This document shows, piece after piece, positions 1-64,000 of a DNA stretch of 64,000 bases (the first letter of the stretch is position 1; the number at the start of each line of letters is the position of its first letter). The translations under genes were made by a program, and so were the position numbers. Location of the stretch: NCBI GenBank assembly GCA_029866215.1, contig JARWZU010000003.1, forward strand, positions 40,724 through 104,723, read 5' to 3'. The notes under the pieces are model-generated. The model did no database searches, was not told where the DNA came from, and saw only the letters and a program-made list of their open reading frames with translations. This DNA is from Akkermansiaceae bacterium. GTDB taxonomy: Bacteria > Verrucomicrobiota > Verrucomicrobiia > Verrucomicrobiales > Akkermansiaceae.

Positions 1-78
1 ATCGAGGACGCCGCCATCCGGCGGATCAATGGGACACCGCCCCATCCATAGTCCCTGCACCCGCCGCCGCCGCCGACA

Positions 79-345
79 GCCAATTCCCAGGCGCTGTCAG
101 TCAATTCCCAGCCGCTGTCAGTCAATTCCCAGGCGCTGTCAGCTCATTCCCAGGCGCTGTCAGTCAGTTCCCAAGTCCTGTCAGCCAATTCCCAGCCGCT
201 GTCAGCTCATTCCCAGGCGCTGTCAGTCAATTCCCAAGTCCTGTCAGCCAATTCCCAGGCGCTGTCAGCCAATTCCCAAGAGCTGTCAGCTCATTCGCAA
301 GTCCTGTTAGCCACTTTCCCGTTCCTGTCCATCGATTCCTCATCT
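79..345 (+). repeat. 21-bp tandem repeat array, about 12-13 units
   Basis: Units of the form CAATTCCCAGGCGCTGTCAGT repeat with a strict 21-bp period and decay toward the right edge. Because 21 is a multiple of three, plus-strand frames read as heptads (xNSQxLS, QSIPRRC or SQFPGAV depending on frame). The frame giving heptads NSQALSx ends at a TAG at 358 but is blocked on its left by a TAG at 49. The ORF-track frame has no recognisable domain. Heptad-coding 21-bp repeats also occur inside the AlbA_2 gene at 4.15-4.23 kb, so this could be the tail of a similar, decayed gene entering from the left. Coding status is unresolved. Confidence 0.85.
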
Positions 346-360
346 CTGTCAGTGATCTAG

Positions 361-666
361 CATTTCATAGCAGGCTCATTTTCATTCACTTAAGCCCTAT
401 TTCAGGCAATGTGACGCCGCTGTAACAAAGTTTTCCTTCGCTACCCAAGAGCAAATCGAAGCCTTCGCCGAGATGGAGCGCCTCCTCTCCGGTGCCCGCC
501 GCCTGCCTCCTCCATGCCGATGCCCCCGACGACACCAACGGCAAAGCAGCCCTCTTCGAGCACTTGCCGGCCACTGCCGATTGTAACGAATTCCCCGCTC
601 AAGCCGGAAATCCCCCTCAGCTGCAGGGTGGTCTTCAGCATGTCCGGGAAATTGAATCAGCTCGTG
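361..666. other. Intergenic spacer downstream of hsdR, possible gene remnants
   Basis: There is no convincing gene here. Short plus-strand stretches look coding-like (for example a frame reading ATQEQIEAFAEMERLLSG near 430-500) but stop codons and frame changes interrupt them. This fits a decayed gene continuing from the repeat array, or chance. No clear terminator hairpin was seen for hsdR, which ends at 667 on the minus strand. Confidence 0.4.
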
Positions 667-3621
667 CTACACTGCGACACCGTGGATGAAGGTGGCAACG
701 TAATCCACGACCTTTTCCAGAACGCGCTTCCGTGTGGGGCCGCGTTCTAGGATGCCCAGGGGCTTCTGGATCATTTCGATGATGTCGGGATCTGGGAGGG
801 GTTCTTGGCCGGTGTAGACGTAGCGGTCGATGACCTGTTTGAGCTTGTCAGCGTCTAGCTGTTCTTCCTTCACCAGTTGGTCGAAGGCGGCGGCGCGTTC
901 GATTTCCCAGAAATCCTCGAAGCTGTCGGGGATCTCGGCGGAGGTGTCTAGCTTCGGCAGGTTGCTGTCGATGAACTTCTCGATCAGCTCGCGCTTGCTG
1001 CGGAGTTCGAGGTCACCGGCGACGCTGTCGAGGATGAGCTTGCGAATGTTGGCCTGCTCGGCCTCGTCCGCGTCGTAGAGCCTTGCTAGCAGAGTGAGGA
1101 TGTATTGGACGTTGATCACGTCGCGGTGGATCAGCTCCAGCTCGAAGTCCACGTCGGCGAGGATGGAGGCTTTCTCCTTGGTGTTGTCGGTCTTGACCTT
1201 GTCGTAGAGATCCAGATAGGCGCTGCGGTAGTCGGCGAAGCGTTGGGCGGGCAGGGTCAAATCCCCGTCGTCGAACTCGGAGAAGGATTCGAGGATGTTC
1301 CGCAGGCGCATCAGCTCGCGGAAGATTTTCACGAACTTCAGCTCCTCCTCCTCGTCCTTCAGATCCTTCACGCTCTTCACCGTGGGGGTGAGCGCCAGCA
1401 GCTGCATCACGGCTTCGTTGAAGGCTTTGACGTATTCGTCATACGGCGGCACGAAGATCGTTTCCTTGGCATGGACATTGGAGAACAGCGCGATGGCCTC
1501 GTCGGTGCGCGCCTTGAGGTTGCGGAAGACCACGATGTTCCCTTGGCTCTTCACCTCGTTGATGATGCGGTTGGTGCGGCTGTAGGCTTGGACCAGCCCG
1601 TGGTAGCGGAGGTTCTTGTCCGCGTAGAGCGTGTTCAGCGTCTTGCTATCAAAGCCGGTGAGGAACATGTTCACCACCAGCAGGATGTCCACCTTCCGCT
1701 CCTTCACCTTCTTGGCAATGTCCTGATAGTAGTTGTAAAAACTCTGCGTGTCTTTCGTGGAGAAGTTGGTGGCAAACATCCCGTTGTAGTCGGAAATGAA
1801 GCCGTCGAGCTTCTCCCGCGTGTGCGGATTGCCGCCCTCGCCGCCGATGATCTCGCCGCCTTCGTCGAGGATGCCGTCGGCGTCCTTGTCCTCCTCGTTG
1901 CTGGTGTAGCTGAAAATGGTCGCCACTTTGAGCTTATGCTTCCCCTCCGCCTTCCGCTTGGCGAATAGCTCGTAATATTTGATCAACACGTCCACCGAAC
2001 TGACGCACATCATGGCGGTGAACTCCTTGTTGCGCGTCTTCACGGCGTGGTGGTCGATGATGTAATCGGTGATCTTCTCCAGCCGTGCCGGGGACTCCAT
2101 TAGCTCCTTGGTGTCGATCCCCTCCACCTCGATGTCCACCTCCGTGGCGGTGCCGGGCTTGCGCTTGTAGCGTCCCACGTATTCCACGGCGAATTTCAGC
2201 ACGTTCTCGTCCTTGATCGCATCCGTGATCACATAGCTGTGCAGCTTCTTGTGGAAGAGATCCTTGGTCGTGCGATTGACGCCGTTCCCTGAATTTTCAA
2301 CCACCCGATAGGGCGCGGGGTCTTCCGCCGCCATGCTGACGCCATAGGTTTCCGTCTTGTGCGACCGTGCCGCTTTCATCGGCGCCGCGTTCTCGGCGAA
2401 GATTGGTGTTCCCGTGAAGCCGAACATCTGGTGATTGCGGAAAAACTCCGTGATGCGCCGGTGCGTGTCGCCAAACTGACTGCGGTGGCACTCGTCGAAG
2501 ATGAAAATGATGCGCTCGTCCCGTAGCTTTTCCATCTGTGCCAGATACTGCGGCTTGCTGATGGCGGTGTTCAGCTTTTGCAGGGTGGTGACGATGAGCT
2601 TGGTGTCGTCAGTGAACTGCTGCACCAGCTTGCTGGTGTTGTTCGTGCTGTCCACGCTGCCTTTGCTGAAGCCGTTGAACTCTTTGATCGTCTGGTAATC
2701 CAGATCCTTCCGGTCCACGCAGAAGACGACTTTATAGACACTCGCTAGGCCGGTGATGATCTGCGCCGCTTTGAAGGACGTGAGCGTCTTGCCGCTGCCC
2801 GTGGTGTGCCAGACGTAGCCGTTCGGGTCGGTCTCCGGCGGATTGATCACCCGTTCCACGATTTTAACGGCGGCGTAGAACTGATACGGGCGCAGCACCA
2901 TCAGGATCTTGTCCGTCTCGTTGAGCACCGTGTATTTGCCAATCATCCCTCCCAGATGCTCCCGGTTCAGGAAAGCGGCGGTGAAGGCGGGTAGCTCGCG
3001 GATCGTCTTGTTGTCCTCGCTGGCCCAGTAAAAGGTCTGCTTGAAGGATTGTTTCCGGGCGTTGGCGTAATACTTCGTGTTCACCCCGTTGGAGATCACG
3101 AAGAGCTGGACGAAGTGAAACAGCCCCTGCGCGCTCCAGTAACTGTGCTTCTGATAGCGCTGGATCTGATTGAAGGCCTCCTTCATCTCCAGCCCGCGCC
3201 GCTTCAGCTCCATCTGCACCAGCGGCAGGCCGTTGACGAGGATGGTCACATCGTAGCGGTTCTTGTAGCTACCCTCGATGGCCACCTGCTGCGTCACTTG
3301 GTAAAGATTCCGCAGCGGATTCGCCGAATCGAAGAACTCCAGGTAAACCGTCTGCCCATCCTCCCGATCCAGCTTCATCCGGTCGCGCAAGGTCTTCGCC
3401 TTCTCGAAGACACCCGCCTTGCGGTTCAGGTGGTTCAGCACCTTGGAGAACTCGCCCGCCGTCAGCGCCAAGCCGTTGAAAGCCTCCAGTTGCGCTTTCA
3501 GGTTCGCCAGCATCGAAGCCTCATCCGTCACCGCCACCTTCGTGTAGCCCTGGCCGGTGAGCTGGGCCACGAGCTGGTCTTCCAGCACTTGTTCCGGCTG
3601 GGTCATGAGGTGGACTTGCAT
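667..3621 (-). CDS. hsdR: Type I restriction endonuclease subunit R (HsdR)
   Basis: This is the motor and nuclease subunit of a type I restriction-modification enzyme, which translocates DNA with ATP and cuts far from the recognition site. The 984-aa length suits HsdR. An N-terminal nuclease region carries the PD-(D/E)xK-like pair (YDVTILVNG then QMELKRRG, near residue 140). Next come a Walker A motif TTGSGKT (near 275), a DEAD-type box FIFDECHRSQFG (near 375), GFTGTPIF, and a second helicase lobe with FLTGFDSK and QAYSRTNR. It is the last gene of the hsdM-hsdS-AlbA_2-hsdR cluster, 170 bp after the AlbA_2 gene. The start could be 3621 or the internal ATG at 3606. It appears intact. Confidence 0.95.
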   Translation of the reverse strand: MQVHLMTQPEQVLEDQLVAQLTGQGYTKVAVTDEASMLANLKAQLEAFNGLALTAGEFSKVLNHLNRKAGVFEKAKTLRDRMKLDREDGQTVYLEFFDSANPLRNLYQVTQQVAIEGSYKNRYDVTILVNGLPLVQMELKRRGLEMKEAFNQIQRYQKHSYWSAQGLFHFVQLFVISNGVNTKYYANARKQSFKQTFYWASEDNKTIRELPAFTAAFLNREHLGGMIGKYTVLNETDKILMVLRPYQFYAAVKIVERVINPPETDPNGYVWHTTGSGKTLTSFKAAQIITGLASVYKVVFCVDRKDLDYQTIKEFNGFSKGSVDSTNNTSKLVQQFTDDTKLIVTTLQKLNTAISKPQYLAQMEKLRDERIIFIFDECHRSQFGDTHRRITEFFRNHQMFGFTGTPIFAENAAPMKAARSHKTETYGVSMAAEDPAPYRVVENSGNGVNRTTKDLFHKKLHSYVITDAIKDENVLKFAVEYVGRYKRKPGTATEVDIEVEGIDTKELMESPARLEKITDYIIDHHAVKTRNKEFTAMMCVSSVDVLIKYYELFAKRKAEGKHKLKVATIFSYTSNEEDKDADGILDEGGEIIGGEGGNPHTREKLDGFISDYNGMFATNFSTKDTQSFYNYYQDIAKKVKERKVDILLVVNMFLTGFDSKTLNTLYADKNLRYHGLVQAYSRTNRIINEVKSQGNIVVFRNLKARTDEAIALFSNVHAKETIFVPPYDEYVKAFNEAVMQLLALTPTVKSVKDLKDEEEELKFVKIFRELMRLRNILESFSEFDDGDLTLPAQRFADYRSAYLDLYDKVKTDNTKEKASILADVDFELELIHRDVINVQYILTLLARLYDADEAEQANIRKLILDSVAGDLELRSKRELIEKFIDSNLPKLDTSAEIPDSFEDFWEIERAAAFDQLVKEEQLDADKLKQVIDRYVYTGQEPLPDPDIIEMIQKPLGILERGPTRKRVLEKVVDYVATFIHGVAV

Positions 3622-3791
3622 ATGAGGGGGCTTATTGGGCGTCGAGTTTGCTTATTTTGGCGAAAGTTTGCTTAGCTAGGGGAGATTCAGGTGGTTTTTT
3701 CAAAAACGATTGAAATTCAGTGATTTATGATCTTCCCTTAAAATGCTCTCATGGATTCTTAAAGCGATGGAGTACCAGTCATTTCCATCGG

Positions 3792-5765
3792 TCATGCTTT
3801 GGTGTAGGCTTGTTTTTCGTGGTTGGGCGTGTCCGGAAATGCCCTGCGCAACCGCTGTTCCTTGCACAGCTTGGAAAGATAATCTTGCCTGAGTGTTCGC
3901 TCCCCACGATTCAGAATCTGGGCCAGAGATCGAATGGTGATGTAGTGGCCTTCACAGAGATTCACGATGATTTCCTCAAGCGCCTTTTTTTCCATCCATT
4001 TTTTCTCCCGCGGCTGGGCCGCGATGACCTCAAGACCCGCCCGGAATTCGGGGACCAGCAACTCGATCGAGTCCACAAACGGAAGGTGGAACTGGCTGGC
4101 GATCAAACGCCCGGACTGATCCCGGTTTGGGACCTCCCGGGTTGGAGAAATTGTAGAGCTGCCCAGGCTAATTGTGGAGCTCGCGGAGGAAATTGTAGAG
4201 CTGTCAGCGGAAATTGTAGAGCTGCCTGAGCCGAAAACGTCGTCAGGACTGGTGGCGTCCACCTGGGTGAAACGGTAAACCGCCCCGCGTCCGCTGCCAG
4301 TGAGACTCAGGAAAACCTTGTCCACCAGCAACCGGAGCACCTTGCTCACGTCCGAAGGGTGCAAATTGCTCAACTCGCACAGCCGAGCGTGGGTCAACCG
4401 TCCCTCCGACAGAGTGATGGCGAGGGCGAGCTGGGCATTTTTTCCCAGCTCCACGAACGCCGCACCGTAGGAAATCCGTAGGACGTCCAAAATCCCCGGA
4501 TCGAACAGGTCCAGCATGTGCAACTCCAATATCGTCCGGTTGTTCGGCTCCATTTCCTCGCGGATGAGCGGCTTGCGCCAATGCCGGGAGGCCCAGCCGG
4601 CGAGGATCTTTTGCAATCCGGTTCCGGCCTGCTCGCCAATGTTCACGTAGCGGAACATCTCGTGGAGTGTCCGGTTCCGGCAGTCCGATTCATAGCCTTC
4701 CACCGCCGTCTCGATTGGGATGCGCATCAGGCCTGGATTGAGGAAACCGAACATGTCCGGTCGCTTCACGACGTAGATCTTCGCCCGGTCCCGGTAATCC
4801 GCGTGAACCAGCACGTTTGCGAGCGCCTCGCGGAGCGCCACATGCACGGGAGAATCCTCCTGCCGCAGGCCGTCTACCACTTGAAAGGGCACCTTGAGGT
4901 CCGCCGTGAGCTTGGGGTAAACTTTGAGGTAGAAACTGTAGAGGTTGCCGGCCCAGGTGCCGTCGAAGGTCACGCGATCGATCCAGCGCTTGTCCGACTT
5001 CGACTCCGGGCGCTCCATGTAATCCAGGAGGAAATTCGGAAACACTTCCCGGATCGACCGGTGGGCACCGAACATCAGCAAGCCAGCCTTGGTGAGCCCT
5101 TCGCGCCCGGTTTCCCGGTCTCGCTTCCAGCCGCCGATCGCTCTGAGGAATTCCACGTCGTCCAAGCCGCTCCAGACGTGGCCGGGATTTAGATTTGTGT
5201 GCGTCTGGCGGTAAATCTTGAGCGTGCCGGAATCCAGATCCGCCATGGTGTAGTCCGGCAGCAACTCGTCATCCAAACTGTCGTGCTGCTGCTCCGCCAG
5301 CATCAGCTTCACGTCGTCATCGCTCATTCGCTGGTCGCCCTCGTGAAGGCGACGGTAGCAGTGGCCGCCGAGCGGATTGCCATCTAGATAGACCGGGCGC
5401 TGCCGCCGCGAGGCGCGCGGGATCTCCACCGCAATGAGCGTGTGGCCGTCGATCTCCAGCGTCCGCGCGGATTCGTTGGTCAGCAGGTTGAAGCTCACCT
5501 TGCCGGGGTTGTTCGCCGTGTCGAACAAGTCCTTGAGGATCTTGTCCGGATTCTTAATCGAGTGGAAAACGAAGGTTCCGCCTTTCTCCTTCACGCCGAG
5601 CAGCACGACGCCGCCGTTGGTGTTCGCCATGGCGGCGTAACTCTTCCAGAAATCGCGGGGCAACTCGCCCTTGCCGTCCTGCCCCGCCGCCAGCTTGCAC
5701 TCGAGTTCGCAGGACTCGCGCAAGGTTTCGAGGTCAGAGGTGGATTGGAGGGTGATGGGGAGCAT
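3792..5765 (-). CDS. AlbA_2/Schlafen-type ATP-binding regulator in the type I R-M operon
   Basis: 657 aa. The N-terminus has an AlbA_2 (Schlafen AlbA) domain (ESCELECKLA, then AMANTNGGVVLLGV, residues 15-60). A central ATPase-like region follows (LREALANVLVHADYRDR and GTGLQKIL). Then come a winged-helix segment (about 440-500), four heptads SSTIS (about 512-540), and a C-terminal winged helix (LAQILNRGERTLRQDYLSKL) ending NHEKQAYTKA. Such proteins are usually annotated as putative DNA- or RNA-binding regulators and are recurrent passengers in hsd operons. Whether they regulate, or add an anti-phage function, is inference. It starts 18 bp after hsdS, so it is probably cotranscribed. The annotated ATG fits the domain start. 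Confidence 0.85.
   Translation of the reverse strand: MLPITLQSTSDLETLRESCELECKLAAGQDGKGELPRDFWKSYAAMANTNGGVVLLGVKEKGGTFVFHSIKNPDKILKDLFDTANNPGKVSFNLLTNESARTLEIDGHTLIAVEIPRASRRQRPVYLDGNPLGGHCYRRLHEGDQRMSDDDVKLMLAEQQHDSLDDELLPDYTMADLDSGTLKIYRQTHTNLNPGHVWSGLDDVEFLRAIGGWKRDRETGREGLTKAGLLMFGAHRSIREVFPNFLLDYMERPESKSDKRWIDRVTFDGTWAGNLYSFYLKVYPKLTADLKVPFQVVDGLRQEDSPVHVALREALANVLVHADYRDRAKIYVVKRPDMFGFLNPGLMRIPIETAVEGYESDCRNRTLHEMFRYVNIGEQAGTGLQKILAGWASRHWRKPLIREEMEPNNRTILELHMLDLFDPGILDVLRISYGAAFVELGKNAQLALAITLSEGRLTHARLCELSNLHPSDVSKVLRLLVDKVFLSLTGSGRGAVYRFTQVDATSPDDVFGSGSSTISADSSTISSASSTISLGSSTISPTREVPNRDQSGRLIASQFHLPFVDSIELLVPEFRAGLEVIAAQPREKKWMEKKALEEIIVNLCEGHYITIRSLAQILNRGERTLRQDYLSKLCKEQRLRRAFPDTPNHEKQAYTKA
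4148..4232 (-). repeat. Four 21-bp in-frame repeats coding for SSTIS heptads
   Basis: Within the AlbA_2 gene, units like ATTGTAGAGCTGTCAGCGGAA (plus strand) repeat four times at 21 bp and encode heptads of the pattern SSTISxx between the two winged-helix regions. In-frame repeats of this kind can change copy number without breaking the frame and so alter linker length. Confidence 0.85.
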
Positions 5766-5783
5766 CGTCGCTAACGGATAGAA

Positions 5784-7016
5784 TCATACAAACATCTGCT
5801 GCAACAGCCCTTTCTTGAAGGTTTGGGTGTGGCTGATCTGCGAGGAAACGCTTTCGATCTTGCGGTCGAGCGCGGTGAGAAAGTTGGCGATCTTGGTTTG
5901 TTCGGGGATCGACGGGAACCCAAACTTGAACTTCTTTAGGTCGCTTCCATTGATGGAGTTGATCGTGGCTCCGAGATTGATGTGAACATATCGTTTATAC
6001 GTATCAGTCTGCAAAAGCTGGAACACGAATCGGTTCTGTCCTCCTCTTAGAACTGTCATGAATGCACCGTGAGTTGAAGAAGGTCCGCCTTCAGGAATGA
6101 TTGCGTTCTTCCCAATCAAATTTTTTGAGCCGTTTCGCACACAGATTAAAATGTCATCAGGTCGGGACATGTTCCACTCGTTCACTTCAACTTTCACAAA
6201 CACGTTATCATCGAAGACGATTTGACCATTTTGCACATTCGAGGAACGAAGGACCAATAAGCCATCTGGTGCCACATTTTCAGGAGTGTAAGTCAACCCG
6301 CTGACGAGTTCGCACACCTCCCCCAGCGTCTTCTCCTCCCACTCGGGGAAGTCGTTGCCGTGGTCGTCTTTGAAGCGGAGGGCTTGGGTGAAGAGCTGTT
6401 GCATCACGCCCTTCTTGTAGTCCTCCAGCAGGGCTTTCTTTTGGCTCAGTTGCCCAATCCGCCCATCCACATCCGTCAAGAATTCCGCGATCTTCCGCTG
6501 CTCGGGGAGCGTGGGATAGCTGAGCGGTATCTGCACAAAGACTTTTGATTTGATGCCCTTGGCTGTTGACCCTGTTCCTTTAGCGTCAATGGCTTTTTGA
6601 GCCGTTTCCGATCTCAACAAGTGAAAGAGGAACACTGAATGGCATCGCGATGAATCAGCTTGAAGCGTGATAATGCGCTGGCCTAGCGCGTAACGCCCGG
6701 AGGATGGATACAACGCTACATTTCCAAGCGGAGCTTCGGTCGTGAACAAGACGTCGTCCGCCTGTGGTATCCCTCTTCTCATCCACATGTCGTATTGATC
6801 TTCCTCAATGTATTCATCGGCGGTAAAATCCAGATAGCCTTCCCTCACGTTCCTGGCGGTGATCAACGGAACCCCACTGTCGGCTTTCGGCGGAGCTTTA
6901 CCTCTATAGTCGATAACTTTTTTCAGTTGCTCGGAAATCGTGCTGACTTCCCACTCTCCCTTAAATCCAGGAAACCGGAGCTCTGGCACATGCTGCTGTT
7001 CGGTCCTCGCAGTCAT
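5784..7016 (-). CDS. hsdS: Type I R-M specificity subunit (HsdS)
   Basis: This is the DNA-recognition subunit shared by the methylase and nuclease forms. About 410 aa hold two target-recognition domains, each followed by a conserved helical spacer with the family signature (PTLPEQRKIAEFLTDVDGRI near residue 185, PSIPEQTKIANFLTALDRKI near 380). The two halves are parallel in design but differ in sequence, implying a bipartite asymmetric target. I prefer the ATG at 7016 (TGATG overlap with the hsdM stop) over the GTG at 7019 used in the ORF track. Overlap with hsdM implies translational coupling. The target sequence cannot be read from the protein alone. Confidence 0.93.
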   Translation of the reverse strand: MTARTEQQHVPELRFPGFKGEWEVSTISEQLKKVIDYRGKAPPKADSGVPLITARNVREGYLDFTADEYIEEDQYDMWMRRGIPQADDVLFTTEAPLGNVALYPSSGRYALGQRIITLQADSSRCHSVFLFHLLRSETAQKAIDAKGTGSTAKGIKSKVFVQIPLSYPTLPEQRKIAEFLTDVDGRIGQLSQKKALLEDYKKGVMQQLFTQALRFKDDHGNDFPEWEEKTLGEVCELVSGLTYTPENVAPDGLLVLRSSNVQNGQIVFDDNVFVKVEVNEWNMSRPDDILICVRNGSKNLIGKNAIIPEGGPSSTHGAFMTVLRGGQNRFVFQLLQTDTYKRYVHINLGATINSINGSDLKKFKFGFPSIPEQTKIANFLTALDRKIESVSSQISHTQTFKKGLLQQMFV

Positions 7017-8584
7017 CACAGTGGCGTTTTGATTCCCAGTTCCGCACAGAAACTAGCGATGAACTGATTCGTTCTCGACATTTCGCTCTCTAAAGCCGTG
7101 AGCTTTGATGCAATCTCATCCAGATTGATTGAATCCTCTTTGTCGAAGGTATCGACGAAACGCGGGATGTTCAGGTTGTAGTCGTTTTCCTCCACCTCGC
7201 TCTGCTCGGCGACGTGGCTGAACTTGGCGATGCTCTCCCGTTTCTGATAGGTGCTGACGATGCGCTCGATGTGCTCGGGACGGAGCTTATTTTGGTTGCC
7301 CACCTTTTCAAACCCTTGGCTGGCGTCGATGAAGAGGATGTCATCGGGGTTCTCGCGCTGCTTTTTGAAGACGAGAACGCAGGTGGGAATGCCAGCACCG
7401 TAGAAGATATTGGCCGGAAGGCCGATGACGGCATCGAGGTAGTTGCAATCCTCGATGAGGTAGCGGCGGATGTGCCCCTCCGCACCGCCACGGAACAAGA
7501 CGCCGTGCGGCAGGACGCAGGCCATGGTGGCGCCGCTGTCCAGGTGGTGGACCATGTGCTGGACGAAGGCGAAGTCGGCCTTGGTCTTGGGGGCCAGCTT
7601 GCCATAGGCGCTGAAGCGGTCGTCGCTCTCATGGATGGCGCTGGCGGACCAGTCGGCGGAGAAGGGCGGATTGGCGACGATGGCCTCGAAGCGCAGGTCG
7701 GCGTGCTCAGGCGCGGGATGCTCCAGGGTGTCCTCGTTCTTCAGGTCGAAGCGCTGATAATGCACGCCGTGCAGGATCATGTTCATGCGGGCGAGGTTGT
7801 AGGTGGTGGGGTTCATCTCCTGCCCGTAGAAGTGGCCCACATCCTCAACCTCCTTCGCCACGCGCAGCAGCAGGGAGCCAGAGCCGCAGGTGGGGTCATA
7901 GACGCTCTTGAGCTTCTTTTTCCCGGTGGTGACGATCTTCGCCAGAATGGTGCTGACCTCCTGCGGCGTGTAGAACTCGCCGGCCTTTTTCCCCGCACCG
8001 CTGGCGAACTGCCCGATGAGGTATTCATAGGCATCCCCCAGCACGTCGGCCTCAGTATCGGCGAGGCGGAAGTCGATCTTGTCGAGGTGGGCGAGAACCT
8101 TGGCGATGAGTTCGTTTTTCTGGTTCTCGGTTTTCCCGAGCTTGGACGAGCCGAGATCGAGATCCTCGAACAGCCCCTCGAAGTCATCCTCGCTGGCGTG
8201 GCCCATGGTGCTGGCCTCGATGTGCTTGAGGACGGCGGTGAGGTCTTCGAGGATGAAGTTGTCGGTCTTCTGGGCGCCTTTTCCCGCCACCTTGGAGAAG
8301 AGTTCGGTGGGTTTCAGGAAGTAGCCGAGGCGTTCGATGGCCTCCTCCTTGATGGCGGCGAGCAATTCAGAGCCCTTTTTCGTGGTTTCGTCGATGAAGT
8401 CGAACTTGATGCCGTCGTGCTTCAAGATCTCATCCGCGAAGAGGTGCATCCGCTCGGAGAGGTATTTGTAGAAGATGAAGCCGAGGATGTAGTCGCGGAA
8501 CTCATCCGCGCCCATTTTACCGCGGAGGGTATTGGCGATGTTCCAGAGCTGGGTTTGGAGGGTCTTCTTGTGGTCTTCGGACAT
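7016..8584 (-). CDS. hsdM: Type I R-M DNA methyltransferase subunit (HsdM)
   Basis: This N6-adenine methyltransferase of 522 aa has an N-terminal helical HsdM_N domain (TLQTQLWNIANTLRG, FYKYLSERMH). The catalytic domain contains the SAM motif VYDPTCGSGSLLL (near residue 225) and the catalytic NPPF (EAIVANPPFSADW, near 310). Residues such as GEFYTPQEVS before the SAM motif are typical of the family. It is the first gene of the operon and is followed by hsdS with a TGATG overlap. It appears complete. Long opposite-strand ORFs here, including a 481-aa one, are GC-driven shadows. Confidence 0.96.
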   Translation of the reverse strand: MSEDHKKTLQTQLWNIANTLRGKMGADEFRDYILGFIFYKYLSERMHLFADEILKHDGIKFDFIDETTKKGSELLAAIKEEAIERLGYFLKPTELFSKVAGKGAQKTDNFILEDLTAVLKHIEASTMGHASEDDFEGLFEDLDLGSSKLGKTENQKNELIAKVLAHLDKIDFRLADTEADVLGDAYEYLIGQFASGAGKKAGEFYTPQEVSTILAKIVTTGKKKLKSVYDPTCGSGSLLLRVAKEVEDVGHFYGQEMNPTTYNLARMNMILHGVHYQRFDLKNEDTLEHPAPEHADLRFEAIVANPPFSADWSASAIHESDDRFSAYGKLAPKTKADFAFVQHMVHHLDSGATMACVLPHGVLFRGGAEGHIRRYLIEDCNYLDAVIGLPANIFYGAGIPTCVLVFKKQRENPDDILFIDASQGFEKVGNQNKLRPEHIERIVSTYQKRESIAKFSHVAEQSEVEENDYNLNIPRFVDTFDKEDSINLDEIASKLTALESEMSRTNQFIASFCAELGIKTPL

Positions 8585-8903
8585 AAAAATTGGATATCGG
8601 ATGCTCCCACTTTAGCAGCAGGCGTGGGACAAATAGGGGGATACGCTCAAAAAATCTGAAAGAAGTTTCACTTTTGGAGAATTTCAAACCCTGTGTGCCG
8701 TGATCGTTCACCTTTGAGCATCTGCCTCAAGGAAAATTCTAACATTCATGAGCGGATCCGGGGTTGGATTTGGCTGGGGATTTCTCGCTTCCACGAGGTG
8801 GTCTCAGGGATAGCTCGGGTGGCAGATGGGGCCGGTGCGACGCAGGCGGCGTGCGCGGAGGCCTCAATGGCTGATACGGAGGCGAAATTGCCCACCTGCA
8901 GGA
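8585..8903. other. Intergenic region upstream of hsdM
   Basis: This is the left part of the 560-bp divergent spacer between hsdM and the TonB receptor gene. It must hold the hsd promoter, but I could not fix a -10/-35 pair. A 110-aa plus-strand ORF (8693-9025) spans it but resembles no protein, and its right half runs through the conserved element at 8904-9041. Confidence 0.5.
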
Positions 8904-9041
8904 AGGAATTTGAAATTCAGCACTCTCTCACCCAATGGGTGAACCCGTTAGGCATTGGTTTTCGTTTTCAAACGCCGACACGATCAGCACTTGTGCTCCT
9001 CGGCATCAATTTCAACGGCGGATGAGAGGTAAAAATAACGT
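8904..9041 (-). repeat. Conserved intergenic element, copy A (candidate structured RNA)
   Basis: Read on the minus strand, this stretch aligns over about 130 bp with 44121-44250 on the plus strand. Shared blocks include GTCGGCGTTTGAA, a GAAAAC block and GTTCACCCA. Hairpins here are AGCAC-AA-GTGCT inside GCCGA...TCGGC, CGTTT-GA-AAACG, and TCACCCA-T-TGGGTGA. Several substitutions between copies keep pairing or turn it into a G-T wobble, although some pairs are lost. Placement between divergent genes argues against a simple terminator. Its function is unknown. Confidence 0.7.
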
Positions 9042-9144
9042 CACTCATTGTGCGCTGGTCTGATCTGATGCGAGCAAACGCGCGCTGCCTCATTTTCTAC
9101 TAAGATCTTACGGGGACATCCGTTTCTACTTCATCACGGTCACA

Positions 9145-11244
9145 ATGAATTCCCCGCTCCCGCTCATCCTTCTCGCCGCAGCTGCTCCGGCATTTGCCCA
9201 AAGCCTACTGGACCCACTCGTCGTCACCGCTTCCCGCTCGGAACAAGAATCCAGCCAAACGCCTTATTCGACGACGATGCTCGATGCGGACTATTTACGG
9301 GAAAACACCCGGCGTACCTTACCCGATGCTTTGCAATACACGCCGGGAATTCTCATTCAAAAAACCGCTCACGGTCACGGCTCCCCATTCATCCGCGGCT
9401 TCACCGGGCGACAGAATCTCTTGCTCGTCGATGGCGTGCGCGTGAATAACTCCACCTTCCGCAGCGGCGCGGTCCAGTATTGGAATACCGTCGATTCTCT
9501 CGCCATCGACCACCTGGAATTGATCAAAAGCCAAGGTTCCGTGCTTTACGGCTCCGATGCGATCGGCGGCACCCTCAATGCCTTTACCAAATCCTCTGAC
9601 TTCCGCAGCAAGCCCGCGGATCAATTCTATCAGGCAGGGTCCGCCGCGTATGAATACCGCAGCAATGGCCAAGGGAGCCACATCGGACGCCTTGAGGCAG
9701 AAACTGGCATCGGCGGTCAATTCGGCGCATGGCTGGGAATCTCTACCAAGGAATTTGGGGATATCGAAGACTCTGCCGTCGGGCGCATGAAAAATACCGG
9801 CTACCCCGAGAAAGATCTCGATCTGCGCTTCGACTGGGCGCTCTCACCTCACTCGACCGTCACCCTTGCGCACCATTCGATCAACCAAGACGATGTCTCA
9901 CGCTGGCATCGCACGTCGGAGAATCCCGGCTGGACTCACGGCAGCCATGTCGCCACCCCCGGAACTTGGGCGGCCGATACCTACGACCAAGAACGATCCC
10001 TGACCTACCTCCGCTACGCCGGAGAAAATGCCACTGCCCAAGCGCCGATCCAACGCTGGAGCTCGACGCTGTCATTCCAAACCTCCGCCGATTCCGAATT
10101 TCAAAATCGCACGGGCGATCCCAGCGCCGGTAGCCAGCCGATCCGCAACACATCGATCGACCTGCAAACGACAGGACTCGACCTGCTCCTCGAATCTGCC
10201 GTCGGTCCGGGCTCGCTCGTCTATGGCGTCGATTATTACCACGATGAGGTCGATTCATTCGGAAGTAAAAACAACCTCGCGGGCACCAGGTATGCCGAGA
10301 GTCTGCCGATCGCCGACGATTCCCAATACGATCTGCTTGGCGCGTACGCTCAATACATTTGGCAAACCACCGAGCGCCTCGAAATCACCAGTGGCGCCCG
10401 CTACACCTTGGCCCAAGCCCATCTCGGTCGCTTCGCCGGTGGCACTGATCAATCGCGCGAGTGGGATGCAACCGTCGGCTCCTTGCGCGGCAGCTATGCG
10501 GTCAATGACGCCTGGAATCTCTTCGGCGGAGTCGCTCAAGCGTTTCGCGCGCCCAATCTCGATGACCTCTCTGGCAATTTAGTTTCCAAATCCGGCAATA
10601 CCGCCTTGGGCGCCGTGGACGTCAACCCCGAGCATTTTCTCACCTACGAACTCGGCACTCGGCATCATACCGAAAACACCTCCCTCAGCCTCGCCGTTTT
10701 CTACACCGACGTGCAAGATTTGATCGTCTCCGCCTACACCGACCCATCGCTCAAGACCTCCATCGCTACCAATGCAGGCGACGGCTACATGAAAGGCGTC
10801 GAACTGGAAGGTGCCTGGCGCTTCCAACCGCAATGGACACTTTCCGGCTTCACCGCCTGGCAAGACGGCCGCACTCAATCGCCATCCTACGTCGGCGGGG
10901 CCATTACCGATAAACCAAACTCCCGCCTCCTTCCGCTTTCTGGCTCCCTCGCCCTCCGCTGGGACGATCCTTCTAAAAAAATCTGGATCGAGGGCCGCAT
11001 CCTCGGTGCCATCGCCGAAGACCGGATCGACCCGGTTGACCAAGCGGCCGACAGTCAGCGCGTGCCCACAGGCGGCACCCCCGGCTACCTCGTCACCTCC
11101 CTCCGCGCAGGTTGGAGCGTCACTCCACGGCTCAATCTCACCTGCGGCATCGAGAACCTAACGGACGAAGACTACCGCAATCACGGCTCCGGCCAAAACG
11201 AGCCGGGGGTCAACGGCATCTTCGGCGCTAAAGTCACTTGGTAA
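9145..11244 (+). CDS. TonB-dependent outer-membrane receptor
   Basis: 699 aa with a signal peptide (LILLAAAAPAFAQ) followed by a TonB-box-like stretch (DPLVVTAS). A plug domain (about 35-155) has family motifs IRGFTGRQNLLLVDGVRVN and GSVLYGSDAIGGTLN. A long beta-barrel ends in the typical NLTDEDYRNHGSG and a final aromatic residue (VTW). It imports a scarce ligand such as a siderophore, cobalamin or another metal complex using TonB energy. The ligand cannot be told from the sequence, and I saw no cobalamin riboswitch upstream. The next plus-strand gene is an MFS transporter, which may handle a related substrate, but this is only proximity. Confidence 0.93.
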   Translation: MNSPLPLILLAAAAPAFAQSLLDPLVVTASRSEQESSQTPYSTTMLDADYLRENTRRTLPDALQYTPGILIQKTAHGHGSPFIRGFTGRQNLLLVDGVRVNNSTFRSGAVQYWNTVDSLAIDHLELIKSQGSVLYGSDAIGGTLNAFTKSSDFRSKPADQFYQAGSAAYEYRSNGQGSHIGRLEAETGIGGQFGAWLGISTKEFGDIEDSAVGRMKNTGYPEKDLDLRFDWALSPHSTVTLAHHSINQDDVSRWHRTSENPGWTHGSHVATPGTWAADTYDQERSLTYLRYAGENATAQAPIQRWSSTLSFQTSADSEFQNRTGDPSAGSQPIRNTSIDLQTTGLDLLLESAVGPGSLVYGVDYYHDEVDSFGSKNNLAGTRYAESLPIADDSQYDLLGAYAQYIWQTTERLEITSGARYTLAQAHLGRFAGGTDQSREWDATVGSLRGSYAVNDAWNLFGGVAQAFRAPNLDDLSGNLVSKSGNTALGAVDVNPEHFLTYELGTRHHTENTSLSLAVFYTDVQDLIVSAYTDPSLKTSIATNAGDGYMKGVELEGAWRFQPQWTLSGFTAWQDGRTQSPSYVGGAITDKPNSRLLPLSGSLALRWDDPSKKIWIEGRILGAIAEDRIDPVDQAADSQRVPTGGTPGYLVTSLRAGWSVTPRLNLTCGIENLTDEDYRNHGSGQNEPGVNGIFGAKVTW

Positions 11245-11368
11245 ACACCTCGTGCCAGATCATCGCGCCCTGCCCGAGACCGCGGTGGAGGAAAGGGCGG
11301 CGGGAAATTTAACATTTCAGGAATTAGACTCGCGTGGGGGTGGAGGGGCTGGGTTAATTCCTCCGCCG

Positions 11369-12646
11369 ATGAGCCATGCTTCAAAACCCACTGATCCGCA
11401 CGAACTAGGCGAGCGGTCGCTTTCGCCACAGCAAGTGCGCTCTGGAATTGCTGCTTGGCTAGGCTGGCTTTTCGACGGGTTGGACATGCACTTGTACACG
11501 CTGGTGGCGACCGCGTTTGTGGCGCAACTGTTGATGACCGGTGAGAGCGACCCCGAGGTGGGGAAAAAGGCATCCATCATCCAGGCCGCGTTCCTCGTCG
11601 GCTGGGCACTCGGCGGTGGGGTCTTCGGGCGTGTGGCAGATCTTCTAGGCCGGAGCAAAGCCTTGGTGCTGACGATTCTCACGTACGCCTTGTTTACCGG
11701 CTTATCCTTTTTCGCAACGGAATGGTGGCATCTGATGGCCTTCCGATTTCTGGCCGCACTGGGCATCGGCGGGGAGTGGGCGGTAGGCGCGTCGTTGATC
11801 TCCGAGACCTGGCCGAAGCGGTGGCGTCCGTGGATCGCGGCGACTTTGCAGAGCGCGGTCAACTGCGGAATCTTGCTCGCTTGCCTTGCGGGCGCCTTGC
11901 TGAAAGGGCATCCGCCGCAGTGGATTTTCCTCGTCGGGGTCCTGCCGGCATTCGTCACCCTGTGGATTCGGAGCGCGGTGCCAGAGACCGAGGAGTGGAA
12001 GGAGGCAAGAAACGACCAACCTGCCCCACAGCTTCGCGAGCTTTTCGGAAAGCAAGTGCGTGGCGTCACGCTGAGGGTCAGCTTGGTTTGTGCGGTCGCG
12101 CTCACTGCGCATTGGACGTTCATGTTCTGGCAGCAGAGTTACATCCGCGGGCTGGCAGAAGTGGGGGACTTGAAGGCCTCCAAGGATGGGGCCACCGTCA
12201 TGGCATTGCTCTGGATCATGGTCGGCTCGCTCATCGGAAATTTCATCGCTGGCGGCCTTGCCAAGGTATTCGGATACGGCAAGGCCATCGCACTGATGCT
12301 GGCCGGCTATTTCATCCTCATGTGGTTCACCTTTTCCAGCTTGCACTCGCTCGCGGTGACTTACGGGCTTTTCGCAGCGATCGGCGTGATGCAAGGGTGC
12401 TTTGGGCTATTCACCATGTGTCTGCCGCCGCTTTTCCCGGTGCTTTTGCGCAGCACGGGTGCGGGGTTCTGCTACAACATCGGCCGGATTCTCTCCGCAG
12501 TGGGCGTGGTGTTTTTTGGAATTTTCAACAAAGTTCAGGGTGACTTCGCTGGGGTCTTGCTCACCGCCTCGTGGCTTTTCATCCCCGCCGCGCTTTTCGC
12601 ACTGCTCCTGCCGGAGCCGGACGAGCTCGAGGCGGCGTCACACTAA
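11369..12646 (+). CDS. MFS transporter, sugar/organic-acid:H+ symporter type
   Basis: About 425 aa with roughly 12 hydrophobic segments. N-terminal GWLFDGLDMHLYTLV is typical of the metabolite:H+ symporter (aromatic acid, sialate, lactate) branch. The loop motif GRVADLLGRSKAL and FRFLAALGIGGEWAVGASLISE are MFS signatures. I chose the ATG at 11369 because the upstream part of the ORF (from 11252) is glycine/proline-rich and not membrane-like. It lies 124 bp after the TonB receptor gene on the same strand. Its 3' end overlaps the convergent glycosyltransferase gene by 9 bp. The substrate is unknown. Confidence 0.88.
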   Translation: MSHASKPTDPHELGERSLSPQQVRSGIAAWLGWLFDGLDMHLYTLVATAFVAQLLMTGESDPEVGKKASIIQAAFLVGWALGGGVFGRVADLLGRSKALVLTILTYALFTGLSFFATEWWHLMAFRFLAALGIGGEWAVGASLISETWPKRWRPWIAATLQSAVNCGILLACLAGALLKGHPPQWIFLVGVLPAFVTLWIRSAVPETEEWKEARNDQPAPQLRELFGKQVRGVTLRVSLVCAVALTAHWTFMFWQQSYIRGLAEVGDLKASKDGATVMALLWIMVGSLIGNFIAGGLAKVFGYGKAIALMLAGYFILMWFTFSSLHSLAVTYGLFAAIGVMQGCFGLFTMCLPPLFPVLLRSTGAGFCYNIGRILSAVGVVFFGIFNKVQGDFAGVLLTASWLFIPAALFALLLPEPDELEAASH

Positions 12647-13585
12647 CTTATCCGCGACCGCCCGCCAAACCCGCTCAGTTTCGAGCTCAACCTGGCATCG
12701 GCGATCCAGCGGGCACTTCGCGAGCAAACACGGCGCGCACTCCACGTGATGCCTCACCACCCCATGACGCCGGCCAAGCGGACGCTTCCACGCTGGATCA
12801 TTTGGCCCAAACAAGGTCACACACGTCGCGCCAGCATGACCTGCGAGATGAGGCAGCGATCCATCCGCAGCGATCACGACCGGGTAGTTTGCCAAGAGCG
12901 GCCATGCCTCACCGCCGAGCGACCAGGGGAAAATTTCAACACCCTCGCCCAATCGAGCGGAGAGCATCTGCCCCAAGCCACGCTCGCCGGCCTCAACGGC
13001 CACACTCACTGATTTGCCCGCATCCTGGAGCTTCAAGCCAAGCTCCACCCAGCGCTCAATCTGCCACTCATGGCTTGGGCCAAAATCCGAGCCGGGGCAA
13101 AGCAAGACCGAGCCATCGACCGGCCGAATGCTTAAATCCGCCGGCGCAAAAAACTCAGCGCGTTCAGTGGCGACTCCTAACAATTCCACTGCGGCCAAGT
13201 AATGGCGGACGCGATGCTCCAACGGCCCAGCCCGCACCTCAAGCGGGTGCGTGAGCAGCTTGCTTAACTTGCGCTCCGCAATCCCGAGTCGGCGTGGAAT
13301 GCCCGCAATTTTAAAAACCTCTGCTGCGACTCCGGCCTCCCAAGCGAGGGATGCCTCCCAGGTTCCTGAAAGCCCCGCAGCCACCGCCTTCGGCTCCGAG
13401 TTTGGTGAAAAATCCATCACCGCCAGCCCCTTTAGGCTTTCCCAAAATTCACGCTGATCCGCGGGGCATACGACTCCCACGGCCATCCCCGCGGCCATCA
13501 GCGCCCGCACTGCGGGCACGGCGAAACACGCCTCATCCCACCGCTCCGGCGCAGCCACCAGCATTCCTCCAGCAATCATGGTCAC
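12638..13585 (-). CDS. Glycosyltransferase family 9 (heptosyltransferase-like)
   Basis: 315 aa resembling ADP-heptose:LPS heptosyltransferases. It has an N-terminal Rossmann half (VPAVRALMAAGMAVGVVCP) and a C-terminal half with SVLLCPGSDFGPSHEWQIERW and VIAADGSLPHLAGHAGATCVTLFGPNDP, followed by a CAPCLLAKCPLDRRC cysteine segment often seen near the end of these enzymes. The likely role is adding a sugar to the LPS inner core on the cytoplasmic side. The donor sugar is not established. It converges on the MFS gene with a short overlap. There is no waa cluster nearby. Confidence 0.85.
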   Translation of the reverse strand: MTMIAGGMLVAAPERWDEACFAVPAVRALMAAGMAVGVVCPADQREFWESLKGLAVMDFSPNSEPKAVAAGLSGTWEASLAWEAGVAAEVFKIAGIPRRLGIAERKLSKLLTHPLEVRAGPLEHRVRHYLAAVELLGVATERAEFFAPADLSIRPVDGSVLLCPGSDFGPSHEWQIERWVELGLKLQDAGKSVSVAVEAGERGLGQMLSARLGEGVEIFPWSLGGEAWPLLANYPVVIAADGSLPHLAGHAGATCVTLFGPNDPAWKRPLGRRHGVVRHHVECAPCLLAKCPLDRRCQVELETERVWRAVADKLV

Positions 13586-13640
13586 CCATTTAGGCTAGGG
13601 TAGCGGGGCCACGCCGCAAACTCCAAAATCACCCCTCCGG

Positions 13641-14552
13641 CTATGCCCGCTTCCTTCGAAGCAAGGCTCCCACGATGCAAGAGATCATCGCGCACCATGC
13701 CGAAGGTTCTGAAATCTGAGGATTGTTCAGGTTGTCAGCAAAGGTGTCATCGCTAATCCCCAGAATCTTCAGATCCGCTTCAGTTTGGTTGAAAACCCTG
13801 AGCCCATAAACTGGCTGATAGGCATTGCTCGTACCGTCAAAAAACTTTTGCGCTGAGAAGAGGGTCAATGCTTGCGCTTGACCCGGAACATTCATCGATG
13901 ACGCAAAGCCCGTCGTCCAATCATAAGCATCATAGCCCACTCCGGGATTGATAAAGCCGCCGAGGTTGATGACGTTGGCACCGGAGTAAGGGACACCATC
14001 CGAGCCGAGGGCCATTAGTTGGATCGTACTGTTACCCCAACGCTCCGACAAAAGGAAACTATCACCTTCCGCGAAGGCCTTAGAGAAATGAAGATCATAG
14101 TCCGCAGCATTGGGATCCGTAATCGGCAATGATAGAAAATCATGAAACCCATAATTTCGCAGGTTGGTATCCATGCTAGTCGCCGCGATGGCGTCGAGAT
14201 ACGCTGTATAATCTGAATTACTCAACACCACCGTACTGTTATTAACGACTCCAACACCCGACGTAAGTGCCAGTTGAGGGTTCACATTTAAAAGCTTTGT
14301 TTGTCCTAAATTATAATACGAAAGCGTCTTGCCTCCAGCATTCACGCTTTTGAGCAAGATGGTTGTATTTCCGACGTTTTCAACTCCGATAGCTTCGTTC
14401 ATCTGAACGAGTTCGCTTCCGCCAACATCGTAAACGACTTGAGAGATGGGTTGATTGTTACCACCTGGAACGATGTCCATTCCGAATGCTGAAACTCCAA
14501 TGGCTAAAGAGATAACACATTGCCGACTTATGAATGAATGGGGGGTATTCAT
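13641..14552 (-). CDS. Secreted protein with PEP-CTERM-like sorting tail
   Basis: About 303 aa from the ATG at 14552; the longer ORF start at 14588 adds a stretch before the signal peptide. A signal peptide (CVISLAIGVSAFG) precedes a threonine/asparagine-rich, beta-type body of unknown fold. The last residues read SEPSAWCAMISCIVGALLRRKRA: a (P)EP motif, a short hydrophobic segment and a basic end, the layout of PEP-CTERM proteins processed by exosortase/archaeosortase-type enzymes. Exosortase-dependent surface proteins are abundant in Verrucomicrobia. No exosortase gene lies in this window. The body gives no function. Confidence 0.7.
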   Translation of the reverse strand: MNTPHSFISRQCVISLAIGVSAFGMDIVPGGNNQPISQVVYDVGGSELVQMNEAIGVENVGNTTILLKSVNAGGKTLSYYNLGQTKLLNVNPQLALTSGVGVVNNSTVVLSNSDYTAYLDAIAATSMDTNLRNYGFHDFLSLPITDPNAADYDLHFSKAFAEGDSFLLSERWGNSTIQLMALGSDGVPYSGANVINLGGFINPGVGYDAYDWTTGFASSMNVPGQAQALTLFSAQKFFDGTSNAYQPVYGLRVFNQTEADLKILGISDDTFADNLNNPQISEPSAWCAMISCIVGALLRRKRA

Positions 14553-14848
14553 TGGAAGCAATTTAACAGATGGTTTTTTCGAAAGCAATATTTTTCTGCG
14601 TGATTATTTTTGAAACTGCATGCGGGATCATTTCTATTAGAAAAATATATAACCTAATGGACACTTTGATCAGTCTTTAGAATATTTAGAGACCTCGATT
14701 ATCCCCTCATGAGCCCTTGGATTTTTCAGCCCACCCAAGAAGTGATCCCACCAAATTTCTGGATTGCCAATCGGGCCTTGGGGAGATAAAGTTCCCACCC
14801 GCAAGCGGCTTCCCGCGAGCCGTGATTTCGAACTAATTACAAACTGCT
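14553..14848. other. AT-rich divergent intergenic region
   Basis: About 300 bp separate the PEP-CTERM-like gene (minus) from the HD-domain gene (plus). The left half is very AT-rich (for example AGAAAAATATATAACC), so promoters in both directions probably sit here. I could not assign -10/-35 boxes with confidence and saw no RNA gene. Confidence 0.5.
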
Positions 14849-16492
14849 GTGGGATTTTTTGATGCCATCAAACGCTGGCGGTTGACCCGTGAGGGGCTTT
14901 CGTCAGGTAGAAAACGCCGGGTTCATAGTGAAAATCTGGTAATCCAAATTCTGGAGGACAGCTTGTGGGTCAAGCTCGCGCTTTATGCGGGATTTGCCCT
15001 TGGTTGCGCGTTGTTGATCCTAAAAAGCTCCACCGGTACCCTATTTGCCGAAGACTCATTCAAAGGAGCGCTTTGCGGATTGATTATTGGAGTGACAGCC
15101 GTCGCCATGTTCCAAATTAGCTTCCAGAGCACTTGCCGACGCAACAGCCGCGTGATGCTCGTGCTAGGGGGAATGATTTGCCACCTCCTTCTGGTGCGGG
15201 CGGTCATGGTATTGACTGATGCCGGCGGCTTGTCCAACAGCTTCAGACTTTTTGCCGTGCCATTCGCGTTCGCGCCCATGCTACTTGGTGTGCTACTCGG
15301 GCGGGCGGTTGCGGCGTTTTCGGCGGTATTTGTCATGGTGATCGGCTGCCTGCTCGTCCCTCAGGCAGAGATTTTCACTTACACGCTGCTGAGTCTCGTT
15401 TGTGGAATCACTAGCATTGTGCTCGCCTTCCAAGTCCGCAAACGGATCGAGCTTCTTCAAGCCGGCATTTATGTTGGTTTGGTAACGATCATCATTGGCC
15501 TCGTCCTTGGCCGCCTCGATATTGGCGCCGTTTTTGGCCCCGATTCCATGGGTCATCTCCAGCTGCTCGGCAGCGGCAGCGCGATCGCCCTTGGTACCGC
15601 CGTGATCTCCGCGCTCCTGATCAGCGGTTTGCTCCCGCTGTTTGAAGGAACTTTTCAACTGACGACCGACATCAGCTGGCTCGAACTGAGCGACCTCAAT
15701 CACAAGCTTCTTCGCCAGATGCAACTGGAGGCTCCAGGCACCTTCCACCACAGCTTGATTGTCGCCGCTCTATCAGAAGCCGCCGCTGAGAAAATCGGAG
15801 CCAATGCCCCAATGTGTCGCGTTTGTTCGTACTTCCATGATGTCGGCAAACTCAAGAAGCCGGGTTACTTCATCGAAAACCAACACGAGGTTGCGGAAAA
15901 CCCCCACAACTCTCTAACACCCACCATGAGCGCACTCGTCATCGTCGCTCACGTGAAGGACGGCGTCGATCTCGCGGTGAAATACAAGCTTAACCCGAGA
16001 ATCATCGACGTGATTCAAGAGCATCATGGCGATTCGCTGGTTTACTATTTCTACCGTCGCGCGCAGGACCAAAAGAAGGCGGAGATGGAGAAAATCAGCC
16101 GCCGCCTGGAAAATCCCGAGGATCTTCCTGTCGTGGATGAGAAAAATTTCCGCTACCCAGGCCCTCGTCCCAGCTCGCGAGAAAGTGGCATCATTGCACT
16201 TGCCGACACGATCGAGAGCGCATCCCGCTCGCTTCAAAAGCCAACGCCCGCAAAAATCCGCGCGATGGTCGATGACCTCGTTCGCACCAAAATCAATGAC
16301 GGCCAACTCAACGACTGCCCGCTCACGCTCCGCGAACTCTCACTCGTCAAGGACAGCTTCGCCGCAACCCTGCGCAGCATGCTCCACAGCCGGATCGATT
16401 ATCCAAAAGACGACGGCACAAGCGCCGGCAAGCGCCCATCGGCCGACACCAGCCATGGCGACCGCGTGATCCCGATGCCCAAGCGCGCCTGA
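14849..16492 (+). CDS. 7TM-HD membrane phosphohydrolase (PgpH-like)
   Basis: 547 aa. About 250 residues form seven or more hydrophobic segments (from WVKLALYAGFALGCALLIL onward). A cytoplasmic HD domain follows, with FHHSLIVAALSEAAAEKIG, SYFHDVGKLKKPGYF and IIDVIQEHHGDSLVYYFYRRA supplying the metal-binding histidines and aspartate. PgpH-type proteins hydrolyse cyclic di-AMP, and this is the likely but unproven substrate. The usual large extracytoplasmic 7TMR-HDED region appears to be missing. The start is GTG at 14849; an in-frame TAA at 14834 excludes a longer protein. It lies 30 bp before ybeY, a common bacterial gene neighbourhood. Confidence 0.85.
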   Translation: MGFFDAIKRWRLTREGLSSGRKRRVHSENLVIQILEDSLWVKLALYAGFALGCALLILKSSTGTLFAEDSFKGALCGLIIGVTAVAMFQISFQSTCRRNSRVMLVLGGMICHLLLVRAVMVLTDAGGLSNSFRLFAVPFAFAPMLLGVLLGRAVAAFSAVFVMVIGCLLVPQAEIFTYTLLSLVCGITSIVLAFQVRKRIELLQAGIYVGLVTIIIGLVLGRLDIGAVFGPDSMGHLQLLGSGSAIALGTAVISALLISGLLPLFEGTFQLTTDISWLELSDLNHKLLRQMQLEAPGTFHHSLIVAALSEAAAEKIGANAPMCRVCSYFHDVGKLKKPGYFIENQHEVAENPHNSLTPTMSALVIVAHVKDGVDLAVKYKLNPRIIDVIQEHHGDSLVYYFYRRAQDQKKAEMEKISRRLENPEDLPVVDEKNFRYPGPRPSSRESGIIALADTIESASRSLQKPTPAKIRAMVDDLVRTKINDGQLNDCPLTLRELSLVKDSFAATLRSMLHSRIDYPKDDGTSAGKRPSADTSHGDRVIPMPKRA

Positions 16493-16521
16493 TCGTCTCG
16501 CAACCCTCAAATTCGCCCCTC

Positions 16522-17001
16522 ATGTCGCTGGAAGTCATCATTGGAAATCATCAGGAAGCCATCGAGGTCCCAGAATGTTGGCTGACCGCGCTCGAGAGCA
16601 TCGCCTACGAAGCTGCCCGCCTTGCATTAGAAAATGCCGCCGAGGATGACTCCCCACTGTCGAATCTAGCCACACTTGAGATCGCCATCGTGGATGACAT
16701 CACTAGCGATCAAGTCCACCGAGATTTCATGGACATCGAAGGTCCCACCGACGTGATCACGTTTCATCACGGTGAGATCGTCATTGGAGCCGAGGTTGCT
16801 GAGCGCCAAGCGGCAGAGTACGACGAGCCACTGGCCCGTGAGATTCTCCGCTACATGATCCACGGGCTCCTCCATCTTGCTGGCCACGAAGATGGCCAAT
16901 CCGACGAGCGGGCGGTCATGGAAGCCGCTCAAGAAACCATCGTCGCGCAACTTTGGACCTCCGAACTACGGGAACGCCTCAATCCCGAATTCCTGAAATA
17001 G
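16522..17001 (+). CDS. ybeY: Endoribonuclease YbeY, rRNA maturation factor
   Basis: 159 aa. YbeY is a zinc metallo-endoribonuclease needed for 16S rRNA 3' end maturation and ribosome quality control. The zinc motif H-x3-H-x5-H is clear (HGLLHLAGHEDG, near residue 115), and PTDVITFHHGEIVIGAE matches the conserved TDVLSFP-type core with substitutions. It follows the HD phosphohydrolase gene by 30 bp and is probably cotranscribed with it. The usual upstream partner phoH is not present here. It is convergent with the signalling cluster that ends at 17014. Confidence 0.93.
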   Translation: MSLEVIIGNHQEAIEVPECWLTALESIAYEAARLALENAAEDDSPLSNLATLEIAIVDDITSDQVHRDFMDIEGPTDVITFHHGEIVIGAEVAERQAAEYDEPLAREILRYMIHGLLHLAGHEDGQSDERAVMEAAQETIVAQLWTSELRERLNPEFLK

Positions 17002-17013
17002 GGGAGAGCCCGT

Positions 17014-18297
17014 TCAAGCAGCGCTCGTTTGCAAATGGGCAATCTCCATGCCGATCAAACACACGTCGTCGGAAAACTCTTGGCCCTGCGCGAAATGTTC
17101 GACTTCACTGAACACATCCTGCATCAACTGAGGCAGAGGTAAGCTCGCGCGGCTACGGATGGCCTCGCACAATCGATCAATGCTGAAGGGTTCCGCCATT
17201 CCATTCTCAACCTCGAACAGGCCGTCCGTGAAGGCGAGAATCAAATCGCCTGCTGCCAACGAACATTCATGCGTCAAATATTTCGACTCTTCGAAAAGCC
17301 CGAGCGCTGGACCTGCCCCACGCGGCGGGGTGATCGACTCAACTCCACCCGCTCCTGCATGAACCAACAGCGGGCTGGGATGCGCGGCATTAGAAAATCG
17401 CAGTTGGCCACTTGCCACATCCACAATCACATAGCATGCCGTGGTAAATAGCGTGGTCCCCAATTGGCGAAGAATGCCACGCAGCGATCGATTCATTTCT
17501 GTTAGAAGCGCGCCTGGATCACCTGCGAGTTCACTCAATTGCTCTTCAAGCGTTCGCATCATCGCGGTTACCAACGCCGCCCGCACGCCATGGCCCATCA
17601 CGTCACAGATGAAAACTCCCACCGCATTGTCGGAGACGCGGACAACATTGTAGAAATCTCCACTCACCGAGCTGGTGGGGTGGAAGATGCTGCAGAATTT
17701 CACCGCACTCGCTGATGGCTCAGCACCCCGAGGCAACGTGGGAAATTGATGTGGCAGAAATGCGACTTGAAGCTCTCGGGCCATGTCGAGGTCCTCCTCC
17801 ATGATCGAGTTTTTCTCCCACAATTCACGCGTGCGCTCCACTACCCGCCGTTCTAACTGTTCGTTAAGAGAACGAAGGTCTGCCTCTGCCTTCCGGCGCG
17901 CGTCACGCTCTGCCACTTCACGCAGTGCTCGCTGAACCGCGGGCACAAGCCGTCCAAGGCGGTCTTTAAGGACGAAATCCGTCGCTCCATTTTTAAGCAA
18001 TTCGACCGCCGTTTCCTCACCTACCGCGCCAGAAATCACAATGACGGGAGTATCCGGGCACCGCTCCCTCGCCAGCGCTAACGCCCTCGCACCATTGAAG
18101 TTTGGCAACTTGTAGTCGGCCAAAATCAAATCGGGATGAAATGCGACGATCTCCCTCTCAAAGTCTTCACCCGTCTCAACACGCTGCGAGACAAAGTCAA
18201 CCCCACCCGATTTCAATTCCCGCAAGATCAACTCCTCGTCGGTGGCAGAGTCCTCAAGGGAAAGAATTCGCAAACGCGTCTGGATGGGGGTATTCAT
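17014..18297 (-). CDS. Response regulator with PP2C (SpoIIE/RsbU-type) phosphatase output
   Basis: 427 aa. An N-terminal receiver (about 8-125) has the acidic pair LSLEDSATDEE, phosphoacceptor DLILADYKLPNFNG and lysine in FVLKDRL. A coiled-coil linker (about 125-175, LRSLNEQLERRVVERTRELWE) leads to a PP2C-family serine phosphatase domain with metal-binding SGDFYNVV, FICDVMGHGVRAAL, FTDGLFEVEN and DDVCLIGME. Such proteins usually dephosphorylate an anti-sigma-factor antagonist in partner switching. No antagonist or anti-sigma gene is visible here. Its first 44 bases overlap the end of the lone receiver gene. It is a close paralogue of the protein at 18811-20091. Confidence 0.92.
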   Translation of the reverse strand: MNTPIQTRLRILSLEDSATDEELILRELKSGGVDFVSQRVETGEDFEREIVAFHPDLILADYKLPNFNGARALALARERCPDTPVIVISGAVGEETAVELLKNGATDFVLKDRLGRLVPAVQRALREVAERDARRKAEADLRSLNEQLERRVVERTRELWEKNSIMEEDLDMARELQVAFLPHQFPTLPRGAEPSASAVKFCSIFHPTSSVSGDFYNVVRVSDNAVGVFICDVMGHGVRAALVTAMMRTLEEQLSELAGDPGALLTEMNRSLRGILRQLGTTLFTTACYVIVDVASGQLRFSNAAHPSPLLVHAGAGGVESITPPRGAGPALGLFEESKYLTHECSLAAGDLILAFTDGLFEVENGMAEPFSIDRLCEAIRSRASLPLPQLMQDVFSEVEHFAQGQEFSDDVCLIGMEIAHLQTSAA

Positions 18298-18757
18298 GGT
18301 TCGAGCTTGGGGGTAACCGGTTCAAAGAAAGCCAATATAGCCCCAAATCACTAATGGTTCGCGAAAATTTTTCACAAAGCACCGGTTTGACTATATAGCT
18401 GTTCGCGCCACTTTCATAAGCTTGAGCAAGGTCGCTATCCTCAAGCGAACTGGTCATGACCACCACAGGCACACAGCGGGTGCGGACATCGGACTTCAAC
18501 GCACGCAAGACCTCAAGCCCACTCAAAGCGAACAATTTGAGATCCAGCAAAATGACCTTCGGCACGTGTGGATCCGTGCGATACGCGTATGCTCCTTTAC
18601 GAAAAAGGAATTCGAGCGCGACTCGTCCATCTTGGAAATGCAGAATACGAACGTGTGGGTGTTCTCCTCTGAGAGCACGCATCGCAAACTCCGCATCGTG
18701 AAGATTATCCTCAATCAGCAAGACATCAATCTTATCACCCTTCGGTCTTAATTCCAT
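18254..18757 (-). CDS. Single-domain response regulator
   Basis: About 167 aa starting at the ATG at 18757 (MELRPKGDKIDVLLIEDN); the longer ORF start at 18859 would run into the upstream gene. One receiver domain has acidic LLIEDNLHDAE, phosphoacceptor VILLDLKLFALSG, VVVMTSS and lysine IVKPV. The spacing and LKLFALSGLEVLRALK pattern resemble Rcp1/CheY-like receivers that work with PAS/phytochrome-type kinases. There is no output domain, so it probably shuttles phosphate or binds a partner. It sits between the two receiver-PP2C genes, overlaps the downstream one by 44 bp, and is likely part of the same phosphorelay. Confidence 0.88.
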   Translation of the reverse strand: MELRPKGDKIDVLLIEDNLHDAEFAMRALRGEHPHVRILHFQDGRVALEFLFRKGAYAYRTDPHVPKVILLDLKLFALSGLEVLRALKSDVRTRCVPVVVMTSSLEDSDLAQAYESGANSYIVKPVLCEKFSRTISDLGLYWLSLNRLPPSSNHEYPHPDAFANSFP

Positions 18758-18810
18758 TCGATCGATAATACCTCCGGAGAGCCAACTCTCTCTACTCCCT
18801 GCCGGTTTGC

Positions 18811-20091
18811 TCAAGCGTGGCTCGGTTGCAGACGTGAAATTTCCATCCCCACGAGACACACATCATCAGAAAATTCCACCCCGTCAGCAAAGCGTCGGAT
18901 GTCGGAAAAAATATCCTGCATCAACTTCGTCACCGGTAGCCCTGCGCCCCTGCGGATGGATTCACCAAGCCGGTCCATGCTAAACGCTTCCGCATTGGCA
19001 TTTTCCACTTCTACCAAACCGTCGGTAAAGGTCATCAGCAGATCACCCGCATCGACTGAACACTTCTCAGTCGAGTACTCCACCCCGTCGCGGAGGCCCA
19101 AGGCTGGGCCAAGGCTCGCACTCTGGCCGGAGATGCGCTCCACCCGATTCGTCGCCTCACGCAAAAGAAATGGACTGGGATGACCAGCATTGGCAAAAGT
19201 GAGAGAACCTTGAGCGATATCGACAACGATATAGCAAGCCGTCACAAACAGTGAATGATCTAGCTGCCTCAAGGTTCCCCTGAGCCATTGGTTCATCTGA
19301 GTCAATAACTCACCTGGGCTTCCCGAAGACTTGTCGAGCTGCTCACGGAGCACCCGCATCATCGTGGTCGCCAACGCCGCTCGCACCCCTTCACCCATCA
19401 CATCGCAAATGAAGATCCCCACCGCCGTGTCAGAAACCTGAACCACATAGTAATAATCGCGACTCACCGCTCCAAGCGGCTTGAAAATACTCGAAAACTT
19501 CACGGCACTTGCAGCCTCATGCACCCCAGCGGGCAAAGTCGGAAATCGGTCGGAAAATAGCGCCATCTGCAATTCTTGGGCCATGACCAAGTCCTCTTGG
19601 TGATGAAGATTTTTCTCCCACAGCTCTTGGGCTGTCTCCGCCGCGCGGCTCTCAAGTTGTTCGTTAAGGGCTCGCAATTCTGCCTCCACCCGGTGCTTCG
19701 CCTCTCGGATGCTCACTTCATTCAACGCTCGCTTGATCGATGGAACCAAGCGTTCCATCCGGTTCTTGAGAATGAAGTCTGAGGCACCGTTCTTAAGCAA
19801 CTCAACCGCAATCTCCTCGCCCACCGCACCCGAGATCATGATCACCGGAATGTCTGGGTAACGTTCTTTCGCTATGGCCAAAGCTTCGCCACCATTGAAG
19901 GTCGGCAACGCATAATCTAGCAGGATTACGTTAGGTGCAAACTCCTCTAACTTCGCTTCAAATTCAGGCTGCGTCTCAACCCGGGTGAGAATCGATTCCA
20001 TCCCTCGCTGGGTGAGCTCGCGCAGCATCAGTTGCGCGTCAAAATCGGAATCTTCAAGGAGCAAAATTTTCAGGAGGGCTTGATATTGCAT
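18811..20091 (-). CDS. Response regulator with PP2C-type output, diverged paralogue
   Basis: 426 aa with the same order as its neighbour: receiver (LLLEDSDFDAQ, NVILLDYALPTFNGG, FILKNRM), coiled coil (LRALNEQLESRAAETAQELWE) and PP2C domain (AVSRDYYYVVQ, FICDVMGEGVRAAL, FTDGLVEVEN, DDVCLVGME). Two positions usually conserved are changed relative to the paralogue: SGDFY becomes SRDYY and DVMGHG becomes DVMGEG. The metal-binding aspartates are kept, so the enzyme may still be active with altered specificity or rate. It lies 53 bp upstream of the lone receiver gene. About 300 bp of AT-rich DNA separates it from the histidine kinase gene, so it may also have its own promoter. Confidence 0.9.
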   Translation of the reverse strand: MQYQALLKILLLEDSDFDAQLMLRELTQRGMESILTRVETQPEFEAKLEEFAPNVILLDYALPTFNGGEALAIAKERYPDIPVIMISGAVGEEIAVELLKNGASDFILKNRMERLVPSIKRALNEVSIREAKHRVEAELRALNEQLESRAAETAQELWEKNLHHQEDLVMAQELQMALFSDRFPTLPAGVHEAASAVKFSSIFKPLGAVSRDYYYVVQVSDTAVGIFICDVMGEGVRAALATTMMRVLREQLDKSSGSPGELLTQMNQWLRGTLRQLDHSLFVTACYIVVDIAQGSLTFANAGHPSPFLLREATNRVERISGQSASLGPALGLRDGVEYSTEKCSVDAGDLLMTFTDGLVEVENANAEAFSMDRLGESIRRGAGLPVTKLMQDIFSDIRRFADGVEFSDDVCLVGMEISRLQPSHA

Positions 20092-20392
20092 ATTTATTAG
20101 GCTCTTACTTTTTATCTAAAAAAACACAACCCATAGATATCAGATCAAAAAATGATGTCTAGTACTTTTCTTGAATTTCTCAGCCTCTCAGCAGAAACAC
20201 CTTCTAAATATTCCTTGGTGCAGAATATTTTGATTAGGCTCAGCCCCGAATCCAATCATCGAAATCGATTAAGCTTGAAGCGGTGACGAAAAAGTGATGA
20301 TAGGTACGGATACCCATTAGATTAGACAGCAAATATAAAAACTCTTTTGGTAAAATAATATTTTTTAGATCTATCAGGTGAATCGGTTTCGC
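20092..20392. other. AT-rich intergenic region between the kinase gene and the receiver-PP2C gene
   Basis: 301 bp of AT-rich sequence between two minus-strand genes. It contains a small hairpin ATCG-AAAT-CGAT near 20258 and a run GTAAAATAATATTTTTTAG at 20350-20368. It probably holds a second promoter for the phosphatase/receiver genes. I saw no gene or RNA in it. Confidence 0.5.
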
Positions 20393-22564
20393 CTATTTTG
20401 AGTTTGGCAGTGTGAAATAAAACGTTGCTCCGTGGTCCACCTCAGCCTCTGCCCATATGCGGCCGCCGTGTCGTTGCACGATGCGCTGAGCGAGCGCAAG
20501 CCCAACACCCGTGCCTTGAAATTCTTGCTGACTGTGCAAGCGCTGAAACACCCCAAAAAGCTTGTCTGCATAGCGCTTGTCGAAACCTGCGCCATTGTCT
20601 TTCACGTAATAAACCCAACCCTCCGTTGCGCTTTCCGATGCACCGATCTCGATCTCTCCGGCCTCACGGTGTTTGGTGAATTTGATACCGTTAGAAATAA
20701 GGTTCGTCCAGACTTGCCGAATCATCGCCTGAGTGCCTATTGCTTTTGGTAGCGAGCGCAAATCAAGATGGACCTTCCGCTCAGGTTCTGAGTTCATCAG
20801 TTCGTCGAATACCTCCTTGGCCAAGGCCTGCATATCAATCTCACTGGCCTCAAGATTCTGCCGCCCAAGACGTGAGAACATCAAAAGATCATCAATCAAC
20901 TTGCCCATGCGCTGGGCTTCGCTACGGATGATTTCTAACTTCCTCTGGTCCTCAGCGGTTAGTTTTTCCGTGCAATCTTCTGCAAGCATGCGGGAAAAGC
21001 CATCAATGGCGCGTAGGGGTGCTCGCAAGTCGTGGGAGACCGAGTAACTAAACGCTTCGAGCTCCCTGTTCGCACGCTCCAATTCGACCGCACGGCGTGA
21101 GAGGTCATCATTCAACTTTTGAATTTCTCCCTCCGCTTCTTTTCGCTCGGTGACATCGATGTTGATACCGACGATCCGCTTGGCCTTCCCGTCATGGCCA
21201 TTGGCTGCCATCTCAGAGGCTTGAATCGTCCGCACTTTCCCATCCGTTGCCCGTGTGATGCGAAACTCTCGCCTCCCGCGACCCCCAGTAGCAATCACTT
21301 GGCCCAGCTGTGCCTCCTGCTCAGGCAAATCCGCTGGCAATACCGCGTTGGCCCACGTGTCATAGGGGGTGATCCCGTCCCCAAGCGGCTCAAGTCCGTA
21401 AATTTTAAACATGTTTGCTTCCCACCTGAGCTGCTGAGTCTGCAAATCCCACTCCCAGACGCCAATGTCAGCAGCTTCGACTGCAAGGCGTCGACGTTCT
21501 TCGCTCTCAACCAGTGCTTCCTCCATGTTTTTGCGCTTCGTGATATCCGTACGAATTGCAATGTACTGAAACGGCTTCCCTTCACGAATGAGGAAGGGCA
21601 CGATGGTTGTATTAACCCAATAAAAAGAACCATTTTTGGTGCGATTTTTAATCTCACCCTTCCAAACTTTGCCCGCACCGATGCTTTGCCACAATTCCTT
21701 AAAAAACTCGGTATCGTGATGTCCCGAATTTACAAGATGATGACTTTGCCCGACGAGTTCTTCCCTGGTGTAGTTGCTCGTGTCACAAAATTTCTCGTTG
21801 GCATAGGTGATCTTGCCCGCGGCATCGGTGATGGTGACCAGGGCATGTTCATCGAGCGCGGCCTTAAATTGCGCAAGCGTTGTGTTTGAGATTTCAAGTT
21901 CGGCGGTGCGGTCTTTGACGCGTTGTTCTAGTTCGGCATTCAACCTAAAAATTTCTTGCTCCGCCTGTTTGCGCGCACTGATATTGGTGAGTATCAGCCG
22001 CAGTTCACTGGCATCTTCCTCACCATGTGTAATGGTCGCTGACAAATGCACCCAAACCGAGTCGCCTGTCGCTTTCAACATCCTCAGGTCACAATTCTCA
22101 AAGGATCCCGTTAGAAGCAGTTGCTTGCGCGCAAGATAGAAAATGTCCTGATCATCTGGGTGAATGAACCGAGAAATTGGCTTGGTGATGATCTCGTTAC
22201 GGGCGAACTCCAACATGGCGGACGCGCTAAGATTTGCCTTTTCGATCAAGCCCTGATGGCTGAGGGCGAGGTATCCCACTGGCGCAAATTCATAGAGATC
22301 AAAGTAGCGCGAACGCGCAGCCGCAAGGGCCACCTGAAAATGGCGAAGCTCCTCATTCTGCATTTCTAGCTCGATCTGGTAGACCTCGAGATCGTGAAAT
22401 ACTCGCCCCATTTCATCTGATGGGATGATACCGCCGTTACGAGAAATCCCAACTTTTCCATTTGCGAGCGCTTCAGCACGCATGCGCAAATCAACTAACT
22501 CTGGCGAAGGACCGCCAAGCCCAGGATCCTTCGTCAGTGATGAACTTAATTCTTCCATAAACAA
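20393..22564 (-). CDS. Multi-PAS hybrid-less sensor histidine kinase
   Basis: 723 aa. Three PAS-type sensory domains follow in order (about 90-210, 245-365, 370-490), the second with YTREELVGQSHHLVNSG typical of PAS/PAC. Next are a HisKA domain with the phospho-histidine motif SYSVSHDLRAPLRAIDGF (about 515) and a HATPase_c domain (LISNGIKFTKH, DNGAGFD, GTGVGLALAQRIVQRHGG). There are no transmembrane segments, so it is probably cytoplasmic. It lies 4 bp after the CheB/CheR/PAS gene and upstream of the response regulators, which are its likely targets. The family is of the bacteriophytochrome-type kinases that lack a chromophore domain. Confidence 0.92.
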   Translation of the reverse strand: MFMEELSSSLTKDPGLGGPSPELVDLRMRAEALANGKVGISRNGGIIPSDEMGRVFHDLEVYQIELEMQNEELRHFQVALAAARSRYFDLYEFAPVGYLALSHQGLIEKANLSASAMLEFARNEIITKPISRFIHPDDQDIFYLARKQLLLTGSFENCDLRMLKATGDSVWVHLSATITHGEEDASELRLILTNISARKQAEQEIFRLNAELEQRVKDRTAELEISNTTLAQFKAALDEHALVTITDAAGKITYANEKFCDTSNYTREELVGQSHHLVNSGHHDTEFFKELWQSIGAGKVWKGEIKNRTKNGSFYWVNTTIVPFLIREGKPFQYIAIRTDITKRKNMEEALVESEERRRLAVEAADIGVWEWDLQTQQLRWEANMFKIYGLEPLGDGITPYDTWANAVLPADLPEQEAQLGQVIATGGRGRREFRITRATDGKVRTIQASEMAANGHDGKAKRIVGINIDVTERKEAEGEIQKLNDDLSRRAVELERANRELEAFSYSVSHDLRAPLRAIDGFSRMLAEDCTEKLTAEDQRKLEIIRSEAQRMGKLIDDLLMFSRLGRQNLEASEIDMQALAKEVFDELMNSEPERKVHLDLRSLPKAIGTQAMIRQVWTNLISNGIKFTKHREAGEIEIGASESATEGWVYYVKDNGAGFDKRYADKLFGVFQRLHSQQEFQGTGVGLALAQRIVQRHGGRIWAEAEVDHGATFYFTLPNSK

Positions 22565-22568
22565 GACA

Positions 22569-25568
22569 CTACGATAGCATCACTTTCTCCGTTGTCACGA
22601 TCTCATCGAGCTTTCCATCATTACCCAACAATGCAGTCGCAATCAGTGAGATGCATAAAACCGTTCCATCTTTAGTAAGCCGATTGGTCTCATGAAGGAT
22701 GAGAGCATTTTGCATGGATAAATCTGCCAAGTGTGTTAGTTCGCTGTTCAGCATCCGCTTGTCGGAAAGCCGATCACCCAAGTTCATTTGGAGTGCCTCG
22801 GACTCCGTCCAGCCATAAAGGCGGGTAGCTCCTGGGTTCCATGCGAGAATCTGGCCACGTGGATCCTGCACGATAATTGCATCACTCGAATTACGAACCA
22901 CAGCGGCCAAACGCCGGAGCTGCTCATCTGCACCTCGAAGTTTTTCCTGTATCTTCACTTTTTCAGTGACGTGCATAAATGAAATCACCGCTCCCTCGAT
23001 CACATTTTCCAAGGTGCGATAGGGCTGAATATGCATCGAATACCAGTGGCCATTTTTTGCCATCAACTCCTGATCCTTTGGAATTAGGGTGTCTAACACA
23101 CTCTGAACATCGGGAATCAAGGTATCGTAATGGAGAAGATTTGACGCGATGTGAGCAATCGGCCGACCGATGTCACTAGCAATGAGGTTGATCACGCTAG
23201 ACGCGGCAGGGGTGAACCGCATCACTCGGAGTTGATGATCCACAAACACCGTACCAACCCCGGTACCCGCCAACAAGTTGTTCATGTCGTTGTTGGCTTT
23301 AGTTAAATCAGCAACCTTTGCATTCAGCTCCATGTTCACTGTCGATAATTCTTCATTGACCGATTGTAGTTCTTCTTTGGAGGTCTCCAGCTCCTCGTTG
23401 GTTGATTGTAGCTCTTCGTTCACCGACTGCATTTCCTCATTGGAGGACCTGAGTTCTTCGGAAGAACTTTCTAGCTCTTCGGTCATGCTCTGCAGTTGGT
23501 CATCCTTCGTCTGCAATTCTTCCCGAATCCGGGCGATAGCCCCATGCACGTCAGATCCCTCCTGAGTACCCACCGCTGTGGAGACATGAATGCCTCCTTT
23601 GATTTCCTCGATCAAAATCAGGTAAAGGGGCGAGTCTAATTTCACCAATAACTCACTCGTAATTGGAAAGACCGTTAGATTGAGAACCCAATCGATCCTA
23701 TCAATTTTCATTTGGATCCTGGCATATTGAACCTGTTCTCCCGTTGTGATAGTTTTGCGAAGCGCCGCGGCAATGCTAGGGCGCAACCCATCTCGGGCCA
23801 TTTTTAGGATGTTGGCACTCGCAATCTCACCTGGGGGAATCTCCAGAAATCGACCTATCTGGCCGTGCAAATAGAGAATGTCTCCTTGGTGGTTCACGAG
23901 GGCTGCGGCTGGCGCAAGTTTCGCGAGGATGCCTTGCTCGGTGAGATCTCGAAGCGGTAATTTGGGGAGCCGATGAGGGTGTTTGGGTGCCATGGTTGTC
24001 TCGATGGTATCGTCGTGATACACGGGTAAAAACTGGGTCAATACCGAGCGGGAAAGTGGTTCATCACCCTTGCGTTGGTAGATTTTGGATTTCTGGTTCT
24101 TTGATCGAAAAAGATTTCCGAACTCACCAATTCCTTCTGAATTCCCCAAAAATAAGCGGCCATCTTGTTTCAAAGAATAGTGAAACAATGGGATAATTTT
24201 TTTCTGCAACTCTGCCCCAAAATAGATTAGTAAGTTGCGGCAACTGATAAGATCCATACGTGAAAATGGTGGATCTTTAATTAAGTTGTGCTCAGAAAAT
24301 ACTAAGAGATCTCGGACGCATTTCTTGATTCGAAAACCTATTTCATGAGGCTCCTCAGTGAAATAGTTCGCCAAACGCTCGGGAGTCATGTCGTCAGCGA
24401 TTGTACTCGGGTAAAGCCCGGTGCGAGCTGTTGCGATCGCGCGGGGATCGATGTCTGTCGCAAAGATTTGCACTGCATGGAATTGCTGCTGAGCTTCCAT
24501 GCATTCTAATAGTAGGATCGCCAGAGAATAAGCTTCCTCACCGGTTGAGCAACCTGTGACCCAGATGCGGATCGTATCTCCTAGCAGTTTTGACGATACT
24601 AACCGCGACAGCGTCTCTTTTTGGAGTTCTTCGAAGGCATCGGGGTCGCGAAAGAACTTGGTCACTCCAATCAAAAGATCATGGAAAAGGGCTTCTGCTT
24701 CTTTTGGAGTTTGTTGGAGATACTTTGAATAGTCTTCCAGAGTTTCAATGCCATTGACGACCATCCGGCGATCGATCCGACGATGAATTGTGCTCGACTT
24801 ATATTGAGAGAAGTCGTGGCCGACATTGGCACGCAGCACCATGAAAATCTTCCTCAGCTCGTTCAATTTCTTCGGCGGCAGTTTTGCTTCGCTGCCCGCA
24901 TGACGGTGAACGGCATTAGCCACGTAAGCCAATAACTGAGCCGGCATTTCCGCCGGTGACAAAATAAAGTCGACGAGCCCAGTATCGATTGCGCACTGCG
25001 GCATAGAGTCAAACTCAGTGCTCGCTGGGTCCTGCGCCATGACCATGCCCCCCTCGTCCTTGATTCTGCGAATGCCGAAGCTACCATCGGATCCATTACC
25101 TGATAGAATCACCCCAATGCTTAACGATTTTTGCTCCTCAGCCAATGATTGCAAAAAAAGGTCGATCGGCAGATGCTGACTGCGGTTTTTGGGTTGCTCG
25201 ATGAGTAGAAGATAACCCTGGCTGATTTCAAGGTCATCGTGCGGTGGAATCGTATAGATGCAATCGGGCTGTACCACCATCCCATCCTTCGCTTCAAAGA
25301 CGTTCATTTGGGTCGTCCGCTGAATCAATGCAGCAAGAGAACTTTGATGATCGGGCGATAAGTGTTGGATCACCACAAAGGCTATGCCGGTGACGTGGTC
25401 TCTTGGAAAATTCGAGAAGAACGCTTCAAACGCTGCCAAACCGCCCGCGGATGCACCAATTCCAACGATCGGAAATCGCATTTTCGGCACGGAGCCTTGA
25501 GCCATCGCCGAGTTTGAATCTTCGACATTGGCTTTTGGGATGGGATCAGATTTAGAGGGGTTTTTCAT
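22569..25568 (-). CDS. CheB-CheR-PAS fusion signalling protein
   Basis: 999 aa. The CheB methylesterase part (about 30-215) has GIGASAGGLAAFE, the histidine in VIQHLSPDHQSSL and SGNGSDGSFGIRRIK. The CheR methyltransferase part (about 240-500) has FFRDPDAFEELQ, WVTGCSTGEEAYSLAILL and DLISCRNLLIYF. A coiled coil built of EELQSxNEEL repeats (about 690-760) follows, then two PAS domains, the last ending at the C-terminus without a kinase. Such fusions act as sensors or adapters, often unrelated to chemotaxis. The kinase is supplied by the next gene 4 bp away. No receptor (MCP), cheA or cheW gene is seen here. Confidence 0.93.
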   Translation of the reverse strand: MKNPSKSDPIPKANVEDSNSAMAQGSVPKMRFPIVGIGASAGGLAAFEAFFSNFPRDHVTGIAFVVIQHLSPDHQSSLAALIQRTTQMNVFEAKDGMVVQPDCIYTIPPHDDLEISQGYLLLIEQPKNRSQHLPIDLFLQSLAEEQKSLSIGVILSGNGSDGSFGIRRIKDEGGMVMAQDPASTEFDSMPQCAIDTGLVDFILSPAEMPAQLLAYVANAVHRHAGSEAKLPPKKLNELRKIFMVLRANVGHDFSQYKSSTIHRRIDRRMVVNGIETLEDYSKYLQQTPKEAEALFHDLLIGVTKFFRDPDAFEELQKETLSRLVSSKLLGDTIRIWVTGCSTGEEAYSLAILLLECMEAQQQFHAVQIFATDIDPRAIATARTGLYPSTIADDMTPERLANYFTEEPHEIGFRIKKCVRDLLVFSEHNLIKDPPFSRMDLISCRNLLIYFGAELQKKIIPLFHYSLKQDGRLFLGNSEGIGEFGNLFRSKNQKSKIYQRKGDEPLSRSVLTQFLPVYHDDTIETTMAPKHPHRLPKLPLRDLTEQGILAKLAPAAALVNHQGDILYLHGQIGRFLEIPPGEIASANILKMARDGLRPSIAAALRKTITTGEQVQYARIQMKIDRIDWVLNLTVFPITSELLVKLDSPLYLILIEEIKGGIHVSTAVGTQEGSDVHGAIARIREELQTKDDQLQSMTEELESSSEELRSSNEEMQSVNEELQSTNEELETSKEELQSVNEELSTVNMELNAKVADLTKANNDMNNLLAGTGVGTVFVDHQLRVMRFTPAASSVINLIASDIGRPIAHIASNLLHYDTLIPDVQSVLDTLIPKDQELMAKNGHWYSMHIQPYRTLENVIEGAVISFMHVTEKVKIQEKLRGADEQLRRLAAVVRNSSDAIIVQDPRGQILAWNPGATRLYGWTESEALQMNLGDRLSDKRMLNSELTHLADLSMQNALILHETNRLTKDGTVLCISLIATALLGNDGKLDEIVTTEKVMLS

Positions 25569-25722
25569 CGTTTTACGTGATGAGTGACTACCTTTGATGG
25601 TCTCAGAAATTTAGGTTCATCCAAGATCTAAATGGATGGGCGGGCTTTAATTTTGTGCTCCGTTTTGGGTGTGCATGAAGCGGATCGATCATCGTTCGTG
25701 AAATCCGGTTGCGGTGGTCGCC

Positions 25723-26673
25723 ATGATTGGTGAAGATTCACTCATGCAGGCTGTGCGTCGCTACCCCGTTATCTTTAATCCCATGGCTCGAAGCCAAAAG
25801 GTTGGGCGGGTTTTGCGATTTTTGATGAGCCACGCCAATCGCTTCGCGCTCTTTGCCACCAATCATTCGGGCGAGGCCCGCGAACTGGCCGCAAAATTCG
25901 CTGAGGCAGGTGAACCGGTGGTCATCGCCGCGGGTGGAGATGGTACGCTGAACGAGGTGGTCAACGGGCTTGCTGGGTCTGGGACACTGTTAGGACTTTT
26001 GCCTGCGGGAACCATGAACGTTTTTGCGAGAGAGATGGGAATCCCGTTTGATTCGCTGGAGCAAGCACTTGAGGTGATCGATCGGGGTCTTGTGAGAGAG
26101 GTGGATTTATTTGAGGCAAATGGTTCACCCTTTGCACAAATGGCGGGTGTTGGGCTCGATGCGATGGTCATCGAGGAGACGACGTGGGAATCAAAGAAGC
26201 GATTTGGTCCTTTGGCTTATTTACTGGCTGCGGTGAAGGTTTTGGGTGATCGCCCACCCCGGCTTCTAGTAACCTGCGCTGATGGAAGGCGCGAAGAAGG
26301 GATCGCAGTGCTCGCGGGGAATGGTTCGTTGTATGGGGGACCTTTCCGGGTTTTTCGAAATGCCGATAACCACGACTCTTTGCTAGATATTCTGGTTTTT
26401 AAGGAGTCCGGATATCGACTCGTGCTCGATTCATTGAGAGGATTGGCGCGCGGGGGAATGGATCTCGAAGACTCAACAAGCTATTTCCAAGCGGCAGATT
26501 TCACAGTGACCTGCGACAACGAGGTCCCAGTCCACGTCGATGGAGAATGGATCGGGCGTTTTTCTGGTGTCCATTTTTACGAGTCGGTGCACCGCTTACG
26601 AGTGATTGCTCCCGATGCACCCATCCGTCAGGGATTGGGGGTTGCAATGAGATCGTTAATGCCATGGACGTAA
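25723..26673 (+). CDS. Diacylglycerol/lipid kinase family protein (YegS/LCB5-like)
   Basis: About 316 aa. The lipid-kinase catalytic domain opens with VIFNPMARSQK and contains the nucleotide-binding signature AAGGDGTLNEVVNGL (near residue 75), LPAGTMNVFAREMG and a C-terminal beta domain with VPVHVDGEWIG. It phosphorylates a lipid such as diacylglycerol or a related molecule; substrate unknown. I take the ATG at 25723; GTG 25714 and ATG 25744 are alternatives. The stop overlaps the start of the next gene (TAATG), so the two are translationally coupled. Confidence 0.87.
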   Translation: MIGEDSLMQAVRRYPVIFNPMARSQKVGRVLRFLMSHANRFALFATNHSGEARELAAKFAEAGEPVVIAAGGDGTLNEVVNGLAGSGTLLGLLPAGTMNVFAREMGIPFDSLEQALEVIDRGLVREVDLFEANGSPFAQMAGVGLDAMVIEETTWESKKRFGPLAYLLAAVKVLGDRPPRLLVTCADGRREEGIAVLAGNGSLYGGPFRVFRNADNHDSLLDILVFKESGYRLVLDSLRGLARGGMDLEDSTSYFQAADFTVTCDNEVPVHVDGEWIGRFSGVHFYESVHRLRVIAPDAPIRQGLGVAMRSLMPWT

Positions 26674-27365
26674 TGGGGAACGGGTATCGGTGTGGGAATC
26701 TTCCGGATAAACGCGGATGGCGTGGCCGATTTCGGGTTTTGGCCATGAGCGTGGTAGTCAGCGGATTCTTTGTCTGCTGCTTAGTGCCTTATGCCTATTT
26801 GGCAGCAATCGTGGCAAGTAGCGGGAGATTGTTTACCGAGGTCGCAAATGTTCCGGCCACGGAGGTCGGCCTGGTGTTTGGCACAACGGATCGAGTGGGC
26901 GGGCGAGAGAACCTCTACTTTCGCTATCGCATCGAGGCCGCAGTCCGGTTGTGGAAGGCGGGAAAAATTAAGACAGTCATCGTCTCTGGGGACAATCGGA
27001 CGCGCTACTACAACGAACCAGAGAAAATGCGACAAGCATTGATCGATCGAGGCATTCCCCAAGAGCGAATTATTTGCGATTCCGCTGGATTGCGAACCCT
27101 TGATTCCGTCGTGCGCGCAAAGGTGATTTTCGGAGCCAACCCGATTCTTTTCATCAGTCAACGGTTTCAGAATCAACGTGCGATCTACCTTGCGAAAGCG
27201 AATGGCATCGAAGCGTTCGGATACAACGCACGCGATGTCGAAGCTCATGTGGGGCTGAGGACTCAGATTCGAGAAATCGGTGCGCGGTTCAAGATGTGGC
27301 TCGATGTGAATCTGCTAGAAACTCGCCCAAGGCATCTCGGTAAGAAGATCCCACTGCCTCAGTAA
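26673..27365 (+). CDS. SanA/YdcF-type membrane protein (DUF218)
   Basis: About 230 aa. A single N-terminal transmembrane helix (VLAMSVVVSGFFVCCLVPYAYLA) precedes a DUF218-type domain: VGLVFGTTDRVGGRENLYFRYR, KTVIVSGDNRTRYYNEPEKM and FISQRFQNQRAIYLAKANG. SanA of enterobacteria limits entry of vancomycin and other large compounds at high temperature, and the biochemical role of the family is not settled. The ORF track starts at 26547, but the ATG at 26673, overlapping the lipid kinase stop as TAATG, removes the anomalous N-terminal extension. The pairing with a lipid kinase hints at an envelope role. Confidence 0.87.
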   Translation: MGNGYRCGNLPDKRGWRGRFRVLAMSVVVSGFFVCCLVPYAYLAAIVASSGRLFTEVANVPATEVGLVFGTTDRVGGRENLYFRYRIEAAVRLWKAGKIKTVIVSGDNRTRYYNEPEKMRQALIDRGIPQERIICDSAGLRTLDSVVRAKVIFGANPILFISQRFQNQRAIYLAKANGIEAFGYNARDVEAHVGLRTQIREIGARFKMWLDVNLLETRPRHLGKKIPLPQ

Positions 27366-27390
27366 ATCGCGGTAAACCGCCATCCATCAC

Positions 27391-27425
27391 ATAAAACACC
27401 CGGCCTCCTGTGAAGGAAGTCGGGT
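27391..27425 (-). terminator. Rho-independent terminator of the RRM gene
   Basis: On the minus strand ACCCG-a-CTTCCT, loop TCAC, AGGAGG-c-CGGGT is followed by GTTTTAT. The stem is about 11 bp with one mismatch and one wobble. It lies 31 bp beyond the RRM gene stop. The plus strand lacks a T-run, so it probably does not serve the SanA-like gene. Confidence 0.7.
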
Positions 27426-27455
27426 AATGAAAAGGCTTAGTTAAAACCAGCTGGG

Positions 27456-27863
27456 TTACCAACGGCCGCCACCGCCGCCGCCACCGCCGCGACGATCACC
27501 GCCGCCGCCGCCGCCTTTGTAGCCGCCACCGCCGCCACCGCCGCGACGATCACCACCACCGTAGCCGCCGCCACCACCGCCGCCGCCGTAACCACCACCG
27601 CCGCCACCACTTGGACGGGATTCTTTAGGTTCGGACGCGTTTACGCGAAGTGGGCGACCATTGTAGTCGTAATCATTGAGGGCCTCGATGGCCGCATTTA
27701 GTTGACTTTGGTCACCAAGAGTCACGAATGCAAATCCCTTGGATTGCCCGGTTTCGCGGTCCGTGATGATTTTCACCCGTTCAACAGGTCCAAAAGCGGC
27801 GAAAAGGCCGGTCACATCTCCTTCAGTAGCAGTATAGGGCAGATTGCCCACGTAGATATCCAT
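27456..27863 (-). CDS. Glycine-rich RRM RNA-binding protein
   Basis: 135 aa. One RNA-recognition motif (residues 1-80) carries RNP2 (IYVGNLPY) and RNP1 (KGFAFVTL), followed by a tail of glycine runs broken by DRR and Y residues. This is the layout of bacterial and cyanobacterial Rbp proteins and plant GRPs, which bind RNA and often rise in the cold. The glycine tail is coded by GC-rich trinucleotide-like repeats likely to vary in length. The gene has its own terminator and a long leader with a strong hairpin (27879-27920), so it is probably monocistronic and may be controlled post-transcriptionally. Confidence 0.93.
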   Translation of the reverse strand: MDIYVGNLPYTATEGDVTGLFAAFGPVERVKIITDRETGQSKGFAFVTLGDQSQLNAAIEALNDYDYNGRPLRVNASEPKESRPSGGGGGGYGGGGGGGGYGGGDRRGGGGGGGYKGGGGGGDRRGGGGGGGGRW

Positions 27864-27878
27864 TTAATTCAGTTCTAA

Positions 27879-27920
27879 TGACGCCATCATGATTGGACTC
27901 CATTCTCGATCATGGCGTCA
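27879..27920 (-). promoter_or_regulatory. Leader hairpin upstream of the RRM gene
   Basis: A perfect 9-bp inverted repeat TGACGCCAT / ATGGCGTCA with a loop of about 24 nt begins 16 bp upstream of the RRM start codon; two more pairs extend it after a mismatch. It could be an RNA structure controlling translation or an operator. The sequence alone does not decide. Confidence 0.55.
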
Positions 27921-28060
27921 CCGATCGAAACTAAAGCGATGAAACAAACTTTCGCCGTTCAATCGAGTCTTCAAGAACACTGTTATGGGCAAATTAGCAA
28001 GAACTCAATTTATTTATCTTTTTTAATCTGCTAGAAAATCCTCTGCAACTCCTTTAGGTG

Positions 28061-28993
28061 CTAGTCATTTGCCGATTTCGGATCAAGGGCATCACGGAGG
28101 CCATCGCCAAGGAAATTGAGGGCGAATAGGGTGCTCGCAAAGAAGAGTGAAGGAAAAAATAACAGCAGTCCGCCAGCTTCCATCCGGTCTGCGCCCTCTT
28201 TAATCAGGATTCCCCATGAGCTGTTGGGTGGCTTAACCCCCAATCCCAAAAACGACAGCACGCTCTCAAGCAACATGATGCCTGGCACGGCGAGAGTGGT
28301 ATAAATGATCACGGGACCAATGACATTGGGAAGAATATGCCTGAATAATATCCGTGACCGGCTCAGTCCCAGTGAGACTGCAGCTTCGACAAATTCTTGT
28401 TTTTTCACCGACATCACCTGCGCGCGCACAATCCGAGCAATGGTGAGCCAGCCGATCGCGCCAATCGCGATGAACAGCGGGATCAGTGTGGTGATTGGCG
28501 CGACATGGTCACGACTGATGCCAGTGACACGAATCACCCAGTGTGTGAAATCTGCTGCAGGTTCATCAACTACCAATGAAAAAAGAATGACCAACACGAG
28601 GAAGGGCAAAGCAAATAGAATATCCACAAATCGCATCATGAGGTCGTCGATTTTTCCACCCGCATATCCGGCGACTGCGCCGTAGATCACCCCGATCAAT
28701 ACTGCGACACCCGTGGCCACCAACCCAACGAGTAGCGAAACCTGGCCACCATAAAGCACTCGGGAGAATAGATCTCGGCCAAGTTGATCGGTGCCAAACC
28801 AATGACCCACCGATGGTGCTGAATTCGCATTGGCCATGTTAATGGCGGTTGGACTTTTCACAAATGGCATCAGCGGACCGATGAAACACAGTAGGAGAAT
28901 TACGGTCAAAACGCCCAAGCTGGCAATCGCCGCACGGTTGTGTGCGAGACGATGCCAGGCATCAGCCCAAAGTGAGGAGCCTTTATGAATCAT
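28061..28993 (-). CDS. oppC: Oligopeptide ABC transporter permease OppC-like
   Basis: 310 aa. Inner-membrane permease of a peptide/nickel-type ABC importer. An N-terminal helix (AAIASLGVLTVILLLCFIGPLMPF) is followed by the OppC segment GHWFGTDQLGRDLFSRVLYGGQVSL, and the ATPase-coupling EAA loop reads EAAVSLGLSRSRILFRHILPNVIGP. About six transmembrane segments are visible. The C-terminus LGDGLRDALDPKS is typical. It lies 40 bp after oppB and completes the A-B-C set. No ATPase genes (oppD, oppF) follow in this window, so those subunits must be encoded elsewhere. Confidence 0.93.
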   Translation of the reverse strand: MIHKGSSLWADAWHRLAHNRAAIASLGVLTVILLLCFIGPLMPFVKSPTAINMANANSAPSVGHWFGTDQLGRDLFSRVLYGGQVSLLVGLVATGVAVLIGVIYGAVAGYAGGKIDDLMMRFVDILFALPFLVLVILFSLVVDEPAADFTHWVIRVTGISRDHVAPITTLIPLFIAIGAIGWLTIARIVRAQVMSVKKQEFVEAAVSLGLSRSRILFRHILPNVIGPVIIYTTLAVPGIMLLESVLSFLGLGVKPPNSSWGILIKEGADRMEAGGLLLFFPSLFFASTLFALNFLGDGLRDALDPKSAND

Positions 28994-29033
28994 TGGGGAA
29001 ATTGACTAGAGTTGATATGGTTAAAATAGACCC

Positions 29034-29969
29034 TCACGCTTTGCGAAGTCGTGGGTTCAGAGCGATTTGCGCAAGATCTGCTAGAAGATTTGCGCCGACG
29101 ATGAGAAACCCGTAAAAAAGGACCAATCCTTGAATGAGGAAAAACTCACGGTCCGTTGCTGCATTAACAAAATGCTGGCCCATGCCCGGAACTTGAAAAA
29201 TCGTCTCGATCACAAATGAGCCTGAAATCATCCCTGCAAAGGCTGGCCCGATGAATGCGACTGCTGGAATTAAACCGCCGCGTAACGCATGGCGAATGAC
29301 AATCCGCGTGCTTGGTGCGCCTTTGGCTTTTGCCGTGCGAATGTAATCTTGTGAAAGGACATCTAACATCCCACCCCGAGCGAGGCGGGCAAGGTAAGCA
29401 GCATTGATCAAACCGAGAGTAAATGCTGGCAAAATCCAATCACCGGGCGATGACCACCCAGCAACATTGATCGATTTTAGGCTGAGCCCCACAGCGACCG
29501 CAAGGAGTGGACCGATCACAAAACTCGGCAAACAAATGCCAATCATGGCACAGGTGAGGCAGATATAATCGATGTAGGTGTTTTTTTTAACTGCTGCGAT
29601 GACGCCAGCTGGAATTCCAATCATTAAAGCGATGCTAATCGACAACAGCCCAAGACTTAACGAGACAGGAAACGACTGGCCGATTACCTCAGAGACTTTG
29701 ACGCCGTCTTTTTTGATGAGGTCACCAAGGTCTTGGTGAACGATGAGATTTTTGAGGTATCGAAAATACTGAATCGGTATCGGTTGATCGAGCCCGGTGT
29801 ATTCCTTCATGCGCTTGAGGGCATGTTCGGGAATTGCTTTTTCCTCAGCGTACGGGCTACCCGGCATCGCGCGGACCAAAAAAAATGTCAGCGTAATCAA
29901 AACGAACAAGGTGATTGCTCCTTGGCCGATGCGACTGAGAATGAGACGAATCATGATAGAAAGGATCAA
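29034..29969 (-). CDS. oppB: Oligopeptide ABC transporter permease OppB-like
   Basis: 311 aa. Partner permease of OppC with N-terminal RLILSRIGQGAITLFVLITLTFFLVRAMPGSPY, a family hallmark. It has several hydrophobic segments and the EAA-type loop YIRTAKAKGAPSTRIVIRHALRGGLIPAVAF. The C-terminal LADLAQIALNPRLR is also typical. The start overlaps the oppA stop (29966-29969), so translation is coupled. The first methionine is ATG at 29969; an internal ATG a few codons in is possible. Confidence 0.94.
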   Translation of the reverse strand: MILSIMIRLILSRIGQGAITLFVLITLTFFLVRAMPGSPYAEEKAIPEHALKRMKEYTGLDQPIPIQYFRYLKNLIVHQDLGDLIKKDGVKVSEVIGQSFPVSLSLGLLSISIALMIGIPAGVIAAVKKNTYIDYICLTCAMIGICLPSFVIGPLLAVAVGLSLKSINVAGWSSPGDWILPAFTLGLINAAYLARLARGGMLDVLSQDYIRTAKAKGAPSTRIVIRHALRGGLIPAVAFIGPAFAGMISGSFVIETIFQVPGMGQHFVNAATDREFFLIQGLVLFYGFLIVGANLLADLAQIALNPRLRKA

Positions 29970-31609
29970 CGTCTAGGAATGAGACGGATGAATTGGTAAG
30001 GATTGTTCGCGAGAAGAAGCGGATTCCAGCCTTCCACAGACGGATGAACCAAATAATTGCGCGCCTGCCATGCGACGAGTAGCACGGGCGTTTCATCAAC
30101 GAAAATGGCTTCTGCCTGGCGGAGCAATTCGAAGCGGCGGTTAGGGTCCGCTTCGTGGAACGACTGCTTTAACAATTTTACATAGGCTGGGCTGTCCCAC
30201 CCTGTGAGGTTATTGCCGTTTCCAGGCGTCCACATTTCTAGAAACGTCAGGGGGTCGAGGTAATCACCTATCCATCCTGCAGATGCAATGTCGTAATCGA
30301 GGTCCTGCATCGCAGTAATGTACGCGTTCCACTCCTTATTTTCGATTTCCACCTCGATGCCAAGTCGATCTCGCCACATCGCTTGAAGGGCTTGCGCTTG
30401 AGTGGCCGCAGTTTCACGGCTCGCGATGAGAATCTTTAAACGAGGAAATCCCTCCCCGTCCGGAAACCCAGCCTCTGCGAGTAAACTTTGGGCCTTCTCA
30501 ATGCTGATCTCGGGTGAGTGCGGGGGCAGATAGTCACCCATCGGTGGCGTCATTGCGTAGGCAGGTGTGTAGCCTCGGAAAATGCTTACGCAAATCGCTT
30601 TTCGGTCGATCACCGCGCTGAGCGCCTTCCGCACGCGGACATCTTCTAGCGGTTTGCGTGTGGTATTGCAGCGGAAAAAGCTTGTCCCTACGTAGAGTTC
30701 TTGGCGTAGCTCCTTCGGGTTCTCTTCTTTCATTAGATCCACAATTTCGGGCGTGCAGCCATAAGTCATATGAAGCTGACCATCACGGAACATGCGAGAT
30801 TCTGTATAAAGATTGCTAATCGGGAGGAAACGAATGCCGTTGAGGACAACGTTCGATGCGTTCCAGTAATAGGGGTTACGCTCCGCTTCGATGTGGTCGG
30901 TGAGTCGCCAAGACTTCAGTTTGTACGGGCCGTTGACGACAATGTTTTCTGAGCGGGTCCATGGGTTTCCGCGCTGGGCGATCGTTCCGTGCTTCAGAAC
31001 AATGTGGCGGGGCACCCCGGTCCACGTGTAGTGCTTCAAAATTTCTTTGAAATAGGGAGTTGGGCCACGCAAAGTTAGCTTAAGTGTTAAATTATCAACG
31101 ACTTCTACTCCCACCGTCGAGAAGTCCTTCGTCTTCCCTTGATTGAAGTCCTCAGCACCTTTGAGGAAGTACAGCATCTCCGCATACTTCGCGCCGAGGT
31201 CGGGAGTAAGCAGTCGCTCGTAAGAAAATGCAAAATCCTGTGCGGTCACCGGGACTCCGTCGGACCATTTTCCGTTAGGCCTCAACTTTGCAATCCATAC
31301 GGTTGCGGTTGCGTCGGGGGTTACTTCCACCGCAGCACCTCCGGGTGTCGCGGTGTCTCGCTCTGGATCGCTCGTGACTAAGCCCTCGAACAAGGCACGT
31401 AAAATGTTGGATTCCAATACGCCAGACACGATGTGGGGGTCGAGGCCTTTGGGTTCGCTAGAATTCCCCACCAGCAAAATCCCTTCACGAGTCGCCCGAT
31501 CCACCTGTGTTTCACGCTGGCAAGAAGTGAGTAGCGCCAAAGAGATTGATGCTAAGGCCAAGAATGAACAACGGACGATCACGCGAGAAATCATGACAAG
31601 ATGAAACAT
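29966..31609 (-). CDS. oppA: Peptide ABC transporter substrate-binding lipoprotein (OppA-like)
   Basis: About 547 aa. SBP family 5 (solute-binding) protein. From the ATG at 31609 or 31594 a lipoprotein signal is seen (LALASISLALLTSC), with the mature protein anchored at the cysteine. Family motifs include GLDPHIVSG, DPERDTATP, KLRPNGKWSDGVPVTAQDF and GWIGDYLDPLTFLEMW. It binds oligopeptides in the periplasm and hands them to OppBC. The ORF track starts at 31696, but the first 29 residues lack signal character. It is the first gene of the oppABC operon. Confidence 0.92.
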   Translation of the reverse strand: MFHLVMISRVIVRCSFLALASISLALLTSCQRETQVDRATREGILLVGNSSEPKGLDPHIVSGVLESNILRALFEGLVTSDPERDTATPGGAAVEVTPDATATVWIAKLRPNGKWSDGVPVTAQDFAFSYERLLTPDLGAKYAEMLYFLKGAEDFNQGKTKDFSTVGVEVVDNLTLKLTLRGPTPYFKEILKHYTWTGVPRHIVLKHGTIAQRGNPWTRSENIVVNGPYKLKSWRLTDHIEAERNPYYWNASNVVLNGIRFLPISNLYTESRMFRDGQLHMTYGCTPEIVDLMKEENPKELRQELYVGTSFFRCNTTRKPLEDVRVRKALSAVIDRKAICVSIFRGYTPAYAMTPPMGDYLPPHSPEISIEKAQSLLAEAGFPDGEGFPRLKILIASRETAATQAQALQAMWRDRLGIEVEIENKEWNAYITAMQDLDYDIASAGWIGDYLDPLTFLEMWTPGNGNNLTGWDSPAYVKLLKQSFHEADPNRRFELLRQAEAIFVDETPVLLVAWQARNYLVHPSVEGWNPLLLANNPYQFIRLIPRR

Positions 31610-32067
31610 TTTTGCATTGGAATTCTTTACGAATGTCGAGATGTCAGCGGATTGAAGGAACTCGACCGAAAAGCACACGATGGTGAGCCTCTCCAAATTT
31701 GTTCCTTTCGATCATATGGGGACTGCGGTTGCGATCATTTCATAAAATTTGAGCTACTACGATCGCGAGCGCCAAAATTATTCGCCAGCGAACCGGTCAA
31801 TTGACGCTTTTATAAGGCGATCCTCCACTTCTATTATTGGCGGCCGGTCTTCGACCAGTGTATCTGGCCTAGATTTACAGTGGGCCTAATGCTTGAGCTT
31901 TAACGTAGAATTGGAGTTTGAAGTGGCTTCTGTAGGCGATAGGGCCGCGCGAATGCTCACGAGCGGTAGGAAAGTAATCGGGTCTAAAGCAGCAGCAATA
32001 AAATCACGGGGCATTTGTCATCGATCTGAAGAAAAAACTTTGGAGTCTTTGTGCGCCGCTTTGATTA
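31610..32067. other. Spacer between oppA and the SDR gene
   Basis: About 460 bp. It should contain the oppABC promoter and the end of the SDR transcript. An 84-aa plus-strand ORF (31893-32147) begins with TTG, runs into the SDR gene and matches no family I know. No tRNA or clear hairpin terminator was found. Confidence 0.45.
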
Positions 32068-32718
32068 TCAATCGTATGGTACGCGGCTATCCAATTGAAA
32101 TTGTTGACCGGATGTACTCGGCAAGCGTTCATGAAGATGGCGAATAAATTCTGCGACAGCTGGCGGTGTGTTGTATCGCCCTAAGACGTGATTCGTCAAA
32201 ATTTCATGTTTGCGTTGATGTGAAACAGTCGCAGTCATTTGCGTTTCGAGAAAACCAGGGAGAATCGCATTCACACGGATTCCTTTTGAGCCAAACCGTC
32301 GTGCCAAATCGTGTGTGAGTCCGAGTATCGCTGCCTTCGCAGAGGCGTAGGCGGCCTGCCCGATAGGCGGATGAAGTGCAGAGTAGCTCGAAATAAAAAC
32401 AATGTGGCCTCGCCCTTTGGCGATCATTTTCGGCAATACGGCCTCCGCACACGTTCGCGCGCCAACAAAATTCACCTGCATCACTTGATCCCACGCGTCT
32501 TCTGGTAATCTGACAATGGGGACGTCGTGCGTCAACCCTGCCGCGCAGATCAAGAGGTCAATGTCTCGCGATTCAAAGTACGCACCCACTGAATGACGTT
32601 GAGTTACGTCCAAGGTGTGACGGTCCGGATGTTCAGTTACCCAATGCGGATCAAGAAACGCCAATGTAACGGCTTTCGCCAAACCTCCAGCGCCTCCAGT
32701 AACGACTAGGTGATTCAC
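32068..32718 (-). CDS. Short-chain dehydrogenase/reductase (SDR)
   Basis: 216 aa. Classical SDR fold: N-terminal nucleotide-binding glycine motif VVTGGAGGLAKAV, LDVTQRHS, LLICAAGLTHD (NAG-type), serine in HIVFISSYSALH, catalytic YASAK and the following RVNAILPGFLETQM. It is related to FabG-type 3-oxoacyl-ACP reductases, which are the nearest common function, but SDR substrates cannot be told from such motifs. It is rather short for the family because the N-terminus begins right at the glycine motif and the cofactor loop is compressed. It sits alone between oppA and the region of possible DnaA boxes. Confidence 0.85.
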   Translation of the reverse strand: MNHLVVTGGAGGLAKAVTLAFLDPHWVTEHPDRHTLDVTQRHSVGAYFESRDIDLLICAAGLTHDVPIVRLPEDAWDQVMQVNFVGARTCAEAVLPKMIAKGRGHIVFISSYSALHPPIGQAAYASAKAAILGLTHDLARRFGSKGIRVNAILPGFLETQMTATVSHQRKHEILTNHVLGRYNTPPAVAEFIRHLHERLPSTSGQQFQLDSRVPYD

Positions 32719-33026
32719 GCTTGAAGGTCTATCGAAGGATCCTCGGTCTCACAAGCCCAAGGATAAGAACACGTCGGGAAAACCTTGTGAATATCTTGTG
32801 ATGTCTTGTTGGATAATGTCCTAGGAGCAGGGCAGACGGAGATAACTGCCATCCGGTACAGCGACATCCACAAGTTATTCGTCGCGTGGAACATTGGTAG
32901 GTGATAGGTGGAACAGCCAAACTCCGAAGTTACTCACACTATGAAGAAGATGATCTTAAGAGGTCAAAAATGAAGAAATCATCAAGATCCCCATTGCAAA
33001 AAGACTTTAACAAGGGCCCCGAACGA
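32719..33026. other. Intergenic region with DnaA-box-like and GTGGAACA repeats
   Basis: The minus strand carries TTATCCAAC, ATATTCACA and TTATCCTTG within about 60 bp (each 6-7 of 9 matches to TTATCCACA), with CACAAG occurring four times over both strands. On the plus strand GTGGAACA appears twice (32886 and 32908), 22 bp apart; this is a half of the parS sites found 5.5 kb away. An AT-rich stretch follows at 32941-33010. It resembles a degenerate replication-origin region, but no perfect DnaA box is present. Function unproven. Confidence 0.35.
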
Positions 33027-33063
33027 CAAAACCCAGCATGCGGTGATAACACACTGGGTCATG
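33027..33063 (-). terminator. Terminator downstream of the pyruvate dehydrogenase E2 gene
   Basis: On the minus strand ACCCAG-TGTG, loop of nine, CATG-CTGGGT is followed by TTTTG. The stem is about 10 bp with two wobble pairs. It lies 27 bp beyond the stop of the E2 gene. Confidence 0.6.
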
Positions 33064-33086
33064 ACAAGGCACCGTAAATGAGTGGC

Positions 33087-34388
33087 TCAGAGCAACATCA
33101 AAGCAGGTTGCTCAATGAGTTTCTTAATTTCAGACAGGAATTGAGCTGCAACCGCCCCATCGACGACCCGGTGGTCACAAGATAAGCCAAGGTTCATGCG
33201 GAGACCTGGAACAATCTGACCATTTCTGACGACCGGTTTCTCAATGGCCGCTCCAACGGAAAGGATCGCTGCCTGTGGAGGATTGACAATGGCATCAAAC
33301 GATTCAATTCCCCAAGCACCGAGGTTGGATACCGTGATGGTACCGCCATCGAATTCGTCGGGCTTCAATTTCTTGTTCTTGGCGCGAACGGCGAAATCTT
33401 TGACGGCCCGCGAAATCGCGAGAAGGGATTTGGATTCTGCCTCCTTGATCACAGGGGTTACGAGGCCATCCTCGACAGCAATGGCGACGGAGAGGCCGAC
33501 GTGCTTGAACTTAACGATATGCTCTCCGGCAAATGATGCATTGACTGCTGGCACTGCCTCAGTTGCATTGATGACGGCTTTGAGAATGAAATCATTGACT
33601 GAATATTTGTTGCCGTGAGTTTGTTCGGCTTGGGCGTTTACCTGTTGGCGAAGTGCCATCAACGGTGCGGCATCCACTTCGAGGTGAAGGTAGAAATGAG
33701 GAATTGTGGTTTTCGAAGTGAGTAGACGCGATGCGATGATCTTACGCATCGAACTGAGCTGGACTAATTCGTCTCCGTCTCTCGCAACGGGCTGAATCGC
33801 CGCCGGGGCCGAGGCAGTTGTTGCAGAAAGAGTGCTCGCTTTAGATTTGAGGGAAGCAGTTAGAGCGGCTGCCGCATTCGCTTCAGAGGACGATGCGACC
33901 TTTGGTTTTGAGCCAGAGAGTACATCGGATTTAAGAATGCGTCCTGCTGGCCCGCTGCCCGAAAGTTGGTTGAGGTCTACGCCTAGCTCGGCAGCGATTT
34001 TCTTGGCGAGAGGAGACGCTTTGACGCGACTGCTTGCGGGTGTGATGGTTGGCGAAACCACCGGCGTAGCGGGTGTCGTGGCGGCTTCAGGTTTCCGCAC
34101 AGGCGTTGGGTCTGCGACGATTGTACCTGAAGTAGTCGTTGTGTCAGCCGAATCACCATCAAGAACGGCTAGAATTCCTCCAATCGGCGCTTTTTCACCC
34201 TCTTGGATAAGGATTGCGGTTATGGTGCCGTCGTCAAATGCTTCCATCTCCATGGTCGCCTTGTCAGTCTCAATTTCAGCGAGGATATCGCCGATTTCGA
34301 TAGAATCTCCGACTTTTTTATGCCATTTGATGAGGGTACCCTCGGTCATCGTATCCGAGAGTTTAGGCATTTCGATATTCACAGACAT
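33087..34388 (-). CDS. pdhC: Pyruvate dehydrogenase E2, dihydrolipoamide acetyltransferase
   Basis: 433 aa. The N-terminal lipoyl domain has the lipoylated lysine in IETDKATMEMEAF (near residue 43). A flexible Thr/Pro/Ala linker leads to the peripheral-subunit-binding domain (ASPLAKKIAAELGV, SGPAGRILKSDV), another linker, then the acyltransferase domain with the active-site signature SCDHRVVDGAVAAQFL. It forms the core of the complex that makes acetyl-CoA. E1 genes lie upstream on the same strand; the lipoprotein gene at 34528 and its terminator lie between, so E2 probably has its own promoter or is reached by read-through. No E3 gene is visible. Confidence 0.95.
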   Translation of the reverse strand: MSVNIEMPKLSDTMTEGTLIKWHKKVGDSIEIGDILAEIETDKATMEMEAFDDGTITAILIQEGEKAPIGGILAVLDGDSADTTTTSGTIVADPTPVRKPEAATTPATPVVSPTITPASSRVKASPLAKKIAAELGVDLNQLSGSGPAGRILKSDVLSGSKPKVASSSEANAAAALTASLKSKASTLSATTASAPAAIQPVARDGDELVQLSSMRKIIASRLLTSKTTIPHFYLHLEVDAAPLMALRQQVNAQAEQTHGNKYSVNDFILKAVINATEAVPAVNASFAGEHIVKFKHVGLSVAIAVEDGLVTPVIKEAESKSLLAISRAVKDFAVRAKNKKLKPDEFDGGTITVSNLGAWGIESFDAIVNPPQAAILSVGAAIEKPVVRNGQIVPGLRMNLGLSCDHRVVDGAVAAQFLSEIKKLIEQPALMLL

Positions 34389-34466
34389 GGTAGTATTAGG
34401 AAGTGGTCTCGGCGGAGGATGGGGAAATTGGCAACGATTTCCAGCCTTTTAGTAAGCGAGATGGAA

Positions 34467-34503
34467 ACAAAAAAGCGCGAGGAGGTGATTCCTCCATCGC
34501 GCT
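34467..34503 (-). terminator. Rho-independent terminator of the small lipoprotein gene
   Basis: On the minus strand AGCGCGA-t-GGAGG, loop AATCA, CCTCC-TCGCGCT is followed directly by TTTTTTG. The stem is 12 bp with one bulge. It is the strongest terminator I saw. It lies 24 bp beyond the stop of the lipoprotein gene and upstream of the E2 gene. Confidence 0.85.
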
Positions 34504-34527
34504 AGGTGAAATCGACTGCTTTGCCGA

Positions 34528-34932
34528 TCACGGAGTAATTTTCTTCATCGTTGGGATGAGCCCGAGGTTGGGACTGCCGTTTGACCCTTGAGCACTCGAC
34601 ATGGCGATGGTGGCCGCCGATGTGGTGCCACAGAAGTCCGATGTGGTGCAATAGAAATGGAAGCACGCAGAACGTGGCACACGGACCCGTTTGGTGACCG
34701 TCTTGTACCGTGGGACCTTTTCTTCAACGATCTCAGTCATACCGCTCTTGCCGCTTTTGGAATCGCCTGGGCAGTTGATTTCTCTACGGATGATGTCGTA
34801 GCTGCAGGTTTTGACTTGGCGGGTTTCAGTCCGGTAACCAGCACTCTGGCTGGATGTGTCGAACATCGAGCAGGAGCAAAAGGATCCGAAAACAAGGGCG
34901 ATGAGGGGGGTGATAACGACGAGGTTTTTCAT
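34528..34932 (-). CDS. Small predicted lipoprotein, cysteine-containing, unknown function
   Basis: About 134 aa from the ATG at 34932 (MKNLVVITPLIALVFGSFCSC); the annotated start at 34941 adds three residues. A short signal ending in a lipobox-like FCSC suggests lipid anchoring. The mature part holds several cysteines (CSYDII, INCPGD, CFHFYCTTSDFC) and a repeated basic stretch (VPRYKTVTKRVRVPR), but I recognise no domain. It sits between pdhB and pdhC on the same strand and has its own strong terminator, so it is likely transcribed separately and not a dehydrogenase component. Confidence 0.7.
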   Translation of the reverse strand: MKNLVVITPLIALVFGSFCSCSMFDTSSQSAGYRTETRQVKTCSYDIIRREINCPGDSKSGKSGMTEIVEEKVPRYKTVTKRVRVPRSACFHFYCTTSDFCGTTSAATIAMSSAQGSNGSPNLGLIPTMKKITP

Positions 34933-35146
34933 GGTTTGCATTTAGGGGGGTGATGCTGGACCTACCTCACATGCAGCAGCAGGAGCTAATGCTTAAGGCG
35001 ATAACGACTGCAGCAAACAGATAGGACAGATAAACCAGCATGTTTGAGAATCTAGTAAAAGATTCCATTGATTGCAATCAAAATGGCATCGGAAGCACGG
35101 TTCGCCCTAGAAGTTAGGAAACCACCCAGACTCGTCTAACGCGAAA

Positions 35147-36133
35147 TTAGGCTAGAGCGAGCACCTGGGCAACAATCCGATTTGGATTTGGAAGTTGTTC
35201 ATGCTCAATGTGCGGCGAATAAATCGCTGGGGCATCGATCGAACAAACGCGCTTGATGGGAGCGTCGAGATAATCGAAGGCGTGTTCCTGAATGAGCATG
35301 GCAACCATCGCGGAAACTCCACCGAACGGCTTTGATTCATCGACGAGAACGACGCGGTTGGTTTTCATCACCGTCGCGAGAATCGCCTCTTGGTCGAGAG
35401 GTCGGATCGAGCGGAGGTCGAGGACTTCTGCATTGATGCCGTGCTCGTTTTGAAGCGTCTCAGCGGCAGCGAGAGCATGGATAACCGAACGTCCGTGAGC
35501 AATGAGCGAGACATCTGAACCCTCACGTTTAATGTCTGCAAGTCCAAGAGGCACGACAAAATCACCGTCTGCTGGATCGGGGACCTCGCCAGTCGTTCCG
35601 TACAGCAGGGTATTTTCCATCACATAAACTGGATCGTTGTCGCGGATGGCCGCTTTGATGAGACCTTTGGCATCGGCAGGTGTCGCGGGTGCACAGACCT
35701 TTAAACCAGGAAATGCAGCGAATAGTCCCTCGGGAATGTGTGAGTGAGTGGCACCCACTCCAGTGCCGCCATTTGCTGGGCCACGCACGACGATTGGGCA
35801 GTTGCAAAGCCCGCCTGACATGTAGCGGACGCAAGCGGCATTGCTCACCAATTGGTCGAAGGCCACCGAATGGAACGACCAGAACATCAACTCCATCACA
35901 GGGCGAACGCCAAGCATTGATGCGCCGATTCCCATGCCGATGAAACCCGCTTCCGAAATGGGGGTGTCGACAACGCGTTTGTCGCCCCATTTTTTCCAAA
36001 GGCCTTCGGTGACTTTATAGGCGCCGTTGTATTGTGCGACCTCTTCGCCCATCAGGACGACGTTCGAGTCGCGGGCGAGTTCCTCATCGAGGCCTTCACG
36101 GAGGGCTTCACGGTAGGTGAGAATGCGAGACAT
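35147..36133 (-). CDS. pdhB: Pyruvate dehydrogenase E1 component, beta subunit
   Basis: 328 aa. Transketolase-like pyrimidine-binding domain with TYREALREGLDEELARD, VVLMGEEVAQYNGAYKVT and RVVDTPISEAGFIGMGIG, followed by the C-terminal transketolase domain (VLDLRSIRPLDQEAI, VVLVDESKPFGG). It pairs with E1-alpha to decarboxylate pyruvate using thiamine diphosphate and to acetylate the E2 lipoyl arm. It starts 56 bp after the alpha gene and is likely cotranscribed with it. Confidence 0.96.
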   Translation of the reverse strand: MSRILTYREALREGLDEELARDSNVVLMGEEVAQYNGAYKVTEGLWKKWGDKRVVDTPISEAGFIGMGIGASMLGVRPVMELMFWSFHSVAFDQLVSNAACVRYMSGGLCNCPIVVRGPANGGTGVGATHSHIPEGLFAAFPGLKVCAPATPADAKGLIKAAIRDNDPVYVMENTLLYGTTGEVPDPADGDFVVPLGLADIKREGSDVSLIAHGRSVIHALAAAETLQNEHGINAEVLDLRSIRPLDQEAILATVMKTNRVVLVDESKPFGGVSAMVAMLIQEHAFDYLDAPIKRVCSIDAPAIYSPHIEHEQLPNPNRIVAQVLALA

Positions 36134-36189
36134 GGTATTCAGAAATCTGGAGTCGTAGGTGAGTGAGCGATGGCGATGGCAGGTGCGGA

Positions 36190-37266
36190 TCAGTCGTTAA
36201 AGAAATGACGGCCGATCTTGGAAGCCTCGGTGTTGTGGTCGGATTCCCAGTAAACATCGGTGCTGATGTCTGCAATTGTAGGTGCGGGGGAATCCTCGGC
36301 AAATTTGACCGAAGCTGCCGCTTCGTCTGCAGCAGCCTTGTTGATGGCAGCCGCTTGATCCTCTGTTAAGATGCTCTCCTCGATGAGGCGGCGGCGGAAC
36401 ACCGCGATGGGATCATGGTTCTGTTTGTAATTCTCGATCTCTTCTGGAGTGCGGTATTTTTTATGATTCGCATCCGCAATACTATGTCCATAGTAGCGGT
36501 AGGTATCGATCTCAAGCACCGTGGGTTTGTGCTGCTTTTTCGCACGTTCCATGGCGATGTGGGTCTTCGCGCGAACCTCGTAAATGTCGGAGCCATCGAT
36601 CACATCCCATTCGATGGCATAGGCTTCGGCCCGCTGCGCGAGGCAACCGTTGAACGCGGATGATCGTGCTTGGGAAGTTCCCATCGAGTAGCCATTGTTT
36701 TCGATGACATAGACCACAGGAATTTCAAAAAGAGAGGCGATGTTGAGCGATTCGTGAAAAGCGCCTTGGTTGACGGCACCATCACCGAGGTAGCAAAGGC
36801 AGCAGCCCTCGCGCCCGAGATACTTGAGACCGTAGGCGAGCCCCAGACCGAGTGGAGTCTGGCCTGCAACAATTCCGTGGCCACCCCAGAAATTTTTATC
36901 AGGGGCGAAGAAGTGCATCGAGCCTCCTTTGCCTTTTGAGCAACCAGTTTGTTTACCGTACATTTCGGCCATGCATTCATTCATGTTCATGCCTACGGCG
37001 AGCGCGTGACCGTGATCACGGTAGGCCGTGATGAAGTGGTCGTCGGGCCCTGCGAGCGAGATGGTGCCAACGGCGACCGCTTCTTGGCCGATGTAAAGGT
37101 GGAGGAAGCCACCAATTTTGCCTGCTTGGTAGTATTTCAGACCGGCTTGCTCGAAGCGGCGGATCCGGATCATTTGAGACAATAGCTCAATCTTCCCCTC
37201 GGGGGTGAGTGCTTGATTGATGGGTGAGCTGGCGAAATCGAGTTTATGAGAACTGGCGCTGGTCAT
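36190..37266 (-). CDS. pdhA: Pyruvate dehydrogenase E1 component, alpha subunit
   Basis: About 358 aa from the ATG at 37266; the ORF track start at 37845 only reflects an open frame running through the DUF6580 gene. Family motifs are RIRRFEQAGLKYYQAGKIGGFLHLYIGQEAVAVG, YRDHGHALAVG, GKGGSMHFF and the thiamine-diphosphate motif LGDGAVNQGAFHESLNIA...ENNGYSMGT. The serine-bearing loop TYRYYGHSIADANHKKYRT is present. With PdhB it forms the E1 heterotetramer. Alpha lies 32 bp downstream of the DUF6580 gene. Confidence 0.96.
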   Translation of the reverse strand: MTSASSHKLDFASSPINQALTPEGKIELLSQMIRIRRFEQAGLKYYQAGKIGGFLHLYIGQEAVAVGTISLAGPDDHFITAYRDHGHALAVGMNMNECMAEMYGKQTGCSKGKGGSMHFFAPDKNFWGGHGIVAGQTPLGLGLAYGLKYLGREGCCLCYLGDGAVNQGAFHESLNIASLFEIPVVYVIENNGYSMGTSQARSSAFNGCLAQRAEAYAIEWDVIDGSDIYEVRAKTHIAMERAKKQHKPTVLEIDTYRYYGHSIADANHKKYRTPEEIENYKQNHDPIAVFRRRLIEESILTEDQAAAINKAAADEAAASVKFAEDSPAPTIADISTDVYWESDHNTEASKIGRHFFND

Positions 37267-37298
37267 GGTGGCGGTAAAATAGGTCGGATCTGAAGTGC

Positions 37299-37865
37299 TT
37301 ACTTGCTGGGGGCAAGCGTGTTGTGTGCCGAAAGGGTTAGCTTGGGGAGTTTCAGCTGGGCGCATGCGAAGATACTGGTGAAAAGCACGTTGGCCACCGT
37401 GAGATTTCTGAGGAAAACCCAAGACGGCAGGCTGGACCCGGTAGGCCCGGTCCACAACGATTGCCACAAGCCGGTGAGGGATTTCTGATAAATCGGATCG
37501 GCGATCCAAGCGGCCCCATTGGTGATGAGATGGAAGAGTGCTGCCGCTGCGATGGACCCGAGAATTAACGCAGGAATGCCGCGGGCGACGAGGGTCCGGC
37601 CCAAAAAGTAAGTTGCACCGAGTCCGAGGAGCGTGGACAAGAAAATGGATACGTCTGAAACCGGTCCAATTCCGAGTGGATAGGTGATCGCCCAAATCCC
37701 TGCAGGGATCGCGAATCCGCGCCAGCCGGGAGCCAATAAGGCCCCGCAAAAGAACAAAGCGCCGAGTGGCTGGAAATTCGGCTGCGACTCGGGAAGGGCG
37801 CTTCCGATGGCACGAAAAGCAACCATCAGGCCGATGACGAGGCATAGTGGAAGGTAGCGATGCAT
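37299..37865 (-). CDS. DUF6580-like membrane protein
   Basis: 188 aa with about five hydrophobic segments (LPLCLVIGLMVAFRAIG, FQPLGALFFCGALL, IFLSTLLGLGATYFLG, ALILGSIAAAALFHLITN). NFQPLGALFFCGALLAPGW and LFHLITNGAAWI recall a small family of uncharacterised integral membrane proteins (DUF6580 as I remember it), found in Bacteroidetes, Verrucomicrobia and others. It may be a transporter component; nothing in the sequence shows a substrate. It is the first minus-strand gene left of the strand switch and lies just upstream of pdhA, which may share its promoter. Confidence 0.65.
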   Translation of the reverse strand: MHRYLPLCLVIGLMVAFRAIGSALPESQPNFQPLGALFFCGALLAPGWRGFAIPAGIWAITYPLGIGPVSDVSIFLSTLLGLGATYFLGRTLVARGIPALILGSIAAAALFHLITNGAAWIADPIYQKSLTGLWQSLWTGPTGSSLPSWVFLRNLTVANVLFTSIFACAQLKLPKLTLSAHNTLAPSK

Positions 37866-37971
37866 GACGTCGGGAGAATTGTGGATTTTTGGGTGTACGG
37901 CTAGATCAAAATCTTCAAATTGATGAGGTTTTTTTATTCCAGGATTCGGGCGGTGTGATTAGGTTTCCCGA

Positions 37972-38364
37972 ATGAATTGGGACAGCTTGATTGAGGCGGC
38001 ATGGCATGCTCGCGGTGCGGCATACGCGCCGTATTCAAACTTTGCGGTGGGAGCCGCGTTGCTGGCGGTTGATGGCCGAGTGTTCACGGGCTGCAACGTC
38101 GAAAACCTCTCTTATGGACTGACTCAATGTGCTGAGAGGGTAGCAATGGGTGCGGCCGTTGCTGCTGGGGCTCGGGAATTCCTCGCAGTGGCAGTCGTGG
38201 CCGACACGGGGGTTCCGATTTCACCTTGTGGAGCTTGTCGGCAGGTTTTGGCCGAATTTAGTGTGCCCCGAGTTATGTTGGCGAATCGAGACCAAAGGCT
38301 TGAATTCGGATTGGAAGAGCTTCTGCCACGGGCTTCCTCGGGGATTCTCGATCGGCCAGAGTAA
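37972..38364 (+). CDS. cdd: Cytidine deaminase
   Basis: 130 aa. It converts cytidine or deoxycytidine to uridine or deoxyuridine in pyrimidine salvage. It shows the family core YAPYSNFAVGAALLAVDG, the zinc and catalytic segment GCNVENLSYGLTQCAER and the second zinc motif PCGACRQVLAEF. Length suits the homotetrameric class. It is the first plus-strand gene after the strand switch. The stop at 38364 lies 4 bp before a parS-like palindrome; mnmG follows 75 bp downstream. Confidence 0.95.
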   Translation: MNWDSLIEAAWHARGAAYAPYSNFAVGAALLAVDGRVFTGCNVENLSYGLTQCAERVAMGAAVAAGAREFLAVAVVADTGVPISPCGACRQVLAEFSVPRVMLANRDQRLEFGLEELLPRASSGILDRPE

Positions 38365-38367
38365 AAT

Positions 38368-38383
38368 TGTTCCACGTGGAACA
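38368..38383. promoter_or_regulatory. parS: parS-like ParB-binding site 1
   Basis: TGTTCCACGTGGAACA is a perfect 16-bp palindrome matching the chromosomal parS consensus TGTTYCACGTGRAACA at every position. It lies between cdd and mnmG. ParB loads at such sites, which usually lie near the replication origin. No parA or parB gene is in the window. Confidence 0.85.
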
Positions 38384-38438
38384 GCGACGTTTCCGGGCTT
38401 GAGCCTGCGTTGCTAGGCTGTATCTTTTGCTTCCAACG

Positions 38439-40316
38439 ATGTTTATCTATCCGAAATGTTATGATGTGATTGTCATCGGTGCAGGCCACGCGGGGGTTGA
38501 GGCCGCTATGGCTGCAGCCCGCCTAGGCGCTGAGGTTGCGATTCTTACTCAGAATCTCGATACGATTGGACAGATGTCGTGTAACCCTGCGATTGGAGGG
38601 TTGGCAAAAGGGCACATGGTCCGCGAGATCGACGCGCTTGGTGGGATCATGGGGTTGAACACCGATGCCACGGGAATCCAGTTTCGGATGTTAAATGCTT
38701 CCAAGGGTCCATCGGTCCGAGCGCCACGAGCTCAATGCGATAAAAAAGCGTATCAGTTTCGGATGAAGCGCGAACTCGAGGCGATGGCTGGAGTGGAGAT
38801 TCATCAGGGGAATGTCGCAGATCTTTTGGTTGAGAATGATCGCATCGTGGGGATCACCACGTCGCTGGGCATGCAGATTTCTGGGAGGTCGGTTATTCTC
38901 AGTGCAGGAACCTTCATGGGTGGCTTGATGCACGTGGGGTTGAAGAATGAAAAGGGTGGGCGAATGGGTGACGCGACGTCCAATGTGTCGGAGGCGTTGA
39001 AGCGGCTGGGATTTCAGGTTGAGCGCTTCAAGACCGGCACGCCGTGCAGGTTGAATGGGCGTTCCATCGATTTTTCACGTTGCGAGCGGCAGGATGGCGA
39101 CACGCCGGTGCCGAAGTTCAGCTTCATGGCCGACACGCTGTGGCGCTCGAAAGATGACCTTTTCACCCTGAATCCTTGGGGTGACCCGATGTTCCATGTG
39201 GAACAAATGCCCTGCTGGATCACTTACACAAATCCCAAGACCCATGCAGTGATCGCGTCGAATTTGCATCAATCGCCGATGTATTGCGGGGTTATCGAAG
39301 GGGTAGGTCCACGTTATTGCCCGTCGATTGAGGACAAGGTCGTCCGTTTCGCCGAAAAGGAGCGGCATCAAGTGTTTTTAGAGCCTGAAGGGCGTCACAC
39401 CTTGGAATATTACGTGAATGGCGTTTCTACGTCCTTGCCTTACGAGGTGCAACTGGAGTTTTTGCGCTCCATCGTTGGTTTAGAGCGATGTGAGATTTTG
39501 CGTCCTGGCTATGCGGTGGAGTATGATTTTTGTCCACCGACCCAGTTGCTGCCGACTTTGGAAACTAAGCGGGTCGAGGGGCTTTATTTCGCGGGACAGA
39601 TCAATGGAACTTCAGGTTACGAGGAAGCGGCAGGGCAGGGATTGATTGCTGGGGCGAATGCGGCGCTTAAAGTCCATGGGCGACCAGAGTTTATTTTGCG
39701 GCGAGACGAAGCTTATTTGGGAGTCATGATCGACGATTTGGTGACGCGCGGGTGCACGGAGCCTTACCGGATGTTCACCAGTCGGGCGGAGTATCGATTG
39801 CTTTTGCGCCAAGACAATGCGGACATCCGGTTGACGCCGAAGGCTGCTGAGATCGGTCTTGCGAGCGGTGAGCGGGTAGCTCGGGTCGAGACGAAACGAT
39901 TGGGGCTTGAGAAGGCTGAGTCTCTGGTGCGTCGAGTTGCCCATGAGGGCGTCAAACTTGACCAGTGGTTCAGACGTTCAGAAAATTCTTGGGAATCTTT
40001 ACCTGTGTCGTTGCTTGAGGAGTTTGATGTGGGGCTTTGGCCGTTAATTGAGACGAATTTCAAGTACGAAGGCCACTTGGGTCGGCAGCAGGCGCAAATC
40101 GAACGAATGTCACGGCAGGAGGGAAGGTTGCTTCCCCAAGGGCTTGATTATCTGACGATTCATGGCTTGAAGAAGGAAGCTCAGGTTCGATTCACAGAAA
40201 TCCGCCCGACGACTCTGGGACAAGCGGCGAGAATTCCAGGCATCACACCTGCGGACATGGCGATGCTGGTGGTTTGGCTGGAAAAAATAGGTCGCGATAA
40301 CTCGGATGCCCCGTAA
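38439..40316 (+). CDS. mnmG: tRNA uridine-5-carboxymethylaminomethyl modification enzyme MnmG
   Basis: About 625 aa from the ATG at 38439 (the ORF begins with TTG 38427). With MnmE it installs cmnm5 at wobble uridine 34 of certain tRNAs. The FAD-binding motif [19 protein letters not shown] is at the N-terminus. Signature blocks [59 protein letters not shown] and [18 protein letters not shown] are present. Length is normal. The gene contains a second parS-like site that codes for MFHVEQ. MnmG (gidA) is often origin-proximal in bacteria. Confidence 0.97.
39190..39205. promoter_or_regulatory. parS: parS-like ParB-binding site 2, inside mnmG
   Basis: TGTTCCATGTGGAACA differs from the palindrome at 38368 by one central base. 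It is read in frame as part of MFHVEQ within MnmG, a residue string that commonly betrays parS sites inside genes. It lies 822 bp from site 1. Confidence 0.75.
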
Positions 40317-40335
40317 GCGACGGTTACCGCTGAAA

Positions 40336-41271
40336 TCAAGATTTTTGGTCGAGATTCGCTGACATCTCCTCATCCGTTGGCGTTTTGGATGGGACGCCAT
40401 TTTCGGGGATGTTGAAATTGGCGATCCAGGCGATGGCATTGAGGACGATGCGCCGGTAGTTGTCTTGTTGCCAGTTTTTGTGATAATGACCACCGGTAAA
40501 TCCAAAAGCTCGGCCGGCTCCTCGTGTTGCAGGGCGTTCGTAGACCCAGAATGTGTGTTGGAGCTCCTTGCGTTCAAGAACGGCAGCCCGGACCTCGGGA
40601 TTTCCCTCGTGTGGACCATCTGGCCGACTCAGGGTCTCTGGGGGCGGCAATGCGCTTAAAATCGGGGTGACACCAACCCCATTTTCTTGGAAGCGCATGT
40701 GGTAGTACCACTCGTCGCGAATCTTGAAATCTTGAATGCCACGGGTGACCGCGTGCTTTGGTAGCTTGAAAAAGCCCTCCCAGTGAGGATTGACCGACCA
40801 GTTTGTCTCGAAATAGCCACCAAGAAGGTCGAGGAGTGCCTCACCAGGATCACCCTTGGGAATCTCCACTGCATAATGGATGCAGCCGATTCCAATTCCA
40901 GCCTGCGCCATCTTTTCCAGCTCCGCCAGGTGTTTGATGGCAGGATGACTACGGCCACCGTCGGAATAGATCACGACGGCGGATGCCCCGTTGAAGATCG
41001 ATTCATCCTTCGGCCAGCCACCTGTGCTTACCACAGCTTGAATAGGTAAACCACTCTCGTTCAATTGGTTAGCGAGTAGCATGCACCCGGCACGGTGTTC
41101 GTGTTCACCTGGCCTGTGGCTAGGATTTCCAGCGATAAAAACGACTTTTTTCTTTGGGATCCCCGTGGAAGTTGGTTCTCCGTGGCCAACTCCGATCAGC
41201 CCAAGAAGCGCAGAGATCAAATAAATGAGAGAGAAAAGTGCCGGACGATGAGCAATGAGTGGATGGCGCAT
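40336..41271 (-). CDS. Secreted ThuA-like domain protein
   Basis: About 311 aa from the ATG at 41271 (MRHPLIAHRPALFSLIYLISALLGLIGVGHG, a signal peptide). The ThuA-like (class I glutamine-amidotransferase-like fold) domain is indicated by KKVVFIAGNPSHRPGEHEHRAG, SAVVIYSDGGRSH, GIGIGCIHYAVE, EWYYHMRF and RGAGRAFGFTGGHYHKNW. ThuA-like proteins are abundant in Verrucomicrobia and Planctomycetes and are linked to sugar use, but the reaction is unclear. It is convergent with mnmG (20-bp gap) and divergent from the EEP-family gene. Confidence 0.85.
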   Translation of the reverse strand: MRHPLIAHRPALFSLIYLISALLGLIGVGHGEPTSTGIPKKKVVFIAGNPSHRPGEHEHRAGCMLLANQLNESGLPIQAVVSTGGWPKDESIFNGASAVVIYSDGGRSHPAIKHLAELEKMAQAGIGIGCIHYAVEIPKGDPGEALLDLLGGYFETNWSVNPHWEGFFKLPKHAVTRGIQDFKIRDEWYYHMRFQENGVGVTPILSALPPPETLSRPDGPHEGNPEVRAAVLERKELQHTFWVYERPATRGAGRAFGFTGGHYHKNWQQDNYRRIVLNAIAWIANFNIPENGVPSKTPTDEEMSANLDQKS

Positions 41272-41405
41272 AAATTTAAAAATGAATGACCCTTCCATAC
41301 GACTCAAATGGCCAAATCTTGCAAGTAGAACGTCTGCCAAGTCCCAATTCGTGCGGAAGATATCATGGATCGACACCTGAATCTGGCTGATACACTCTCC
41401 ACGCA

Positions 41406-44120
41406 ATGCGCAGCAGAGTCACTGCCCTGGTATCGATCATCGTTTGCGCGGTCGTGCAAGCGGTGCCCATACGAGTGGCGACGTTCAACATTGGCGCGCA
41501 TTTTACGGCTGATGGTTATCCCGACTATAGCTTGGGAGACCCCTCTTCGCCAGATCATCAAAATGTAGCGCTGGTTTTGTCTCGGATTGATGCGGACGTC
41601 GTCGCCCTCCAGGAAATCGCCTCAGCGGATGTTTCCGGCACGCCCGACGATTTGGACGCACTCGCCGCCCGTTTAGGTTATCCTTACGTTTATTCAGCAC
41701 CGGTAAATGCGGATACGCCCTTGGCTGGACCCATCGACACCAGCCTCCGAGTTGCCTTTCTTTCACGCTATCCTTTTTTAACAACTCAAGTGATTCGCTC
41801 GCCGCAAGGGGCCAAGGAAATCACCCGACTCTTTCCAGTCATCAAGGTGGATGTTCCAGGAACCACTCGCGACCCGGTGTTGATTTCCGCGCATTTGAAG
41901 TCAGGGACTACCTTGGCAGACCGCTACCGCAGAACCGTGGAAATGCGTCGACTCACCGGTTACCTCGCATCGCAGGGTCTCACGGTCGATGACAACTTCA
42001 TGATCATGGGTGACTTCAACCTGTCGTCGAGCACCAAGACCTTCTCCACACCACCTGCAGACTTACCTGTTTCATTTGTGCTCGGGAGCGATATCGCGCT
42101 TCCGATCACCTACTCGACCAACCCGCTGAGCTATTTTAGTAGCCCGAAAGTGACCCGCCTTGATCCGAGGCAGCTTAACAATTCAGCGAGTACTTTTCAA
42201 AGCGGTTCGGTCATTGATCTGTTCCTCGTTTCACCGGCCATCGCGGGTCGTCCGTTAGGAACTGAGATTTATAACTCGACCTTGGATGTTTCTAACACAG
42301 CGGGACTCGCCAAGTCAGGATCTCCGCTGCCGGCAGGGACAAGCGCATCGGCATCTGACCATTACGCCGTATTTGCGGACTTCGAATTGGATGCAGACTT
42401 TCCAAATCTTGACGCCGCCCTCTCCGCAAGCACGATCCTTGAGGGGTCCGCCGATGGAACTGCCAATCTAACGGTAACCTTACCGGCCTCGCGGACGACG
42501 GCCCTCACGGTGAATGTCGCGTCGGATGATCCAGCTACAGCATCGCCTGTATCGGCGACCATCACCATTCTGGCCGGAACAAAGTCGGCGACTGTTGCGA
42601 TTCGTACCGTTCGAAATTTCATCCAAGATCTCCAACGGAGTGTGACGCTCACCGTGAGTGCCAGCGGTTATGATCCAGACAACGTGGTGCTTCAGGTAAA
42701 TGATGCGGATGAGCCGTACACATTTCTCGCCCCTGGCGAAACCATCAATGAGACCTTTAATGGATTTATTGGCACGGCAGACCCAGCACCATGGACTACT
42801 ACTGGAGGCACTTGGCAAGGGGTGGATGCCGGGACATCAGGAGCAGCAGGGTTTCACGCCTATGGCACACCTACCGATTCTTCACTTGGCTTTCTTCCGG
42901 GCGAGCCGACCGGAGTTGCTACTACGACTTTAGTAAATCAATCGGCAAAACTCCTGACCGCCTTGAGAATTTCATTCACTGCAGAACAATGGCGTGCGGC
43001 CTTGGGTGGCACCAAAGACACTTTGAAAACCGACTTGGTAATCGATGGTGTGGCACGACCCGTTCCTGAGCTTTTGTTTGAGGCTTCTACCAGCAACTCA
43101 ACGGGCGCAATTGCCAATGGGCTGTCCACGGCAAAATCTGCAGTGGTCATGGGACTTGCGATTCCCTCCGATGCATCGTTCGGGTTGAGGTTTACCTTCA
43201 CTCGCGGATCAGGCGGTGGGGTGTTGCCAGCGGATGTCTTCGTCAATGAAATCCACTATGACAATGCAAGCGATGACACGGGTGAGTTTGTCGAGGTCGT
43301 CGTCGGCCCTAGTTTTACGGGTAATCTCTCGAATGTCAGTTTAGTGCTTTATAATGGGTCGGATGGAAAAACTTATGGAACTCACGTCCTTTCCACATTC
43401 ATTGCTGGTGACGTCACCTCTGCCGGTTACCGAGTGTATTCAAAGCTGATTCCTCAGATTCAAAATGGCGATCTCGATGGGCTTGCCGTGGTGGTATCTG
43501 GCACGGTGAGCCAGTTTATTTCCTATGAGGGCTCGTTCGATGCAACCAATGGTCCCGCCATGGGAATGACCTCTACGGATATTGGCGTCAAGCAATCTGG
43601 CAATGATCCTGTGGGGCAATCATCGCTTGGCTTGATTGGCACTGGCAGTGTTCCAGCAAACTTCACTTGGACGAAATTCACGGGCATTGCCCATTCGCCC
43701 GGGCGCCCGAATTCTGGCCAAACGTTCGCGATCGCCTCTTTACCATCGCAGGGCGTCGCGATGGATAACCTTGCGGTCACTTTTCTTGCCGATAACGACA
43801 GCGATGGAATTCCAGACATTATGGATCCTGACGATGACAATGACGGATCGCTGGATGTGGATGAGCTGGTGTTTGCAACCGATCCATTCAATGCAGCGTC
43901 GAAGTTCGCGGTCGACTTCTCTCGTAGCGGAGCATCCAGCGTGATGCTTTCTTTCCCGACTGTGACGGGTCGAAGCTACAAGGTCGAATCAAGCCTTAAT
44001 CTATCGGGATGGACTGTTCTATCGACCTATCCAGGAAATGAGACCACAAGAAAAGTTACCCTTGGGATCAATCCTTTAGAAAAGAAACGGTTTTACCGCG
44101 TCGGTGTGGCAGCGCCATGA
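41406..44120 (+). CDS. Secreted endonuclease/exonuclease/phosphatase-family protein with accessory domains
   Basis: 904 aa. A signal peptide (VTALVSIIVCAVVQA) precedes an EEP catalytic domain (about 20-325) with VATFNIG, the metal-binding glutamate in DADVVALQEIA, VLISAHLKSG, IMGDFNLSSS and terminal SASDHYAVFADF. A Calx-beta-like segment (about 340-430) follows, then a lamin-tail-like part (VFVNEIHYDNASDDTGEFVEVV, about 610), calcium-binding thrombospondin-3-type repeats (DNDSDGIPDIMDPDDDNDG, about 795) and a C-terminal module (SYKVESSLNLSGWT) seen in many verrucomicrobial exported proteins. It probably acts outside the cell on phosphodiesters such as DNA, which is inference. Confidence 0.85.
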   Translation: MRSRVTALVSIIVCAVVQAVPIRVATFNIGAHFTADGYPDYSLGDPSSPDHQNVALVLSRIDADVVALQEIASADVSGTPDDLDALAARLGYPYVYSAPVNADTPLAGPIDTSLRVAFLSRYPFLTTQVIRSPQGAKEITRLFPVIKVDVPGTTRDPVLISAHLKSGTTLADRYRRTVEMRRLTGYLASQGLTVDDNFMIMGDFNLSSSTKTFSTPPADLPVSFVLGSDIALPITYSTNPLSYFSSPKVTRLDPRQLNNSASTFQSGSVIDLFLVSPAIAGRPLGTEIYNSTLDVSNTAGLAKSGSPLPAGTSASASDHYAVFADFELDADFPNLDAALSASTILEGSADGTANLTVTLPASRTTALTVNVASDDPATASPVSATITILAGTKSATVAIRTVRNFIQDLQRSVTLTVSASGYDPDNVVLQVNDADEPYTFLAPGETINETFNGFIGTADPAPWTTTGGTWQGVDAGTSGAAGFHAYGTPTDSSLGFLPGEPTGVATTTLVNQSAKLLTALRISFTAEQWRAALGGTKDTLKTDLVIDGVARPVPELLFEASTSNSTGAIANGLSTAKSAVVMGLAIPSDASFGLRFTFTRGSGGGVLPADVFVNEIHYDNASDDTGEFVEVVVGPSFTGNLSNVSLVLYNGSDGKTYGTHVLSTFIAGDVTSAGYRVYSKLIPQIQNGDLDGLAVVVSGTVSQFISYEGSFDATNGPAMGMTSTDIGVKQSGNDPVGQSSLGLIGTGSVPANFTWTKFTGIAHSPGRPNSGQTFAIASLPSQGVAMDNLAVTFLADNDSDGIPDIMDPDDDNDGSLDVDELVFATDPFNAASKFAVDFSRSGASSVMLSFPTVTGRSYKVESSLNLSGWTVLSTYPGNETTRKVTLGINPLEKKRFYRVGVAAP

Positions 44121-44250
44121 TTTCTTTTAACTTCTTATCCGCAGTTGAGAGGAATGACGAGGCGCACAGGTGTTGATCTTGTCGGCGTTTGAAGACGAAA
44201 ACTAACGTACCATGAGTTCACCCAACGAGTGAAAGAGAGGAATTTGAGGG
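44121..44250 (+). repeat. Conserved intergenic element, copy B (candidate structured RNA)
   Basis: This aligns with the minus strand of 8904-9041. Blocks shared include TGTCGGCGTTTGAA, ACGAAAAC and GTTCACCCA. Hairpins correspond to those in copy A with changed bases: GCAC-AG-GTGT, CGTTT-GA-AGACG (one G-T wobble) and TTCACCC-AAC-GAGTGAA (one mismatch). It starts directly after the stop of the EEP-family gene. It is followed by simple-repeat DNA, so a role as 3' RNA is possible but copy A is not 3' of a gene. Confidence 0.7.
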
Positions 44251-44310
44251 TGTCAAAATTTTTGTGTAAGTTCAGATTTGCAGATTGCGGTTAGTGGGAG
44301 GTTGGGATGG

Positions 44311-44367
44311 ATCGTCATCACCGTCATCACCGTCATCACCGTCAGCATCGTCAGCATCGTCAGCATC
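44311..44367 (+). repeat. 9-bp tandem repeats (GTCATCACC)3 and (GTCAGCATC)3
   Basis: Three units of GTCATCACC are followed by three of the related GTCAGCATC, with no interruption. It is a simple low-complexity array. Confidence 0.9.
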
Positions 44368-44466
44368 GTTGCTTGGGTTGCCATGCGCACGGTGGGGGAA
44401 TCGGGTTGGGACCTGGCGACCTTCTTGACGGAGAATGGGTCGATGACCGCCTCAATATTGGGGTTC

Positions 44467-44729
44467 CCGTGCGCGATGTACGCCTCCCGTTACGCGATGT
44501 AAAGGTGCCCGTACATCATGTTCGGGTGCTTGTGCGCGATGTAAAGTTGCCCGTACATCATGTTCGGGTGCTTGTGCACGATGTAAAGTTGCCCGTACAT
44601 CATGTTCGGGTGCTTGTGCGCGATGTAAAATTGCCCGTGCATCATGTTCGGGTGCTTGTGCGCGATGTAAAATTGCCCGTGCACGATGTAATAGCACCCG
44701 TGCACGAGGTAATGGCACCCGTGCACAAC
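44467..44729 (+). repeat. 42-bp tandem repeats built of two 21-bp halves
   Basis: Four nearly identical 42-bp units occur in the middle (44508-44676); each consists of two related 21-bp halves, GCGCGATGTAAAGTTGCCCGT and ACATCATGTTCGGGTGCTTGT. Degenerate 21-bp units flank them on both sides. The nested structure points to duplication of a 21-bp unit, divergence, then amplification of the pair. All units keep the 3n length, leaving long open frames on both strands. Confidence 0.9.
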
Positions 44730-44897
44730 GGAACTGACCCCCGGTGCGCGAGAAGACATGGAAAGGCACATCCCCCACGCGAGGATTGATAATTAACGAG
44801 TCACACCTGAAACGGGTTGAAAATCATCCCGCCGAAGCTCCGCTGCCAGTGCCCGTGCCTGAGTCATCTGCATCCCAACTGCGGATTCTAGGTTTAT

Positions 44898-45404
44898 TCA
44901 GAATCCGTTTGCGAGCCTCGACACGAGTGCTTCGCCAGCGCGTTCAACGGCTTCGGGCAGTGCGTTGTTACGCGCGGTTTGAAGATTGGAATCCACAAAC
45001 AACTGGCTTGTGCCGGATGAGGATCCTGAAGCAAGAACCTTAGTGGGATTTTTGGCGTCTCGGAGTGTCCAATTAATGATCGCGGTGTTACCAAGTTCTT
45101 CGGATAGCGCGGAATCGAAGCGGGTCCCCCGGATCGACCGGTAATTGATCTCGCGCAGTGTTCCTTCGAGAACCGCATCGGCATGGTCTCGGCTGGAGAC
45201 TTGATAGGTTCCGTCACGGACAATTGCATCGGCCACCGCTGAGGTTGCAAGTGTTTCGGCCCGCGGATGGAGAGTTGCATTTGCAAACATGGGCACGGCG
45301 ATCGTTTTGACCTTAGCAAGTGCCAAGGGCTTGGTTCCGCCCAGTCGATACCCCGCGCAGGAAATCACGAGCATCAAGGGTGCGATCAGTACGAGGAGCT
45401 TCAT
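44898..45404 (-). CDS. LptE-like LPS-assembly lipoprotein
   Basis: 168 aa. A signal peptide with lipobox (LLVLIAPLMLVISCAGYRLG) is followed by a domain of LptE type: VKTIAVPMFANATLHPRAE, LEGTLREINYRSIRGTRFD and a C-terminal QLFVDSNLQTARNNALPEAVERAGEALVSRL. LptE plugs the LptD barrel that inserts LPS into the outer membrane. Motif support is moderate because the family is diverse. It follows the BamD-like gene by 22 bp on the same strand, so both belong to an outer-membrane biogenesis operon with proC. Confidence 0.75.
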   Translation of the reverse strand: MKLLVLIAPLMLVISCAGYRLGGTKPLALAKVKTIAVPMFANATLHPRAETLATSAVADAIVRDGTYQVSSRDHADAVLEGTLREINYRSIRGTRFDSALSEELGNTAIINWTLRDAKNPTKVLASGSSSGTSQLFVDSNLQTARNNALPEAVERAGEALVSRLANGF

Positions 45405-45426
45405 TGGCTGGAGGGGTTCTTGAAAC

Positions 45427-46374
45427 TCACTGACCGAGCTGCTTCAGCTGAGCGCTGGCCTTGTCGTGCAGCGGGCCCGATTTCACCCGTGCGAGGATGT
45501 CGCGATAGTAAACCTTGGCGGATTCGACTCGGCCAGTTTTCTGATAGAATGTGGCAATGTCGTAGGAGCGTTGGAGGTCCCGGTCACTGAGGTCGGCAAT
45601 CCTTTTGCGGGCCTCGGCATTGCGCGAATGGTTGGGATATTGGATCAGGTAGTCATTGAAGGCTTCCTTTGCGAGATCGAGATTCGCTTGGTTTTGGTTT
45701 CCGCGATCAGCGTCTGCGGTTAGAATGAGACCAATGCGGAAAAGAGCCTCAGGGGCGAGAGAAGATAGGGGTTGATCTCGGACAAGCTGGCGGTAGGCAA
45801 TGATGGCCTCCTTGGACATTTTTTTGGCTTCATTCAGCTCGCCAATGGTGAATTGAGCCTTGGCTGCGGCGGCGGATTTCGGCGCGTTGTCGCGGACTTT
45901 GCTTAGCAGGCCAACGATTTTTTCGAGGGAAAGCTTGGTTTTGATTCCAAGAATGCTGGATTTCACGTCGCCATTGGCAGCGGATTGGGCCATCGAGGCT
46001 TGGCGGTTGAGGGCAGTGGTGTAGAGATCGCTGGCCTGAAAGCGGGAGAGGAATTGATCATAGGCTTCAAAGGCTTTGATAGTTTCGCCGCAGTCTTCGA
46101 GCAGCTGCGCTTGGCGAAAACGTGCTTTTGCGGCTGATGGGGCATAGGGATACCGCGTGGCCACCTCGGAATAGATTTTGATGGCTTTAGGAGATTTCCC
46201 AGCATCATCGGCTTGTTTGGCCTTCTGATACAGGGCCTCTCCCTTGCCGGCCGATGCCTGAGACTCTCCTGCGAGAATGGGCAACTCCGAGTCGGTGCTA
46301 CACGAGGAAGATAAAACTGCAGAGAACGAGAGCAACGCGCAGGCAATAAGCCGGTAGATCATGAGACGAAGCAT
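45427..46374 (-). CDS. Outer-membrane assembly lipoprotein, BamD/YfiO-like TPR protein
   Basis: About 315 aa from the ATG at 46374 (or 46362). A lipoprotein signal (LIACALLSFSAVLSSSC) is followed by TPR-type helical repeats: GEALYQKAKQADDAGKSPKAIKIYSEVATRYPYAPSA, FEAYDQFLSRFQASD, IIAYRQLVRDQPLSSLAPEA and FNDYLIQYPNHSRNAEA. Length exceeds E. coli BamD (about 245 aa), with additional repeats, so a YbgF/CpoB-type role is the alternative. The longer ORF start (46413) overlaps proC and is unlikely. It lies downstream of proC. Confidence 0.75.
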   Translation of the reverse strand: MLRLMIYRLIACALLSFSAVLSSSCSTDSELPILAGESQASAGKGEALYQKAKQADDAGKSPKAIKIYSEVATRYPYAPSAAKARFRQAQLLEDCGETIKAFEAYDQFLSRFQASDLYTTALNRQASMAQSAANGDVKSSILGIKTKLSLEKIVGLLSKVRDNAPKSAAAAKAQFTIGELNEAKKMSKEAIIAYRQLVRDQPLSSLAPEALFRIGLILTADADRGNQNQANLDLAKEAFNDYLIQYPNHSRNAEARKRIADLSDRDLQRSYDIATFYQKTGRVESAKVYYRDILARVKSGPLHDKASAQLKQLGQ

Positions 46375-46409
46375 AGGCAGCCCATGGATCTGGGGAAGCT
46401 CTAAATCGA

Positions 46410-47213
46410 TCACTTTCCAAGTTCCGTGGCGCGTTGGGTCGCTGCCGTAACGGCTTCAATTAAAGCGGCACGTAAGCCATTGCGCTCGAGCGAAGCCAAT
46501 CCGGCGATGGTGGTACCACCCGGTGAAGTGACCATGTCCTTGAGAACGGCAGGATGTTCACCAGTTTCCATGACCATCATTGCCGCACCCAGAACGGTTT
46601 GGGCTGCGAGCTGGAGGGCATCCGCGCGCGGAAGTCCGACTTTCACGCCACCATCGGCAAGCGCATCAATCATGAGATAAACGTAAGCAGGCCCGCTGCC
46701 AGAGAGCCCAGTGACGGCATCCATCAAGCGCTCTGGTACCACGATGGCCAGCCCGACAGCGCCGAGTAATGATTTTGCGATTTCCGCATCTTCGGTAGTG
46801 GCTCGGCTGCCGACCGCATAAGCTGCAGCGCCATAGCCGACGAGCGCGGGGGTATTGGGCATGGCCCGGATGATCCGACAATTCTCAGACGCTGCCGCTT
46901 CAAGCGCCGCAAGGGTGACGCCTGCAGCAATGGAAATCACCAAGCGCGGTGCGCTACCAGCAGCCTTGGCCGCGTCGCTTAACGCCTCAGAGACATCCAG
47001 TGGCTTGGTGCAGAGGAGAATCACGTCACAAGCCGAAGCGACATCGTCAACGCTCGTCCCCACCCGCGCGCCAGTCGCTGCCGCAAATGCGTCCCGCGAT
47101 TTCTCGCTCGGATCACAGCCGATCACGTCTGCCGATGCGACCACCCCAGCACGAATGGCGCCTTGGATCAATGCCGTGCCCATTTTTCCGCAACCGATGA
47201 TTCCGAGTTTCAT
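46410..47213 (-). CDS. proC: Pyrroline-5-carboxylate reductase
   Basis: 267 aa. Last step of proline biosynthesis, reducing pyrroline-5-carboxylate with NAD(P)H. The Rossmann motif IGCGKMGTALIQGAIRAG is at the N-terminus. CDVILLCTKP, IRAMPNTPALVG and the family signature SGSGPAYVYLMIDALADGGVKVGLPRADALQLAAQTVLGAA are present, then VTSPGGTTIAGL. Complete. It opens the proC-bamD-like-lptE-like minus-strand group and is divergent from gatC (122 bp). Confidence 0.96.
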   Translation of the reverse strand: MKLGIIGCGKMGTALIQGAIRAGVVASADVIGCDPSEKSRDAFAAATGARVGTSVDDVASACDVILLCTKPLDVSEALSDAAKAAGSAPRLVISIAAGVTLAALEAAASENCRIIRAMPNTPALVGYGAAAYAVGSRATTEDAEIAKSLLGAVGLAIVVPERLMDAVTGLSGSGPAYVYLMIDALADGGVKVGLPRADALQLAAQTVLGAAMMVMETGEHPAVLKDMVTSPGGTTIAGLASLERNGLRAALIEAVTAATQRATELGK

Positions 47214-47335
47214 GCCGGGAGTTTAAGCGGACGATGGCGGAACGCGCCAGTGTGATTTTGAGCTGTGGCAACGTCTTTTGCCCAACCCGCACTTGGCACT
47301 TGGAAAATCCCCGACATTTCAAGACGCTTACTGCC

Positions 47336-47629
47336 ATGTCGCATTCCAACATCGATGTCCGCTACGTCGCGAATCTTGCCCGTCTCGAGCTGAGCGACGA
47401 GGAGGTCGCTATTTTTCAACCCCAGCTTGAAGCCATTTTAGGCCAAGTTCAGATTCTAACTGCCCTCGATGTTTCAGGGATTGATCCCACCGCCCATGAT
47501 TCGATGGTTTTTGGAAAAATGCGGGACGACACGCCACACGAAAGTCTCTCACCTGAGGCGGTCTTGAAAAACGCCCCAGACCAAGCCCAGGGTCAGATCC
47601 GCGTTCCTAAAGTGGTTACCGACGCCTGA
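47336..47629 (+). CDS. gatC: Asp-tRNA(Asn)/Glu-tRNA(Gln) amidotransferase subunit C
   Basis: 97 aa from the ATG at 47336; the ORF start at 47234 lies in the promoter region. Family features: DVRYVANLARLELSDEEV, FQPQLEAILGQVQILTALDVSGIDPTAH, MRDDTPHESLSPEAVLKNAPDQ. GatC wraps and stabilises GatA/GatB, which convert misacylated tRNA to Asn- or Gln-tRNA. It lies 35 bp before gatA. Presence of gatCA suggests the organism uses the indirect route for Asn- and/or Gln-tRNA. Confidence 0.94.
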   Translation: MSHSNIDVRYVANLARLELSDEEVAIFQPQLEAILGQVQILTALDVSGIDPTAHDSMVFGKMRDDTPHESLSPEAVLKNAPDQAQGQIRVPKVVTDA

Positions 47630-47664
47630 TCGCCCTCCCTTCAATTTTCATCCATTTTCTGACC

Positions 47665-49080
<1,416 letters not shown>

Positions 49081-49127
49081 AATAGGATGAGTCTAATAGC
49101 TTGCCTGCCGCGACCATCGCAGGATTC

Positions 49128-49145
49128 TCACGTCAATTGACGTGA
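49128..49145. promoter_or_regulatory. 18-bp perfect palindrome after gatA
   Basis: TCACGTCAATTGACGTGA is fully self-complementary, lies 48 bp after gatA and 111 bp before the DUF4254 gene. It could be a repressor operator for the polysaccharide genes or, as a 7-bp stem followed by TTTG, a weak terminator. Confidence 0.5.
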
Positions 49146-49255
49146 TTTGATCACGATGAGGACGGGTTGATTTGGGTTGCGGGGCAGGCTCAGTATGGAT
49201 CACGATCATCCCACACAAGCATTCCTGCCGTCGAAAACACCAGCGAACCCTCCCG

Positions 49256-49852
49256 ATGCAATTCAATCCGGACGAAATCTCTCAGCTCCAATCTCATCTC
49301 ACGGCCCGCTGGCACATCGAGTCACCTGCTGCCTCTGGCACCGAATTTTTACAGCTCGTTGAGGAAAATCACCTGCGTAACTTCCAGTTGTGGCACGAGG
49401 AAGACATCGCCCGGCGAGACGATCTCGGATCTGAGCGAGTGCACCAAGCAAAGCGCGCCATCGATCGGTTCAATCAACAGCGCAACAATTTCATCGAGGA
49501 AATGGACAAGGTGCTCGTCGCCGCTCTGCAACCAAAGGAGGCTGGCGTTCCGCGCAATTCTGAGACTCCTGGCATGATGATTGATCGGCTTTCGATCCTT
49601 TCACTCAAAGAGTTTCATATGAATGAAGAGGCAGTTCGAGAAGATGCCAGCGAGAATCATCGAGCGACCTGTGGGGAAAAGCTTGCACGCATCATTCGTC
49701 AACGCGCAGATTTAACCCAATGCCTCGGCGACCTCCTCACCGAAGTTGCGAGCGGGACCAAGACTTTTGCCGTCTATTATCAATTTAAGATGTACAATGA
49801 TCCTGCGTTGAACCCTCAACTCTATCTTGCCAATCCAACCGCCGGGAAATGA
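49256..49852 (+). CDS. DUF4254-like protein of polysaccharide loci
   Basis: About 198 aa from the ATG at 49256; the ORF start at 49172 runs through the spacer. It is largely alpha-helical with FLQLVEENHLRNFQLWHEEDIARRDDLG, KRAIDRFNQQRNNFIEEMD, ETPGMMIDRLSILSLKEFHMNEEAVRED and a charged C-terminal helix. This resembles the DUF4254 family, which occurs next to LPS and capsule glycosyltransferase genes, but its function is not known. Its stop overlaps the epimerase start (ATGA), so it is coupled to that gene and opens the polysaccharide operon. Confidence 0.75.
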   Translation: MQFNPDEISQLQSHLTARWHIESPAASGTEFLQLVEENHLRNFQLWHEEDIARRDDLGSERVHQAKRAIDRFNQQRNNFIEEMDKVLVAALQPKEAGVPRNSETPGMMIDRLSILSLKEFHMNEEAVREDASENHRATCGEKLARIIRQRADLTQCLGDLLTEVASGTKTFAVYYQFKMYNDPALNPQLYLANPTAGK

Positions 49853-50814
49853 TTTCAAACGCTGCAAAAATTTTAGTCACGGGTGGTGCAGGTTTCATTG
49901 GATCCCATCTTTGTGAAGCCTTGCTCGCCGAGGGCGCGGAAATCACCATCATTGATGATTTTAGCGACTACTATGATCCTCGTATAAAAGAGGCAAATAT
50001 TGCAGGTTTTCGCCACAGGATTACCGTTGTAAAAGGCGACATTCGTGATAAGGCCCTCGTCGATTCGTTGTTCGCATCGACAAAATTTGATAAAATCTTT
50101 CACCTAGCAGCACGTGCGGGTGTGCGGCCATCCATTGCGGATCCGCAGTTGTATGTGAGTACGAATGTCGATGGCACCCTTAATTTGTTAGAAGGTTGCC
50201 GAACAACTGGAGTGAAGCATTTTGTCTTCGCTTCATCGTCATCCGTTTATGGAGTGAACAAAAAGGTTCCCTTTGCGGAGGATGACCCGATTCAACGCAC
50301 GATTTCTCCCTACGCAGCAACAAAGCTCATGGGCGAGCAGCTCTGCTCGAATTACTCACATCTTCATGGCATCCGCTGTGTCTGCTTACGCTTTTTCACT
50401 GTTTATGGGCCGCGTCAACGCCCGGACCTTGCGATTTCCAAGTTCACCCATCAAATCATGGCAGACAAGCCCATCGACCAATACGGGGATGGCAGTACCG
50501 CCCGCGATTACACTTTTGTCGAAGACATCGTCAGCGGCGTCATGGCTGCCGGCCGCTACACGGCGTCGGATTTCGAAATCATCAACCTTGGAGGCTCTGC
50601 AGCAAACACACTTTCCCAACTGATTTCAAGCATTGAAGGAATTCTCGAAAAAAAGGCGACCATCAATTACCTTCCCGATCAGCCTGGCGATGTTCCACTC
50701 ACGTTTGCAGAGGTAGGCAAGGCCCATCGCCTTCTTGGTTATTCACCTAGCACTCCGTTGATGCAAGGCTTACGCCGCTATGTCGATTGGGTGAACCATT
50801 ACCTGATCCGTTAG
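49849..50814 (+). CDS. NAD-dependent sugar epimerase/dehydratase (GalE/UDP-glucuronate epimerase-like)
   Basis: 321 aa. Extended SDR: NAD motif [69 protein letters not shown] and catalytic SPYAATKLMGEQL. RDYTFVEDIVSGVMAA is typical. These features are closest to UDP-glucuronate 4-epimerases and related GalE-type enzymes, but substrate is uncertain. It begins within the DUF4254 stop and is followed by the ABC exporter 9 bp later. Confidence 0.88.
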   Translation: MISNAAKILVTGGAGFIGSHLCEALLAEGAEITIIDDFSDYYDPRIKEANIAGFRHRITVVKGDIRDKALVDSLFASTKFDKIFHLAARAGVRPSIADPQLYVSTNVDGTLNLLEGCRTTGVKHFVFASSSSVYGVNKKVPFAEDDPIQRTISPYAATKLMGEQLCSNYSHLHGIRCVCLRFFTVYGPRQRPDLAISKFTHQIMADKPIDQYGDGSTARDYTFVEDIVSGVMAAGRYTASDFEIINLGGSAANTLSQLISSIEGILEKKATINYLPDQPGDVPLTFAEVGKAHRLLGYSPSTPLMQGLRRYVDWVNHYLIR

Positions 50815-50823
50815 TTCATTCTC

Positions 50824-52710
50824 ATGTCTAAAATCAGCCTAGGAGTTTTCTCTAATTTATCTTCCCGAGGACTCATTAAAAGGGTTCTGAAGGAGAATTT
50901 TCGTAATTATTTGGGTCCTTATCTCACCGCCTTCCTTCTGATGGGATGTGGTGCTGCTGCAACCGGCGCAACCGTTTTCCTGATGAAGAATATCACCGCT
51001 GTGGTATTTGGTGCGCCGGTATCGACACCACTTGCAGTACAAGCCAACACCTCAGCCGCGTCTTTTACGGAAAAACTTTCCCACCTCAGTGCATGGCTCA
51101 TGGACTGGATGTTAACCTCGTCAGGTAATCCAGGATTGTTAAGACTTTTCAATGTTGCGATCGCAATCATCATCGTTTTTCTAATCAAAGGCCTAGCTGA
51201 CTACGGCTCCACGGTGATCCTTTCGAAAATTGGAAACAACATCGTTGCGAGGCAGCAGTTGAGAATTGGCGACCACATGCTCAAGCAGTCGCTGGCGTTC
51301 TTTGTTCGTTATCCTTCGAGCGATCTGATCACGCGCGTCTCTCAAGCAGCGAACTCTGCTAGAATAGTGATGAATTTGCTCATGACGCGGGTGCAGGATG
51401 TCCTCACCGCGGCTGCATTGCTTTTTGCGATGTTTAAATTGGATTGGCGGCTCTCTTGCATCGCGCTTTGCATCATGATGCCGGTGGTCTTGCTCCTCGG
51501 TAACATCATCAAGCGCATCCGAAAAGTCGCCACCTCGCAAATGCTTGGCGCTATTCACGTAATCTCTGCGACACAAGAATCCATCGTCGGCAATAAACTG
51601 ATCAAAACCTACAATCTTGAAGATCGGATGCATCGGCGATTTGATGATTCGATTGGCGGTGTTGAAAAGCTATCGAATAAAATGGCAAAGGTTTCTGCCC
51701 GTACCAGCCCGTTGATGGAGTTCATGGGAGGGATCGCCGTTGCCAGTTTGGTTTTCTACGGTGGTTACCGTAATATTGTCGAAGGCCAGCCTGCGGACTC
51801 ACTGATTGCATTTCTAACCGCACTGTTGCTGGCCTACGAGCCGATCAAGCGCATCGCTAAAATGAATGTTGCGCTTGAATCTTCACTCATGGGTGTACAA
51901 ATGCTCTACGAAGTCCTAGACACCGATTGCTCGATTCCAGATGTGCCAAACGCCAAGCCGCTTGAAGTTAGAACTGGAGCCATTCAGCTTGATGATATCA
52001 CGTTTGCCTATCGCCCAGGTCATCCGGTGGTTCGTAATGTTTCTCTTCACTGCCCAGGCGGCCAAGTCACCGCACTCGTTGGCCCCTCGGGTAGTGGAAA
52101 ATCCACCATCCTCAGTCTCATCGAGCGATTTTACCAGATTGAGCAAGGGTCGATCATGATCGATGGACAAGACATTTCGAAGGTGACGACGCCATCTCTT
52201 CGGGACCAAATGTCGTTAGTGAGTCAAGATACCTTTCTATTTTCCGATACACTTCGAAATAACATCCTCTTTGCTCGACCCGACGCCACTCAGGAGGAAA
52301 TCGAAGCCGCCGCCCGTGCAGCCTTTGCCCACGATTTCATCCTTGAACAGCCTCAAGGATATGACACTCAGGTGGGTGAGAATGGTGGCAGCCTTTCGGG
52401 TGGCCAAAGGCAGCGCATCTCGATTGCGCGTGCCTTTTTGAAAAACGCGCCCATCCTCCTGCTAGACGAGGCCACCTCCGCGTTGGATAGCGAATCAGAG
52501 CACCAAATCCAAGCTGCCTTCGACCGACTCATGGAGGGCCGAACCACGATCGTCATCGCCCACCGCTTTTCCACGATTCGCAATGCGGGCACAATCCACG
52601 TCATGCAGGATGGCCAATGCGTTGCAAGCGGTACCCACCAAGAGCTCAACAGTGATACCGACAGCCTTTATGCCCATCTTTATCGACTGCAGTATCGAGA
52701 GAACGATTGA
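50824..52710 (+). CDS. MsbA-like ABC exporter (fused permease-ATPase)
   Basis: 628 aa. Six transmembrane segments in the N-terminal half (first TAFLLMGCGAAATGATVFLM) with an unusually long first periplasmic loop holding serine and alanine-rich residues. The ATPase half has Walker A VGPSGSGKSTILSL, Q-loop VSQDTFLF, signature SLSGGQRQRISIARAF, Walker B ILLLDEATSALDSESE and H-loop VIAHRFSTI. Homodimeric exporters of this type flip lipid A-core or polysaccharide-linked lipids. Position in the sugar locus supports export of a glycolipid. It is a single polypeptide, so the working unit is a homodimer. Confidence 0.9.
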   Translation: MSKISLGVFSNLSSRGLIKRVLKENFRNYLGPYLTAFLLMGCGAAATGATVFLMKNITAVVFGAPVSTPLAVQANTSAASFTEKLSHLSAWLMDWMLTSSGNPGLLRLFNVAIAIIIVFLIKGLADYGSTVILSKIGNNIVARQQLRIGDHMLKQSLAFFVRYPSSDLITRVSQAANSARIVMNLLMTRVQDVLTAAALLFAMFKLDWRLSCIALCIMMPVVLLLGNIIKRIRKVATSQMLGAIHVISATQESIVGNKLIKTYNLEDRMHRRFDDSIGGVEKLSNKMAKVSARTSPLMEFMGGIAVASLVFYGGYRNIVEGQPADSLIAFLTALLLAYEPIKRIAKMNVALESSLMGVQMLYEVLDTDCSIPDVPNAKPLEVRTGAIQLDDITFAYRPGHPVVRNVSLHCPGGQVTALVGPSGSGKSTILSLIERFYQIEQGSIMIDGQDISKVTTPSLRDQMSLVSQDTFLFSDTLRNNILFARPDATQEEIEAAARAAFAHDFILEQPQGYDTQVGENGGSLSGGQRQRISIARAFLKNAPILLLDEATSALDSESEHQIQAAFDRLMEGRTTIVIAHRFSTIRNAGTIHVMQDGQCVASGTHQELNSDTDSLYAHLYRLQYREND

Positions 52711-52800
52711 TCTTGACGATTTCAACTTTTGAAAATCTTATAAACTAAGTTTGATTAATTAATCGTGTTTTAAGCAACCCCCCTTCAAAATTCCCTACTG

Positions 52801-53910
52801 ATGAAAATTCTTGTTACAGGTGGTGCCGGTTTTATCGGTTCCAATCTCGTCCACCAAATTCTTGATGAGACCTCGCATCACGTCGTTAATCTCGACAAAC
52901 TCACGTACGCCGGAAATCTCTCGTCGCTGAAGGGCTACGAAACCCACGAGCGTTATCACTTTGTCCAGACCGACCTCTGTGATGCTTCGGCACTTACGAG
53001 TATTTTTGCGCAGCACCGACCAGACGCGGTGATGCATCTTGCGGCGGAGAGCCATGTCGATCGCTCGATCGATGGGCCCGGCGAGTTCATTCAAACGAAT
53101 ATTCTCGGGACTTACCACCTATTGCAGGCGGCGAAGAATCATTGGAATTCCAGAATCTCTGAGGACGGAGTCTCAGAAAATCCGTCCTCCGCCCTCCGAA
53201 AATCCGCCTTCAGATTTCTCCACGTTTCGACGGATGAAGTCTATGGCTCCTTGGGACCGGATGACTCAGGATTTTCTGAAACAACACCGTACTCGCCGCA
53301 TTCACCGTATTCCGCCAGTAAAGCCTCATCCGATCACCTCGCCCGTGCTTGGCACGATACTTACGGCCTTCCGGTCCTAGTCACTAACTGCTCGAACAAC
53401 TATGGGCCCTATCAGTTCCCAGAAAAACTGATTCCCGTGGTGATTCTGAAGTGCCTCCGTGGTGAGCCCATCCCAGTTTATGGGAAAGGCGAAAACATAC
53501 GTGACTGGCTCTATGTCGGCGATCACTGCTCAGCTCTCCGAACCGTGTTAGAAAAAGGAACTCCCGGAGAAACTTATAACATCGGTGGTAACAACGAGAT
53601 GAAGAACATCGACTTGGTCCAAGTGCTTTGCCGCATCCTTGACGAGTGCGTCGAAAGCGGAAGGCTAGGTGCTGAAACGAGAACAGGGACCAGCTTCGCA
53701 GATCAGATCACCTACGTCGCCGACCGGCCCGGTCACGACCTCCGGTACGCCATCGATCCAACCAAAATCCGTTCCGACCTCGGCTGGGAACCGAAAGAAA
53801 CCTTCGAAACAGGTTTTCGAAAAACGGTCGAGTGGTATCTGGATCACCAGGAATGGTGGCAACAGATTCTCGATGGCAGCTATCAGTTGCAACGCTTGGG
53901 GAGTGCGTGA
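52801..53910 (+). CDS. rfbB: dTDP-glucose 4,6-dehydratase
   Basis: 369 aa. Second step of dTDP-rhamnose synthesis. NAD motif [60 protein letters not shown], catalytic [11 protein letters not shown] and [25 protein letters not shown] are all clear, and [22 protein letters not shown] is diagnostic. About 10-15 residues more than expected occur between KNHWNS and [10 protein letters not shown]; these are coded by a palindromic sequence (53161-53189) that resembles repeats nearby. The reading frame stays open, so the enzyme is likely functional. It starts 90 bp after the exporter. Confidence 0.95.
53161..53189. repeat. Palindromic insertion inside rfbB
   Basis: GAGGACGGA and TCCGTCCTC form a perfect 9-bp inverted repeat with an 11-nt loop. 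The core GGAGTCTCAGAAAATCCG resembles the GGAGTTTCAGAAATTCGG repeat at 54339 (minus strand). It adds in-frame codons to rfbB at a surface loop position. Confidence 0.65.
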
Positions 53911-53945
53911 ATTTCGGAGTTTCGGAAAACAGAGTTTCAGACCGA
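53910..53945 (+). repeat. Short repeat flanking the four-helix-bundle gene, left
   Basis: AATTTCGGAGTTTCGGAAAA begins a stretch that ends GTTTCAGACCGA, itself with TCGG/CCGA ends. An inverted, slightly diverged copy of its GGAGTTTC core lies after the gene at 54339. Confidence 0.6.
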
Positions 53946-53957
53946 TTTCAGTAATAT

Positions 53958-54329
53958 ATGAAAATTGACTCGTGGAGAGACCTTGACGCCTACGAGAATG
54001 CGTTTGAATTGCAGCAGGCTATATTCGAGCTGTCAAAGACGTGGCCAAAGAGTGAAACCTACTCTTTGACTGACCAAATCCGCCGATCATCGAGATCTAT
54101 CGGATCTAATATTGCCGAGGCATGGGCCAAGCGCCGCTACCCAGCCCACTTCGTTTCGAAGCTCACCGACTCCGATGGCGAACTTCAAGAAACTCTCCAC
54201 TGGTTGTCATCCGCAGGGGCGTGTGGCTATACCGACCTCGACGCCTCAGCCACCTTGCTAGCCAAAGCCGAAACGGTTGGCCGACAAATCGGAAGCATGA
54301 TCAACAAACATGAGAGCTTCTGCTTCTAG
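53958..54329 (+). CDS. Four-helix-bundle protein, S23/IVP family
   Basis: 123 aa. Helical protein with WRDLDAYENAFELQQAIFELSKTWPKSETYSLTDQIRRSSRSIGSNIAEAWAKR, the consensus of the family named after proteins encoded in 23S rRNA intervening sequences. Members form small four-helix bundles, often pentamers, and are common near polysaccharide genes; the function is unknown. It lies between rfbB and rfbA, flanked by inverted GGAGTTTC-type repeats, which suggests it may have moved as a unit. It has no role in rhamnose synthesis that I know. Confidence 0.9.
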   Translation: MKIDSWRDLDAYENAFELQQAIFELSKTWPKSETYSLTDQIRRSSRSIGSNIAEAWAKRRYPAHFVSKLTDSDGELQETLHWLSSAGACGYTDLDASATLLAKAETVGRQIGSMINKHESFCF

Positions 54330-54338
54330 CATCGTCAT

Positions 54339-54373
54339 CCGAATTTCTGAAACTCCGACCACCGAAACACCGA
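54339..54373 (-). repeat. Short repeat flanking the four-helix-bundle gene, right
   Basis: On the minus strand this reads TCGGTGTTTCGGTGG followed by TCGGAGTTTCAGAAATTCGG, matching the left flank and the rfbB insertion core. Confidence 0.6.
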
Positions 54374-54383
54374 CCTCATTCCT

Positions 54384-55274
54384 ATGAAAGGCCTCATCCT
54401 CGCCGGCGGCGCTGGCTCCCGTCTCTATCCACTGACACTCGTTGCCAGCAAGCAACTCCAGCCGGTTTATGACAAGCCGATGATTTATCATCCGCTCACC
54501 ACACTCATTGAGGGTGGGGTTCGTGAAATCTGCTTGATCTCGACACCGCATGATTTGCCGCGTTTTAAGCAGCTGCTCGGAGACGGATCGCGCATGGGGA
54601 TCTCCATCGAGTACCGCGAACAGGCAAAACCCGAGGGCATCGCCCAAGCATTTCTAATCGCTGAGTCGTTCATCGGCAACGACGCCGTGGCGCTGATCCT
54701 CGGCGACAACATTTTTTACGGCAACAATGGCTTTGGTGAGGCATTCGCGGAATTCACCTCGGGGGCCACCATTTTTGGTTATCATGTCCATGACCCCGAA
54801 CGCTACGGCGTCGTCGAATTCGACGCAGACGGCAAGGCCATCTCCATTGAAGAAAAGCCAAAGGAGCCAAAAAGTAATTATGCCGTGCCAGGATTATATA
54901 TTTACGACAACGACGTCCTCGAAATTACTAAAAACACCAAGCCCTCGGCACGTGGCGAGCTGGAAATCACTGCGGTAAACGTCGAATACCTCATGAGAGG
55001 CACGCTACATGTGGAAAAACTTAGTCGCGGCTTCGCTTGGCTTGATGCCGGCACCAGCACGTCACTTCACGAGGCCAGCGCTTACGTCCAAACCATCGAA
55101 TCCCGCACAGGGATCAAAATTGGTTGCCCCGAGGAGGCTGCATTCCGAAATGGCTTCCTAAGCATCTCACAACTCGCCGCCATCTCCGCCGCCATGCCTA
55201 ACTGCGAATACCGTGCGTATCTTGAGAACGTAGTCCAAGAGAGCCGCCGCATCGAAAATTCCAAATCTAGATAA
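54384..55274 (+). CDS. rfbA: Glucose-1-phosphate thymidylyltransferase
   Basis: 296 aa. First step of dTDP-sugar synthesis (glucose-1-P + dTTP). The nucleotidyltransferase signature MKGLILAGGAGSRLYPLTLVASKQLQPVYDKPMIYHPL is perfect, followed by LILGDNIFYGNNGF, ATIFGYHVHDPERYGVVEFD, SIEEKPKEPKSNYAVPGLYIYDN and GFAWLDAGTSTSLHEASAYV. Length normal. It is downstream of rfbB and the small helix-bundle gene, unlike the more common rfbA-first order. No rfbC follows. Confidence 0.97.
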   Translation: MKGLILAGGAGSRLYPLTLVASKQLQPVYDKPMIYHPLTTLIEGGVREICLISTPHDLPRFKQLLGDGSRMGISIEYREQAKPEGIAQAFLIAESFIGNDAVALILGDNIFYGNNGFGEAFAEFTSGATIFGYHVHDPERYGVVEFDADGKAISIEEKPKEPKSNYAVPGLYIYDNDVLEITKNTKPSARGELEITAVNVEYLMRGTLHVEKLSRGFAWLDAGTSTSLHEASAYVQTIESRTGIKIGCPEEAAFRNGFLSISQLAAISAAMPNCEYRAYLENVVQESRRIENSKSR

Positions 55275-55449
55275 AATCGTAAACCGCAGATAACACCGAT
55301 GAACGTGCGAATTAAAAGCTTGGTGATGAACATGGTACAACACAGATAACGAGCTCCGTAATTTACACGAATCCCTGACAGTCTAAGTCATGCCAAAGTT
55401 CTCCTCTCCCATTTCAGCTTTCTAATTTCCAAATTTCAGCTTTACCACC
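55275..55449. other. Spacer with repeated genomic phrase
   Basis: 175 bp between rfbA and the reductase-like gene. It contains AACCGCAGATAACACCGATG and ACACAGATAACG, words that resemble a widespread intergenic repeat type (CGCAGAT...ACAGATGAA), and ATTTCAGCTTT twice close to 55425. No gene is seen. Confidence 0.4.
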
Positions 55450-56394
55450 ATGATCCTCCTCCTCGGCGCCACCGGCTACATCGGCCAAGCATTTCAAACG
55501 GAACTCACTTGCCGTGGCGAGCGCTTTGTGGCGCTTTCTCGCTCGCAGGTTGATTATACGAAATTCCAGTCGCTCTACGACTACCTCAAGTCAAGCAGAC
55601 CCAGCTTCATCATCAATGCAGCCGGCTACACGGGAAAGCCAAATGTTGATGCCTGTGAGTCGGCAAAAGCCGATACGCTGCAGGGTAATACTTTGTTCCC
55701 TCAAGTACTGGCCAACGCATGCGCTGCCCTCGAGATCCCCTGGGGCCACGTTTCCTCGGGCTGCATCTTTGCCGGTGCTTGGATTGATTATGGAAATGGC
55801 TGGGTCGTCGAGAAGGACATGACGAAACCTGAATTCCGCGCCATCGCCAAAGACTCTCCCGAGAAAATTCGCGGCTTCGATGAAACGATGACTCCAAACT
55901 TTTCCTTCCGCGATGAACCCTGCAGCTTTTACAGCGGCACCAAAGCCCTCGGCGAGGAGGCGATTCAAGATGTCGGCCACAGCTACATCTGGCGCTTACG
56001 AATTCCCTTTGATGAATTCGACAACCCGCGCAACTACCTCACCAAGATCCAACGCTACGCCAAGGTCTATAACAACTTCAACTCACTCTCTCACCGTGGC
56101 GATTTCGTCAATGCGTGCCTCGATAGCTGGTTCCAGAAAGTACCCTTTGGTACCTATAATGTGACCAACCCGGGTTATGTCTCAACCGCCGAAGTTCTGG
56201 AAATGATAATGGAAACCCTCAAGCCCGAGCGCGAATTCGAGTTCTGGAAGAGTGATGTGGAGTTTTATACGACAGGAGCTGTCGCTGCGCGTTCAAATTG
56301 TATCATGGATAGCTCCAAATTGCTTAAAGCCGGAATCCAAATGCCAATCGTTCATCATTCGCTTAAAACGGCTTTGAGTAAGTGGATTCTTTAA
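55450..56394 (+). CDS. UER1/RmlD-like NAD(P)-dependent sugar epimerase-reductase
   Basis: 314 aa. Extended SDR of the RmlD superfamily: glycine motif LLGATGYIGQAFQTEL, INAAGYTGKPNVDACESAKADTL, SSGCIFAGA, FYSGTKALGEEAI, RLRIPFDEFDNPRNYLTKIQRYAKV and YNVTNPGYVSTAEVLEM. From memory, NAAGxTGxPNVDxCE, SGCIF, FYSxTKA, NPRNxxTKIxRYxKV and xNFTNPGxVSxxEIL are shared with the plant bifunctional dTDP-4-keto-6-deoxyglucose 3,5-epimerase/4-reductase (UER1/NRS-ER). This suggests it may carry out the last steps to dTDP-L-rhamnose in place of rfbC and rfbD. The plant link is recollection, not a search. Confidence 0.75.
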   Translation: MILLLGATGYIGQAFQTELTCRGERFVALSRSQVDYTKFQSLYDYLKSSRPSFIINAAGYTGKPNVDACESAKADTLQGNTLFPQVLANACAALEIPWGHVSSGCIFAGAWIDYGNGWVVEKDMTKPEFRAIAKDSPEKIRGFDETMTPNFSFRDEPCSFYSGTKALGEEAIQDVGHSYIWRLRIPFDEFDNPRNYLTKIQRYAKVYNNFNSLSHRGDFVNACLDSWFQKVPFGTYNVTNPGYVSTAEVLEMIMETLKPEREFEFWKSDVEFYTTGAVAARSNCIMDSSKLLKAGIQMPIVHHSLKTALSKWIL

Positions 56395-56488
56395 ATATAG
56401 AACGATGCTTTTTGGCTCAACTGAGGCTTCAAAATTCACGCCAGACTATATTCCGATTAATATTATTATTATTGATAATAATACTTGA

Positions 56489-59400
56489 ATGATAAATAAA
56501 ACACATACAACGATAAGCCTTGTAGTCAATACGCTCAATGAAGAAATGTATTTGGACGATTGTCTGAAGTCATGCTCATGGGTAGATGAAATAATCGTGG
56601 TGGACATGCACAGTACCGACACCACCCGAGAGATTGCTCTAGCAGCAGGAGCAAAAGTGATTTTGACGGAGCCATGTGGGTACGTAGAACCTGCCCGTAA
56701 CTTCGCCCTGTCACAAGCAAATTGCGATTGGATTATTCTATTAGATGCTGATGAGCGAATCATTGGTAGCCGCGATAACATTATAGCGTTGATTGAGGCT
56801 GCCGGAGATGGTGTTGCCGCAATACAAATTAAACGAGTAAATCACCTTGGTCGTTGGACAATAATCGATTCCGGATGGGGAGATGATTACCAGGTAAGAA
56901 TACTTAAGAATAAACATGTCATATGGAGGGATAGAATCCATTCGCGGCCTGAACTATTGGGTACTTTATTTACAGCCACCTCAGCAGCAGGGGTATATAT
57001 TAATCACTTTAATTTTCCGGACTTGGCTGGTTTTTCAAAGAAATTAATTCATTATGCAAGTAAAGAACCTTCTTCTACTGAAAACGAATGGCCTGTAATC
57101 ATTGAGGAACTCAATAATGAGTTTCGTCTGCGCTATACACCCGAGGCAGATGGGTCACTAAGTTTTGTGCTCGCGCTTCAACTCGTTTTATATAAGCTAA
57201 TGGTTCATGCCTACAGTTGGGAGCGGACTGGTAAAATGCCGCTATCCCCCCCCGCTTCAGGATCTTTTGATAATTTATTTAGTGACCACGATGCAGAGGT
57301 TTCGAGGCTGATGCAGACTGTTGTGGATAGGGAGGAGCAGATCGCAAAGCTGACTCGCCACGTCTCAACCAAACATGATGAAGTCAGAATTCTGACCGAG
57401 ATTATACAGTCTGCCGAAGAGTGGCAAAGAAGATCGTTGTTCAAGAGAATGTTCCACAAGTGGAGACCACCTCATCTACCTAGTGGGAAGGTCCATCTTT
57501 TCAAACGCCTCGAAAGAAGCTTACGTAAAAGACGTAATAAATTGTTAGGTCGATCTACACCGTCATTCGCACAACCGGCAAAGACGAATGGGAATGCGCT
57601 GCGGATTGCCAACGAAATTCAGATTTTTTCATCAAACAAACCAAAGGTTTCGATCATCATTCCAATATATGGACAACTTGCTTATACTCTACACTGTTTG
57701 AAATCGATCGCTGAACATCCCCCGAAGGTCGAATATGAGGTGATCGTGGTGAATGATTGTTCACCTGACTCTTCCAAGTCGATTCTTGAGCATGTTAAAG
57801 GAATTCAGTTGATCAATAATGTAGAGAACCTCGGGTTCATTCGCTCGTCCAATGCTGGCGTCAAGGCTGCAAAGGGAGAATACCTCTACTTCCTCAATAA
57901 CGACACGCAAGTTACCCCGGGCTGGCTCGATGAATTATTACTTACATTCCAGCGGTTTCCCGGCACAGGTCTTGCGGGCTCTAAACTCGTCTATCCCGAC
58001 GGAACCCTCCAAGAAGCGGGTGGAATTATTTGGCAAGATGGAAGCGCTTGGAATTTCGGATGCAACCAAGACCCCAAGTTGCCACTTTACAATTATGCCC
58101 GAGAGGTGGATTACTGTTCCGGGGCTTCGATTATGGTTCCGAAGGAGTTGTTTAACGAGCTTGGTGGCTTCGATGAACACTATTTACCTGCCTACTGCGA
58201 AGACTCCGATCTCGCGCTCAAAATCAGGGACAGAGGGCTGCGCGTAATCTACCAACCTATGTCCGAGGTGATCCACTTTGAGGGTGTCAGCAACGGGACG
58301 GACACCTCGACCGGTGTCAAAGCCTACCAGGTTCAGAACATGAAAAAGGTCTACGAGCGATGGAAGGATCGCCTCGCATACCATCAGCCTAATGCCGTCA
58401 ATGTTGACAACGCAAAAGATCGGATGGCCGCTCGGCGGGTTCTCTTTCTAGACCAATGCACCCCCACGCCAGATAGGGATTCCGGCTCTGTTGATGCTTT
58501 TAATACAATGATATTAATGCGGGACATGGGATTCCAGGTTACTTTCATTCCCGTAAGTAATTTCCATCAAGATCGGAAGTACACCACGGCAATCCAAGCA
58601 CACGGGATAGAGGCCCTCTACAAGCCCTATGTGGCCAGTGTTGATCAGCACCTCTCGGAACACGGACAACGTTATGATCTGATTCTCGCTTGTCGTTACA
58701 ATACCCTAGAGCCGCACTACCCGTCGTTGCGCAAGTATTGCCCAAATGCCAAAATTATCTTTCACACGGTGGACCTTCACTTTCTACGAATGCAGCGGGA
58801 GGCAGACTTAAAAAATCAGCAGAAATTACATGATGCGGCAAAAGGGGTTGAGGCGATCGAACTCAAGTTGATCGACCAATGTGAGCTCACCACGGTGGTG
58901 AGCCTCGTAGAACAAGAGGTTCTCGCGCAGATGAACCGTAGCCGGAAGGTCAGAGTTATGCCCTATTCGCGCAATGTCCGCGGCACCCGATGTGGATTCA
59001 AGGATCGCAAAAACCTGATTTTTGTCGGCGGCTTCCAGCACCTCCCAAATATCGATGCGGTTGAGTATTTCGTGGCCGACATCATGCCGTTGCTTCGCGA
59101 AAAACTGCATGGGGTTGTCTTTAATGTCGTCGGCAGCAAGGTTCCGCAGGCGATCTCCGATCTTCAATGCGAGGATGTCGTCATCCATGGTTTCGTCGAG
59201 GACCTCGATTCCCTGCTCGACCAAATGCGTGTATCGATTGCGCCGTTGCGCTACGGGGCCGGCATTAAGGGCAAGATTGGCAGTGCCATGACCGTGGGAC
59301 TGCCCGTGGTTGCCACTACCATGGCTGCCGAAGGAATGGCCCTCACCCCGCGTGAAAACATTCTTGTCGCAGACAAGCCGGAAGCCATAGCCGAAGCCAT

Positions 59401-59587
59401 AGCCGAGCTTTACCAGAATGAAGGTCTCTGGAACCAGATCAGTACCAATGGCCTTGCCTTCGCGGAGAAGGCGTGGGGAGCAGCCGCTGCGTGGCGGGTA
59501 CTTCACGAGATACTTGGAGAATTAGAGTTAGTTATGCCGGAGTCAAATCATCTCTCAGCACTTTATAATGCTAATGAAAAAAATTAA
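56489..59587 (+). CDS. Multidomain glycosyltransferase (GT2 - GT2 - GT1/4)
   Basis: 1032 aa with three glycosyltransferase regions. First (1-240) is a WaaE-type GT2 with SLVVNTLNEEMYLDDCL, DEIIVVDMHSTDTTREIA and ILLDADERI. A charged coiled-coil-like stretch follows (about 260-350). Second GT2 (about 385-640): VSIIIPIYGQLAYTLHCLKSI, VIVVNDCSPDSSKSI, YLYFLNNDTQVTPGWL, and EDSDLALKIRDRGL. Third (about 650-1000) is GT-B type: IFVGGFQHLPNIDAVEYF and IAPLRYGAGIKGKIGSAMTVGLPVVAT. It likely builds a sugar repeat in the cytoplasm. Overlaps the following gene by 20 bp. The N-terminal third is AT-richer than the rest, hinting at a composite origin. Confidence 0.88.
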   Translation: MINKTHTTISLVVNTLNEEMYLDDCLKSCSWVDEIIVVDMHSTDTTREIALAAGAKVILTEPCGYVEPARNFALSQANCDWIILLDADERIIGSRDNIIALIEAAGDGVAAIQIKRVNHLGRWTIIDSGWGDDYQVRILKNKHVIWRDRIHSRPELLGTLFTATSAAGVYINHFNFPDLAGFSKKLIHYASKEPSSTENEWPVIIEELNNEFRLRYTPEADGSLSFVLALQLVLYKLMVHAYSWERTGKMPLSPPASGSFDNLFSDHDAEVSRLMQTVVDREEQIAKLTRHVSTKHDEVRILTEIIQSAEEWQRRSLFKRMFHKWRPPHLPSGKVHLFKRLERSLRKRRNKLLGRSTPSFAQPAKTNGNALRIANEIQIFSSNKPKVSIIIPIYGQLAYTLHCLKSIAEHPPKVEYEVIVVNDCSPDSSKSILEHVKGIQLINNVENLGFIRSSNAGVKAAKGEYLYFLNNDTQVTPGWLDELLLTFQRFPGTGLAGSKLVYPDGTLQEAGGIIWQDGSAWNFGCNQDPKLPLYNYAREVDYCSGASIMVPKELFNELGGFDEHYLPAYCEDSDLALKIRDRGLRVIYQPMSEVIHFEGVSNGTDTSTGVKAYQVQNMKKVYERWKDRLAYHQPNAVNVDNAKDRMAARRVLFLDQCTPTPDRDSGSVDAFNTMILMRDMGFQVTFIPVSNFHQDRKYTTAIQAHGIEALYKPYVASVDQHLSEHGQRYDLILACRYNTLEPHYPSLRKYCPNAKIIFHTVDLHFLRMQREADLKNQQKLHDAAKGVEAIELKLIDQCELTTVVSLVEQEVLAQMNRSRKVRVMPYSRNVRGTRCGFKDRKNLIFVGGFQHLPNIDAVEYFVADIMPLLREKLHGVVFNVVGSKVPQAISDLQCEDVVIHGFVEDLDSLLDQMRVSIAPLRYGAGIKGKIGSAMTVGLPVVATTMAAEGMALTPRENILVADKPEAIAEAIAELYQNEGLWNQISTNGLAFAEKAWGAAAAWRVLHEILGELELVMPESNHLSALYNANEKN

Positions 59588-60980
59588 AAAAAATGATTTG
59601 AAAACCAAATATTCATTAATCGACATCACTTTCGCTTTTCTATTGATATGTTTTACATACGTAACTTTATGCTATGTACTAGCTACTGCCTCCATTACGC
59701 CATGGCAAGATTGGGTTCGTATGAGGTGGGTTGTTGATTCATCTATGAATTGGCCTTTCTCATTTGGGGACTTCTGGAAGGTTGAGAATGGAGTATTTAA
59801 ATCTCCATTCATGTTTATGGTTACGTGCTTTAATATAATGTTCTTTCACTGGGATCATAGGTTAGAGTGCTGTTTTTATATTTTCTTTAAATCTGCAACA
59901 GCCATCTGTCTCTATTCTTGGTCGCGGAGTCATCTTGATGAGCGACGTATGGAAAGCTGGCTTTTCCCTGTAGTCCTATTATGTCTGGTTTTTAATTTAT
60001 CCCAATTTGATAATTATTTACTCTCCGCAGGTGCTTATTCATTTGCAGTTTGCTCACTTGTAGTGATTTTATATTCACAAATGTGCTCAGCACTATTGAC
60101 GAATAGTCGGTACAAATTGCTGTTGTTTTGTTTTTGGCTTACCTTAAACACAATGATTGTGTCTAGCTCCTATACTATATCTGCGTTGCTCGCTATACCC
60201 CCTACGGTTACTTATATCATAATATCGTCGAGAAAGGTGATTCATCTTCATCAGATTCGATCAGTCGGATTTATTATTGCAGTTTTTTCAATTATTTTCC
60301 TCGTAATATACCTTAAAATACCATCACTTAGTCCTAATGTGCAATCATTTCAGGATATTGATTGGGTTAAATTGCTAGGTTTTGCTGCGGCATTAATTTC
60401 TGGGGGGATCTTTCACGGCGAACGAGTATCTGTGACGACAGCAATTTTGTCAGGATTATTGTTGACTTTGTTATACATTATCACGTTAGTGCATGGTGCC
60501 GCTAAAGGTATAATAAGTTTTTATAAGGCATTGCCTGTAAGTTTAATCTTGTTTGCAATTATGAACGCTGGAATTATTGCAATTGGAAGGTGGGATTTTG
60601 GTCTGCAAACTGCCCTATCAGGTAGGTATACTACGTTTCAAGTGCTTGGAATAATGGGGCCGTGATGTATTGGTCAGTGTCCGCGCATGATTGCGCTCAT
60701 GGCAGTAGTAGAAACATCAAGAAACCAAAAGTATTTCTCGTAAGTTTTTTGCCACAGTCTTCATAAGCTTAATAATAATATCGACATGTGTGGAATTGTC
60801 GATTAGACCATATCGGAAAACTTATTTTGATGGCTTAGACAACGCAGTGCTACAAAAAGGGAGAATGAGTGAGGAGCAAAAAAATTATTTAATGCTGATG
60901 ATGTGTCCAGTGTGAATAAATTTGTTGAAATTCTACATAATCATAATCTTGGGCCGAGCGTCTTTCCGCGAGGAAAATAA
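59568..60980 (+). pseudogene. Frameshifted polytopic membrane protein gene
   Basis: The open part (59568-60665, 365 aa) has about eight hydrophobic segments (FAFLLICFTYVTLCYVL, LFPVVLLCLVFNLS and others). It stops at IMGP. Coding continues in other frames: VMYWSVSAHDCAHGSSRN, FFATVFISLIIIISTC then VELSIRPYRKTYFDGLDN, and [21 protein letters not shown] ending at 60980, 7 bp before the next ATG. Frame changes occur at homopolymers (GGGG, TTTTTT, AAAAAAA), so either true decay or assembly indels. The region is strikingly AT-rich compared with neighbours. I do not recognise the family; an O-antigen-related membrane protein is a guess from position. Confidence 0.7.
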
Positions 60981-60987
60981 ATTTTTT

Positions 60988-61470
60988 ATGTACATACACC
61001 CATCAGCAATTGTTGAGTCTGATTATATCGGTTCTGGCACACGTGTATGGGCTTTCGCTCACATTCTATCAGGTGCGCGCATTGGGGCCGATTGCAATAT
61101 CTGCGACGGCGTTTTTATTGAAAATGATGTTATTGTTGGAGATCGAGTGACGGTAAAGTGCGGAGTGCAACTATGGGATGGCGTCCGCATTGAAGATGAC
61201 GTTTTCATCGGACCCAACGCAACCTTTACCAACGATCTGTATCCTCGCAGTCGCGATCACAGCAAGCCGATCTTAGAATCACGAGTCTGCACCGGAGCCT
61301 CGATTGGTGCGAATTCGACAATTCTTCCAGGGCTGACCATTGGGCGAAAGGCCATGGTGGGTGCGGGTGCTGTTGTCACGAAGTCGGTGCCGCCGTTTGT
61401 AGTGGTGATGGGAAACCCAGGTAGGATCGTGGGTTACGTGGAAAACACCGCACGCGTGGCCAAATCGTAA
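60988..61470 (+). CDS. Acyltransferase of the left-handed beta-helix type, C-terminus cut by IS66
   Basis: About 160 aa from the ATG at 60988 ([15 protein letters not shown]). Hexapeptide-repeat helix: [81 protein letters not shown], matching WlbB/FdtC-like sugar N-acyltransferases. It then continues through a final basic loop ([18 protein letters not shown]). The last codon TCG and stop TAA straddle the left end of the IS66 element, which begins at 61467, so the native C-terminus is lost or altered. The catalytic helix remains, so activity is possible. Confidence 0.88.
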
Positions 61471-61512
61471 GCGTGGTCTGTAGCACCGCCTGAAGATGTT
61501 GGCCGATAGTAT

Positions 61513-61553
61513 TTCATAAGTGTCATAGTTTGCAGACCTATGACACTTATGAA
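61513..61553. repeat. Subterminal hairpin, left end of IS66
   Basis: TTCATAAGTGTCATAG and its exact complement CTATGACACTTATGAA are separated by the 9-nt loop TTTGCAGAC. The tnpA ORF starts inside the right arm, so the structure may shield its start codon or bind transposase. Confidence 0.9.
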
Positions 61554-61929
61554 TGAATCTCTCTTGAAGACTGATCGGATTGGCCGCCTGCGCTATACTC
61601 CGGAGCAGAAAAAGACCATGGTGGACGCCTACCGCGCTAGCGGTTTGAGCGCACCTCGCTTCGCGGCACATCATGGCGTGAGCTATCAAACTTTGATTTC
61701 GTGGATCAAGAAGGACAATCAATCCTCCGTATCCACAACATCAAATGCCTCTCTTTCCCCGTTCTTCTCTCTGGTCCCGGCGGTGATCGAGGACAGCGGA
61801 ACGCTTGCGGCGCACGAAGCCATGGAAATAGCCCTGCCGGGTGGAGTGAGGCTTCGCATTGCATCCGCCAGCCACATTGCCCTTGCCGTCGCCCTGATTC
61901 GCCAACTCGAAGCTGCCAAGCCATGCTGA
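61540..61929 (+). CDS. tnpA: IS66 accessory transposition protein TnpA
   Basis: 129 aa; start could be 61540 or the in-frame ATG at 61549. N-terminal helix-turn-helix: YTPEQKKTMVDAYRASGLSAPRFAAHHGVSYQTLISWIKK, followed by a serine-rich linker and a C-terminal segment EIALPGGVRLRIASASHIALAVALIRQLEA typical of IS66 OrfA. It binds DNA during transposition. Overlaps tnpB by 7 bp (ATGCTGA). Confidence 0.92.
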   Translation: MTLMNESLLKTDRIGRLRYTPEQKKTMVDAYRASGLSAPRFAAHHGVSYQTLISWIKKDNQSSVSTTSNASLSPFFSLVPAVIEDSGTLAAHEAMEIALPGGVRLRIASASHIALAVALIRQLEAAKPC

Positions 61930-62276
61930 GCTTCTCCGGCAGTTTGAAAGTATTCGTGGCGGTGGAGCCCTGTGACATGCGCCGGAGCTTCAACGGCCTG
62001 CATAACGCGGTTAGCACAATGTTGATGGAAGATCCGAAAAGCGGCTCCATTTATGCCTTTACCAACAAGCGTCGCAGCCTACTCAAGATCCTCTACTGGG
62101 ATGGCAGCGGCCTCTGGGTCCTTGCGAAAAGACTTGAGCGAGGAACCTTCTCCTGGCCCAAGGCCTCCGACGTAAAGGACGGTAAACTTCGCCTCAATTC
62201 TACCGCGCTCGCGCTTCTGCTTGACGGTATCGACATGCGTGATGGTTGCCAGCGGCCATGGTATGAAATTCGATGA
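61923..62276 (+). CDS. tnpB: IS66 accessory transposition protein TnpB
   Basis: About 117 aa from the ATG at 61923, which overlaps the tnpA stop (ATGCTGA). IS66 OrfB signature: VFVAVEPCDMRRSFNGLHNAVSTML, IYAFTNKRRSLLKILYWDGSGLWVLAKRLERGTFSWP and a C-terminal LLLDGIDMRDG. Needed for IS66 transposition; its exact step is not known. The ORF-track start at 61701 is an extension in the wrong part of tnpA. Confidence 0.94.
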   Translation: MLSFSGSLKVFVAVEPCDMRRSFNGLHNAVSTMLMEDPKSGSIYAFTNKRRSLLKILYWDGSGLWVLAKRLERGTFSWPKASDVKDGKLRLNSTALALLLDGIDMRDGCQRPWYEIR

Positions 62277-62333
62277 TTTATGTTAGTCTATCACGATCAA
62301 ATGGCATGTATTTTGCTACTATGTATTTAGTAA

Positions 62334-63911
62334 ATGGACGAAGACGAAAAACAAAAGTTGCTAGAAAAAATCGCCCAACGCGACGAGGTTATCGCCCGCC
62401 AAGCCGCCGAGATCGTTGTGTTGAAGCAGACCATCGATGCTCTTTGCAGGCGAATCTTCGGCACCTCCAGCGAGAAGCTCGACCCCGCCCAACTTGAACT
62501 CATGCTCGGAGGCGACCTCGCAAAAAAAGCCCCCTCCGCCGTTCCCGCAGACCCAGGACCGGCGGCTGAGATCCCCACCCACAAGAAGCCTGCCAAAAGG
62601 ACCCGCGCCCCACGCATCCCCGAACACCTGCCCATCGTCCGCGAAGAACTCGACCCGCCCGAAGTCCGGCTCAATCCCGGAGCCTTCCGCCGCATCGGCG
62701 AGGAAGTGCGCGAACAGCTCGCCTTCAAACCCGCCGAGTTCTTCCGCATCCAACTCGTGCGCGGAAAATACGTCCGCAAAAACGATCCCACGGCCAAGCC
62801 CTCCATCAGCCCGCTGCCACCCTCCCTGCAAGACCGCTGCATCGCCACGCCCGGCCTCATCGCCGAAGTGATCGACAACCGCTTCATCTGCCATCTGCCC
62901 TACTACCGGCAGTCGGAAATGTTCGCCCGCATGGGAGTCCACCTCCACCGCAAAACCCTCTGCGACTGGACGCTTCTCGCCGCCGACTGGCTCTCGATCA
63001 TTTACCGCGAAATCCAATACGACCATTGGAGAGCACTTTACCGACAGATTGACGAAACCCCCATCGACTACCTCCAACCCGGCAGCGGCAAAGCGCAAAC
63101 CGGCTACCTCTGGACGTCTAACATCCCCGGCGGAACCGTCTTCTATCACTGGCACGACGGCCGCGACGCCAAAGGCATGACCGGACTCTTTAAGAAAATC
63201 GAGACCACCGATCCAGAGGACCTGGCCGATCCTGAGAACCTCCCGCTCCTGCGCATCATCCAATGTGATGGCTACGCCGTCTATCCATCCTGGGCCAAGG
63301 ATAAAGCATGGATCAAACTCATGGGCTGCCACTCCCACGTTAGACGGAAATTTTTCGAAGCTACCGAACAATCGCCGCGGCTTGTCGGCTGGATCCTGCG
63401 CCAGCTCGCCCACCTCTATCACATCGAAAAGCGCCTGCGCGAAATCAAGGCCGGCCCCGCCCTGCGCGAAGCCGTCCGTGCTGCCGAAAGCCGCATGATC
63501 CACCGGCGTCTCAAGAAAGCCATCGACAAACTCGCCCTCCGCCGTTCCATCCTGCCCAAAAGCAAACTCGGCAAAGCCATCAGCTACGCAATCAACCAAT
63601 GGCCCAACCTCGAAACCTATCTCGGCGACGGCCGGGTGGAAATCTGCAACAACTTGGTCGAAAACGCGATTCGCCCGACCAAGCTTGGTGCGAAAAACTG
63701 GCTGTTCATCGGCAATGAAGCGTCCGGCCAGAAGTGCGCCATCCTCTACACCATCGTGGAAAACTGCCGCCGCTTGGGAATCCATCCGAAAGAATACCTC
63801 ACCGACGTTCTCACCCGTCTGCCCGGCATGCTGGCCAAAGACGCCATCACGCTGACCCCAGCCAACTGGCTCAAAGCCCGCAGTGGGAAAAGCGTTCGTA
63901 AGGTAGCCTGA
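62334..63911 (+). CDS. tnpC: IS66 transposase TnpC
   Basis: 525 aa. N-terminal leucine-zipper-like helix (EKIAQRDEVIARQAAEIVVLKQTIDALCRRIFGTSSEK), a zinc-binding-like IS66 part with a PPEVRLNPGAFRRIGEEV stretch, and the catalytic domain with the first aspartate in YRQIDETPIDYL, IIQCDGYAVYPSW and GCHSHVRRKFFEA; the C-terminal NNLVENAIRPTKLGAKNWLFIGNEASGQ holds the final acidic residue. DDE-type transposase, complete, spaced 57 bp after tnpB. Strong opposite-strand ORF 62361-63977 is a shadow. Confidence 0.96.
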   Translation: MDEDEKQKLLEKIAQRDEVIARQAAEIVVLKQTIDALCRRIFGTSSEKLDPAQLELMLGGDLAKKAPSAVPADPGPAAEIPTHKKPAKRTRAPRIPEHLPIVREELDPPEVRLNPGAFRRIGEEVREQLAFKPAEFFRIQLVRGKYVRKNDPTAKPSISPLPPSLQDRCIATPGLIAEVIDNRFICHLPYYRQSEMFARMGVHLHRKTLCDWTLLAADWLSIIYREIQYDHWRALYRQIDETPIDYLQPGSGKAQTGYLWTSNIPGGTVFYHWHDGRDAKGMTGLFKKIETTDPEDLADPENLPLLRIIQCDGYAVYPSWAKDKAWIKLMGCHSHVRRKFFEATEQSPRLVGWILRQLAHLYHIEKRLREIKAGPALREAVRAAESRMIHRRLKKAIDKLALRRSILPKSKLGKAISYAINQWPNLETYLGDGRVEICNNLVENAIRPTKLGAKNWLFIGNEASGQKCAILYTIVENCRRLGIHPKEYLTDVLTRLPGMLAKDAITLTPANWLKARSGKSVRKVA

Positions 63912-63912
63912 C

Positions 63913-63953
63913 TTCATAAGTGTCATCGATCTGCAAACGATGACACCTATGAT
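63913..63953. repeat. Subterminal hairpin, right end of IS66
   Basis: TTCATAAGTGTCATCG, loop ATCTGCAAA, then CGATGACACCTATGAT; 14 of 16 pairs match. The loop is the reverse complement of the left loop apart from one base, so this is an inverted copy of the left hairpin, starting just after the tnpC stop. Confidence 0.88.
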
Positions 63954-64000
63954 ACCGCCGTAGCAAAGTTCTATCAAAGGCGCTTGGGACTACGCTTACG

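What the first reader, a model, noticed from the sequence alone, without database searches (positions are those of the whole stretch)
8904..9041. Two-copy intergenic element with preserved hairpins (copy A), shared with 44121-44250
Seen directly: about 130 bp on the minus strand here aligns with the plus strand at 44121-44250, across both ends and in the middle (GTCGGCGTTTGAA, GTTCACCCA). Three hairpin positions recur in both copies: around AGCAC/GTGCT, CGTTTGAAAACG and TCACCCATTGGGTGA. At some positions the sequence changes while pairing is kept or becomes G-T wobble, though not every pair survives. Two copies 35 kb apart, in intergenic DNA next to unrelated genes and in opposite orientations, point to a dispersed element or a structured RNA family rather than a local regulator. 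I know no named family matching it.
Basis: partly seen in the sequence, partly recalled or inferred. Interest (0 to 1): 0.75.

Follow-up and report, generated by a model that had tools for sequence, protein, structure and literature searches.

The report
Left ends of decayed IS1380 transposons
The two matching stretches are worn-down left ends of an ordinary bacterial jumping gene (an IS1380-family insertion sequence) scattered around this genome, not a new structured RNA.

Summary
The repeat is real, but it is not a two-copy RNA element. It is the left terminus of an IS1380-family insertion sequence. About 33 places in the 3.03-Mb genome match the element, 25 of them with E below 1e-10. A complete 1,580-bp relative in the same genus (L119) has terminal repeats CCTCTAATCCGCAGTT / CCTAGAATCCGCAGTT and one ~480-aa transposase above the curated cut-offs of NF033539 (IS1380) and PF13701. 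Copy A (8861-9029, minus) matches the first 168 nt of that IS at 75% and is a truncated left end. Copy B (44131-44892, plus) has both terminal repeats; a 9-bp array and a 21/42-bp minisatellite replace the transposase. The three palindromes lie in the conserved leader, which runs into the transposase start. Across 26 copies, changes that keep pairing are no commoner than in shuffled columns, and the window copies fold no better than shuffles. No intact transposase of this type was found in this genome. Verdict: an ordinary decayed IS plus a MITE-like (non-autonomous) derivative family, a new member of a known kind. Only the minisatellite-filled derivative is mildly unusual.

The parts
8861..9029 (-). 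Copy A: truncated left end of an IS1380-family element (IRL, leader and about 24 decayed transposase codons); no right end found nearby
   Evidence: 75% identity to nt 1-168 of the complete IS in L119, E 1e-29; minus-strand frame TKTNA*RVHPLGERVLNFKFLPAGGQFRLRIS 66% identical to the IS transposase N-terminus; right-end search no better than shuffles
9014..9029 (-). Left terminal inverted repeat (IRL) of copy A, CCTCTCATCCGCCGTT
   Evidence: 2 mismatches to CCTCTAATCCGCAGTT
44131..44892 (+). Copy B: 762-bp non-autonomous IS1380-derived element with both terminal repeats
   Evidence: nt 3-108 of the IS at 73% and its last 29 nt at 93%; flanking 5-mers TTTAA/TTTAT, 4 of 5 equal
44131..44146 (+). 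IRL of copy B, CTTCTTATCCGCAGTT
44877..44892 (+). Right terminal inverted repeat (IRR) of copy B, AACTGCGGATTCTAGG
   Evidence: exact match to the IRR of the complete IS
44311..44369 (+). 9-bp tandem array inside copy B (ATCGTCAGC, 6.6 copies)
   Evidence: Tandem Repeats Finder
44493..44726 (+). 21/42-bp minisatellite inside copy B, in the place of the transposase body
   Evidence: Tandem Repeats Finder; same array in other own-genome copies

Best explanation
The repeat is the left terminus of an IS1380-family insertion sequence: a 16-bp terminal inverted repeat, then a ~100-nt leader holding the palindromes, then the first transposase codons. Intact relatives presumably transpose by their DDE transposase acting on IRL and IRR and making a 5-bp target duplication. 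In this genome only relics and internally deleted derivatives were found, many with a 21-bp minisatellite between the ends; they would have needed a transposase in trans to move. Shown: the ends, the homology, the transposase in relatives and the decay. Inferred: past movement in trans and any role of the palindromes, such as subterminal transposase binding or shielding the start from read-through transcripts.
For: About 33 matching places in the own genome. Complete 1,580-bp element with matching ends and an open ~480-aa transposase, NF033539 200 bits against cut-off 180 and PF13701 128.8 against 34.7. Copies A and B align to its first 168 and 106 nt or so; copy B also matches its last 29 nt at 93%. 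Substitutions by codon position run 2nd < 1st < 3rd from about nt 109 on, in own and relatives' copies. Perfect 5-bp flanking duplications in L012 (ATGAT), L058 (ATGAA) and L108 (TTCAT). Series of internally deleted forms from 135 to 1,125 bp.
Against: Most elements with both ends do not show a perfect target duplication, and the permutation test is only suggestive (p 0.07; some elements were counted from both strands). No intact transposase of this type was found in the window's own genome. The ~100-nt leader is conserved but does not show a coding pattern, so it may carry a function of its own. The exact transposase start codon is not settled.
Confidence: 0.96

Rival explanations
1. A structured non-coding RNA family spread through the genome, with the three hairpins as its functional fold.
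For: Three palindromes keep about 90% of cells paired across 26 copies, far above slid controls of about 40%. The complete IS leader folds better than its shuffles, z -3.0.
Against: Changes on both sides of a pair are no commoner than in shuffled columns (258/500), and the covariation score is not raised (122/500). RNAalifold consensus energy is only -1.77 kcal/mol. The window copies and two other copies fold no better than shuffles. No Rfam match. The sequence runs into a transposase gene with terminal repeats.
Confidence: 0.03
2. The leader palindromes are functional within the IS: as RNA they hide the transposase start from read-through transcripts, or as DNA they are subterminal transposase binding sites. 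This adds to the best explanation and does not replace it.
For: The third palindrome (TTCACCCA..TGGGTGAA) spans or adjoins the likely transposase start (its central codon is ATG, TTG, CTG or ACG in different copies) and is 92% paired. The leader is conserved without a coding substitution pattern.
Against: No covariation, no promoter call in the leader, start codon not settled; nothing measured.
Confidence: 0.35
3. An ordinary cis-regulatory motif of the neighbouring genes (a TonB-dependent receptor gene beside copy A).
For: Copy A lies about 115 bp upstream of the TonB-receptor-like ORF at 9145.
Against: Copies lie in many places and in either orientation, with transposon ends and insertion-like flanks.
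Confidence: 0.01

Closest known systems
IS1380 family of insertion sequences (NCBIfam NF033539; e.g. ISEcp1, ISPme1)
   Same: DDE transposase above the curated cut-offs, single open frame, about 1.6 kb, inverted ends beginning CC (CCTAGAATCC..), and 5-bp duplication in some copies. ISEcp1 makes a 5-bp duplication, TATGA (PMC2887853); the similarity of the terminal bases to ISEcp1 is from memory.
   Different: Own-genome copies are relics without an intact transposase. No closely related IS was found in PLSDB plasmids.
MITEs and other non-autonomous IS derivatives
   Same: Both terminal repeats kept, transposase lost, many dispersed copies, 135-762 bp.
   Different: Own-genome forms carry a 21-bp minisatellite array rather than only a shortened IS.
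Transposable modules (TMos) of IS1380 elements such as ISPme1
   Same: IS1380 members can mobilise DNA next to the element's 3' end by misreading the terminus (PMC9330008), a possible route for minisatellite capture.
   Different: Here the added DNA lies between the ends and the transposase is missing; the route was not tested.

Membership tests
IS1380 family insertion sequence | Transposase of the IS1380 family | tested here: met
   Complete relative L119: NF033539 200.2 bits (cut-off 180), PF13701 128.8 bits (cut-off 34.7). Met by the autonomous relative; window copy A keeps only a decayed N-terminal piece.
IS1380 family insertion sequence | Terminal inverted repeats shared by element and derivatives | tested here: met
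   IRL CCTCTAATCCGCAGTT and IRR CCTAGAATCCGCAGTT in L119; both ends in copy B, left end only in copy A.
IS1380 family insertion sequence | Target duplication of 4-5 bp | tested here: inconclusive
   Perfect 5-bp repeats in L012, L058, L108; 4 of 5 in copy B, L006 and L014; absent in others; permutation p 0.07.
MITE / non-autonomous IS derivative | Both terminal repeats without a functional transposase, in several copies | tested here: met
   Copy B and own-genome L004, L006, L008, L012; no intact transposase of this type found in the genome.
Known structured RNA (Rfam) | Match to a curated covariance model at gathering score | tested here: not met
   No match in the whole window.
Novel structured RNA | Compensatory base-pair changes beyond chance | tested here: not met
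   2 pairs with changes on both sides, reached by 258 of 500 shuffles; covariation score reached by 122 of 500.

The most novel reading that the evidence does not exclude
A minisatellite-loaded, non-autonomous IS1380 derivative has spread through this Akkermansiaceae genome, with a 21/42-bp near-palindromic array as cargo between IS ends, and its conserved leader acts as a structured control element of transposition.
Probability: 0.2. Interest if true: 0.3.

Novelty: new member of a known kind. Interest (0 to 1): 0.12.

Why it matters
It removes a candidate RNA family and replaces it with a mobile-element annotation. Elements with 21-bp arrays are dispersed repeats and several sit at contig ends (C12, C50, C54), so they probably break assemblies of this genome. 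The minisatellite-filled derivatives are a small case for studying how IS1380 ends come to enclose foreign repeats.

Tried and rejected
Rfam scan of the window: nothing. Integron attC site, considered because of GCCTAAC in copy A: rejected by reading, since copy B and the other copies lack it. Protein read from copy B's array (ORF 44307-44789): no Pfam match, and other copies have stops in that frame by reading, so it is taken as non-coding. Right end for copy A: best match no better than shuffles. PF13701 in the own genome: none. Reading the whole 130 nt as transposase codons: rejected because nt 17-108 lack the coding substitution pattern and several relatives carry a stop there. Phage and plasmid collections: no relative in phages; one 61-nt match inside a transposase gene on a Polaromonas plasmid.

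Full report
Observation. The window holds an inverted pair, 8923-9038 and 44122-44237, 116 nt and 77% complementary, the longest inverted repeat found.

Copy number. A search of the window's own genome (3,025,235 bases, 88 contigs) with the 138-nt copy A gave 19 matches with E below 1e-3, most of them spanning 75-138 nt. Reading on past the finding showed that conserved sequence continues 3' of it, in many copies into a 21/42-bp tandem array. A search with the ~745-bp copy on contig 65 (L004) matched about 33 separate places, 25 of them with E below 1e-10 (places merged by hand). The ends are inverted repeats: CCTCTAATCCGCAGTT on the left and AACTGCGGATTCTAGG on the right.

Relatives. In a search of 59 genomes (own included), eleven matched, all of the same genus. 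Seven of the ten relatives match the left end (G006, G011, G013, G014, G016, G023, G032); G001 matches only the array, and G002 and G024 only the flank of the query beyond the element. Named genome contigs with the left end are nearly all Akkermansiaceae or Verrucomicrobiaceae MAGs. In relatives the left end runs into an open frame that matches the IS1380 transposase model NF033539 (E 3e-10). A genus search found a complete element on L119: 1,580 bp, both terminal repeats, one open frame giving about 480 aa from the likely start. That protein scores 200 bits against NF033539 (cut-off 180) and 129 against PF13701 (cut-off 34.7).

What A and B are. Copy A (9029 down to 8861) matches nt 1-168 of the IS at 75%, E 1e-29. 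Its minus-strand frame reads TKTNA*RVHPLGERVLNFKFLPAGGQFRLRIS, 66% identical to the IS N-terminus, with stops. No right end lies near it. Copy B (44131-44892) matches nt 3-108 at 73% and the last 29 nt at 93%. Its middle is a 9-bp array and a 21/42-bp minisatellite. A related 21-bp array occurs without IS ends in relatives G001 and G011, so in the own genome it looks like captured DNA. Capture is an inference.

The hairpins. The three palindromes lie in about nt 30-105 of the left end. Across 26 copies about 90% of cells are paired, but pair-preserving double changes are as common in shuffles (258/500) and the covariation score is not raised (122/500). RNAalifold finds almost no consensus energy. 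The window copies fold like shuffles; the complete IS leader folds better than its shuffles (z -3.0), while two other relatives do not. From about nt 109 on, substitutions follow a coding pattern (2nd < 1st < 3rd position), but nt 17-108 do not. The palindromes are therefore in a conserved leader that ends at or near the transposase start. A control role is possible and untested.

Insertion marks. Perfect 5-bp flanking repeats were seen at L012, L058 and L108, and 4 of 5 at copy B, L006 and L014; others have none. The IS1380 member ISEcp1 makes 5-bp duplications (PMC2887853). Internally deleted forms of 135, 136, 187, 204, 317, 378 and 606-762 bp, and partly deleted ones of 1,078 and 1,125 bp, form a series down to MITE size. 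No intact transposase of this kind was found in the own genome. One more distant IS1380-like fragment lies near the end of contig C56 (30% identity), so an intact source copy in an assembly gap cannot be excluded.

Verdict. This is a decayed left end (A) and a non-autonomous derivative (B) of an IS1380-family insertion sequence, a new member of a known kind and of low interest.

Noticed in passing
window 61513-63952: An apparently intact IS66-family element: TnpB (PF05717) at 61701-62276 and a 525-aa TnpC (PF03050) at 62334-63911, bounded by 40-nt palindromic inverted repeats TTCATAAGTGTCAT.
   Followed up: partly
window 44493-44726 and own-genome copies L003-L012: A 21/42-bp near-palindromic minisatellite (GATGTAAAGTTGCCCGTACATCATGTTCGGGTGCTTGTGCGC) fills many IS1380 derivatives; related 21-bp arrays occur without IS ends in relatives L062 and L073.
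   Followed up: partly
L010 / L015 (G000:C73:24701-24895): Two left ends of the IS lie head to head and form a large near-palindrome.
   Followed up: no
L093 and G000:C56:29447-29869: A second, more distant IS1380-like lineage: L093 has an open 484-aa frame between ends CCCGAAATCCGAAGTT, and the own genome has a fragment with the same left end near the end of contig C56.
   Followed up: no
window 77-313: A 21/63-bp tandem array with unit CAGCCAATTCCCAGGCGCTGT, unrelated in sequence to the IS minisatellite.
   Followed up: no
window 5784-8584 (minus): Two genes that read as a type I restriction-modification specificity subunit and methyltransferase, just beside copy A (by reading only).
   Followed up: no
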